In this document: positions 1-36,154 of the stretch, piece after piece
Numbering within the stretch: the stretch's first letter is position 1
Layout: every line of letters starts with the position of its first letter
Source: a virus
Direction: 5' to 3' (one strand)
Length of the DNA stretch: 36,154 bases
Virus record (IMG/VR): IMGVR_UViG_3300044732_001712
Span: 1 to 36,154 of that record
The notes under the pieces: model-generated
Database searches by the model: none
Told to the model about the DNA's origin: nothing
The model's input: only the letters and a program-made list of their open reading frames with translations
Translations under genes and position numbers: made by a program

Positions 1-7
1 GTATTGA

Positions 8-1828
8 TTATCTCAACTCTCTTAAGTCAAATGTTCTTACACCATCAACAGTGATACGACCATAGAAACGGTTATTTACCATTTTTTTCGCGTATCTTGT
101 CATAATTCCTTTAATTGGTGTGAAATTAAAAGGGTTATACATTGTTGGTGTTAATTGTAATGGTACATACGGTGCGTAGATGTATCCTGTGTCTAACAAT
201 GATGTTCCTTTGTGTCCTACTAACACTGTGTTAGCTGGGAAGTAAGGGTCACGGTAAACTTGGTAACGTCCCGCTAATGTTCCAACTCTTTCAATACCCA
301 TGTTGTATTGGTCTTGTTCTGGAGATGCGTTAGATACGTGGAAGTACTCTAAATCGTCAAAGATAGCAGAGATTTCAGAAGAAACAACAATCCAGTTAGC
401 ACCACCTCTTAAAGTAGATTTGTGGATTTGAGCAGATAATTGGTTAATCGCAGTGATTAACGTTTGGTTCCAATCTTTTTGAGTGTAGTTAGTTGTGTTA
501 GAAATTCTTCTCCATCCGTTGTAATCCCATCTCAAAGTCCAAGCAGCACCTTTACGTAAATCTCTTAAGATTTCACGGTCGATTTCAGCCGCAACTTGTT
601 CAGATAATAAAGCTGTTAATTCAGCTTCAGCATCGATGTTGTGGAAAGCCGCAACGTCTTGAGCTAACTCAGGAGACCATTGTGCTCTTAATTTTCTTTC
701 AGTAACAGAAACTGTAACAGAATCTAAGTCGAAAGAAACCTCACCGATTTTATCTTCAAATTCTAATTCTTCGTAACGTCTGAAAGCCGCTTGAATGTTA
801 GTTGTAATCGCAGTACCACTCCAGTTAGCAGCTGTTAACGTTGCTCCTGAATATCCATCAGGTGTAGATTGACCACAAGATACACATACTGGTACTTGAG
901 TATCAACTTCTAAATAGATAACACCTTGTGCAGAACAAACGTCTTTGAAAGAACCTCCATTACCGTTAGTCGGCCAAGAAGTAGTAGTTGTTGAACCGTA
1001 TTGAACGATACCTTGACCATATTTCTGAGTAACAACTCTAAATAATAATGGTGTAAATGTTGAAGTACCTAATTGAGTCGCAACTGTTGCGTTAGCTGTA
1101 AATAATTTAAGACCTGATAAAAATTCTTCAGTATCCATTTCTTGACCATTAGGTCCGATTAATTTACCATCACCTGTGTTAGAGAAACCTGTCATAGCAA
1201 TCAAGATTTTTCTGTTTTCACCACTGTAAGCTGTAGATACTAACGCTCCGTTAGACCATTGTACTGTAGCACAAGTGGCTGTAATAGCCGACCATTTACC
1301 TTTTGAATAATCGAATAAACCATCAGGGTCTAAACCTGGTTCAGTTCCTTCGTAGAATAAATCATAAAGATTTTTTTGGTAAGCTCCTGAAGAATCTCCA
1401 TAACCTTGATTTCTGTCCGTAGGGTTATAATTACCCGGAGAACCGATTGGTGCGTAGTGGTCACCTGACATATTTGCAGTTCCACCTGTATATCCTTGGA
1501 TTTTTGGTACAAAGAAGAATAATTTACCGATTGGTAAATTCATAGCTTGTACAGATACGATTTCATTCGCTAATAATTTAGAGAATACTCTTCTTACGAT
1601 TGGGAAAACAACAGTTTCGAACGCTCCGTTAGAACCTTCACCTGTAGCTTCGTTTATCAAGAAAGACGCTTGGTTCTCATATAACTGAGCTACGTTTTCT
1701 CTCATATGTCCTTTAAGACCTTCTAGGAATCCTAATTTATCCCATTTGTTGATTGTGTCTTCTTTAATAACTTTAAGGTGTTTTAACCCAATGTTACCAA
1801 CTAGACCTGATTCTAATAATGCTCCCAT
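8..1828 (-). CDS. gp23: Major capsid protein, T4 gp23-like
   Basis: Forms the main shell of the phage head. The 606-aa protein has gp23 landmarks: an N-terminal propeptide ending in SFLINE|ATGEG (E60), which lines up with the T4 maturation site SFLTE|AEIGG, then FETVVFPIVRRVF and VQAMNLPIGKLFFF at about residues 70-105. The C-terminus is YGRITVDGVRTFDL. It is longer than T4 gp23 (about 520 aa), mostly through Gly/Thr-rich extra sequence at about residues 110-340. It is the last gene of the minus-strand order terminase-portal-protease-scaffold-capsid. The start follows an A-rich stretch with no Shine-Dalgarno, as is usual in Bacteroidota. Identification is by sequence resemblance and gene order. 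Confidence 0.93.
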   Translation of the reverse strand: MGALLESGLVGNIGLKHLKVIKEDTINKWDKLGFLEGLKGHMRENVAQLYENQASFLINEATGEGSNGAFETVVFPIVRRVFSKLLANEIVSVQAMNLPIGKLFFFVPKIQGYTGGTANMSGDHYAPIGSPGNYNPTDRNQGYGDSSGAYQKNLYDLFYEGTEPGLDPDGLFDYSKGKWSAITATCATVQWSNGALVSTAYSGENRKILIAMTGFSNTGDGKLIGPNGQEMDTEEFLSGLKLFTANATVATQLGTSTFTPLLFRVVTQKYGQGIVQYGSTTTTSWPTNGNGGSFKDVCSAQGVIYLEVDTQVPVCVSCGQSTPDGYSGATLTAANWSGTAITTNIQAAFRRYEELEFEDKIGEVSFDLDSVTVSVTERKLRAQWSPELAQDVAAFHNIDAEAELTALLSEQVAAEIDREILRDLRKGAAWTLRWDYNGWRRISNTTNYTQKDWNQTLITAINQLSAQIHKSTLRGGANWIVVSSEISAIFDDLEYFHVSNASPEQDQYNMGIERVGTLAGRYQVYRDPYFPANTVLVGHKGTSLLDTGYIYAPYVPLQLTPTMYNPFNFTPIKGIMTRYAKKMVNNRFYGRITVDGVRTFDLRELR

Positions 1829-1865
1829 TTTTTTTTGGTTTTTATTAATTTTAATTTATTTATTT

Positions 1866-3359
1866 TTATTTAATTTTTGTCATTAAATCTTTCATTCTCA
1901 AGAACTGTGGATTCTCATATGTTTTTGACTCGATTAAATTAACCGCTCCTGTAGAAGGTGATTTTGCGATTGTTCTTTCGATTGACTCATTCATAGTTTG
2001 AGATTTAGTACCTGCGGATAATTCGTTTTTAACAACTTGATATAAATTTTTAGATTCTTTAATAGTTTCAACACCATCAAATCTTCTTAAAATGTTAATT
2101 TTTTCTTGTTTTGAAGTTGAATGTTCTGTAAACAAACGTGTAGCGTAAGCTAAGTTTGAATTGAATATTGCAACCTCGTTTAATTTACTTCTAAAAACAT
2201 TAAGTGCTTTTCTATACTCTTCATTCTTCTCTCTAAGAACTTGTAATTCTCTATTAGAAGTACTTTCTTTGATTGCAGTATTTGCACTTGAGTGAGCTCT
2301 TGGTTTTGGTAAACCACCTTTTCTAAAGTTAGACCCTGCACCTAAAGTACGAACCGCCTCTTTTGTCTCAACCTTTTTAATTGTTGTTTTAGGTTTTTCT
2401 GTAAATTGTTCTTTAGATTCCACTTTTTTAACCATTGTGTTTTTACCTAATTTACTACCAGAGTTTTCACCATCTTTATAATCAAATTTTGGTTTTCCGG
2501 TACCCATAGTTTTATCACCTTGTTTCATTTTAGTTTTAAAACCGGTACCTAAATTAGGTGATTTGTCATATTTGAATTTAGAAGGACTTCCCATACCAGT
2601 ACCTTTAGGTTTGATAGACATTTTTTTAGATTCATAGATTGATTCATCCATTTCTTCTTCTTGGTCTTCATCGTCCATTTCAATTTCATAAACTATTTCT
2701 TCGTCTTCGTCAGATTCAAACATTTCTTCATCAAATTCATCTTCATCTTCGTCATCAGAACTAAACATTCTTTCTACGATAGATTCGATTGATTCGTCCA
2801 TTTCTTCTTCATCTTCATCAGATTCATCAAATTCAAACATTTCTTCTTCTTCACCTTCACCAACAATCATATACTCTTTACCTGTTTCTTCATCTTTAAG
2901 GTGAGTGTTTCCTTTGTCGTCTTTAGTAACAACAATATTATCATCCGGTCCCATAAGTTGAAATACTCTAAGTACTTCATCATCGTCAGCGTCAGTTAAG
3001 TCGATAGTGTCTTCTTCGTCGTCCATATCTTCTTCGTCGTCCATATCTTCTTCGTCACCGAAGTCCATATCTTCTTCATCGTCCATATCATCAGTATCCA
3101 TTTCGTCACCCTCTTCGTCTGATTCATCATCGCCCATATCAATATCGGCAATATCGTCAGAACCCATTGGTTCATCCATTTCAACGTCATCCGTTTCAAT
3201 CTCATCGTCTTCTTGTTCAGATAAAGATTCTTTTACTAGGTCTTTGATTTCTTGTTTCATTGTAGAAGCAAGTATTCCTTTTGCATTTTCAGCTACCGCT
3301 TCTTCCAAATTTTTCATTTGGATGATAGCCTCTTCAACTAAAGATTTTTCTTTTGCCAT
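1866..3359 (-). CDS. gp22: Prohead scaffold/core protein, gp22-like, highly acidic
   Basis: Probable internal scaffold of the prohead, placed between protease and capsid exactly as gene 22 in T4. The 497 aa split into a short helical N-terminus, a very acidic Asp/Glu tract (about residues 46-250, with repeated DMDDEEDMD-type units), a Lys/Gly-rich segment (about 245-350) and a helical C-terminus. Several (L/I)xE motifs occur, such as SLSE|Q near residue 46 and NLIE|S near the C-terminus. These fit digestion of the core by the gp21 protease. Sequence similarity to gp22 is weak, so the call rests on composition and position. Its own promoter motif and an upstream terminator suggest separate transcription with the capsid gene. 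Confidence 0.75.
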   Translation of the reverse strand: MAKEKSLVEEAIIQMKNLEEAVAENAKGILASTMKQEIKDLVKESLSEQEDDEIETDDVEMDEPMGSDDIADIDMGDDESDEEGDEMDTDDMDDEEDMDFGDEEDMDDEEDMDDEEDTIDLTDADDDEVLRVFQLMGPDDNIVVTKDDKGNTHLKDEETGKEYMIVGEGEEEEMFEFDESDEDEEEMDESIESIVERMFSSDDEDEDEFDEEMFESDEDEEIVYEIEMDDEDQEEEMDESIYESKKMSIKPKGTGMGSPSKFKYDKSPNLGTGFKTKMKQGDKTMGTGKPKFDYKDGENSGSKLGKNTMVKKVESKEQFTEKPKTTIKKVETKEAVRTLGAGSNFRKGGLPKPRAHSSANTAIKESTSNRELQVLREKNEEYRKALNVFRSKLNEVAIFNSNLAYATRLFTEHSTSKQEKINILRRFDGVETIKESKNLYQVVKNELSAGTKSQTMNESIERTIAKSPSTGAVNLIESKTYENPQFLRMKDLMTKIK

Positions 3360-3382
3360 TGGTTTTATATAGTTTTTAATAT

Positions 3383-3390
3383 ATAAATAT
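3383..3390 (-). promoter_or_regulatory. Candidate phage promoter motif ATATTTAT
   Basis: Minus-strand ATATTTAT 23 nt upstream of the scaffold start. The same octamer precedes many virion genes in this window. It lies downstream of a terminator, so it would drive scaffold and capsid. Confidence 0.45.
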
Positions 3391-3478
3391 CTCCCAATAT
3401 GAAAAAAGTTTAAATTAAACTAAAATCACATCAGCTTTATTATACAATTATAAATATCACCTAAAAAATAAAAGCATA

Positions 3479-3507
3479 AAAAAAGAGGACATATAGTCCT
3501 CTTTTTT
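3479..3507. terminator. Bidirectional intrinsic terminator
   Basis: Hairpin with stem AAAAGAGGAC/GTCCTCTTTT and loop ATATA, flanked by A- and T-runs. It separates the 69-aa gene from the scaffold gene. An identical hairpin ends the ClpC-like gene at 20879-20908. Confidence 0.85.
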
Positions 3508-3525
3508 TAATAATTGAAATTTTAA

Positions 3526-3735
3526 TTACTCAATTACTTCGTCAATTTTACTTTCTACAATTGCCGTGATTCTCCACTCCATTGTATAATGTTCAAAAAC
3601 TTTAGTAACTTTAGCCTCAATATCAGTAGGGTTGTAACCACTAACTAATTTTTCTTCTCTTAATTTTTTAATCTTTCCTGAGGCCTCATCAACTGAGTCT
3701 AAGGTAATTTTTGCGATAAAATACTTTTCTTCCAT
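3526..3735 (-). CDS. Small DUF4494-like protein
   Basis: A 69-aa protein of unknown function. The layout (short beta strand YFIAKITLD, a charged turn, EKLVSGYNPTDIEAKVTKVFE, then a final strand ending in SKIDEVIE) resembles the small Bacteroidota family DUF4494, from memory. No catalytic motif, signal peptide or membrane segment is visible. It lies between scaffold and protease, where T4 has small head genes, and is followed by a strong terminator. A role in head assembly is possible from position only. Confidence 0.6.
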   Translation of the reverse strand: MEEKYFIAKITLDSVDEASGKIKKLREEKLVSGYNPTDIEAKVTKVFEHYTMEWRITAIVESKIDEVIE

Positions 3736-3750
3736 TTTGTTTTTATTTAA

Positions 3751-4476
3751 TTAATATCCCAAATAATCGTTTAATTTTTTCATTAAGTCAAGCGATTTAT
3801 TTCCGGAATCACCAACGTGTCTTTCAACACTCATTTTTTTCTCTTCCTCTAAGTTTTCATCATATAGATGTTTATCTTCTTTATTTAAGAATAAGTAAGC
3901 TCCCGGAGTAGATGGTGATGATACTAAGTCAAAACAGATTAATTCAAAATCGTCTTGTACTTCATTTTGTTCACCAATTTTTTTAAGGGACCCTACACCT
4001 CTTGAAGATATACCTAATGTAACACCTTGTCTTAGATAGTTTGCTGCTAAGTCACCCTTTGTTGATACAATACCTCTTTCGTGGTAACCAGGTGATGTAA
4101 GTAGTTTTATCTTACCCATTAGGACATTACCTTCCCACCATACTTCAGTAATCATATGGGCAACTCTGTCTAAATCAATTAAAGATGATTCCGGGTGATT
4201 TAACTCAGATAGAGCGGTACCCTTTTTAATCATTTTTTTATAATTCTCAGCTTCTCTTTTTAATATACGTTCAGGGTATAATCTACCATTTCTATTTGGT
4301 GTGTCATATTTTTGTAATACAGCGTAAAACTCAAATGGTTTAGAATGGTCTAACATCTCGCTAGATTCTCTAATTAAAGTTTCATTACGATTATCTCTTG
4401 GGTTAACATATCCCGCATCGTACTCAACTAAAATCCCCTTTCCTGACTCATTTGGTTGTAATATTTTTAAATTCAT
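3751..4476 (-). CDS. gp21: Prohead maturation protease, gp21-like (S80 family)
   Basis: Serine protease that cleaves scaffold, capsid and internal proteins during head maturation. The 241 aa contain the family landmarks: RNGRLYPERIL at about 62-73, the catalytic His in ELNHPES (H94), the catalytic Ser region GISSRGVG (S157/S158), and an acidic residue in CFDLVSSPS (D183). T4 gp21 cuts after (L/I)xE. Matching sites occur in this phage's capsid, scaffold and several other proteins. It sits between the scaffold and portal side as in T4. The ATATTTAT motif 17 nt upstream suggests late transcription. Confidence 0.9.
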   Translation of the reverse strand: MNLKILQPNESGKGILVEYDAGYVNPRDNRNETLIRESSEMLDHSKPFEFYAVLQKYDTPNRNGRLYPERILKREAENYKKMIKKGTALSELNHPESSLIDLDRVAHMITEVWWEGNVLMGKIKLLTSPGYHERGIVSTKGDLAANYLRQGVTLGISSRGVGSLKKIGEQNEVQDDFELICFDLVSSPSTPGAYLFLNKEDKHLYDENLEEEKKMSVERHVGDSGNKSLDLMKKLNDYLGY

Positions 4477-4492
4477 CTTAAATGTTTTAATA

Positions 4493-4500
4493 ATAAATAT
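4493..4500 (-). promoter_or_regulatory. Candidate phage promoter motif ATATTTAT
   Basis: Minus-strand ATATTTAT 16 nt upstream of the protease start. It overlaps the stop codon end of the 156-aa gene upstream. Confidence 0.45.
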
Positions 4501-4970
4501 TAAACATTATCGGTTTGTAACATTTCTTCGTCGATTTTACTCTTTTTGGTTAGATAAAAATTAAAATTTTCATTATCTAAAAAATTATCTGTAAAAATTT
4601 GTTGTGTTATTTGTTGTAAAGTTTCTTTTAATTCGTCGGATTTGAAATCTAATTCATCATCTATTAAGTAAAAATTTATTTCAAGATTCATAAATGATTT
4701 TTTATTTAAATTTAGTCCGCTAGACCTTAAATCTAAATCTACAATAAATTTTTCATTAAAAATTTTTTTATTTATTGACTCGTAAATTGAGTGTTTAATA
4801 CTTCTACTTAAATTTAGAACTGTTCTTGTCCAATTGTCGCATTCATAAATTGGTTCAACCCAAGTTTGTATGTTTAAGTAAAGTGATTTGAGTGTGATTG
4901 AATCTACCGTTCCATATACAATTTTAGCTGTTTTGAATCCGTGTAGTAGAGAAGTTTTCCCCTTTTTCAT
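4500..4970 (-). CDS. Hypothetical protein in head operon
   Basis: A 156-aa protein I do not recognise. It is rich in Asn, Leu, Ile and Lys with mixed alpha/beta character (YGTVDSITLKSLYLNIQTW, then FMNLEINFYLIDDELDF). No signal peptide, membrane helix or catalytic motif is seen. It lies directly upstream of the gp21 protease, so a head-assembly role is plausible by position. The upstream region is shared with the divergent bS21 gene. Confidence 0.7.
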   Translation of the reverse strand: MKKGKTSLLHGFKTAKIVYGTVDSITLKSLYLNIQTWVEPIYECDNWTRTVLNLSRSIKHSIYESINKKIFNEKFIVDLDLRSSGLNLNKKSFMNLEINFYLIDDELDFKSDELKETLQQITQQIFTDNFLDNENFNFYLTKKSKIDEEMLQTDNV

Positions 4971-5042
4971 TAATTTTCATATTTTCCTGTTTATTTTTTA
5001 AAATAATAGGTATTTTTATGAGTAATGTCAAAACTTTTTTGT

Positions 5043-5064
5043 AAGAGGAAGATATATGTAGTAT
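5043..5064 (+). promoter_or_regulatory. Shine-Dalgarno-like site and start-stop mini-ORF before rpsU
   Basis: A purine-rich AGAGGAAG (5044-5051) stands 4 nt before ATG TAG (5056-5061), a two-codon start-stop unit. The bS21 start follows at 5065. A Shine-Dalgarno-like element is unusual in this window. In Bacteroidota the cellular rpsU gene is known to carry one, linked to bS21 helping to hide the anti-SD. Autoregulation here is inference. Confidence 0.5.
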
Positions 5065-5259
5065 ATGATAATAATAAAATTAGATAATAACATCTCAATT
5101 GAGAAAGCGTTAAAACTTTATAAAAGTAAAGTTATTAAAACTCGTCAAAGTGGAGAACTTTTTAAAAGAAAAGAATTTGTTAAAAAATCTGTTATTAAAA
5201 GAACTGAACTTTCTAAGGCTAAGTATGTCCAAAAAAAGTTCAATTCTGATAATGATTAA
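5065..5259 (+). CDS. rpsU: Ribosomal protein bS21
   Basis: Small-subunit ribosomal protein that binds near the 3' end of 16S rRNA. The 64-aa sequence follows the Bacteroidota bS21 pattern: MIIIKLDNNISIEKALK, then LYKSKVIKTRQSGELFKRK, EFVKKSVIKRTELSKAKY and VQKK. Length matches the cellular protein (about 64 aa). It is the only plus-strand gene inside the minus-strand head operon, and its stop overlaps the stop of the convergent 239-aa gene by 4 nt. Phage-encoded bS21 is known from metagenomic phages, where exchange into host ribosomes to favour phage mRNAs is proposed. That function is not shown by sequence. Confidence 0.88.
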   Translation: MIIIKLDNNISIEKALKLYKSKVIKTRQSGELFKRKEFVKKSVIKRTELSKAKYVQKKFNSDND

Positions 5260-5975
5260 AGATTCTCTTTAAGATTCTTAAGTTTGAAATACGTAAGTTT
5301 ATCGTATTTTTCAGAAATAACTTTTGATATAGTTTCATCAATTCTTGTCTGCATTGAAGACTCAGTGCTGGCATTTTTCATTTCTGTTAGTTTTGTAACT
5401 ACACCTTCTTTAAGTGTAGTATATTTTTCATTTAAAGTTGTGTCATCTTCAGATAATAAATCAATTAATTCTTTTTTGTCTGATTCATTTAAACCATCAA
5501 TATAACTTTTAATCGTTTTATTAGCAACACTTACCATAGTTGATAATGGTAGGTCAATTCCCTCAGTTTTAGTTATAGGTAATTTTTTAAGTGATTCCAT
5601 AATAACTTTTCGACTTTTAATTTTAGATTCAATAGTTAAAACATCATTAGAGAATAGTGTGTCGATATCTGTATAATTACTTTTCACATTTTTATTACCA
5701 ACCCAATTAATTATTTTATTAATATCAGATTGTTTTAATTTGTTTGAAGTGTTTTCATAAATTTTAACACATTCATTTATATATCCAACACAATAAGATT
5801 CACTTAATGCCTTTGGAGAACTTAATTCATCATATAAATAAAATAATTTACTTATGTTTTTATTCTCAATAACAAGTTTCTTAAATGTTTTTAATTCGTT
5901 TTTGAAAGTATTGTTAGAGTATGATTCTAACAACACATTTTCTATCTTTGTTTTTAATAAACCAAAATTTTTCAT
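5256..5975 (-). CDS. Hypothetical helical protein between portal and protease
   Basis: A 239-aa, Lys/Glu/Ser-rich, largely helical protein of unknown function. The N-terminus MKNFGLLKTKIENVLLES contains an L-L-E motif at about residues 15-17, compatible with gp21 cleavage, and further (L/I)xE sites follow. Position between portal and protease matches the place of small prohead core genes (67/68) in T4, so an internal core role is possible. I see no enzyme motif. A promoter-like ATATTTAT lies just upstream. Confidence 0.7.
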   Translation of the reverse strand: MKNFGLLKTKIENVLLESYSNNTFKNELKTFKKLVIENKNISKLFYLYDELSSPKALSESYCVGYINECVKIYENTSNKLKQSDINKIINWVGNKNVKSNYTDIDTLFSNDVLTIESKIKSRKVIMESLKKLPITKTEGIDLPLSTMVSVANKTIKSYIDGLNESDKKELIDLLSEDDTTLNEKYTTLKEGVVTKLTEMKNASTESSMQTRIDETISKVISEKYDKLTYFKLKNLKENL

Positions 5976-5989
5976 ATCTAATTTTTATT

Positions 5990-5997
5990 ATAAATAT
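5990..5997 (-). promoter_or_regulatory. Candidate phage promoter motif ATATTTAT
   Basis: Minus-strand ATATTTAT 14 nt before the 239-aa gene, in the 22-nt gap after the portal gene. Confidence 0.4.
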
Positions 5998-7881
5998 CTA
6001 ATCTTTTAGAAGTTTACTTAATTGTTCCTCAATATCACCTAAAGAATTTTTTCCTCTTGATAAATCAATGTAGGATTCATCTTCAGTTAAAGAACCTTGT
6101 TCTACTAATATTTTTAAATTATCTCGTTTAAATGACTCAGGTGTTACTTCAGCCTCACCTCCTGGTGTTGGACCGGGTGATGCTTCAGGTGCTCCTCCGG
6201 CTTCAGGTGCTCCTCCGGCTTCAGGTGCTCCTAAATCTTCCATCCCTCCAAAGTCACTACTTCCGCCAAATCCTCCTCCACCCGGTGGTGGTGGGGATGA
6301 TGGTGCAGCACCGGCAGTTGCTCCGGATGTAGCATTACCATATAATTTATCGATATTATCAAAAATACCTGTATGTGTTATAATTGTTGCTGTGTTTGTT
6401 AATTCTGCACCAACAGCCATCTCAATTCGTTGTTGTTGTAAATCAAGTTTGATTTCCTCATCAGAGAATCCTAAAATATGTTTCTTAGCCCATGATACAG
6501 ATACCGGAGCAATACCAGCAATTGCCGCAACAGCTTGTTGATATAATGCGATTTTTTCTTTCCAAAGGTCGTTTTTTAATAAATCCGCTTGAGATGATGG
6601 GTTGGTTAACGCTAATGTAAAATTAGATAATTCATCTTCAAACCCTAATAAAAATAAATGTATAATAGCGACTTTATTTAATTCGGCTATCATAGATTTT
6701 TGAATTTTATTAATTGTTCTTGCGAAACGGATATCCATCAACGATAAATTTTTACCATCACCAGCGGTTTCTTCAAACCCTAAAAATGCTTTAGGAACAC
6801 GAAGAGCGGTTAATAATTTCTTTTGAATATATTCAATATCAGCAATTTCTGATAAGTTTGTTGCTCCCGGTAACGTATCAATTGGTGATGCTGCTGCAGG
6901 GTCTCTAACGGGTATAAAATAATCTTGGTCAACAGCCATTTGGTTGAATCTCATATCAACATTTCCTGTTTTAGAATCGACAACTTGGTCACGTTTAAAT
7001 TTGTTCGCAACTCGTTGTACATATGCTTCAACATCTTTATCATCCATATTCCCAACGAATACTTTAAATACACGTCTTTCAGGTGCTCTTGATGTTCTAT
7101 AAATTAACATCGCATCCTCAGATAATAATAATTGTTTCCAAATACGTCTAGCTTTCTCTAACATAGAGGTTCCGTAAGGAAGTTTTCTATCATCACCTAA
7201 TAAACGGAAATGAGCAATCTCCCAAGAGTTAAACTCCATATCTTTTGCTTTCCATTTAAATCTTAATCCTTTGTTTTCGGCTGGTTCTTCAATATTGGCT
7301 GATTTTGCAGCCATACCTCTTTCCAAACGTTCTATTTCAATATTTGGTAATTGCATACAACCAACAATACCTTTATCTGCATCTAATTTTAAATAAACAA
7401 AGTTGTCACCATATTTACAAGTATTTCTTGTCCACATAGTTAAGTTTGTGTTAATGTCTAACACATTATTAAATAAATCTGCTAAAATTGATTTTATTCG
7501 TTTTGATTCTGAATAAATTTGTAACATATAACCATTCTCATCCACGGTTGTTGATTCTTCACCATAAATGTCTAAAGCTGCTGATATCTCAGGTGTATAT
7601 TCCATCGATTCATAATCATAAAAAGACGCTAAACGAGTTGGTTCATAATAAACCGCTTGGGTATAAAGATTACTTTCAATCTTGGTCCATTGGTTTGCTA
7701 AGTAATATGTTTGTTGTGCTTGTAATTTTTCCCTTTCATACTCATCCTTAGAAGTTGTTTTTAATAATTCCTTCTTATCTAATGTGTATGTTGGGTAGTC
7801 CTGATTCAATAACGAGTTTGGACCAAAAGACCTAGATAGTCTCTGCCAAACTGTTAAATCATTATTTTGATTATTTTCCAT
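5998..7881 (-). CDS. gp20: Portal protein, T4 gp20-like
   Basis: Forms the dodecameric DNA entry ring at the head vertex and docks the terminase. The 627 aa (T4 gp20: 524) contain recognisable portal segments: YYEPTRLASFYDYESMEYT, PEISAALDIYGEES, SRAPERRVFKVFVGNM (stem region), IEYIQKKLLTALRVPKAFLG and LSLMDIRFARTINKIQ. The extra length is mainly a C-terminal Gly/Pro/Ala tail (about 520-580) with tandem GAPEAG units, then an acidic end. It is in T4-like order upstream of protease, scaffold and capsid. A promoter-like motif lies 29 nt upstream. Confidence 0.92.
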   Translation of the reverse strand: MENNQNNDLTVWQRLSRSFGPNSLLNQDYPTYTLDKKELLKTTSKDEYEREKLQAQQTYYLANQWTKIESNLYTQAVYYEPTRLASFYDYESMEYTPEISAALDIYGEESTTVDENGYMLQIYSESKRIKSILADLFNNVLDINTNLTMWTRNTCKYGDNFVYLKLDADKGIVGCMQLPNIEIERLERGMAAKSANIEEPAENKGLRFKWKAKDMEFNSWEIAHFRLLGDDRKLPYGTSMLEKARRIWKQLLLSEDAMLIYRTSRAPERRVFKVFVGNMDDKDVEAYVQRVANKFKRDQVVDSKTGNVDMRFNQMAVDQDYFIPVRDPAAASPIDTLPGATNLSEIADIEYIQKKLLTALRVPKAFLGFEETAGDGKNLSLMDIRFARTINKIQKSMIAELNKVAIIHLFLLGFEDELSNFTLALTNPSSQADLLKNDLWKEKIALYQQAVAAIAGIAPVSVSWAKKHILGFSDEEIKLDLQQQRIEMAVGAELTNTATIITHTGIFDNIDKLYGNATSGATAGAAPSSPPPPGGGGFGGSSDFGGMEDLGAPEAGGAPEAGGAPEASPGPTPGGEAEVTPESFKRDNLKILVEQGSLTEDESYIDLSRGKNSLGDIEEQLSKLLKD

Positions 7882-7910
7882 ATTTTAAATTTAAATATAT
7901 TTTTACTTAT

Positions 7911-7918
7911 ATAAATAG
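7911..7918 (-). promoter_or_regulatory. Candidate phage promoter motif (7/8 match)
   Basis: Minus-strand CTATTTAT, one mismatch to the shared ATATTTAT octamer, 29 nt upstream of the portal start. Confidence 0.35.
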
Positions 7919-7929
7919 TTTGATTTATT

Positions 7930-10308
7930 CTATATTACTCCACCATCTGTTATAGACCAACCATATGTTGAGGTTAATATATTTTTATTTGCGGTACTTC
8001 CTGATGTATGTTTAGCGGAACCAAAAGTGATTGTTATACCTATCTGAGGATTTTTGGTTACCCAACCATTATAAATATTATCTAAATTTGACGATGATAA
8101 TGTTGATGTAGTTTTATTTAACATAAAGAAATTAAAATTAGTTACACCGGATATGTTCCAATTTCCAATAGGTTGATTAAATTGTGAATATTGAAACATA
8201 TATGACATATTAGTTGCTTTCGATACATTCCAATTACCTATTGGTTGATTAAATATTGAATTACCAAACATATTATTAAAATAACTAACATTTGAAACAT
8301 TCCATCCAGATAATGGTTGATTATATGTTGAGTTACTAAACATTGACTCCATATCGGTAACTCCCGAAACATTCCAAGAACCAATTGGTTGATTAAATGG
8401 TGTTGAATTAAACATAGAAGTCATATTTGTAACTTTTGAAACATTCCAATTACCGATAGGTTGGTTAAATTGTGAACCATAAAACATCGCATTCATAAGT
8501 ACATTATTTGTTGTATTTATAGTCCAACCACTAATTGATGGAGAATTTCCATTATTGAATCCCGAATCCCGAAATGAATTGGTGAAAGTAGTTACCTTTG
8601 AAACATTCCAATTTCCAAGGTCTTGGTTAAAAGTTGTGGCACTAAAGAACGCACTTTCCAAGGAGGTTATTCTTGACACATCCCAATTACCAATTGGTTG
8701 ATTAAAATTAGTTGCATTTAGAAAAATATTACTTAAAGCGGTTGCTCCAGTAATAATCCAATTTTTAATAGTGTCAGTATTACCGTTATTAAATTGGGTT
8801 GCCCCATAAAACATGGAGGTAATATTTATAACTTTTCTCATATCCCAACCACCAATGTCTTGATTAAATAATTTAGCGTATTGAAACATTCCCCCCATTC
8901 TAATTACTTTTGAAGTGTCCCAAGAATAAATTGATGGACTTAACCCATTATTAAAATTTGTAGCACCCTTAAACATACTTATCATGCTTGTTACATTACT
9001 AACATTCCAATAACCAATATTTTGGTCAAAAGATGTTGAGTTAAAAAACATATAATCCATGTTAGTAACATTTGAAGTATTCCAAGAACCAATATTTTGA
9101 TTAAAATTGGTTGTGTTGTAAAACATATAACTCATATTCGTAACACTTGCAAGATTCCAATTATTAATCGATGTTGAGTTACCATTATTAAATGACGAAT
9201 ATTGGAACATACCCGACATATTTAAAACATTAAAAACATTCCAAGAACCAATATTTTGATTAAAACTATATGTGTTTTGAAACATATTGGACATATTAGT
9301 AACTCCCGAAACATTCCAATTTGATATATCATCATTAAAATTATAAGCCCCTACGAACATTTCCGTCATCTCAGTAACATTTGACATATCCCAAGAATTT
9401 ACGTTATTTATTGTTGTTAAATTAGAACAATATGCGAAACATTGTACACCACTACCAGAATATGAAAAATCTAAAACATCCACAACATTTAATAATGTTA
9501 AATTAAAACAACCCGCAAATCCAGCTTGGTAATTTAATTTTAAAGGCCCCCACTGTAATACTTCAATTATTTTGGTACTATCAATACCTGTAGTAAAACT
9601 CCACCCATTTATTACACCCGAAATTTTAATTAACCAAGTATTTCCTGATGTTGAGTATGTGTGAGTTCTATTTGAATATGTGTTTGCTGAAATACTTCCA
9701 TCCCCCCAATCAATAAACCCACTATAGGTTCCTGAAACAAGATATGGTAATTGAACTGTATATGCGTTAGTTGAGAGAGTAGAAGTTAATGATGTTTTCC
9801 ATAATGATTTAAATACCGGTAAAGGTGTTGGTGACGGTGTTATGGTAGGTGTTGGTGTGTTAGTTGTCGTTGTGGTTACGGTAGGTGTTAGAGTTGTTGT
9901 ATTAGTTGGTGTGATAGTTGGAGTTACACTCGGGGTATTTGTTGGTGTTATACTTGGTGTTGGTTCAGGTGTTCCACCAGGTGTTCTAGTTACCGTGGGT
10001 GTTACAGTATTAGTTGGGGTGTTAGTTTGGGTAACAGTCGGTGTTACCGTAATACTAGGCGTTACTGTATTAGTTGGGGTTTGAGTAACTGTTGGGGTTG
10101 GTGTTAAGGTAACATATGGGGATTCAATCGTTAATGTACAATCTTTACTTATTGTGAAAAAATTAATATCAAATAAACCATATATATATTCAGAATCATA
10201 TATGTAAGGTAACACATTTACACCCAAGTAAATTGTTCCACCAGTTAGGGGGTAATAAATTATATTACATAATTCTCCGTTAAAATTATTACTATTTAAT
10301 ACTATCAT
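7930..10308 (-). CDS. BspA/DUF285-repeat protein with Thr/Pro stalk
   Basis: A 792-aa probable virion surface protein. Order: a unique head (1-65), a Thr/Pro-rich stalk (about 66-160, TPTVTQTPTNT-like), a PKD-like segment (about 165-235 with IDWGDGS and THTYSTSGN), then about 17 copies of a ~25-residue unit of form WNVSNVTNMSYMF..xxFNQPIGN, typical of DUF285/BspA-like leucine-rich repeats found in surface adhesins. No signal peptide is seen, so assembly onto the particle rather than secretion is likely. It lies between portal and terminase, where T4 carries tail genes 18 and 19. A head fibre or decoration role is inference. Confidence 0.8.
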   Translation of the reverse strand: MIVLNSNNFNGELCNIIYYPLTGGTIYLGVNVLPYIYDSEYIYGLFDINFFTISKDCTLTIESPYVTLTPTPTVTQTPTNTVTPSITVTPTVTQTNTPTNTVTPTVTRTPGGTPEPTPSITPTNTPSVTPTITPTNTTTLTPTVTTTTTNTPTPTITPSPTPLPVFKSLWKTSLTSTLSTNAYTVQLPYLVSGTYSGFIDWGDGSISANTYSNRTHTYSTSGNTWLIKISGVINGWSFTTGIDSTKIIEVLQWGPLKLNYQAGFAGCFNLTLLNVVDVLDFSYSGSGVQCFAYCSNLTTINNVNSWDMSNVTEMTEMFVGAYNFNDDISNWNVSGVTNMSNMFQNTYSFNQNIGSWNVFNVLNMSGMFQYSSFNNGNSTSINNWNLASVTNMSYMFYNTTNFNQNIGSWNTSNVTNMDYMFFNSTSFDQNIGYWNVSNVTSMISMFKGATNFNNGLSPSIYSWDTSKVIRMGGMFQYAKLFNQDIGGWDMRKVINITSMFYGATQFNNGNTDTIKNWIITGATALSNIFLNATNFNQPIGNWDVSRITSLESAFFSATTFNQDLGNWNVSKVTTFTNSFRDSGFNNGNSPSISGWTINTTNNVLMNAMFYGSQFNQPIGNWNVSKVTNMTSMFNSTPFNQPIGSWNVSGVTDMESMFSNSTYNQPLSGWNVSNVSYFNNMFGNSIFNQPIGNWNVSKATNMSYMFQYSQFNQPIGNWNISGVTNFNFFMLNKTTSTLSSSNLDNIYNGWVTKNPQIGITITFGSAKHTSGSTANKNILTSTYGWSITDGGVI

Positions 10309-10320
10309 AATTTTTTATTT

Positions 10321-11532
10321 TTAACAAGATGGGCATATACCCATATTAAAGATTTTACTAGTTTCATCATTACTGGTTGGTTTTATTAATGAACATATTT
10401 GAATTGGTTGTATATCATCAGTTATCACATATGGTGATGTTTTTAATTCTCCACAACAAGGTTCAAATGTTATTCTACTACCAACTTGTGAATTTATATC
10501 ATATGTATCACAGGTTAAAACACAATTAACTCCGGTATCTTCAATAACACCACTACCATCAAGAATAATTGGGTATGTTGTTGAATAGAATGTGATAACA
10601 CCTTCTGAAGGTGTTAAAACATACGGTGAGGTTATTCGTGTATCACAACAAGGTGTTAATTCAAACACACATGGGTTCTCTGTATCTAATGTTATCGTAT
10701 ATTCAAAACAATCAACAATACAAGTTTCATCACAAACACCAATAGTAATTTCAACCTGTTTGGTTGATAATGGATTTGTACCACAAACTGTTATTGTTTG
10801 GAATCCACTTATTGTACGATTAACATGGTTACCATTACAATCATCATATTCATACGGTAAAACCTTATTTGAAGTGTTAATAAATGTTAAACAATTACAA
10901 GTAACCACATTTGTTGGTGTTGGTGTTGGTGTCATTGAATTTGTTGGTGTAACCGTAGGTGTTGTTGTGTGGGTAGGTGTAGGACTAGGTGTCGGATTAG
11001 GACTAGCGTTAGGTGTTTTAGTTACCGTAGGTGTGACAGTTTTGGTTGGTGTGATACTTGGGGTTACCGTTGGTGTTCGTGTCACAGTAGGAGTTAATGT
11101 TGGCGTTGGTGTATTTGTTGGTGTAACACTTGGAGTTACTGTTGGCGTAGGTGTTGATGGTACATAATAATTTATATCACAATATAACGTTGTTGGTGTA
11201 GGTGTGACAGTAGGTGTAACACTTGGTGTCGGAGTATTTGTTGGTGTAACACTTGGAGTTGGTGTTGGTTTTAAACCTTCACTTACAGGTGTAGGTTTAG
11301 GGAAATGTTTTATAATAATAGAATTATCACCACCTTTAACATTAAAAATACCTTGACCTTCAACATTAAGTTTTGACCCCGCAATAATATTACCCGATTT
11401 TTTTCTACTAACAAAAAAACCTGATTTAAAATTATTTTCAACAATAAAATTATTTGGTTTGTTTTCTTCGTTAAAATCAAGATTAATATTTACGGAAACA
11501 TCAATACTTCTTTTTCTATCTGAGATACCCAT
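10321..11532 (-). CDS. Thr/Pro-rich, Cys-rich putative virion decoration protein
   Basis: A 403-aa protein in three parts: a beta-rich N-terminus (1-85), a long Thr/Pro tract of [10 protein letters not shown]-type units (about 86-215) closely like the stalk of the next gene, and a Cys-containing C-terminus with repeats of form 'CDTxxTSPYVLT/ITPSEG' (about 280-403). Both Thr/Pro genes lie 12 nt apart and probably share transcription and role. I do not recognise the terminal domains. A surface decoration or adhesin role is suggested by the repeats and by position in the head operon. Confidence 0.7.
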
Positions 11533-11545
11533 TCACTCTTTTTAA

Positions 11546-11553
11546 ATAAATAT
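11546..11553 (-). promoter_or_regulatory. Candidate phage promoter motif ATATTTAT
   Basis: Minus-strand ATATTTAT 13 nt upstream of the 403-aa gene, touching the terminase stop codon. Confidence 0.4.
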
Positions 11554-13322
11554 TACATTCCCCCAAATAACCATCCATATTTCTGATAATCCTCACGACT
11601 AGTTTGTTGTCCATTAAATTGATTGATTCTATCTTGATAATGGGGTATCACAGGGTTAAAATTAATATTCTCCTTTATTGATTCATTATTACTAACAGAC
11701 CAAGAATTTAACATAGCTTTAGTTTGTTCCGTAACTTTAGTTAATTGGCTAAAAGAAGATTCCGCAACATATGTTGCCATAGCAATCGACATGATTAAAT
11801 CATCGTGATGTCCTTTTTGGTGGTCAGGACGACCATTTATATATACAAAGGTATTCATTTCATTATATAACCGAGCACTATAAATTCTAAATTTATGTCT
11901 CATCGCCTCTTCAAACGATGCTATAATCTGAACCCTTTTATTGTTAAAGTTTAATCCAGGGATTTTATCCATGGCCTTTGGGTCGTATTTCCATTTATTT
12001 GATATGTCAATACCATCAACATATAAATCTCGGTAATTCATTTCTTGAAGTTTTCTTGAAGTTGAAACACCCATCCCCCCGGTAATATCTATAACTATAA
12101 AACAAGAATAAATTGTTGCCCATTTATGACAGATTTCTGCCATTGTATCTGGTGGTAACTTACCCACATATTCCGCAACTTGTTCCATCGTATCAAAATC
12201 CACAATTTGGAATGAACTAAAATCTTCTGAATCCCCACGAGAAACATCGACACCCATAATATATTTATGTCCGACAACAGGTTCCTTCCAAATCCAAAGG
12301 GCATTACCCATTAATTTATTAATAGGTTCAAGAATCATATTCTCACGAATATTTTGCATCATAAGAGAATCAAACACATTATCTCCGGAACCTAAAAAGT
12401 TACATTCTAACTCCTGAGACACTTTACGTTTATCGTATTTTAATTTCTTAACCATCGCCTCAAACCAAGACGAACAAGGTTTGTATCCGTCAGTCATTAA
12501 TAATTTAACATCATCAAAGTTTCTAGCATCATACGACTTACTACCCCAATCAATAAAGTCATTAGGACTATATTCTTCTTTATTTAATAAAAAATGAATA
12601 ATATTATCTGTTTTAACAAAATATAAATCTTTGGTGTATCTTGGGTCTCGATACCAAAACATCTCCGTAATTTTGAAGTCATTCATATTACGTAACGCTT
12701 GGTCATATATCTCATAGTAAATTGCGTCATAACCATTTGGTGTTGAAACCACAATTACTTTACCCCCTGTAGATAGGGATGCCATACAAGCAGACCAGAA
12801 ATCACTATCTGCCTCAATAAACGCCGCCTCATCAAATACAAGTATGGTTGGTGTAAATCCACGCAAGGCATCCTTAGATGTTGCAACGGCTTTAACCTCA
12901 CATCCATTTGTTAATTTATAATGTCTTTGGGAATTTTTGGATTTGTCAAAATCCACTCCGGTCCAAGATGGCCATTGAGCAACAAAGGCTTTAATTTTGT
13001 TTGCCATCTCCAATGATGTATCCAACTTGTTGGCAATAATCAATATTTTTTCAGGAGTTTCTTTTCTTGCGAATACTAGTTTTTTAGACATCCAAGCCGC
13101 GGTAACTGTTGATACCCCGGCCTGTCTGTATTTTAATGCTATATTCTCATTATATTCTTCGTAGTCATTAAGTAATGTTAATTGGTCCGGAAAAAGTTCT
13201 AAAGGAACATATTTTTTAACGGTATTATCATAAGTTTCTAAATACGTTTTAAGGGCGTATTCAATATCTCTACTACATTTTACGTATTCTATTAATACTT
13301 GTTCTCTTGTTAAGTTCGACAT
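11553..13322 (-). CDS. gp17: Terminase large subunit, T4 gp17-like
   Basis: DNA-packaging motor: an N-terminal ATPase and a C-terminal RNase H-fold nuclease. In the 589 aa the ATPase shows a Walker A-like KYRQAGVST (64-72), Walker B ILVFDEAAF (D164, E165) and motif III VVSTPNG (about 191-197). The nuclease shows GVDVSRGDS (D359), IVIDITGGMG (D412) and HHDDLIMSIAM (D507/D508). The invariant P-loop lysine is replaced: the loop reads GVST rather than GKST or GKTT, with K64 and R66 upstream. Order and length (T4 gp17: 610) fit. Probably functional, given that all other motifs are intact. Confidence 0.93.
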   Translation of the reverse strand: MSNLTREQVLIEYVKCSRDIEYALKTYLETYDNTVKKYVPLELFPDQLTLLNDYEEYNENIALKYRQAGVSTVTAAWMSKKLVFARKETPEKILIIANKLDTSLEMANKIKAFVAQWPSWTGVDFDKSKNSQRHYKLTNGCEVKAVATSKDALRGFTPTILVFDEAAFIEADSDFWSACMASLSTGGKVIVVSTPNGYDAIYYEIYDQALRNMNDFKITEMFWYRDPRYTKDLYFVKTDNIIHFLLNKEEYSPNDFIDWGSKSYDARNFDDVKLLMTDGYKPCSSWFEAMVKKLKYDKRKVSQELECNFLGSGDNVFDSLMMQNIRENMILEPINKLMGNALWIWKEPVVGHKYIMGVDVSRGDSEDFSSFQIVDFDTMEQVAEYVGKLPPDTMAEICHKWATIYSCFIVIDITGGMGVSTSRKLQEMNYRDLYVDGIDISNKWKYDPKAMDKIPGLNFNNKRVQIIASFEEAMRHKFRIYSARLYNEMNTFVYINGRPDHQKGHHDDLIMSIAMATYVAESSFSQLTKVTEQTKAMLNSWSVSNNESIKENINFNPVIPHYQDRINQFNGQQTSREDYQKYGWLFGGM

Positions 13323-13343
13323 ACATAGTGTTGTCGGTAATTT

Positions 13344-14732
13344 TTAGAATCCTAACGCAGATAAATCAATATCATCTAAGTCATCTAAGTCATCAAATCC
13401 GTAATCACCATAATTTTCACTATCATCTTCTTCATCTTCGTCGTCAGACATTTTTGATTCGTATTCGTGTTTTTTAAGGATTTCAACGATTTCATTAACC
13501 ATTCTATTTATCACCTCTTTTGCTTCAGGTTTATCAGCCATAATAGCTTTTGATAATGTTATAAAATCTTTAGCCTCTAATTGAGACAATTTCATAAATA
13601 AGTATTGTTGAAGATGTCTTTGGTCGTCTTCATATAATTTGTCGGGCCAAGATTCTCTAAATTTTTCCCAAAATATTGGGCCCAATCTTGAATCCCATAT
13701 TTCCGATGGTAATGTATCCTCAGCACCAACAACCATACTTCTTTGAACTGGGTCATTTGGTAATCCTTGGTCTCCATATAATGAATAAATACCTTTAACT
13801 ATCTCGTGAACTAACAGAGGGAATGTAAAAGCTTTTGCTTTAATTGTTGGTGGGTCTGTTTCAGGGTCTGATTCTGATTGTCCCATTTGACCACCACCAC
13901 CACCGGCCATATTTTCCATATCCGGATATAACCAATATAAATGTTCCATCAGTGATTGTGTTACACCATATAAATTTAATAAGTCAGGACTTAATCTATT
14001 TATTTCATCACTAACTAATTCGTACATATGACCACCTTTAAATGCGGCTCCTTGAACTAATGAATTAATCATTCTTCTTTTTGCTTTCTCTAAATTAAAT
14101 TTTTCCATAGAATCCATAAAATCTTCTATTTCTTCTTGGTGTTCCTCACTTTCTTTGAACGCTTCTTCAACATCTTCTTCTTCAGGTTGTTCCGGTTGTG
14201 TTTGCATCCCTTCAGCAGCTCCCATCATACCACTAACTAATTCGACATCAAATTGTAATTGTCCTTCAGGGATTCCCAATTCTTTTTTTACTAAATCGAC
14301 AGCTAAATTTTCAAGATATTCTTTATTTTGAATCTCAACTCTTTTGATTTGTTGTAAGCCACCCATAACAGAACTCATTAGTCCCATCATCGGATTATCA
14401 CCTTGTATTGGTGTTGTATCCCCCAAAAATCTTCTAACTTTATCTACAGAGTCTTTAAATCGTTGTGATGTAATCATCTCAACAAAATCTCTATCACCAT
14501 CTTGTGGTAATGACGGATGTTCAGCGTATGGAGTTTTTCTTTGATTAATTTGTTTTTCAATTCCCGGTTCCATTCTTTCAGGGCCTTCATAACTAACAGG
14601 GGCTTCATTTAAACGACGATTAATTTCGTTTAACATCTTTTGTTGGTTATTAGTTAATCCTTCATTAACTAACAGTTTATCTAAGTCACCTTTGACTTTC
14701 AATATCTTTTCCATTTTTAAATTTACACTCAT
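13344..14732 (-). CDS. Hypothetical structural-region protein with acidic tail
   Basis: A 462-aa protein of unknown function directly upstream of terminase. It is helical and Glu/Met-rich, with a Gly run near residue 275 and a very acidic C-terminus ending DDLDDLDDIDLSALGF. (L/I)xE-like sites occur near the N-terminus (LVNE, RLNE). A second Met at residue 7 (position 14714) is an alternative start. It is closely packed with the 300-aa gene (2-nt gap), so probably one operon. Terminase small subunit or a neck protein are possibilities by position, but no motif supports either. Confidence 0.7.
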   Translation of the reverse strand: MSVNLKMEKILKVKGDLDKLLVNEGLTNNQQKMLNEINRRLNEAPVSYEGPERMEPGIEKQINQRKTPYAEHPSLPQDGDRDFVEMITSQRFKDSVDKVRRFLGDTTPIQGDNPMMGLMSSVMGGLQQIKRVEIQNKEYLENLAVDLVKKELGIPEGQLQFDVELVSGMMGAAEGMQTQPEQPEEEDVEEAFKESEEHQEEIEDFMDSMEKFNLEKAKRRMINSLVQGAAFKGGHMYELVSDEINRLSPDLLNLYGVTQSLMEHLYWLYPDMENMAGGGGGQMGQSESDPETDPPTIKAKAFTFPLLVHEIVKGIYSLYGDQGLPNDPVQRSMVVGAEDTLPSEIWDSRLGPIFWEKFRESWPDKLYEDDQRHLQQYLFMKLSQLEAKDFITLSKAIMADKPEAKEVINRMVNEIVEILKKHEYESKMSDDEDEEDDSENYGDYGFDDLDDLDDIDLSALGF

Positions 14733-14734
14733 AA

Positions 14735-15637
14735 CTATTTTGTATTAAGACCTAACTGATTGAATTTTAAAAAACTTGGCAATTCTCGTTTAATCGCTTT
14801 TGGTGCACCCTGTTTATTAGGGTCAGGAGCAAAAGGATGTTTTGGTGTTGTATTTGGTTTGACTTTGGGTTTTGCCGGAGCAACTTCAGTTGCTTCATCC
14901 ATTTCTTTTTTCTTAGCTTTCGGAGCTCCTTTTTTATTTGGGTCCGGTTGGAATGGGTGTTTTGGTTTTACCCCAGGACTAACTTTTGGTTTTGCCGGAG
15001 CAGTTTTTGTGTCACCTTCTAAAAGATTATTAAAATCTTTTTTAGACATTTTTGGTGTGATGTGTTTTTCTACGAGCCTCATAATTTCTTTTTCAATTTT
15101 ACTTTCTCCCATAGTTACAGTCGGTTTTATCTGACTTAATTTAGATTGTGCAATTTTATTCAATGCTCCTCCAACCATATCTTGATAATTTTCGTTCGCT
15201 TCTTTTTTCTTTTCAGGAAGTTTAGCAAAGTTAGTATCTTTTGCGAATTCATCAGCCATTTTACACCATTTTTTTTGCTCTTTTGTTTTTCCATCACCAC
15301 ATTTAGCAAAAAATAGTTTTTGTTGTTTTTTTGACTCAAATTTTTCATCAACTTCACTTTCTTTCATTTCACCTTCTTTAGTTACGGTAACCGAACCATC
15401 TGGGTTTAATGTTGTAGTTCCTGCAAAACTTTTACCTTTTGCTTCACCACTACTATATGTTGTTTTTTGAACGTTTTGGGTAACCGCTTCATCAGTTTCT
15501 TTTTTAGACTCAAGTAACTTACCAAACAATATATTAACCTGACTATCGGTCATTTTATTTAGAGTGGAAGCTTTAATCCCCTCTTTCACTAGTTTTAATT
15601 TTTTTTGATTAGTGTTCATATTCAATTTTTTTTTCAA
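14735..15637 (-). CDS. Hypothetical basic repeat protein
   Basis: A 300-aa Lys-rich protein of unknown function. The C-terminal third carries a tandem repeat of about 36 residues: APAKPKV..G/T.KPKHPF then (Q/A)PDPNK(K/Q)GAPKA (about 214-249 and 254-289). The N-terminus includes FGKLLESKKE, an L-L-E site compatible with gp21 cleavage. The first Met overlaps the upstream 136-aa gene by 29 nt. Met7 (15619) is an equally possible start and reduces the overlap. Basic, Pro-rich, possibly cleaved: an internal or DNA-associated virion protein is a reasonable guess only. Confidence 0.65.
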   Translation of the reverse strand: MKKKLNMNTNQKKLKLVKEGIKASTLNKMTDSQVNILFGKLLESKKETDEAVTQNVQKTTYSSGEAKGKSFAGTTTLNPDGSVTVTKEGEMKESEVDEKFESKKQQKLFFAKCGDGKTKEQKKWCKMADEFAKDTNFAKLPEKKKEANENYQDMVGGALNKIAQSKLSQIKPTVTMGESKIEKEIMRLVEKHITPKMSKKDFNNLLEGDTKTAPAKPKVSPGVKPKHPFQPDPNKKGAPKAKKKEMDEATEVAPAKPKVKPNTTPKHPFAPDPNKQGAPKAIKRELPSFLKFNQLGLNTK

Positions 15638-16019
15638 ACTCTAATACGATGTCTCTTTCGTATAATTTATCTTTAACTGATTGTTCTGTTTCTCCAAACT
15701 TAAAAACCAATCTTTTTTGACGGGTAAAATCAACGTCTTCACTTTCATTCTCCCAACATAACGCAATGATATCATCAATTGAATCCATCATCGAAAAATA
15801 GTCAGAGTTTTGAATTACTGACATCGTTATTTGGTCATTCTTCAAAACTCCTACCTTTTTAATATGTTCTATGTCCGGTGGGAGTGGATAACCATTTGAT
15901 GGTTTTGATTCCCATGCCTCACCCCAAATATCTTCTGAACTATCTGAGAAAATAAACTCATATATGTTATCACCCTTATAGTTAGGTCCTAATTCATTAA
16001 CATATATTAAATAACTCAT
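15609..16019 (-). CDS. Hypothetical protein, structural region
   Basis: A 136-aa acidic protein of mixed alpha/beta character (MSYLIYVNELGPNYKGDN, later DIIALCWENESEDVDF). I do not recognise a family. Its start overlaps the stop of the upstream 441-aa gene as TAATG, which suggests translational coupling. No signal peptide or membrane segment is visible. Confidence 0.7.
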   Translation of the reverse strand: MSYLIYVNELGPNYKGDNIYEFIFSDSSEDIWGEAWESKPSNGYPLPPDIEHIKKVGVLKNDQITMSVIQNSDYFSMMDSIDDIIALCWENESEDVDFTRQKRLVFKFGETEQSVKDKLYERDIVLEFEKKIEYEH

Positions 16020-17344
16020 TATATTATCTGACCTTTTGTATTAACTCTTAATTGTTTGTTGTTCATTTCAAACACCAAGTTTTGTCTGTTTGTTTTTCCA
16101 ACCAATTTAGCGTTTGGGTATTTTTCCATTAATTTTCTTGCACCAACTTCTTGAGAAATACTTTCAGATAATTTTTTAATTTTATTAATTTTAACTTTTT
16201 TACTTTCGCTAATTAATTTTGATTGTCTTTTTTTAGATTCTAATGATTGTTGTTCTTTATCATTCAATTTAAAATAACCTTCTATAATTTTATCAACTTT
16301 AGATTCTGAAAAAATTCCTTCAATCATATCTTCAATATGACCTGAATGTTTAGAGTCAATATCAGGATGATTTAAACTTCTATGTTTTGGATGTCTTGGT
16401 TTAAAATCAAAATCTTCTTCTTCATCATCACCTAAATCTAATTTTGACAAATCAAAATCGTAATCATCGGGATTATCTTCATCCACATCATCATATCCAA
16501 AACTTTCACCCATTTCACCTTCAGGGGCAACTGGTTCTTCTCCACCCATTTCATCACCAAAATCAGGTTCTTCTCCACCCATTTCATCAGGGTTGAAATC
16601 TCCCATACCTTCTTCTTCAGTACCTTCAATTTTATTAACAATTTCTTCTTTATCTTCATCATCAATAGAATCTAAATCTAATGCCGATAACACTGAGTTA
16701 ATAACGTATTTTGAATCTTTAGAAGTCATTTCTTGTTTTCCTTCTTCAGTTTCTTGGAACGCTCTTAATTTTTGAGCCAATTTACCTGTTAATTTTTGAA
16801 TAGATTTTAAAGTAATTTCTTCATTATCATCCTCTTCTGTATCAACACCCAAATCCATATCCTCAGGAGCTGGTTCTGGCATATCATCAGGAGCAGGTGC
16901 CGGAGCCGGAGCGGGAGATGGTGCAGGTGCAGGTGCCGGAGCAGGTGCGGGAGCGGGAGCCGGAGCGACTTGTTCGTCAGTTTCCCCACCATTCATTTTT
17001 AATATATATTTTGTTGCGTGGTCAGAACTTTCGTAAAATAAATTCACATTTTTTTCACTACCTTCATTAACATTAACTTCTTTTGCAATCAAATTAAGCC
17101 TTTTCAATGCTTGAGAATATGATGGATAGTACTTTCTATTCTTCATAGGTTCTAAATAATCAAAATCATTAATTGATTCAGTTAAATTACATTTAATGAT
17201 GTAACCACTTTTTTCTTTATCTATTTTATATGTTTTACCGTTAGCTAAAACTTTAGTATATTCAGTTGATTTATCCTCGTTAATTGGTGCAGGTATATTT
17301 TCTTTATATCTAGCAATTTCCATTATACGTTGGATTTTCGACAT
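16019..17344 (-). CDS. Hypothetical acidic protein with Pro-Ala tract
   Basis: A 441-aa protein with a short basic N-terminus containing PAPINE|DKST (an I-x-E site at about 21-23), a Pro-Ala dipeptide tract (about residues 125-155), an Asp/Glu-rich middle (about 160-320) and a basic C-terminal domain ending NKQLRVNTKGQII. The acidic, low-complexity middle resembles the scaffold gene in composition. A prohead core or internal role is inferred. The ATATTTAT motif upstream and TAATG coupling to the next gene suggest it heads a transcription unit with the 136-, 300- and 462-aa genes. Confidence 0.7.
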   Translation of the reverse strand: MSKIQRIMEIARYKENIPAPINEDKSTEYTKVLANGKTYKIDKEKSGYIIKCNLTESINDFDYLEPMKNRKYYPSYSQALKRLNLIAKEVNVNEGSEKNVNLFYESSDHATKYILKMNGGETDEQVAPAPAPAPAPAPAPAPSPAPAPAPAPDDMPEPAPEDMDLGVDTEEDDNEEITLKSIQKLTGKLAQKLRAFQETEEGKQEMTSKDSKYVINSVLSALDLDSIDDEDKEEIVNKIEGTEEEGMGDFNPDEMGGEEPDFGDEMGGEEPVAPEGEMGESFGYDDVDEDNPDDYDFDLSKLDLGDDEEEDFDFKPRHPKHRSLNHPDIDSKHSGHIEDMIEGIFSESKVDKIIEGYFKLNDKEQQSLESKKRQSKLISESKKVKINKIKKLSESISQEVGARKLMEKYPNAKLVGKTNRQNLVFEMNNKQLRVNTKGQII

Positions 17345-17376
17345 TTTATGTTTTTTTTTTTGGAATTATTTTATAT

Positions 17377-17384
17377 ATAAATAT
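17377..17384 (-). promoter_or_regulatory. Candidate phage promoter motif ATATTTAT
   Basis: Minus-strand ATATTTAT 32 nt upstream of the 441-aa gene. Confidence 0.4.
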
Positions 17385-17428
17385 ATTCGGAATTAAAAAT
17401 GTTGTAATTCCGAAGGGTTTATTATTAA

Positions 17429-18166
17429 TTATATTGATTTTTCTTTCAAAGAAAGTTTTTTATCCTGATATTCGTTTTGAAAATCAAATAGTTTTTGAAT
17501 ATATTCGTTTCGTCTTAAAACTTTAAACACTAAATTTTCATCCGACATTTCACCACCATCTTCTAGTCCGGCTGTTCGATATTTTTTTAATTTCTCTTTT
17601 ACTTTACCAATACTTTTAACCCCGGACTCTAAAGGTTCTTCTTTAGCGTTTTCAATAACCTCATCGATTATTTTCATCCAATGTTCGGATTTAGTTTTAA
17701 TTAGATTTGTGTCGATTTTAACGTTTTCTTTAGTAGGTTTTGTTTTCCATTCATCAAATAAAATAGAATATTCTCCACTACTAAAATGAGATTCAACATC
17801 ATTTTGAACGTAGAGTTCAACATCATAACCATAGATTTTAATATTATGGTTATCATTAAATAAAGTTTTCTTTAATCTAAAAAGTTCTTCATACAAAGGA
17901 AGTTCTTTTTCCGAGAATTGTTCAAAGTCGGCAATTATGTGTAAATCAACATCTGAATATTGAGACCAATTAAAATTCGCCAATGAACCAGTCATTACCA
18001 CATCAGAAACAATTACATCAACACCTAAGAATTCTATGAACTCATATGCGATATCTAATAAACGTTCTCTAACTTTAGAGGACATTTTATCAGGGGATTC
18101 CCAAATCTTTGGATTTAGTTCGTCCTGTAAATGAAAGCTGGATAATATACTTTTTAGGTTACTCAT
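17429..18166 (-). CDS. Pol beta-type nucleotidyltransferase
   Basis: A 245-aa protein whose residues 58-85 read VVMTGSLANFNWSQYSDVDL: the GS(x)nDxD signature of the minimal nucleotidyltransferase fold, with Gly-Ser and the two metal-binding Asp residues of SDVDLHI. A third acidic residue could be the Asp/Glu of YDVELYV at about 115. The substrate is unknown. Relatives modify nucleotides, tRNA, antibiotics or proteins. It sits at the upstream end of the virion block with KTSC and a 113-aa gene. An ATAAATA-type motif lies only 5 nt upstream of the ATG. Confidence 0.8.
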   Translation of the reverse strand: MSNLKSILSSFHLQDELNPKIWESPDKMSSKVRERLLDIAYEFIEFLGVDVIVSDVVMTGSLANFNWSQYSDVDLHIIADFEQFSEKELPLYEELFRLKKTLFNDNHNIKIYGYDVELYVQNDVESHFSSGEYSILFDEWKTKPTKENVKIDTNLIKTKSEHWMKIIDEVIENAKEEPLESGVKSIGKVKEKLKKYRTAGLEDGGEMSDENLVFKVLRRNEYIQKLFDFQNEYQDKKLSLKEKSI

Positions 18167-18196
18167 TAACTATAAATACTTAAATATTTATAATTG

Positions 18197-18439
18197 TTAA
18201 AGTTTTTTGTGTTTGTAGGTTTTAACTATTTTTGTTGAGAAGAATTTTCCTTGAGATTCCGCCATTCTAAATTGAGTATATACTTGGTGTGGAACCTCAT
18301 CATACTCATACTTTTGTCCATTATTGAACTCAACTAACATTATTTTAGTTTCAGTATCGTATTCTGTTTTTTTAACATTTGACGATTGGATTTCATTAAT
18401 AATCTTCGTCCCTTGAATTGTCTCTTTTAATATTGCCAT
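18197..18439 (-). CDS. KTSC-domain protein
   Basis: An 80-aa protein matching the KTSC domain layout: SSNVKKTEYDTETKIMLVEF, then NNGQKYEYDEVPHQVY, then AESQGKFFSTKIVKTYKHK. KTSC domains are short, often fused to or beside nucleic-acid enzymes. Their function is unknown. Its start overlaps the end of the 113-aa gene by 44 nt in another frame, suggesting coupled translation. Confidence 0.85.
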   Translation of the reverse strand: MAILKETIQGTKIINEIQSSNVKKTEYDTETKIMLVEFNNGQKYEYDEVPHQVYTQFRMAESQGKFFSTKIVKTYKHKKL

Positions 18440-18737
18440 CTTTTAAAGGTATTTCTAAATCTATTTGTTTTAATTTATCCATAAGATAATTGTCAAACTC
18501 ATTATGGTCAATAGTTCCAAAATAAGATTTTAATTCACGAATCAAATCATTTTTTAATCCTGAAAATTTTTGAAAATTTTGCATAATATCTGTTGGGTAA
18601 TACGGTGGTCTTTCCAATTCTTTCTGTGTCCATCCCTCTCTTTGAAAGGCTAGTCTAAGTTTTCTATATACTTCAACCAATTCAAATTCCGGATGGAGTT
18701 CATTCATATATTTCTTCCAAGGTTTTTTCTTTTCCAT
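18396..18737 (-). CDS. Hypothetical protein
   Basis: A 113-aa, Lys/Glu-rich protein of unknown function (MEKKKPWKKYMNELHPEFE). The C-terminal 14 codons overlap the KTSC gene in another frame. An ATATTTAT motif lies 4 nt upstream of the ATG, which would give a nearly leaderless mRNA if used as a promoter. Confidence 0.65.
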   Translation of the reverse strand: MEKKKPWKKYMNELHPEFELVEVYRKLRLAFQREGWTQKELERPPYYPTDIMQNFQKFSGLKNDLIRELKSYFGTIDHNEFDNYLMDKLKQIDLEIPLKDGNIKRDNSRDEDY

Positions 18738-18762
18738 TTTAATAAATATATTTAAAATTTGT

Positions 18763-18793
18763 TTTGTCCTTCCAATATTTTATATTACTTTTG
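18763..18793 (+). promoter_or_regulatory. Bacteroidota-type promoter for the ClpC-like gene
   Basis: TTTG (18763-18766), 19-nt spacer, TACTTTTG (18786-18793) matching TAnnTTTG. The ATG lies about 55 nt downstream, leaving a leader of roughly 50 nt. This is a host-sigma pattern, unlike the ATATTTAT motif of virion genes. Confidence 0.65.
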
Positions 18794-18848
18794 TCAAATC
18801 ATTTGGAATAATAAAATTAACCCTTATACTTAAATAAAACAATTAATT

Positions 18849-20894
18849 ATGATAGAATCTTTAGATGGTGGAAGTAATGGTGGAAATAAAGCAGTTAAGA
18901 CTGATTCATCAACACCCGTATTAGACAATTTTAGTAGAGATTTAATAAAACTCGCCGAAGAGGGGAAATTAGACCCTGTTATTGGTAGAGAAAGAGAAAT
19001 CACAAGAATCGCACAAATCCTTTCACGTAGAAAGAAAAATAACCCAATAATCATCGGAGAACCTGGTTGTGGTAAAACCGCAATCGTTGAAGGTCTTGCC
19101 ATTATGATTTATAATGGGGAATGTCCGAGAAACTTAATGGACAAACGTATAGTATCATTAGATATGACCTCAATTGTTGCCGGAACCAAATACCGTGGAC
19201 AATTTGAAGAAAGAATGAAAGTTATCATTGAAGAACTTCAGAACGCACCAAACATCATCGTATTCATTGATGAAATCCATACCATAGTTGGTGCAGGAAA
19301 TTCATCAGGTTCCATGGACGCATCAAACATCTTCAAACCAGCTCTTGCCCGTGGGGAGATTCAATGTGTTGGTGCAACCACATTAGATGAATACCGAAAA
19401 AACTTTGAGAAAGACGGAGCATTAGAAAGACGTTTTCAAAAAGTTGTTGTTGATTCTGCCACCAAAGCAGAAACATTAATCATTCTTAAAAATGTAAAAG
19501 ACAAATACGAGAACTTCCATAAGGTAACTTATACAGATGAAGTGTTATCTGTATGTGTAGATTTGGCGGACCGTTATATCACCGATAGAGAATTCCCGGA
19601 TAAAGCATTCGATATTATTGACGAAGTTGGTGCAAGAAGTCAAGTTGAGGTTAAAATGCCTGAATCAATTGAAAAGTTGAAACAACAAGCTTCCGATATC
19701 AAACAAGAAAAAGTAGATGTTGTTAAACAACAACGATACGAGGAAGCCGCGAACTTACGGGATAAAGAAAAACGTATCTTAACCAAACTTGATGTTGAAA
19801 AGAAAAAGTTTGAGGAAGAACTTCTAACACACAAGAAAGTAATTACCCTTGATTTAGTTTATGAAGTTGTTTCCAATATGACTAAAATTCCGGTAACGAA
19901 ATTAAATGCCGATGAAACAAAATTATTATCCGAGATGGAAGCGAATCTATCCGATAAAGTTATCGGACAATCTGAAGCTGTTTCAAAGATTGCGAAATCA
20001 ATCCGTAGAAACAGAATCGGAATCAAGGACCCGAACAAACCAATCGGTTCATTCATCTTCTTAGGTTCAACAGGTGTTGGTAAAACATACTTAGCTAAAC
20101 AACTAGCAAAACAAATGTTCGGTAGTGAAGATAATATGATTCGTGTGGATATGTCCGAGTACCAAGAAAAACACACCATTTCAAGATTGATTGGAGCACC
20201 TCCGGGATACGTTGGATACGATGAAGGTGGTCAATTAACCGAACAAGTGAAAAACAAACCTTATTCTGTAATTCTATTTGATGAGATTGAGAAAGCTAAC
20301 AAAGATATCTTCTCAACACTTCTTCAAGTATTAGACGATGGTCACCTTACCGATGGTATGGGGAGAAAGATTAACTTCAAAAATTGCGTCATCATTATGA
20401 CCTCTAATGTTGGAGCTAAAAAATTACAAGATTTTGGTTCAGGTGTCGGGTTTAAAACCGGAACTAGCACTTATGCCGACGAAGAATACAAACGTGATGT
20501 TCTTAAAAAAGAACTTAAAAAATTCTTCACACCGGAATTTTTAAACAGAATTGATGAAGTTGTTATCTTTAACACTCTAATTAAAGATGATGTTAAAAAA
20601 ATTGTTAAATTAGAGTTGGATAAATTATCTAAAAGATTAGTTGGGTTGAAATATGATATCACATTTGATGATACTATTTTAGACCTAATCTCTGAAGTTG
20701 GGTTTGATGAGACCTACGGGGCTAGACCAATCAAAAGAGCTATCCAAGATAAAATAGAGGATTTCGTATCCGAAGAGATTATCAAAGGAAATATGACAGA
20801 GGGGGTCCCATACACACTTATATCTGTAGAGAAAGAAGTGGTGGTTAAACCGGAAGTTGTGAAAAAAACAAGAAAGAAAAAAGAGGACATATAG
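18849..20894 (+). CDS. clpC: ClpC-like AAA+ protein unfoldase lacking the N-domain
   Basis: Two-ring AAA+ unfoldase, 681 aa. D1: Walker A GEPGCGKT (70-77), Walker B IIVFIDE (136-142), arginine-rich GALERRF. A short M-domain with a UVR-like [15 protein letters not shown] (about 295-309) marks ClpC rather than ClpB. D2: Walker A GSTGVGKT (406-413), Walker B VILFDE (474-479), sensor-2 [16 protein letters not shown] at about 530-538 holds the VGF tripeptide of the ClpP-docking loop seen in cellular ClpC. The usual ~140-residue Clp_N adaptor-binding domain is absent: the protein begins 30 residues before D1. It likely works with host ClpP. Substrate choice without the N-domain is unknown. The last codons lie inside a terminator hairpin. 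Confidence 0.9.
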
Positions 20895-20908
20895 TCCTCT
20901 TTTTTTTT
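20879..20908. terminator. Terminator overlapping the end of the ClpC-like gene
   Basis: Hairpin AAAAGAGGAC/GTCCTCTTTT, loop ATATA, followed by a T-run. Identical to the hairpin at 3481-3505. The final codons (KKEDI, stop TAG at 20892-20894) are encoded within it. Confidence 0.85.
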
Positions 20909-20954
20909 GTTATTGATAATTTTAGCTATATCTTTGTAATCTAAATCAAACGAT

Positions 20955-21293
20955 ATGAAAAAATTTTTAGTGTACACCGGTATTTTTTGGATTTTCACTT
21001 TTTATGTTATGTCAAAATTTTCTTCTGACGTAGTACATAGAACTCACTATTATTTAATTAACAAATCATATACTCATTCAGAGTTATTTGGATGTCTACT
21101 AAAACAAAAAAACACCAACGGATTATTCCTATGGTGTTGTGATTGTATTCAATATTATGGAGATAAATTAGGTTATTCTTATGAAGAATTTAATATTATA
21201 CTTTTTATAATATTACAACCTGCATTAATATTTTATTTTTTTACATTATGTATCTATCAATATTATAGATTGAACCAAAAAATTAAACAGTAA
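20955..21293 (+). CDS. Small membrane protein with two predicted helices
   Basis: A 112-aa protein with an N-terminal hydrophobic segment (FLVYTGIFWIFTFYVM, about 4-19) and a C-terminal one (IILFIILQPALIFYFFTLCIY, split about 81-102). Between them is a loop with Cys residues (LWCCDCIQYY). Function unknown. It follows the ClpC-like gene after a terminator and overlaps the convergent 333-aa gene by 11 nt. Host inner-membrane location is likely. Confidence 0.65.
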   Translation: MKKFLVYTGIFWIFTFYVMSKFSSDVVHRTHYYLINKSYTHSELFGCLLKQKNTNGLFLWCCDCIQYYGDKLGYSYEEFNIILFIILQPALIFYFFTLCIYQYYRLNQKIKQ

Positions 21294-22284
21294 GATTAAC
21301 CGGATATCCTTTATAACCAGCAAGTTCTTTAAGACCAGCGGTTTGTCTAATAACACTATAAAGAGCCGCATCCCCTAAGGCAAATTTACCAACTTGTTTT
21401 GCAAAATCTTTAAGTATTATTTCTTTATCCTTAACAACATCACTATTATTCATATCATAATTGTCATTTACAACTACGGTTTTTTTATCTGAAGATTCCT
21501 TCGCGTTTGACGGTGCAACATTACCAAGAAAATACATAAATTGACCACCAAGTTCAGGATTAATTAAACTACCTTGCCCACCTGATTTTTTTAATCGTTC
21601 GGCTTCGGATGATGAACCTGTAGACATTGCTGTCGGTAAATTCCCGGCACCGTTCGATTTCCATATATCATAATTTAACCCTTTATTAGGATTTGAAAGT
21701 ACAACTTTTTTTAAGAACTTTTGTTCTTCTCTTGTTAAATCAGCCGAAGTAAAAGGTTCAGTTCTACCTACCATATAATCCCAAATCGCTCTTATATGTA
21801 AAGGTAAAGTAGATTTTTTTGCTGGCCCTAAATCATTTAACACTTTTTTAATGTCCGTTATTTTTCTTTCCCTACCATTACCAACTCTTGTGTTATCAAT
21901 ATCCACAGTATTTAATTCAGGTTCAAGTTTAAAATTATTTGAAGTTGTTTTATTTATTTTTTGGGTGTTAGGGATGACTGTTGGTTGTATTCCGTAAATT
22001 TTTGTTTTAATTGCGTCAATGGCTTTCTGTGTTTTCGCCTCTTTCCATTTTGGTGTATTACCTTCGATTTTTTTTGCATACCATAATTTATCGGACCATT
22101 TCATATATTGATATGGGTCATTACCTTGTCCTTGAACAACAACCTGATTTTGTTTATTTTGAGTTTTTAATTGGTCATTAAAAAAGTTGTTTTGTTCAAT
22201 TAAATAATGGTTTTTGGTTGCCGTTTCGTGAAGAATTAAAATTCTATTTTTTTCTTCTTCGTTAATAGCAAATAAATTATTCAT
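21283..22284 (-). CDS. Putative internal virion protein with cleavable leader
   Basis: A 333-aa protein of unknown core function. Its N-terminus MNNLFAINEEEKNRILILHE followed by TATKNHYLIE|Q closely matches the leaders of the 230-aa and 130-aa proteins. The leader ends in L-I-E (28-30), the T4 gp21-type cleavage pattern. I infer a capsid-targeting sequence removed during head maturation. The rest contains YMKWSDKLWYAKKIEG and KGLNYDIWKSNGAG, not recognised. It is packed 1 nt after the 158-aa gene, in one operon with two more leader-bearing proteins. Confidence 0.7.
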   Translation of the reverse strand: MNNLFAINEEEKNRILILHETATKNHYLIEQNNFFNDQLKTQNKQNQVVVQGQGNDPYQYMKWSDKLWYAKKIEGNTPKWKEAKTQKAIDAIKTKIYGIQPTVIPNTQKINKTTSNNFKLEPELNTVDIDNTRVGNGRERKITDIKKVLNDLGPAKKSTLPLHIRAIWDYMVGRTEPFTSADLTREEQKFLKKVVLSNPNKGLNYDIWKSNGAGNLPTAMSTGSSSEAERLKKSGGQGSLINPELGGQFMYFLGNVAPSNAKESSDKKTVVVNDNYDMNNSDVVKDKEIILKDFAKQVGKFALGDAALYSVIRQTAGLKELAGYKGYPVNLTV

Positions 22285-22285
22285 G

Positions 22286-22762
22286 TTATGAATTAGTTAA
22301 ATTATTTATATCGGTCTCGGTGTAGTTTGCTCCTCCGGCAACAGATGGTGTTTCACTTGATGCCGGTGGATTAGTCGTACCCGGAACCGTAGCATTAGTT
22401 TCCGCAGTTTTTTTAATTACTTCAGAATTATTATCTTTAACTTGAGTGTTTACTGGAGTTACACTATTGGTTGATGTTTTTGTTAAAGCCGCTAAAATAC
22501 TTGCAGCGGTTTTAGGACCATATTTACCATCCGGAGTTAACCCTGTTTGGTATTTAGTGTTTAATGTATTTTGTAATTCAACTATTGAAGGATATTTAAC
22601 CCCAATTTTTATTAATGATGTTGCTGGTGGAGTTGTTCCTGCAACACCTGTAATACCTCCAACTTCTACACCAGGGGTGGTTTGTTCTGATATAACAACA
22701 CCTCTTTTATACCCCAAAAGGTATTTCATATTTTCAATTTCTTCTAATATCACTTTTTTCAT
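22286..22762 (-). CDS. Putative peptidoglycan-binding virion protein with (I)xE leader
   Basis: A 158-aa protein. Leader MKKVILEEIENMKYLLGYKR followed by GVVISE|Q (I-S-E at 24-26). Then a PG_binding_1-like segment at about 50-95: KYPSIVELQNTLNTKYQTG, LTPDGKYGPKTAASI, with the typical LQ...L...DG.(Y/F)G..T pattern. The C-terminus is Thr/Pro/Asn-rich. A packaged protein that binds the cell wall on injection would fit the leader and domain, but this is inference. Confidence 0.7.
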   Translation of the reverse strand: MKKVILEEIENMKYLLGYKRGVVISEQTTPGVEVGGITGVAGTTPPATSLIKIGVKYPSIVELQNTLNTKYQTGLTPDGKYGPKTAASILAALTKTSTNSVTPVNTQVKDNNSEVIKKTAETNATVPGTTNPPASSETPSVAGGANYTETDINNLTNS

Positions 22763-22774
22763 ATCTATATCTTA

Positions 22775-23467
22775 TTATTTAGTTCCCTGTAAAGACGCAC
22801 TTAATTGTTCCGGGGACATAGTAGTTAATTGTGGTGTTTTAACTCCTGCCGGAGTTATTGATTGTAATGGTTCAACTCTTGGTGGTGCTTGACCATTACC
22901 ATTTAATTTTTCATTTATTTTTTGTAATAATGAGGAATCCATAACACCCGTTTCAGGTAACCCTAATAATTTTTGAATTGCTTTAGTATTCTCATTTGTT
23001 TTATCCACGACTTGTTGTCTATATTGTTGTAAATTATTTGATTTTGGACAAGTTTTTTTGGCAATCTCAATTTCATTTGGAGTTACTTTCCAATCAGAAA
23101 CATAATTATTCCATTTTACATTAGTATATTTACCTGTTGTAATTACCCCATTTTTAAGACCACAATAAAGTTTTGTGATATTTGTTTGTCGTTCCTGAGG
23201 ATTAGGTATTTGTGTGTTTTGTTTTGGTGTAAACCCTAAATTTTTTGCACTAAGTGGATTTACATCATTAGTGGGTTGTACATTACCAAATCCTGTGTTT
23301 TGTTTTGGGGCAACTTTTGGAGTATTGTTTTGAGTAGGGTTAGAGTACCCACCTTGACCTGCACTAAACATTGATTGTTCGCTCAAGTATTGACGTTTTG
23401 TGGCACTCTCGTGAATATTTAAAATTCTTTGTTTTTCCTCTTCGTCTAAGAAATATAGTTTTTTCAT
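22775..23467 (-). CDS. Putative internal virion protein with cleavable leader
   Basis: A 230-aa protein. Leader MKKLYFLDEEEKQRILNIHE then SATKRQYLSE|Q (L-S-E at 28-30), nearly the same as the 333-aa protein's leader. A Pro/Asn/Gln-rich spacer follows. Near the C-terminus KAIQKLLGLPETGVMDSSLL resembles a degenerate peptidoglycan-binding repeat. The gene follows the peptidase gene's terminator and has an ATATTTAT motif 14 nt upstream, so it probably starts the three-gene unit 230-158-333 aa. Confidence 0.7.
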   Translation of the reverse strand: MKKLYFLDEEEKQRILNIHESATKRQYLSEQSMFSAGQGGYSNPTQNNTPKVAPKQNTGFGNVQPTNDVNPLSAKNLGFTPKQNTQIPNPQERQTNITKLYCGLKNGVITTGKYTNVKWNNYVSDWKVTPNEIEIAKKTCPKSNNLQQYRQQVVDKTNENTKAIQKLLGLPETGVMDSSLLQKINEKLNGNGQAPPRVEPLQSITPAGVKTPQLTTMSPEQLSASLQGTK

Positions 23468-23481
23468 AAAATATTTTATTT

Positions 23482-23489
23482 ATAAATAT
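23482..23489 (-). promoter_or_regulatory. Candidate phage promoter motif ATATTTAT
   Basis: Minus-strand ATATTTAT 14 nt upstream of the 230-aa virion protein gene. Confidence 0.45.
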
Positions 23490-23493
23490 CATA

Positions 23494-23520
23494 TAAAAAA
23501 AAAAGAGACCGAGGTCTCTT
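23494..23520 (-). terminator. Terminator after the M20-type peptidase gene
   Basis: Hairpin AAGAGACC/GGTCTCTT with a 2-nt turn, followed on the minus strand by a run of nine or more T. It separates the peptidase from the virion protein operon. Confidence 0.8.
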
Positions 23521-23525
23521 AATAT

Positions 23526-24347
23526 TTAAATCATTCTACGATGACTTGGGTCTATTACATATTGGTACTTTTTATTTCCCAACCCCTCAATCATCTTTTT
23601 ACCGGTCTCTATTCCATTATAAACATCTTCGACAACCACATACTCATTTTTAGTGTGATAGTTGTAATAACCTATCGCAAAATTGATACAGGCAAAGTCA
23701 AACTTATTCTTTAAAGCATAAACATCGGTGTATGGGTTTGAAAAGTATTCTTGTTGTCTATTAAAGTTTTCACTTAACACTCCATTACAAATTTCAAAAA
23801 ACTCACTATCTCTTTCAAATAATCTTGTTCCCATACAAACTTCAGTAACCATTCTATTACCAGGTGCGTCAAACTGAATACCGTAACCAACATTCATAAA
23901 GAAATCGGGGTCGGCTTTCTTAGACCCGTGACATCCGGTTTCTTCTGATACGAAGAAAGCAGCTTTTAAATTTGGTAATTCTTTTAATAGTTCCAAACAA
24001 GCATAAACACCACATTTATCATCACCACCAATTCCGGTTGGTTCGTCAAAATCATTATAAGCCTTTAATGATGGTTTAAATAAGTACTGTTCATTCTGTA
24101 ATGATTCCTCACGAATGTTAATAGTATCAAGGTTATGAACCGTATCCGTGTGAGCAATAACACAGGGGAAATAATTCACATCCTCATCGGTTTGTTTAAT
24201 CGCATAAATATTTTTGTACTCATCCACATTGAAGGGAATCCCATTTTCTTCTAACCAATTGATTAGAAATTCCACCATACGGTCTTCTTGATATGTTACT
24301 GTCGGAACCGACAATACATCTTTTAATAATTGATAATCTCTTTCCAT
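23526..24347 (-). CDS. M20-family zinc peptidase, peptidase T/aminopeptidase-like
   Basis: A 273-aa di-zinc exopeptidase. All five metal-ligand motifs are present in order: AHTDTVH (H66), GIGGDDKCG (bridging D109/D110), SEETGCHG (catalytic/ligand E135/E136), QFDAPGN (D160) and YNYHTKNEY (H231). It is shorter than peptidase T or CPG2 (about 400 aa), with the dimerisation/lid domain reduced. Such enzymes remove residues from small peptides in the cytosol. In this setting it could finish degradation of peptides released by a Clp protease, which is inference. Its -7 promoter element ends 4 nt from the ATG. Confidence 0.88.
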   Translation of the reverse strand: MERDYQLLKDVLSVPTVTYQEDRMVEFLINWLEENGIPFNVDEYKNIYAIKQTDEDVNYFPCVIAHTDTVHNLDTINIREESLQNEQYLFKPSLKAYNDFDEPTGIGGDDKCGVYACLELLKELPNLKAAFFVSEETGCHGSKKADPDFFMNVGYGIQFDAPGNRMVTEVCMGTRLFERDSEFFEICNGVLSENFNRQQEYFSNPYTDVYALKNKFDFACINFAIGYYNYHTKNEYVVVEDVYNGIETGKKMIEGLGNKKYQYVIDPSHRRMI

Positions 24348-24351
24348 TTAG

Positions 24352-24359
24352 CAAAGATA
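24352..24359 (-). promoter_or_regulatory. Bacteroidota -7 element directly before the peptidase ATG
   Basis: Minus-strand TATCTTTG (TAnnTTTG), then 4 nt, then ATG: the same arrangement as smpB. No clear TTTG at -33 is visible. The mRNA would be essentially leaderless. Confidence 0.5.
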
Positions 24360-24389
24360 ATAAAAATTAATTAATTATTAAATCTTTTT

Positions 24390-26018
24390 TTAAAATCTTT
24401 TTTTAAATCCAATATTAAGAGAACTATTCACATCATTTTTAGTTAATGTAAATCCAATATTTTTTAAATTAACGTCTAACGTACTTACTCGTTTTGGTTC
24501 GTATGTTTGAATATTAAACGTTGTAAATTTAAACGGGGATGCCGGTGTTGATAATTGTTTAACCAACGTATTCATATCTAAATTAACACCAGGGTTTCTT
24601 GATTTATATTCAGATAATTTATTTTGAAGATACATTAACGGTTTCTTTGTATTAAAAATGTTTGGGTCAATCTTTGAAATACTGTTTATAAAATTAATAG
24701 ATTCGTTTCCTGTAGTTTGTTCTGATATAACTTTTGTTCTTTTTTTGTTTTCAAATAATTCAGGAGAAACTAAAAAGTTCTCAAATTCTTCTTCACTATA
24801 ACTTCTATCTTCCATTCCCACACTACCATCTCTCTTAAACACCTGTATAAGTATTCTATTATTTTTTGGGTTAATCCCCCTGTAAAAAAATTCTCTCCCT
24901 GATTTAGTTTCGTATCGGTTATTTATCTTAAATTTTGAATCAAGTCGTTTGTATAATTCAGAATACTCATAGATATCCTCATATTGAGATTCATCTTCAA
25001 GTTTATTAATAATTTTATCCAACTTATTGGATGTATAGGTATCAAATGATTCTTGGTCAAAATCCGTACAATCAATATCATAAATATAATCACTCCAACC
25101 AGTAAGACCCATATCTGAACCAATTTTAAATAATAATTCACTAATACTTAATGTCTTATCCCCTACCTCATCATACAGATTTAAGAGTAATCCAACACTA
25201 GTTAAATATTCTGTAAGACAATGTCTTGTCATAATTTTGTAACTATAAAACGCATTACAAAAATCATCTTTTATCATTTTATTAAAACCATTAGTTTTAC
25301 ATTGATTTTGTTCTGAGGTGTATTCAGAGATAATATCATCAATTTCCCCCCCAAACATATCAAGTAATCTTTCTCCTGCCTCCATCCTTTGTTCATCCGT
25401 TTCTAATGGAACTGATGATGGTGAAATTATTGAAAGAATTTCTTTTAATTTTGTTTTGTTTTCACCCTGAAAAAACTGTTCAATATATCCTTGTTTAAAA
25501 TCTTCTGTCGCTTGATAACTGTCCTCCCATTCATAACTATCATAACGACTTGTAATGACATTATAATACCACATATCGTCATCACTAGGGTCAAATAATT
25601 TAATATAATCTTCCTCGTCAAACCTAAAGGTTATTCGACTTTTAACAGGGGCTTTTGGTGTAAATTTAAAATCATAAATCACCTCATCAGCATTCTCTAA
25701 TTCACGACTACTAACTTCTTCACCATTAACAATTTTAGTTAATAACTCGTAAATTTTCCCAACACCAATCACATCTTTAATTTGGGGTAAAATATCGTCA
25801 GAAAAACTTTCAAGGAATTCAATTTTTGAAAATTCTCTACCATTCCAATTATGATATGATATTTTACCATATCCATCTTTAAAAATCATATAAGTTTTTA
25901 ATCCGGTGTTTGAATATTCCTCTTTATTGACAATACAATATACATCCCCATTTCTGAATGCGGACCACTGAGATTTCATATTGTCCGGTGCATAATATAT
26001 ATAGGAATCGTAGTCCAT
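24390..26018 (-). CDS. Large hypothetical protein with internal ISEQ site
   Basis: A 542-aa acidic protein I do not recognise. The first ~425 residues are a mixed alpha/beta region (MDYDSYIYYAPDNMKSQW, later SGREFFYRGINPKNNRILIQ). The last ~108 residues follow KVISE|QTTGN, an I-S-E-Q site identical to the leader ends of the small virion proteins, so proteolytic release of a C-terminal piece is possible. The predicted ATG is 2 nt from the divergent tmRNA 5' end. Met14 (25979) is an alternative start, and no promoter is clear for either. Confidence 0.7.
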   Translation of the reverse strand: MDYDSYIYYAPDNMKSQWSAFRNGDVYCIVNKEEYSNTGLKTYMIFKDGYGKISYHNWNGREFSKIEFLESFSDDILPQIKDVIGVGKIYELLTKIVNGEEVSSRELENADEVIYDFKFTPKAPVKSRITFRFDEEDYIKLFDPSDDDMWYYNVITSRYDSYEWEDSYQATEDFKQGYIEQFFQGENKTKLKEILSIISPSSVPLETDEQRMEAGERLLDMFGGEIDDIISEYTSEQNQCKTNGFNKMIKDDFCNAFYSYKIMTRHCLTEYLTSVGLLLNLYDEVGDKTLSISELLFKIGSDMGLTGWSDYIYDIDCTDFDQESFDTYTSNKLDKIINKLEDESQYEDIYEYSELYKRLDSKFKINNRYETKSGREFFYRGINPKNNRILIQVFKRDGSVGMEDRSYSEEEFENFLVSPELFENKKRTKVISEQTTGNESINFINSISKIDPNIFNTKKPLMYLQNKLSEYKSRNPGVNLDMNTLVKQLSTPASPFKFTTFNIQTYEPKRVSTLDVNLKNIGFTLTKNDVNSSLNIGFKKRF

Positions 26019-26019
26019 A

Positions 26020-26414
26020 GGTGAGTGACATGGAATTGACTATTCGTAATAGTTATTCGGGGCACGTAGTGAGATGTTCTCTATCACTTAAATCTATGGG
26101 TACAACAATTTAGACGGAAACGTTTTAAACAAAATGGCTCTAGTAGGTCTTGTACGTCAAGATGAGCTTGTGAACGTAGCGTAAGCAAACACACATTGGG
26201 GTCGGTGGACATATAACCTAGCAACAGAAGTCCCTACAAAGGTGTGGTACCTATCCGAAAAGGTACAAGTGGAGGATTAGTTCTCAGTAAACCGAACCAC
26301 TCTAAAAATAAGGGAATTGTGAAATTTTGGATTGTTAGCTTAAACAATATCCTAAACGTGTAGTCCTTAATAGGTAATACAAGTAACACCGGAGTTCGAG
26401 TCTCCGCACTTCCA
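26020..26414 (+). ncRNA. ssrA: Transfer-messenger RNA (tmRNA)
   Basis: Rescues stalled ribosomes with SmpB. The 3' end has a tRNA-like T-arm (CGGAG TTCGAGT CTCCG, 26390-26406) and acceptor strand CACTTCC + A. The 5' GGTGAGTG pairs with it if one U is bulged, followed by TGGAATTGAC (26031-26040), the tmRNA D-region signature. GGCACGTAG near the 5' side pairs with ACGTGTAGTCC near the 3' side, as in helix 2. A clear H-type pseudoknot lies at 26247-26277 (GTACC/GGTAC with ATCC/GGAT). A tag frame starts at GCT 26137 and ends GCG TAA (26179-26184): ALVGLVRQDELVNVA. Length 395 nt is typical. CCA is not encoded. Confidence 0.87.
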
Positions 26415-26431
26415 CTTTAGACTTTTTTGTA

Positions 26432-26465
26432 CTTTTACTATAGATAGTGATATTTATAGTAAAAG
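26432..26465 (+). promoter_or_regulatory. Hairpin before the homing endonuclease start
   Basis: An 11-bp perfect stem CTTTTACTATA/TATAGTAAAAG with a 12-nt loop, ending 6 nt before the GIY-YIG ATG. The loop and right arm contain ATATTTAT (26450-26457). In T4, similar hairpins restrain translation of I-TevI from early transcripts, so a like role is inferred. Confidence 0.55.
26450..26457 (+). promoter_or_regulatory. Candidate phage promoter motif ATATTTAT
   Basis: Plus-strand ATATTTAT 14 nt upstream of the GIY-YIG gene. One of two plus-strand copies, which shows the motif is oriented with the gene. Confidence 0.4.
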
Positions 26466-26471
26466 AACAAA

Positions 26472-27302
26472 ATGTCAAGAAAAAAACCTCACATACATTA
26501 CATATACAAGACAACTTGTAATCTCACAAAAAAATATTATATCGGAATGCACAGTACTATTAATCTAAATGATGGTTATATGGGTAGTGGAAAACGATTG
26601 AGATATTCTATTAGAAAATATGGTAAAGAAAATCATATTAAAGAAATTTTGGAATTTTTACCAACAAGAGAAGAATTAATTATTAGAGAATCTGTAATAG
26701 TTGATAAAGTACTATTAACTGATAAACTATGTATGAATATTAAAGAAGGTGGTCAAGGTGGTTTTATAAATGAAGACCATAGATTAAAATGTTCTAAAGC
26801 AGGTAATAAAGCTTTTAGTGAAAAGTTAAAAAATGACCCGGAATTTAAGAAAAAATTTTCTGAGACTAAACGACAAAATTTATTTGATGAAATTTTAGAT
26901 GGTAGAAGAAAACCAATTACCGAAATTGGTGGATGTGATTGGACAGGTAGAAAACATAAAGAAAGTAGTAAAAAACTTGTCGGTGAAAAAAATTCTATAA
27001 CTCAAAAAGGTGAAAAAAACTCACAATACGGAACTTATTGGATAACTAAAAATAATGTTAATAAAAAGATTAAATCAATAGAACTCGATTCTTATCTAAA
27101 TGACGGTTGGGTTAGAGGGGTTAAATCTAAAATAAATGGTGAGTTAGTTAAATCAAGTAAATTAACTAATAATGATGTTATAATAATTAAGCGACTAATA
27201 TCTGAAGGTGTTTTATCAAACCGTAAAATAGGTGAACAATATAATGTTGCCCCACAAACAATAGATAAAATTAAAAGAGGTTTAACTTGGTTTCATATAT
27301 AA
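26472..27302 (+). CDS. GIY-YIG homing endonuclease
   Basis: A 276-aa site-specific nuclease of the free-standing homing type. N-terminal GIY-YIG module: HYIYKTTCNLTKKYYIGMHS (GIY-YIG equivalents IYK..YIG, residues about 9-27), then YGKENHIKEIL and a catalytic Glu in ELIIRESVIVD. Middle: NUMOD3-like short motifs (SKKLVGEKN, GEKNSQYGTYW). The C-terminal helix-turn-helix IGEQYNVAPQTIDKIKRG would bind DNA. It lies directly after the tmRNA on the same strand, which may mean the tmRNA locus is its target or its passenger. A terminator follows. Confidence 0.85.
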   Translation: MSRKKPHIHYIYKTTCNLTKKYYIGMHSTINLNDGYMGSGKRLRYSIRKYGKENHIKEILEFLPTREELIIRESVIVDKVLLTDKLCMNIKEGGQGGFINEDHRLKCSKAGNKAFSEKLKNDPEFKKKFSETKRQNLFDEILDGRRKPITEIGGCDWTGRKHKESSKKLVGEKNSITQKGEKNSQYGTYWITKNNVNKKIKSIELDSYLNDGWVRGVKSKINGELVKSSKLTNNDVIIIKRLISEGVLSNRKIGEQYNVAPQTIDKIKRGLTWFHI

Positions 27303-27306
27303 ATAT

Positions 27307-27334
27307 AAAACCCATCGTAATGATGGGTTTTTTT
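27307..27334 (+). terminator. Terminator after the GIY-YIG gene
   Basis: Hairpin ACCCATC/GATGGGT with a 5-nt loop and a T-run on the plus strand, 5 nt after the stop codon. Confidence 0.85.
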
Positions 27335-27357
27335 GTTATCAGTTCAATGTTTATTTT

Positions 27358-27711
27358 TTAATCTTTTAGTAAATCCTTTTTAACAGGACTTAATTTGTTT
27401 GTTAATTTATCTAATCTTGAATCCATATTACTATATACGTCCAATATCATTCTATCAACATCGTCCATTCTACCATTGATGTATCTATTTGTTTCCGTAT
27501 ATAATTCGTCTGTTCGTTTAATCTCACCATCAATACGACGATTAATCATTTGGTCTAATTCATCAAACCTATGATATATTGATTGGTTTATTTGTTCTTG
27601 GCCTCTAAGCTCCCTCTTCAATTTTTTGATGTTTGAATACATCCTAACCATAACCGCAACCCCCAGTATCCCAAGGACCATAACCATACCTAAAAACATT
27701 CCTATAATCAT
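27358..27711 (-). CDS. Membrane-anchored coiled-coil protein
   Basis: A 117-aa protein with one N-terminal hydrophobic helix (about residues 2-22, MIIGMFLGMVMVLGILGV) and then a long coiled coil rich in Arg, Asp and Glu to the end. N-in or signal-anchor insertion in the inner membrane is likely. A spanin-like or membrane-tether role is possible but there is no partner gene or lipobox to support lysis function. It lies downstream of a terminator. Confidence 0.65.
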   Translation of the reverse strand: MIIGMFLGMVMVLGILGVAVMVRMYSNIKKLKRELRGQEQINQSIYHRFDELDQMINRRIDGEIKRTDELYTETNRYINGRMDDVDRMILDVYSNMDSRLDKLTNKLSPVKKDLLKD

Positions 27712-27763
27712 AATTTCTATTTTTTAATTTGTTTATTTTGAACTGATAATTAAATATAATAAA

Positions 27764-27822
27764 AAAAGGGACTATTTCAAGTCCCTTTTCATATCCCGTT
27801 TTTTTTTATCGTTTGAAACATC
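27764..27822 (-). terminator. Terminator containing a copy of the smpB 3' end
   Basis: Hairpin AAAAGGGACT/AGTCCCTTTT (27764-27789) with T-run, after the 130-aa gene. Read on the minus strand in the 130-aa gene's frame, after its TGA, codons 27772-27822 give DVSNDKKK RDMKRDLK stop: the last eight residues equal the SmpB C-terminus, with only synonymous differences. It may be a relic of an smpB tail plus terminator. Confidence 0.7.
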
Positions 27823-28215
27823 TCAATTATAACCTTTTACTAATCTTAAAATTCTTGAGATTCGTTCCCAAACCGATTCTTCATCAATATCCCCATCCAA
27901 GTCTGAATATAAATCAGTTCCATAGGTTGTTTTGTAATTTTTAACAGCTTTACAAAAAGTATTAAAATCTTTGGTAAGAGTTAATGCCTCAAATATAGAA
28001 TCTTCATCTGTTCCCAAACCTTGTACAGCGTTATGAATTTTATCAACAAGTACAGTTATATTCATAGGTGATTGACCCGCGTTTCTACAAGAATCAAAAA
28101 ATTGTTTAACCTCTGTTTTAGAACTTTGTTCAGAAATCACATTTTTTTTACCTGAGTGCATCTCAAGGATTCTACTTTTCTCTGATTCAGAGATGTTATT
28201 AAATAAGTTTTTCAT
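27823..28215 (-). CDS. Annexin-like virion protein with cleavable leader
   Basis: A 130-aa protein. Leader MKNLFNNISESEKSRILEMH then SGKKNVISE|Q (I-S-E at 27-29), the same module as the 333- and 230-aa proteins. Mature part (about 30-130) resembles an annexin repeat: VDKIHNAVQGLGTDEDSIFE, LTKDFNTFCKAVKNYKTTYG, TDLYSDLDGDI, with the GxGTDE pattern. Annexin repeats are rare outside eukaryotes. Membrane or calcium binding is not proven. An ATATTTAT motif lies 17 nt upstream. Confidence 0.72.
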   Translation of the reverse strand: MKNLFNNISESEKSRILEMHSGKKNVISEQSSKTEVKQFFDSCRNAGQSPMNITVLVDKIHNAVQGLGTDEDSIFEALTLTKDFNTFCKAVKNYKTTYGTDLYSDLDGDIDEESVWERISRILRLVKGYN

Positions 28216-28232
28216 ATTATTAGTTTTTTATA

Positions 28233-28240
28233 ATAAATAT
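28233..28240 (-). promoter_or_regulatory. Candidate phage promoter motif ATATTTAT
   Basis: Minus-strand ATATTTAT 17 nt upstream of the annexin-like gene. Confidence 0.45.
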
Positions 28241-28251
28241 ATGATAAATTA

Positions 28252-28276
28252 AAAAAAAACTATTTCAAGTCCCTTT
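28252..28276 (-). repeat. Second partial copy of the smpB-tail/terminator sequence
   Basis: AAAGGGACTTGAAATAG followed by a T-run, 17 nt identical to the copy at 27772-27788, but without the right arm of the hairpin. It lies just after the 115-aa gene. Confidence 0.6.
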
Positions 28277-28280
28277 ATTA

Positions 28281-28628
28281 TTATTTCCAATCAGATGGAA
28301 GAGCAATATAATTTATTTCGTCAATAAATCCCAAGTCTTGTAAGATAGGGATAGCCGGACTACCACTATTAAATTTAAGATAAGGAAGTATCATTTCTAA
28401 TAAAAAAATATTATCTTTGGGTTCAGACCATGGTAATGAAAACATTCGCCTAAACGTATTAAATTCTGATGATGATAATCTAAGACGCTTCCGGTCTTCT
28501 TTTTTAGTTACACAAGCAATTATTTTACCATTTTTATACCAAGTAACCTCAACTGATGAAACCAAACAATCCAAATCATTATAAACTGTATCTAAATAAC
28601 GGTTCACACAAACTTTTAATATACTCAT
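28281..28628 (-). CDS. Hypothetical protein downstream of smpB
   Basis: A 115-aa protein of unknown function, starting 6 nt after smpB and so likely in its operon. It has a beta-rich N-terminal half (SVEVTWYKNGKIIACVTKKE) and a helical C-terminal half. No membrane segment or catalytic motif. Guilt by association with trans-translation is possible but unsupported by any motif. Confidence 0.65.
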   Translation of the reverse strand: MSILKVCVNRYLDTVYNDLDCLVSSVEVTWYKNGKIIACVTKKEDRKRLRLSSSEFNTFRRMFSLPWSEPKDNIFLLEMILPYLKFNSGSPAIPILQDLGFIDEINYIALPSDWK

Positions 28629-28634
28629 ATCAAA

Positions 28635-29072
28635 TTATTTTAAGTCTCTTTTCATATCTCTTTCAATATCCCGAGATTTAATACTATCTCGTTTATCGTG
28701 GAGTTTTTTCCCTTTGGCAAGAGCAATCTCCATCTTAACCAATCCGGTCTCATTAATGAATACTCGATAAGGAACAATAGACGTTCCATTGATTAGTTCA
28801 TTCTCCAACTTGTTAAGTTCTTTTCTTTTGGCCAATAGTTTTCTATCCTTTACGGTCTCGTGGAATGAACCATAACCATAATCGGAGATGTTCATACCTT
28901 TTATAAATAATTCACCATCATTAAAATAACAATACCCTTCAGATATGGAGACCTTTCCCTGACGGATTGATTTCACCTCTGAACCAACTAATTGGATTCC
29001 CACAATTAGAGTTTCCAAGAATGAATACTCAAACTTGGCTTTCTTATTGACTATATTAATTGATTTTTTCAT
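28635..29072 (-). CDS. smpB: SmpB, tmRNA-binding protein
   Basis: Partner of tmRNA in ribosome rescue. From Met at 29072 it is 145 aa with the full SmpB pattern: MKKSINIVNKKAKFEYSFLE, then GIQLVGSEVKSIRQGKVSIS, NISDYGYGSF, ALAKGKKLHDKRDSIKSRD and a basic C-terminal tail RDMKRDLK that enters the empty mRNA channel. The start is placed here rather than 16 codons upstream because the longer form runs through the promoter and because SmpB proteins begin like this. The -7 element stands 4 nt before the ATG, so the mRNA is probably leaderless. The phage tmRNA lies 2.2 kb away. Confidence 0.95.
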   Translation of the reverse strand: MKKSINIVNKKAKFEYSFLETLIVGIQLVGSEVKSIRQGKVSISEGYCYFNDGELFIKGMNISDYGYGSFHETVKDRKLLAKRKELNKLENELINGTSIVPYRVFINETGLVKMEIALAKGKKLHDKRDSIKSRDIERDMKRDLK

Positions 29073-29076
29073 AGGA

Positions 29077-29107
29077 CAAAGATAATCTAAAAATTGATAT
29101 AAACAAA
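29077..29107 (-). promoter_or_regulatory. Bacteroidota promoter of smpB
   Basis: Minus strand TTTG (29104-29107), 19 nt, TATCTTTG (29077-29084), then 4 nt to the ATG. The -33 TTTG is the end of the upstream terminator's T-run. Confidence 0.75.
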
Positions 29108-29138
29108 AAACCCCAACCAATTAAATGGTGGGGTTTTT
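29103..29138 (-). terminator. Terminator of the small-gene operon, fused to the smpB promoter
   Basis: Stem CCCC-ACCA/TGGT-GGGG with one bulge, followed on the minus strand by TTTTTTG. The last TTTG doubles as the -33 box of smpB. Confidence 0.75.
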
Positions 29139-29154
29139 ATAATATTATTTGTTT

Positions 29155-29641
29155 TTAAATTGTAAGTTTCCACCTTTTAGAAAATTCTTCATCAGTATTT
29201 AGTTTATTAATAAATTCTTCTTCTGTGTATACAGAATAGTTTTCGTTATTAAAAAACCCATTTTTTACAATGTTCGTTTTCTGTTAAAGACATTAATTGT
29301 TCCGTGTGTAATATGAAAGGTTTACCTGTCTTCATACATTGAAGAAAAGAATGTCCTTTCATTCCATCTACTTCTCCGAAATACATAAAAACCATATCCT
29401 TATAAGGATTTGGATTCTTATCTCTCCACTGTTCGGGTAAACCATCATAATCCCATTTAACCAATGTTAATGTCTTTAGGTCTGTTTCTTTGATAGTTTT
29501 ATATCTTTTTTTAACATCTTTTAAATGTTCACCAGTTTTTTTAAAATACTTCCAGCTTTCAAAAAGTATTCCTATTAAAAACCCTATTATTAAAAACCCT
29601 AATATTAACATTAGAGTTGATATTTCTTGTTGTGATGTCAT
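29155..29641 (-). CDS. Single-helix membrane protein, 3' end probably frameshifted
   Basis: The gene starts at 29641 (MTSQQEISTLMLILGFLIIG), after the shared leader AAACAAATAAGATTATG. An in-frame upstream extension is unlikely. It has one N-terminal helix (about 8-26), then a cytosolic part with KWDYDGLPEQWRDKNPNPYK and KDMVFMYFGEVDGMKGHSF. The frame closes at 29249 just after a run of six T, but the +1 frame then stays open to 29155 with gene-like sequence NNENYSVYTEEEFINKLNTD and ends WKLTI. Deleting one T would join them. So this is either a sequencing slip, programmed frameshift or recent mutation. Function unknown. Confidence 0.6.
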
Positions 29642-29655
29642 AATCTTATTTGTTT

Positions 29656-29784
29656 TTAAATTAAAAATATTAAAAAAATTGTAAACCAAATAATTATTGG
29701 TTCTAATAACCCACCAAACCAAAACCTATCGTAATATTCATAACACTCATTTAACTCGTTTTTGATTTTTTTTAATGTTTTCAT
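29656..29784 (-). CDS. Small membrane protein, 42 aa
   Basis: MKTLKKIKNELNECYEYYDR, then a hydrophobic C-terminus (EPIIIWFTIFLIFLI). It is preceded by the same leader AAACAAATAAGATTATG used by three other genes in this operon, which supports it as a real gene despite its size. It has a short basic cytosolic N-terminus and one membrane helix. Function unknown. Confidence 0.6.
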   Translation of the reverse strand: MKTLKKIKNELNECYEYYDRFWFGGLLEPIIIWFTIFLIFLI

Positions 29785-29810
29785 AATCTTATTTGTTTTT
29801 AAATTGTTTA

Positions 29811-30113
29811 TTAAAGTCCACCACCAAGTGTTTTTAGATATTGTTCATAAAGAATATCAAGACGTTCCTTAGAAACTCTTTTTTCTTCCCAAGTCAAACC
29901 ATTAAAATCTGCAAACCATTTGGCAAAATCTATGGCTCTAAATCTTTCTCTTTCGTAGATATTCTCTTGAGCAAGTCCTTTTTGATTCTCTATTTCTTCT
30001 TCCATCATTCCAATTTTACCAGTAAGACTCTCTAATGTATAAGGTATGAACTCTCCATTAGGATGTGTTCTATAATGTAGAATGCCATTAATAATTTTTT
30101 CTTCACTATACAT
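29811..30113 (-). CDS. Hypothetical protein, paralogue of the 99-aa protein at 30767
   Basis: A 100-aa protein whose last ~53 residues (ENIYERERFRAIDFAKWFAD, FNGLTWEEKRVSKERLD, LYEQYLKTLGGG) are nearly identical to those of the 99-aa protein at 30767-31066. The N-terminal halves differ. Function unknown. Its leader (TTGCAAGGTAAAGTGC before the ATG) resembles that of the 107-aa gene. Confidence 0.65.
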   Translation of the reverse strand: MYSEEKIINGILHYRTHPNGEFIPYTLESLTGKIGMMEEEIENQKGLAQENIYERERFRAIDFAKWFADFNGLTWEEKRVSKERLDILYEQYLKTLGGGL

Positions 30114-30158
30114 AAAATTTTTAGCACTTTACCTTGCAATCGGTTTCTTGGTTTTTTT

Positions 30159-30482
30159 TTATCTTTTACTTTGTTTAGTTAATGCTAATAAATAACCACT
30201 TAACCACATTTGTTTTTCGGTTGGAGATAATTTATTTCTTAATTCTTCTGCAACATTTTGTTGAAATGCAGTTTCTCCTAACATCATAAATTCTGCGGGA
30301 TTTGGAATTTCTATGGTTGTGTTCTTTTTTTCTTGTTCATAACGTATTTCATTAATCATTTCGTCTATTGACTTTTCAATTAAAATGTTATGTTTTTTAC
30401 TTAATTCATAAGAATCCAAATCCGTAACGTAAGTTTTTAATTCTGTGTTAAATTCGTTTAAAATTGATACTTTAATTTTCAT
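30159..30482 (-). CDS. Hypothetical protein
   Basis: A 107-aa protein, Lys/Glu-rich, mixed alpha/beta (MKIKVSILNEFNTELKTYVT), not recognised. The C-terminus KLSPTEKQMWLSGYLLALTK is helical. It is part of the operon of small genes read from the promoter at 31868-31898. Confidence 0.6.
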   Translation of the reverse strand: MKIKVSILNEFNTELKTYVTDLDSYELSKKHNILIEKSIDEMINEIRYEQEKKNTTIEIPNPAEFMMLGETAFQQNVAEELRNKLSPTEKQMWLSGYLLALTKQSKR

Positions 30483-30515
30483 AATAATTTTAGCAATTAA
30501 TCTTGCAATTGGGGT

Positions 30516-30752
30516 TTATTTGTTTTTAAATGTATGGTTATAGTATTGTTTGCCATTTTTTGAATTATAATAATACCTATCTATATAAGCATTATCGTAA
30601 GCATCAATAATCTGTTGCTTTTCCATTTCTTTATAATCTGTTTGAATTGCCGTAATTACAAAATCTAATGCTTCTCTAAATTCTACACTAATAGATTTTT
30701 CTCTTTCTAAAATTACTTCTTCTAATAATTGTTTTACTGCTGATTGTTTCAT
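30516..30752 (-). CDS. Hypothetical protein
   Basis: A 78-aa helical protein with a Tyr/Asn-rich end (YIDRYYYNSKNGKQYYNHTF), not recognised. The ATG is preceded by the shared leader AAACAAATAAGATTATG, which supports the start. Confidence 0.6.
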   Translation of the reverse strand: MKQSAVKQLLEEVILEREKSISVEFREALDFVITAIQTDYKEMEKQQIIDAYDNAYIDRYYYNSKNGKQYYNHTFKNK

Positions 30753-30766
30753 AATCTTATTTGTTT

Positions 30767-31066
30767 TTAAATTCCACCTCCAAGTGTTCCTAAATATTTT
30801 TCATAAAGAGTATCAAGACATTCTTTAGTTACTCTTTTTTCCTCCCAAGTCAAACCATTAAAATCTGAAAACCATTTTGCAAAATCTACTGCTCTGAATC
30901 TTTCTCTTTCGTAAATATTTTCTTGTTGTTGCTTTTCTATTTCTTTGGCTTGTTCAATATACTCATACAATCTTGTAGGTAAACTATCATAAATTGTTTC
31001 AAATTCACTACATTTATTCTCTAACCATTCTACTGCTGTCATATTATTTATTTTTAAATTGTTCAA
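30767..31066 (-). CDS. Hypothetical protein, paralogue of the 100-aa protein at 29811
   Basis: A 99-aa protein. N-terminal half MNNLKINNMTAVEWLENKCS with a coiled segment. C-terminal ENIYERERFRAVDFAKWFSD to GGGI is shared with the 100-aa protein. The 5' end overlaps the 267-aa gene by 23 nt. The pair points to an internal duplication with replacement of the N-terminal half. Confidence 0.65.
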   Translation of the reverse strand: MNNLKINNMTAVEWLENKCSEFETIYDSLPTRLYEYIEQAKEIEKQQQENIYERERFRAVDFAKWFSDFNGLTWEEKRVTKECLDTLYEKYLGTLGGGI

Positions 31067-31847
31067 ATAAACTCTTAACTCCTCTTGTGTGCGTTAATAG
31101 AGTATGTTTAAATATAAACTCTCCAAATGCTATCACTTCTTCCTCATTATAACTTCTTTCTTGTTGCCATTTAGCCAAATTATCAATAATATCTGATTGA
31201 CTTGCACCATAATTTATCTCTTCTCTTAGTCTTTCAGCAAATTCTTCAAGTGTTTCTTGTTTAGGTTCTTCAGGTCCACAGTCACAATAATTAGTATGTC
31301 CACAGTAACATTTTGTTTGTTCTTCTTTTATAGGAATTTGTCTTGAATTTAATTTACAATAAATTAAATTCCACTCATCAATCATTTGTTTAGTTGCTTT
31401 TAAAAGATGAATTTCGTAATGTGAAAACCTCAATGCAGTACTTCCTTTATGAAGAGGATTATCTTGGTTCACTTGTTTATATTGTTTTATAATATAAACT
31501 TCTTCATAGGAAGGATTCTTAACAAACCATTCTAAGAACTCATCATTAATATCTTGTACACCATCTTTGATTAAGTCTTGGTCTGTTGTTAGAATGATTT
31601 TTTTACAAAATTGAGTAAAGTAATTAGGTTTAGATATTATTTGAGGACATTTTACTACACTCATTTCTGAAGCATCATAAATCCAATCTCCTTCTTTAAT
31701 TTCTTCATCAGAAGTGATGTAGATGTTTTGTGTTAAAACATTAACAGTTTTTTCGTGTAAAATAGGTTGTAAATACAGTTTATTCTCTATTGTATCAATC
31801 ACTAACCTACTTGGTTTCTCTGTTGGTAATACGTGTATGTTTTTCAT
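31044..31847 (-). CDS. Hypothetical protein, first gene of the small-gene operon
   Basis: A 267-aa protein beginning MKNIHVLPTEKPSRLVIDTI, an opening I recall from hypothetical proteins of Bacteroidota phages and prophages. It has NIYITSDEEIKEGDWIYD (about 47-64), a Cys/His cluster KCYCGHTNYCDCG (about 189-201) that could bind zinc, and a helical end. Function unknown. It follows a clear promoter and the shared leader AAACAAATAAGATTATG. Confidence 0.75.
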   Translation of the reverse strand: MKNIHVLPTEKPSRLVIDTIENKLYLQPILHEKTVNVLTQNIYITSDEEIKEGDWIYDASEMSVVKCPQIISKPNYFTQFCKKIILTTDQDLIKDGVQDINDEFLEWFVKNPSYEEVYIIKQYKQVNQDNPLHKGSTALRFSHYEIHLLKATKQMIDEWNLIYCKLNSRQIPIKEEQTKCYCGHTNYCDCGPEEPKQETLEEFAERLREEINYGASQSDIIDNLAKWQQERSYNEEEVIAFGEFIFKHTLLTHTRGVKSLFEQFKNK

Positions 31848-31867
31848 AATCTTATTTGTTTATTGGA

Positions 31868-31898
31868 CAAAGATAAACAAAAAATCCCAATAAACAAA
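31868..31898 (-). promoter_or_regulatory. Bacteroidota promoter of the small-gene operon
   Basis: Minus strand TTTG (31895-31898), 19 nt, TATCTTTG (31868-31875), about 20 nt from the ATG. The -33 box is in the loop of the terminator hairpin at 31883-31909. Confidence 0.75.
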
Positions 31899-31909
31899 TT
31901 ATTGAGATT
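31883..31909 (-). terminator. Terminator after the 106-aa gene, overlapping a promoter
   Basis: Hairpin CAATAA/TTATTG extended by AATC/GATT across a one-base mismatch, with a T-run on the minus strand. Confidence 0.6.
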
Positions 31910-31934
31910 AAAAATATTATTGTGTAGGTTTATA

Positions 31935-32255
31935 TTATTCACAACTATTAAGATATTTAATTGACACCTGAAATTCCTCTCCCGCAAAGCTAAGTACAAA
32001 ATTCTGAGCATCTTTAATTACACCTTTTTGTATTCTATCGATTGTTTCTGAATAACCTCCTTTATGGGCAACTAAATAAAATGTGGCAATAGGATTTTGA
32101 TTTTCATCATCTTGATTTGGTGGAGTAACTTCAACTTTACAAAGAATGTCTTTGTAGTCCTCCACATAATAATTTAATAGTGATTGTATTATAGGTGTTA
32201 AACTTTTTTTGGTTTCTTCCCTCAATACCCTTTTTATGGTTTGTCTTAAATTCAT
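31935..32255 (-). CDS. Hypothetical protein with MNLRQTIKRVLREE N-terminus
   Basis: A 106-aa protein. The N-terminus MNLRQTIKRVLRE|ETKK is an amphipathic basic helix ending in L-R-E, so it may be another gp21-cleaved targeting leader, although unlike the EEKxRIL type. The rest (VEVTPPNQDDENQNPIATFY to VSIKYLNSCE) is alpha/beta and not recognised. An ATATTTAT motif (32260-32267) lies 4 nt upstream of the ATG. Confidence 0.6.
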   Translation of the reverse strand: MNLRQTIKRVLREETKKSLTPIIQSLLNYYVEDYKDILCKVEVTPPNQDDENQNPIATFYLVAHKGGYSETIDRIQKGVIKDAQNFVLSFAGEEFQVSIKYLNSCE

Positions 32256-32323
32256 ACCAATAAATATATGAAAAAAACAAATAATTTTTTTTATACAAAG
32301 TATGACTTTTGGTATTTTATTAG

Positions 32324-32331
32324 ATATTTAT
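32324..32331 (+). promoter_or_regulatory. Candidate phage promoter motif ATATTTAT
   Basis: Plus-strand ATATTTAT 14 nt upstream of the RHH-like gene. Confidence 0.4.
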
Positions 32332-32345
32332 AATAAAGAGACATT

Positions 32346-32498
32346 ATGAAATTAAGAAAAAAAGAAGAAGATAAAAAAGTAAAATTCACGATTTGTGTTG
32401 ACCCGGTGATATATCAAAAAATGGAAGATGAGATGATTAAAAAATCTCGTCTGATTGAAACTTTATTGAAAGAGTATTATGGAAAAAAAGATTTGTAG
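32346..32498 (+). CDS. Small ribbon-helix-helix-like protein
   Basis: A 50-aa protein: basic N-terminus, then KVKFTICVDPVIYQKMEDEM and a final helix SRLIETLLKEYYG. One strand followed by two helices is the ribbon-helix-helix repressor layout (Arc/CopG type). The gene overlaps the HNH gene start by 20 nt in a different frame, so the two are translationally linked, and it may control the nuclease. Confidence 0.6.
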   Translation: MKLRKKEEDKKVKFTICVDPVIYQKMEDEMIKKSRLIETLLKEYYGKKDL

Positions 32499-33063
32499 TA
32501 AATGTAAAGAAGAAAAAGAGGTTTGTGAGTTTGGAAAAGACAAAACAAAAAAATCCGGATATAAATCACAATGCAAGAAATGTGCTAATATTACAACTAA
32601 AAAATATAAATTATTAAATCCCGATAAAATCAAATTAAGTAGAAAAAAAACATACGAGAAACATTTTGATATAATATCAATAAAGAAAAAAGAATACGCC
32701 AGAAAAAATAAAATTAAAGATAATCTTAGACGAAAAAATAAATACCACGCCGACCCATCATATAAATTAAAAGTTAATTTACGAAGACGAATATCGTTTT
32801 ATCTAAAATCTAAAAATATTATAAAAACTAATACAACATTTGATATTATTGGTTGTTCACCTGAATTCTTAAAAGAACATATTGAAAAACAATTTACTGA
32901 AGGTATGTCTTGGGATTTACTGGGTAAACATATCCATATTGACCATATCATCCCATTATCTTCAGCAAAAAATGAAAATGAACTTTATGAACTATGTCGT
33001 TACACAAATCTTCAACCATTGTGGGCTGAGGATAATTTGAAAAAGAGTAACAAAATTTTATAA
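32479..33063 (+). CDS. HNH endonuclease with N-terminal zinc finger
   Basis: A 194-aa homing-type nuclease. N-terminal CSKCKEEKEVCEFGKD then YKSQCKKCANI (four Cys, zinc ribbon), a Lys/Arg-rich linker, and a C-terminal HNH core: HIDHIIPLSSAKNENELYEL (His-Asp-His) then CRYTNLQPLWAEDNLKKSNK (the N..N-K end of the motif). It overlaps the RHH gene and ends at a bidirectional terminator facing the large RNA. Free-standing HNH genes move between phages by cutting DNA of phages that lack them. Confidence 0.88.
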   Translation: MEKKICSKCKEEKEVCEFGKDKTKKSGYKSQCKKCANITTKKYKLLNPDKIKLSRKKTYEKHFDIISIKKKEYARKNKIKDNLRRKNKYHADPSYKLKVNLRRRISFYLKSKNIIKTNTTFDIIGCSPEFLKEHIEKQFTEGMSWDLLGKHIHIDHIIPLSSAKNENELYELCRYTNLQPLWAEDNLKKSNKIL

Positions 33064-33065
33064 AC

Positions 33066-33099
33066 AAAAAAAGGTGTCACATTTCTGTAACACCTTTTT
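33066..33099. terminator. Bidirectional terminator: HNH gene (+) and large RNA (-)
   Basis: Stem AAAAAGGTGT/ACACCTTTTT with inner pairs, A-run and T-run on either side. It ends the plus-strand HNH gene and the minus-strand RNA. Confidence 0.8.
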
Positions 33100-33984
33100 G
33101 GCTAATACGATGAGAATACTCGTCTTATTGAGAATCTTTAGAAGTTTTATTGTTTGACTTCTTTTCCACACCCTTTTGGGATGTAATCCTCATTGCCGAT
33201 TGGTTAGACCAATCACTCCTTACGACATCATTTACTCTCTCATTATTCAACTCTCTTCAAGCTTGCGACCTGACTCCGGATTCGACTCCATAGAGGTTTT
33301 TGGTAAGAATACACATTAACTTGCGGTCTTTGTGTGCTATGGACATCCCATAACTAAGTAGGCAACTTGTCAATGACATCGGGTAGACATTTTTGCTATG
33401 TTTCTTTTAGTTTTTCACCATATTGAAAATAGTAATTGTGTTGTGGATGTGTTCAAGAAGTAGTCTACCATAAGCTTCGTCTCCTTTTGAGAGACAAAAT
33501 ACTAAACTTCTCGATGAGATATCCCTATCTCCAAATTTTAAGACTACTTCAAACTGACACCTTGGTAGATGTTTTGTAAGGACAGTAGCGACACCACTCG
33601 TTCTCTGTCATACCTTTCGGTTTTAAGTCCCCTTTGATATTGGAATCCGTAATTATAAGGTTGGATGACCCTATTTCTCACATAATCCCTATCGGTTATT
33701 CTTCTTGATGTTCCCATCTCAACCTGACGACCCACATCGCCCGGTCACCCAACCACTTTCTCTAAAGCGTTGCCCTCAATACTGAAGGTCAGGTGATATC
33801 CGACTTGTATACTCGAGCTCCCTTTCAGAAGCCGCAGAACCAATAACACTAATGATTCCACTTTATCCCGGTTTCCCGGTTTATTTAAGGATGATATACC
33901 ACCCATTATCGTTTTTTACATCACCGAAGTGTGTAATGGATAATCTAAAATTTCTAAGAACGTTTTGAGGTTTCCCTAATTTGT
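33070..33984 (-). ncRNA. Large structured noncoding RNA (~0.9 kb), ornate-RNA candidate
   Basis: A minus-strand region between a clear promoter and a terminator, visibly richer in GC than the genes around, with stops in all frames except one weak 63-codon stretch. Many helices can be seen: CAC-UUCG-GUG (33922-33931), CCGG-GAAA-CCGG (33868-33879), ACC-GAAA-GGT (33612-33621), a 10-bp helix (33457-33466 with 33541-33550), a 7-bp long-range helix ACCTGAC/GTCAGGT (33722-33728 with 33788-33794), CCATAG/CTATGG (33288-33342), and GATTGGT/ACCAATC (33198-33214). GNRA and UUCG loops are typical of stable RNA. Size, phage setting and nearby tRNA-like genes recall GOLLD or ROOL RNAs, but I cannot assign a family. 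Confidence 0.75.
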
Positions 33985-33988
33985 TTTA

Positions 33989-34050
33989 CAAAGGTAAGTG
34001 ATTTTTTTCAGAAGTCAAACACTTTTGTAATTTTTTTTAATTTTTTTTTT
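33989..34050 (-). promoter_or_regulatory. RNA promoter cassette P1 with A-tract
   Basis: Minus strand: A-rich tract, TTTG (34016-34019), 19 nt, TACCTTTG (33989-33996). Drives the large RNA. One of four cassettes with the same build. Confidence 0.75.
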
Positions 34051-34105
34051 GAGAAGAGGAAAACTATACAACGTTTTATGACTCCGGTCAACCTGTTTCT
34101 CAAAT
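34051..34105 (-). ncRNA. Short three-way-junction RNA
   Basis: A ~55-nt minus-strand segment just after promoter P2 folds into three stems: GAGAA+AGG/CCT+TTCTC closing stem, hairpin TGAC-CGGA-GTCA, and hairpin AAAAC/GTTTT with an 8-nt loop. No start codon frame of use and no U-tract terminator. It could be a separate small RNA or the leader of a transcript continuing into the large RNA. Confidence 0.45.
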
Positions 34106-34111
34106 GTTTGA

Positions 34112-34160
34112 CAAAGGTAAGTAAACTTATTTGAACTGTCAAACTTTTTTTTAATTTTTT
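34112..34160 (-). promoter_or_regulatory. RNA promoter cassette P2 with A-tract
   Basis: Minus strand: A8-TT-A8 tract, GTTTGACAG with TTTG at 34140-34143, 20 nt, TACCTTTG (34112-34119). Confidence 0.75.
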
Positions 34161-34164
34161 TTAA

Positions 34165-34394
34165 TCTGTGATAAGACCTTAAGATTTACTCATTCGTAGG
34201 TCACCCATTCTGTACTACCTAAAACTCGCCTTTAACATCCGTTCTACCCAAACCATCGTTTATTTCTTGTTAACCTCACGGTTATCTTTGAGTACCTCCT
34301 CAACTGTAATCTGATAGGGGCTCCATATTGCTCGTCATTTCTGACTCCCTATGGGGTTCTGCTGTAATAGGTCTATCTGCTATCTTATCACAGA
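34165..34394 (-). ncRNA. 230-nt structured RNA with 12-bp closing helix
   Basis: Bounded by a perfect 12-bp inverted repeat, TCTGTGATAAGA/TCTTATCACAGA (34165-34176 and 34383-34394). Inside on the minus strand: GTCA-GAAA-TGAC, AACC-GTGA-GGTT (both GNRA loops), TTGAG/CTCAA, and ATAGGG/CCCTAT enclosing the first hairpin. No open frame. It follows the tRNA-like elements in the P3 transcript. I looked for RNase P, group I intron and 6S features and found none. Confidence 0.6.
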
Positions 34395-34406
34395 ATAATC
34401 TATTTG

Positions 34407-34496
34407 TGGTATCGGCAGGGTTCGAACCTACGGCACAGAGTCTTTCGTTACTCCTGCTCTACCAAAGGAGATAAATCTCCACTGAGCTACAATACC
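34407..34496 (-). tRNA. tRNA-like element with D-loop hairpin insert
   Basis: 90 nt on the minus strand. Acceptor GGTATTG/CGATACC (7 bp, one G-U) plus A; D-arm GCTC...GAGC; T-arm GTAGG TTCGAAC CCTGC; 5-nt variable loop. The D-loop carries an extra 14-nt hairpin GGAGAT/ATCTCC. The anticodon arm GGAGT/ACTCT has an 8-nt loop AACGAAAG with no U33, so I cannot assign an anticodon. It is either a modified or decaying tRNA, or a tRNA mimic. Confidence 0.6.
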
Positions 34497-34507
34497 ATTA
34501 TAAGTTA

Positions 34508-34582
34508 GTGGACGTATGCTCTACCATCTGAGCTACAGCTTTTAATCACCGGAGGGATTCGAATCCTCGACACAACGTCCAC
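34508..34582 (-). tRNA. Circularly permuted tRNA-like element
   Basis: 75 nt on the minus strand, with the 3' half (variable region TGTGTC, T-arm GAGGA TTCGAAT CCCTC) before the 5' half (D-arm TAGCTCAGATGGTAGAGC). The halves join through CGGT-GATTAAAA-GCTG, a short acceptor-like stem closed by a loop. The outer ends GTGGACGT/ACGTCCAC pair where the anticodon stem would be open. This is the order of a permuted tRNA gene. But the acceptor is only partly paired, A53-C61 mismatches, and no anticodon loop is evident, so a working tRNA is doubtful. Confidence 0.5.
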
Positions 34583-34620
34583 CTATATTTTCAATATTTT
34601 TAAGAACCTTATTTCTTTGA

Positions 34621-34672
34621 CAAAGATAATACTTTTATTTTAATCTGTCAAACTTTTTTTTTAATTTTTTTT
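34621..34672 (-). promoter_or_regulatory. RNA promoter cassette P3 with A-tract
   Basis: Minus strand: A8-TT-A9 tract, TTTG (34649-34652), 20 nt, TATCTTTG (34621-34628). Reads the permuted element, the 90-nt tRNA-like element and the 230-nt RNA. Confidence 0.75.
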
Positions 34673-34673
34673 G

Positions 34674-34775
34674 TAGTCAGGACAGGATTCGAACCTGTTC
34701 CGTCTTTACCATAAAGAGTCGGCCTTACCGTTACTCAACCTTGGGGAGGTGATTCCAACCAATGGACTCCTGACT
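34674..34775 (-). tRNA. tRNA-like element with enlarged core
   Basis: 102 nt on the minus strand. Acceptor AGTCAGG/CCTGACT (7 bp) plus A and T-arm ACAGG TTCGAAT CCTGT are perfect. The core is about 29 nt too long: a D-arm-like GTAACGGTAAGGC, an extra hairpin near TCCA-TTGGT-TGGA, and an arm CCG..TCTTTA-TGG-TAAAGA..CGG. No 7-nt loop with U33 is evident. Acceptor and T-arm match the 176-nt element, so the two are probably paralogous. Confidence 0.55.
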
Positions 34776-34776
34776 A

Positions 34777-34924
34777 AATTTGATTGTCTTTCCAATCTGT
34801 CACTCGTTAGATTATGCTCTCTGGACTTTATGAGTTAAGCCCTGTTAACCGTAAGCATTTCGGTTCGTCTGCAACTTAATGTAAACCTGTGACGAATTTT
34901 CCTTGTCGTTTACACCTTGCTAAG
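34777..34924 (-). ncRNA. Structured spacer RNA between tRNA-like elements
   Basis: About 148 nt without a gene. On the minus strand TGTAAAC/GTTTACA (7 bp), CGAC/GTCG-type inner pairs, AACCG/CGGTT and GTTAA/TTAAC hairpins are visible. Could be a spacer processed out or part of a larger RNA. Confidence 0.4.
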
Positions 34925-35100
34925 TAGTCAGGACAGGATTTGAACCTGTACGAGTGATTGCTTTACCTATACACTACGATTATACTACGACCTTAGTTTC
35001 AGTCACTTACGCTATAATACGTGTTACAATCGATACACACAACAATCTGAATCTCCCTATGTGTGTTGATGGGAATCGTCTACCTTTCCGCCACCTGACT
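34925..35100 (-). tRNA. tRNA-like element with large insertion (Leu-like 5' half)
   Basis: 176 nt on the minus strand between perfect ends AGTCAGG/CCTGACT with T-arm ACAGG TTCAAAT CCTGT. The 5' half TGGCGGAAAGGTAGACG matches a leucine-type D-region. A following stem TTCCC/GGGAG holds ATCAA, so a CAA (Leu) anticodon is conceivable in an oversized loop. About 90-100 nt of extra sequence follows, with ACACACA/TGTGTGT pairing and a second D-arm-like GTAGTGTATAGGTAAAGC. An intron or fused element is possible. It lacks group I core motifs that I could recognise. Confidence 0.5.
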
Positions 35101-35248
35101 ATGTTTCGTTAATGTTAAAAACTGACTCAATCTTCCTAAAAAACACTAACTTCCTACTTACTCTATTATAGGCTCGGCCGTCCTCTTTTAAATATAGTTT
35201 TACCTGAAACTTCTTTGGGTTGTTGATTGACCACTCCCACTTACTCAA
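35099..35248 (-). CDS. Possible small protein from a TTG start, 49 aa
   Basis: An open frame after the 84-aa gene, from TTG at 35248: (M)SKWEWSINNPKKFQVKLYL, KEDGRAYNRVSRKLVFFRKI, ending NINET with TAG overlapping the tRNA-like 5' end. Composition looks protein-coding, but there is no ATG. It could be a 3' extension of the 84-aa gene by frameshift or simply untranslated. Confidence 0.3.
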   Translation of the reverse strand: MSKWEWSINNPKKFQVKLYLKEDGRAYNRVSRKLVFFRKIESVFNINET

Positions 35249-35255
35249 GTAGTTT

Positions 35256-35510
35256 TTACATACTCATCATCCAACCCATTCGGTTTTGTGATTCATACTC
35301 GGAATAAGTACATTTTCTCATTGTCTTATAGTCCGGTCTCAACTTAACGTGTGTTGGATATTTTTTCTCGTGTTCTTTGTGTTCTCTCACCACTTTAGCA
35401 TAAGCCTCTCTTTTACTTGGTGCCCACACATCATTAAATCCACCACCAATCCAATTAAACAAATAAAGGTATTCACCCTTAACACTTCTATACAATTTCT
35501 CTTTATCCAT
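35256..35510 (-). CDS. Hypothetical protein upstream of the tRNA-like array
   Basis: An 84-aa basic protein: MDKEKLYRSVKGEYLYLFNW, GGGFNDVWAPSKREAYAKV, KKYPTHVKLRPDYKTMRKC, ending GWMMSM. Unknown function. It has promoter P4 with a 21-nt leader and is first in the transcript leading into the 176- and 102-nt tRNA-like elements. RNA binding is possible from charge but not shown. Confidence 0.65.
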   Translation of the reverse strand: MDKEKLYRSVKGEYLYLFNWIGGGFNDVWAPSKREAYAKVVREHKEHEKKYPTHVKLRPDYKTMRKCTYSEYESQNRMGWMMSM

Positions 35511-35531
35511 AATTCATCCGTTTTGTGAGTA

Positions 35532-35580
35532 CAAAGATAATACTTTTTTTTACACCACCAAACTTTTTTTTATTTTTTTT
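35532..35580 (-). promoter_or_regulatory. Promoter cassette P4 with A-tract
   Basis: Minus strand: A-rich tract, TTTG (35559-35562), 19 nt, TATCTTTG (35532-35539). Same build as P1-P3, here before a protein gene. Confidence 0.75.
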
Positions 35581-35629
35581 AAAAAAATTTTTTACGATAA
35601 CGATTACGTAAATTTTTCCGGCACAAAAC

Positions 35630-35658
35630 TTGATATGGTGGATGTAATAAACTATAAT
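35630..35658 (+). promoter_or_regulatory. Sigma70-like promoter before the lipoprotein gene
   Basis: TTGATA (35630-35635), 17 nt, TATAAT (35653-35658), 37 nt before the ATG. It fits the classic proteobacterial consensus better than the Bacteroidota one. It could be chance in AT-rich DNA. Confidence 0.4.
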
Positions 35659-35695
35659 TTTAAAGAACTTAAAATTAAAACTAAAACAAATTATT

Positions 35696-35872
35696 ATGAA
35701 AAAAGTATTTTTAGCCCTTGCAGTTATCGCTACGTTATCTTTAACGTCTTGCAAACACGAAACTAATGAATCTACAATTGAAGTTGTTACTGATTCAACA
35801 CAAGTAGATTCTACATCTGTAGATACCACACAAGTCGATACAACTAAAGTTGATACTACTCAAGTGAAGTAA
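35696..35872 (+). CDS. Small lipoprotein, 58 aa
   Basis: MKKVFLALAVIATLSLTSCK: a type II signal peptide with lipobox LTSC (Cys19). The mature part is a short Thr/Val/Asp/Ser-rich chain with tandem VDTTQ/VDTTK units (about 38-57) ending in VK. It is predicted to be lipid-anchored in the host envelope. It might change the surface (for example superinfection exclusion), but no family is recognised. A bidirectional terminator follows. Confidence 0.8.
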   Translation: MKKVFLALAVIATLSLTSCKHETNESTIEVVTDSTQVDSTSVDTTQVDTTKVDTTQVK

Positions 35873-35875
35873 AAC

Positions 35876-35906
35876 AAAAAACCCCTCTTAACGGAGGGGT
35901 TTTTTT
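35876..35906. terminator. Bidirectional terminator after the lipoprotein gene
   Basis: Stem ACCCCTC/GAGGGGT, loop TTAACG, with A-run before and T-run after. Serves the lipoprotein (+) and the partial gene at the window end (-). Confidence 0.85.
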
Positions 35907-36154
35907 ATTTTAATAATTGTTTAATTCTATCAATATTCTTAATTATTCGAATCTGTTTGTTCTCATTAATCCCAAACATTTTTTTAGCTGGTTTAGCAAG
36001 TAAATCAATCATAAAGTTTTTCGCATATTTTTCAGCAGAACTTACGGTCGTAGATTCACCATCTTTATTAATATCTTTAGATAAATCTTCATCGGATTTA
36101 CTGGAAACATGAATGTGGTCATTATGACCCGGAAACCCAAAATATAAAACAGAT
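35905..36154 (-). CDS. Partial CDS, C-terminal part of a possible M15-like peptidase
   Basis: An open frame running off the window end, 82 complete codons to TAA at 35905-35907. The first visible residues SVLYFGFPGHNDHIHVSS contain GHNDHIHV, which resembles the second His motif of VanY/M15-type peptidoglycan peptidases and other phage endopeptidases. The tail is Lys-rich and helical (AEKYAKNFMIDLLAKPAKK). The catalytic half lies outside the window, so the call is tentative. Confidence 0.55.
   Translation of the reverse strand, partial: SVLYFGFPGHNDHIHVSSKSDEDLSKDINKDGESTTVSSAEKYAKNFMIDLLAKPAKKMFGINENKQIRIIKNIDRIKQLLK

Follow-up and report, generated by a model that had tools for sequence, protein, structure and literature searches.

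A phage GOLLD RNA with tmRNA and smpB neighbours and its possible link to translation

Introduction

What is a stretch of about 0.9 kb, rich in helices and devoid of a good reading frame, doing among the tRNA genes of a phage? The locus lies in the window, the whole stretch of 36,154 nucleotides of viral DNA analysed here (IMG/VR virus record IMGVR_UViG_3300044732_001712). The original prediction had placed an ornate noncoding RNA at 33070-33984, with its own promoter and terminator, and considered that it may be a new class. Two questions follow, namely to which family this RNA belongs and what its neighbours suggest about its role.

Identity and boundaries of the RNA

An Rfam scan of the window matched RF02032 (GOLLD) at 33514-33107 with 285.5 bits (cut-off 150, E 9e-81), spanning the entire model, positions 1-416 of 416. 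On sequence grounds, the RNA at 33068-33983 can be firmly assigned to phage GOLLD, an already known family, and the idea of a new class was not borne out, the RNA being GOLLD itself. The Rfam model covers the conserved 3' domain of GOLLD only. The 5' half lies outside of it, and an nhmmer search with a profile of this domain gave no match in any of 20 Lactobacillales-type GOLLDs, all of which match in the 3' domain, “Lactobacillales-type” being our label for IMG/VR GOLLDs outside the clade of the window and not a host assignment. These two points would favour a new class of large RNA; however, the 3' domain matches in its entirety, and weaker conservation of the 5' region is described as typical of GOLLD (PMC12286853). 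The RF02032 match rules out a new class, the probability of which we regard as negligible. ROOL, another large phage RNA found near tRNAs and forming cages (PMC12286853), gave no match in the window at the Rfam gathering threshold.

The predicted limits proved correct to a few bases, and the strand, which had not been stated, is the minus strand (Table 1). The signals and the composition read from the sequence stood up as well. The promoter is preserved across a 41-sequence alignment of full-length relatives and shows the arrangement TTG-N19-TAccTTTG, which we take to be of the Bacteroidota type; a scan for E. coli-type promoters is uninformative here, the Bacteroidota-type arrangement being outside its coverage. 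The motif TTG-N17-24-TAnnTTTG was found 5' of GOLLD in 78 of 92 distinct homologues, compared with 1.5% of shuffled upstream sequences. The intrinsic terminator has a comparable hairpin at the same place in four relatives (L036, L042, L056, and L093). With 39.3%, the GC content of the stretch exceeds that of the window (31.6%) and falls in the top 0.3% among 915-nt stretches, no reading frame is longer than 63 aa, and the folding energy has a z of -4.4 (20 shuffles). The RNA contains GNRA-like as well as UUCG loops, and compensatory changes accompany the conservation of its helices. The tRNA-adjacent setting, which had been likened to that of GOLLD and ROOL, was also found: a tRNA (34496-34406), a Y-RNA-like/tRNA-like gene, and more tRNA-like genes are located just 5' of GOLLD.

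The locus might also be read as the remnant of a decayed protein gene or as a long mRNA leader, for instance of smpB, and the start codon of smpB is indeed at most ~100 nt from the 3' end of GOLLD in several relatives. In the four relatives named above, however, an smpB promoter and the ATG come immediately after the GOLLD terminator, so that the two genes are apparently transcribed as separate units. A decayed gene is contradicted by the lack of longer frames and by base changes that are compensatory throughout GOLLD, and no trace of protein-gene decay was seen. As far as sequence goes, frames, smpB promoter, and covariation rule out both versions, leaving them next to no probability.

Table 1. 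Positions of the GOLLD RNA, its parts, and neighbouring genes in the window
Feature	Positions	Strand	Basis
GOLLD RNA, predicted transcript ~916 nt	33068..33983	minus	RF02032 match and 41-sequence full-length alignment; start site inferred
Promoter, Bacteroidota type: TTG 34018-34016, 19-nt spacer, TAccTTTG 33996-33989	33989..34018	minus	sequence reading
Intrinsic terminator of GOLLD: 14-bp hairpin (33099-33068) and T-run	33068..33099	minus	sequence
GOLLD 5' domain, core (outside Rfam model)	33533..33901	minus	95 pairs, 96.9% of cells paired, 69 compensatory
GOLLD 3' domain (Rfam model 1-416)	33107..33514	minus	95 pairs, 98.5% paired, 72 compensatory
Variable GOLLD linker, ~64 nt, tRNA-free	33389..33452	minus	aligns to unpaired Rfam stretch
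Non-nested helix closing the linker: GGTAGAC 33469-33463 / GTCTACC 33388-33382	33382..33469	minus	100% paired, 6/7 compensatory
Non-nested helix: GTTGCC 33366-33361 / GGCAAT 33197-33192	33192..33366	minus	98.8% paired, 4/6 compensatory
Non-nested helix: 5'-domain hairpin loop TGTGGG 33736-33731 / linker start TCCACA 33447-33442	33442..33736	minus	99.2% paired, 2/6 compensatory
L21a hairpin GGAGUCGAAUCC, equivalent of symmetric kissing loop B8	33278..33289	minus	loop assigned by numbering
Endonuclease VII/HNH-like gene between GOLLD and smpB, probably inserted	32479..33063	plus	missing from relatives' GOLLD-smpB junction
smpB (tmRNA-binding protein)	28635..29072	minus	PF01668 E 6e-47
Homing endonuclease gene adjoining tmRNA	26472..27302	plus	phrog_314 E 4e-33
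tmRNA (ssrA), convergent with GOLLD; tag GNVLNKMALVGLVRQDELVNVA	26021..26417	plus	RF00023 53.1 bits, cut-off 47

Fold and covariation

Covarying pairs were abundant among the homologues. In the alignment of 41 full-length GOLLD relatives, compensatory changes were present in 144 of the 195 consensus pairs, and covariation supports both domains. When the 3' partners were moved by one to three columns, the 5' domain showed 36-42% pairing instead of 96.9% and 16-35 compensatory pairs instead of 69; for the 3' domain, pairing was 36-48% instead of 98.5%, with 21-33 compensatory pairs instead of 72. This control favours any structure built from the same alignment, the difference nonetheless being very large. 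A mutual-information search to which no structure was supplied revealed three non-nested helices, together 99.4% paired and comprising 19 pairs, 12 of them compensatory. One of them closes the linker, whose length varies across the alignment; the equivalent linker is disordered in the published GOLLD cage (PMC12286853).

Cage assembly

GOLLD ranks among the largest structured RNAs of bacteria and has now been solved as an RNA cage: the cryo-EM structure of GOLLD env-38 is a hollow, self-assembled 14-mer (PMC12286853). The RNA of the window shares with the GOLLD family the full 3'-domain match, a length of more than 800 nt, the division into 5' and 3' domains, a variable linker, and the phage and tRNA setting (PMC12286853). 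It differs from known GOLLDs by a short, tRNA-free linker, a Bacteroidota-type promoter, smpB and tmRNA neighbours, and the 5' domain of its clade, which is unmatched to the Lactobacillales type.

A symmetric kissing loop of GOLLD, L21a (bridge B8), has a central dinucleotide that alternates between GC and CG (PMC12286853), and the same switch was found here, 33 of the 41 aligned sequences having CG and 8 having GC at the equivalent position; the loop was assigned by numbering and not by structure, nt 656-657 of env-38 lying near Rfam positions 236-239. Loops L21b, L22, and L27 are also conserved in these relatives. For contact B7, the kissing of L20 with J13/15, the mutual-information search gave no helix joining loop columns 995-999 to the junction. 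With the fold and one inter-subunit contact conserved, it is likely, by analogy with env-38, that copies of this GOLLD form a hollow RNA cage. Action as a monomer or small oligomer, serving as scaffold or regulator of one factor with no cage, might be proposed from the 5' domain of this subtype, which has no counterpart at the sequence level among the Lactobacillales-type 5' domains; the L21a switch, the three conserved loops, and the complete, covarying two-domain fold speak against it and make it very improbable.

Homologues and probable host

A pattern scan of IMG/VR yielded 95 GOLLD loci, most of which aligned over most of the 980-nt query with 68-88% identity. The contigs of the clade are up to 322 kb long. 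The clade-specific 5' pattern occurs in at least 120 virus contigs and in none of the GTDB genomes, which indicates that this subtype is not commonly a prophage. Judging from the promoter type and the likeness of SmpB to that of Prevotella Lak phages, the host of the window phage is probably a member of the Bacteroidota. Both GOLLD domains are common to two huge phages (LR756502 and LR745206, ~640 kb), which also carry smpB; in these, however, a long distance separates smpB from GOLLD, and neither yielded a full tmRNA.

The tmRNA and smpB neighbours

The tmRNA of the window displays an acceptor stem with a G3.U70-type pair and tRNA-like ends. ARAGORN made no call on 26021-26417, and a DNA search with this tmRNA against the phage collection gave no match. 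The tag frame is retained in 13 sequences with synonymous changes, and the tags of the clade measure 21-22 aa and mostly read GNVLNKM...VA; their residues stay constant while the codons change, a sign that the tag is translated. The tag of the window is unusually long (22 aa) and ends in VNVA, those of its relatives ending in -VA or -TA. The usual end of a tmRNA tag is -LAA, and the long tag with its VNVA end may alter the fate of the tagged proteins.

For smpB, an ORF was called at 28635-29120, with MKKSINIV at 29072 as the likely start; the promoter box TTATCTTTG is located immediately before this ATG, as in the relatives. The encoded protein is about 50% identical to SmpB of Prevotella Lak phages. 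With the window SmpB as query, the gene was found to be rare in phages (67 of 50,697 phage records), and no GOLLD occurs within ~8-9 kb of the smpB genes of Lak and other huge phages.

GOLLD, smpB, and tmRNA thus occur together in the window itself, separated by inserted genes: the gap of 6.7 kb between GOLLD and tmRNA arises because genes including the two endonuclease genes of Table 1 intervene. Gaps of 139-3065 nt were observed in a set of 33 long contigs, several of them near-duplicates, in which the protease gene of the window is also present. GOLLD is present in 29 and tmRNA in 30 of these, and wherever both occur (29/29) they are convergent. The order protease-tmRNA-GOLLD is maintained across the clade. 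Widening the set to 49 distinct GOLLDs for which no less than 3.5 kb downstream was available gave a convergent tmRNA in 27 and a same-strand tmRNA in three cases, two further weak matches that resemble tRNAs being left out of the count; 19 of the 49 showed no tmRNA within the available downstream sequence. In six, smpB is placed between GOLLD and tmRNA, on the strand of GOLLD.

Roseophages and other lineages

GOLLD also adjoins a phage tmRNA in the roseophages DSS3_MAL1, MD18, and DSS3P8, where it ends 58, 211, and 171 nt before tmRNA, respectively. The roseophage GOLLDs score 151-170 bits, just over the cut-off. In contrast to the clade of the window, the two genes are arranged in tandem on the same strand, not convergently, the tmRNA is of the permuted alphaproteobacterial type, and two of the GOLLDs contain a tRNA-Arg. 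Since tag type, gene architecture, and orientation differ, common inheritance of the arrangement is unlikely.

tRNA genes within GOLLD were seen in DSS3_MAL1 (L181, 4630-4703), MD18 (L182, 3082-3155), and the Sinorhizobium jumbo phage Phosso (L186, 3083-3154). In Phosso and in Mesorhizobium phage Cp1R7A-A1, GOLLD and tmRNA are both present, far apart. None of the 20 Lactobacillales-type GOLLD records contained a full tmRNA, and none was found in the GOLLD-bearing Acinetobacter phage Herod and mycobacteriophage Send513. RcXuper and RpAliso carry a tmRNA, before which no divergent GOLLD was detected at E <= 0.1.

Possible function

The presence of tmRNA and SmpB in huge phages was already known (PMC7162821). 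A literature search, in which the original GOLLD paper was beyond reach, found no paper linking GOLLD with tmRNA or SmpB in phages. What is new here is the phage neighbourhood of GOLLD, often with the ribosome-rescue genes tmRNA and sometimes smpB, rather than the RNA itself. The genomic pairing with tmRNA and SmpB, which two phage lineages display, directs attention to ribosome rescue or translation and makes the role of GOLLD testable.

Taken as a whole, the locus is likely best explained as a GOLLD cage RNA of a large phage, probably of Bacteroidota, working with the phage translation kit. The parts of this reading differ in strength, and the link to translation is only suggestive. It is conceivable, and we put it forward tentatively, that the cage has a role involving ribosomes, tRNAs or rescue factors. 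Copies of GOLLD would assemble into the hollow cage, which would hold or shield ribosomes, tRNAs or tmRNA late in infection; its partners would be the phage's tmRNA, SmpB, and phage tRNAs, and phage translation could thereby continue during the destruction of host mRNA. A narrower version, in which the cages are part of phage trans-translation and capture stalled ribosomes, tRNAs or tmRNA-SmpB, draws on at least two independent GOLLD-tmRNA pairings and is rather doubtful.

Both GOLLD and tmRNA favour tRNA islands, and their closeness may therefore reflect a shared location only. The cage would then be real and the tmRNA and smpB neighbours meaningless, products of shared tRNA islands and inherited synteny, with GOLLD fulfilling another role such as the storage of metabolites or proteins. 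GOLLD frequently adjoins tRNA genes (PMC12286853, PMC6582537), many GOLLDs come without a tmRNA, and the protease-tmRNA-GOLLD order is retained in the clade as a whole, all of which would fit such an account. Yet GOLLD is paired with tmRNAs of different structure in two lineages that are unrelated, convergently in one and in tandem in the other, and smpB, rare as it is in phage records, joins the pair. A purely positional association is the main rival, and we hold it to be unlikely.

Other small RNA candidates upstream of GOLLD

Several small RNA candidates were noticed on the minus strand upstream of GOLLD. A YrlA-like (Y-RNA-like) gene at 34595-34494 scored 37.3 bits, under the cut-off of 69; its T-arm precedes its D-arm, as in a circularly permuted tRNA, and its outer stem covaries in relatives. 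Ro60 was rejected as a partner of this gene, no Ro60/TROVE gene being present in the window or in 24 of 24 IMG/VR relatives searched; among the huge phages, LR745206 carries one and LR756502 does not. Partial YrlA matches also adjoin the tmRNA of RcXuper and RpAliso.

The tRNA at 34496-34406 was called Thr(GGT) by ARAGORN, with a hairpin-like D-loop insert conserved in 8 of 8 aligned sequences; a plain cloverleaf reading would give the anticodon CGA or TGA. Next to it, a structured RNA of ~235 nt (34394-34160) displays a 13-bp closing stem and a z of -2.9; it is kept to 99.6% in one relative (L089), and in another (L058) the same ends flank a different, shorter centre. Two tRNA-like genes at 35100-34673, which received no tRNA call from ARAGORN or Rfam, have a common acceptor stem (TAGTCAGG/CCTGACTA) and long inserts, and their common T-arm is found again at several sites in relatives. 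The promoter cassette occurs a second time at 34118-34035, where it precedes ~85 nt conserved in one relative (L028) and may drive a small RNA, and another similar cassette is located at ~34650.
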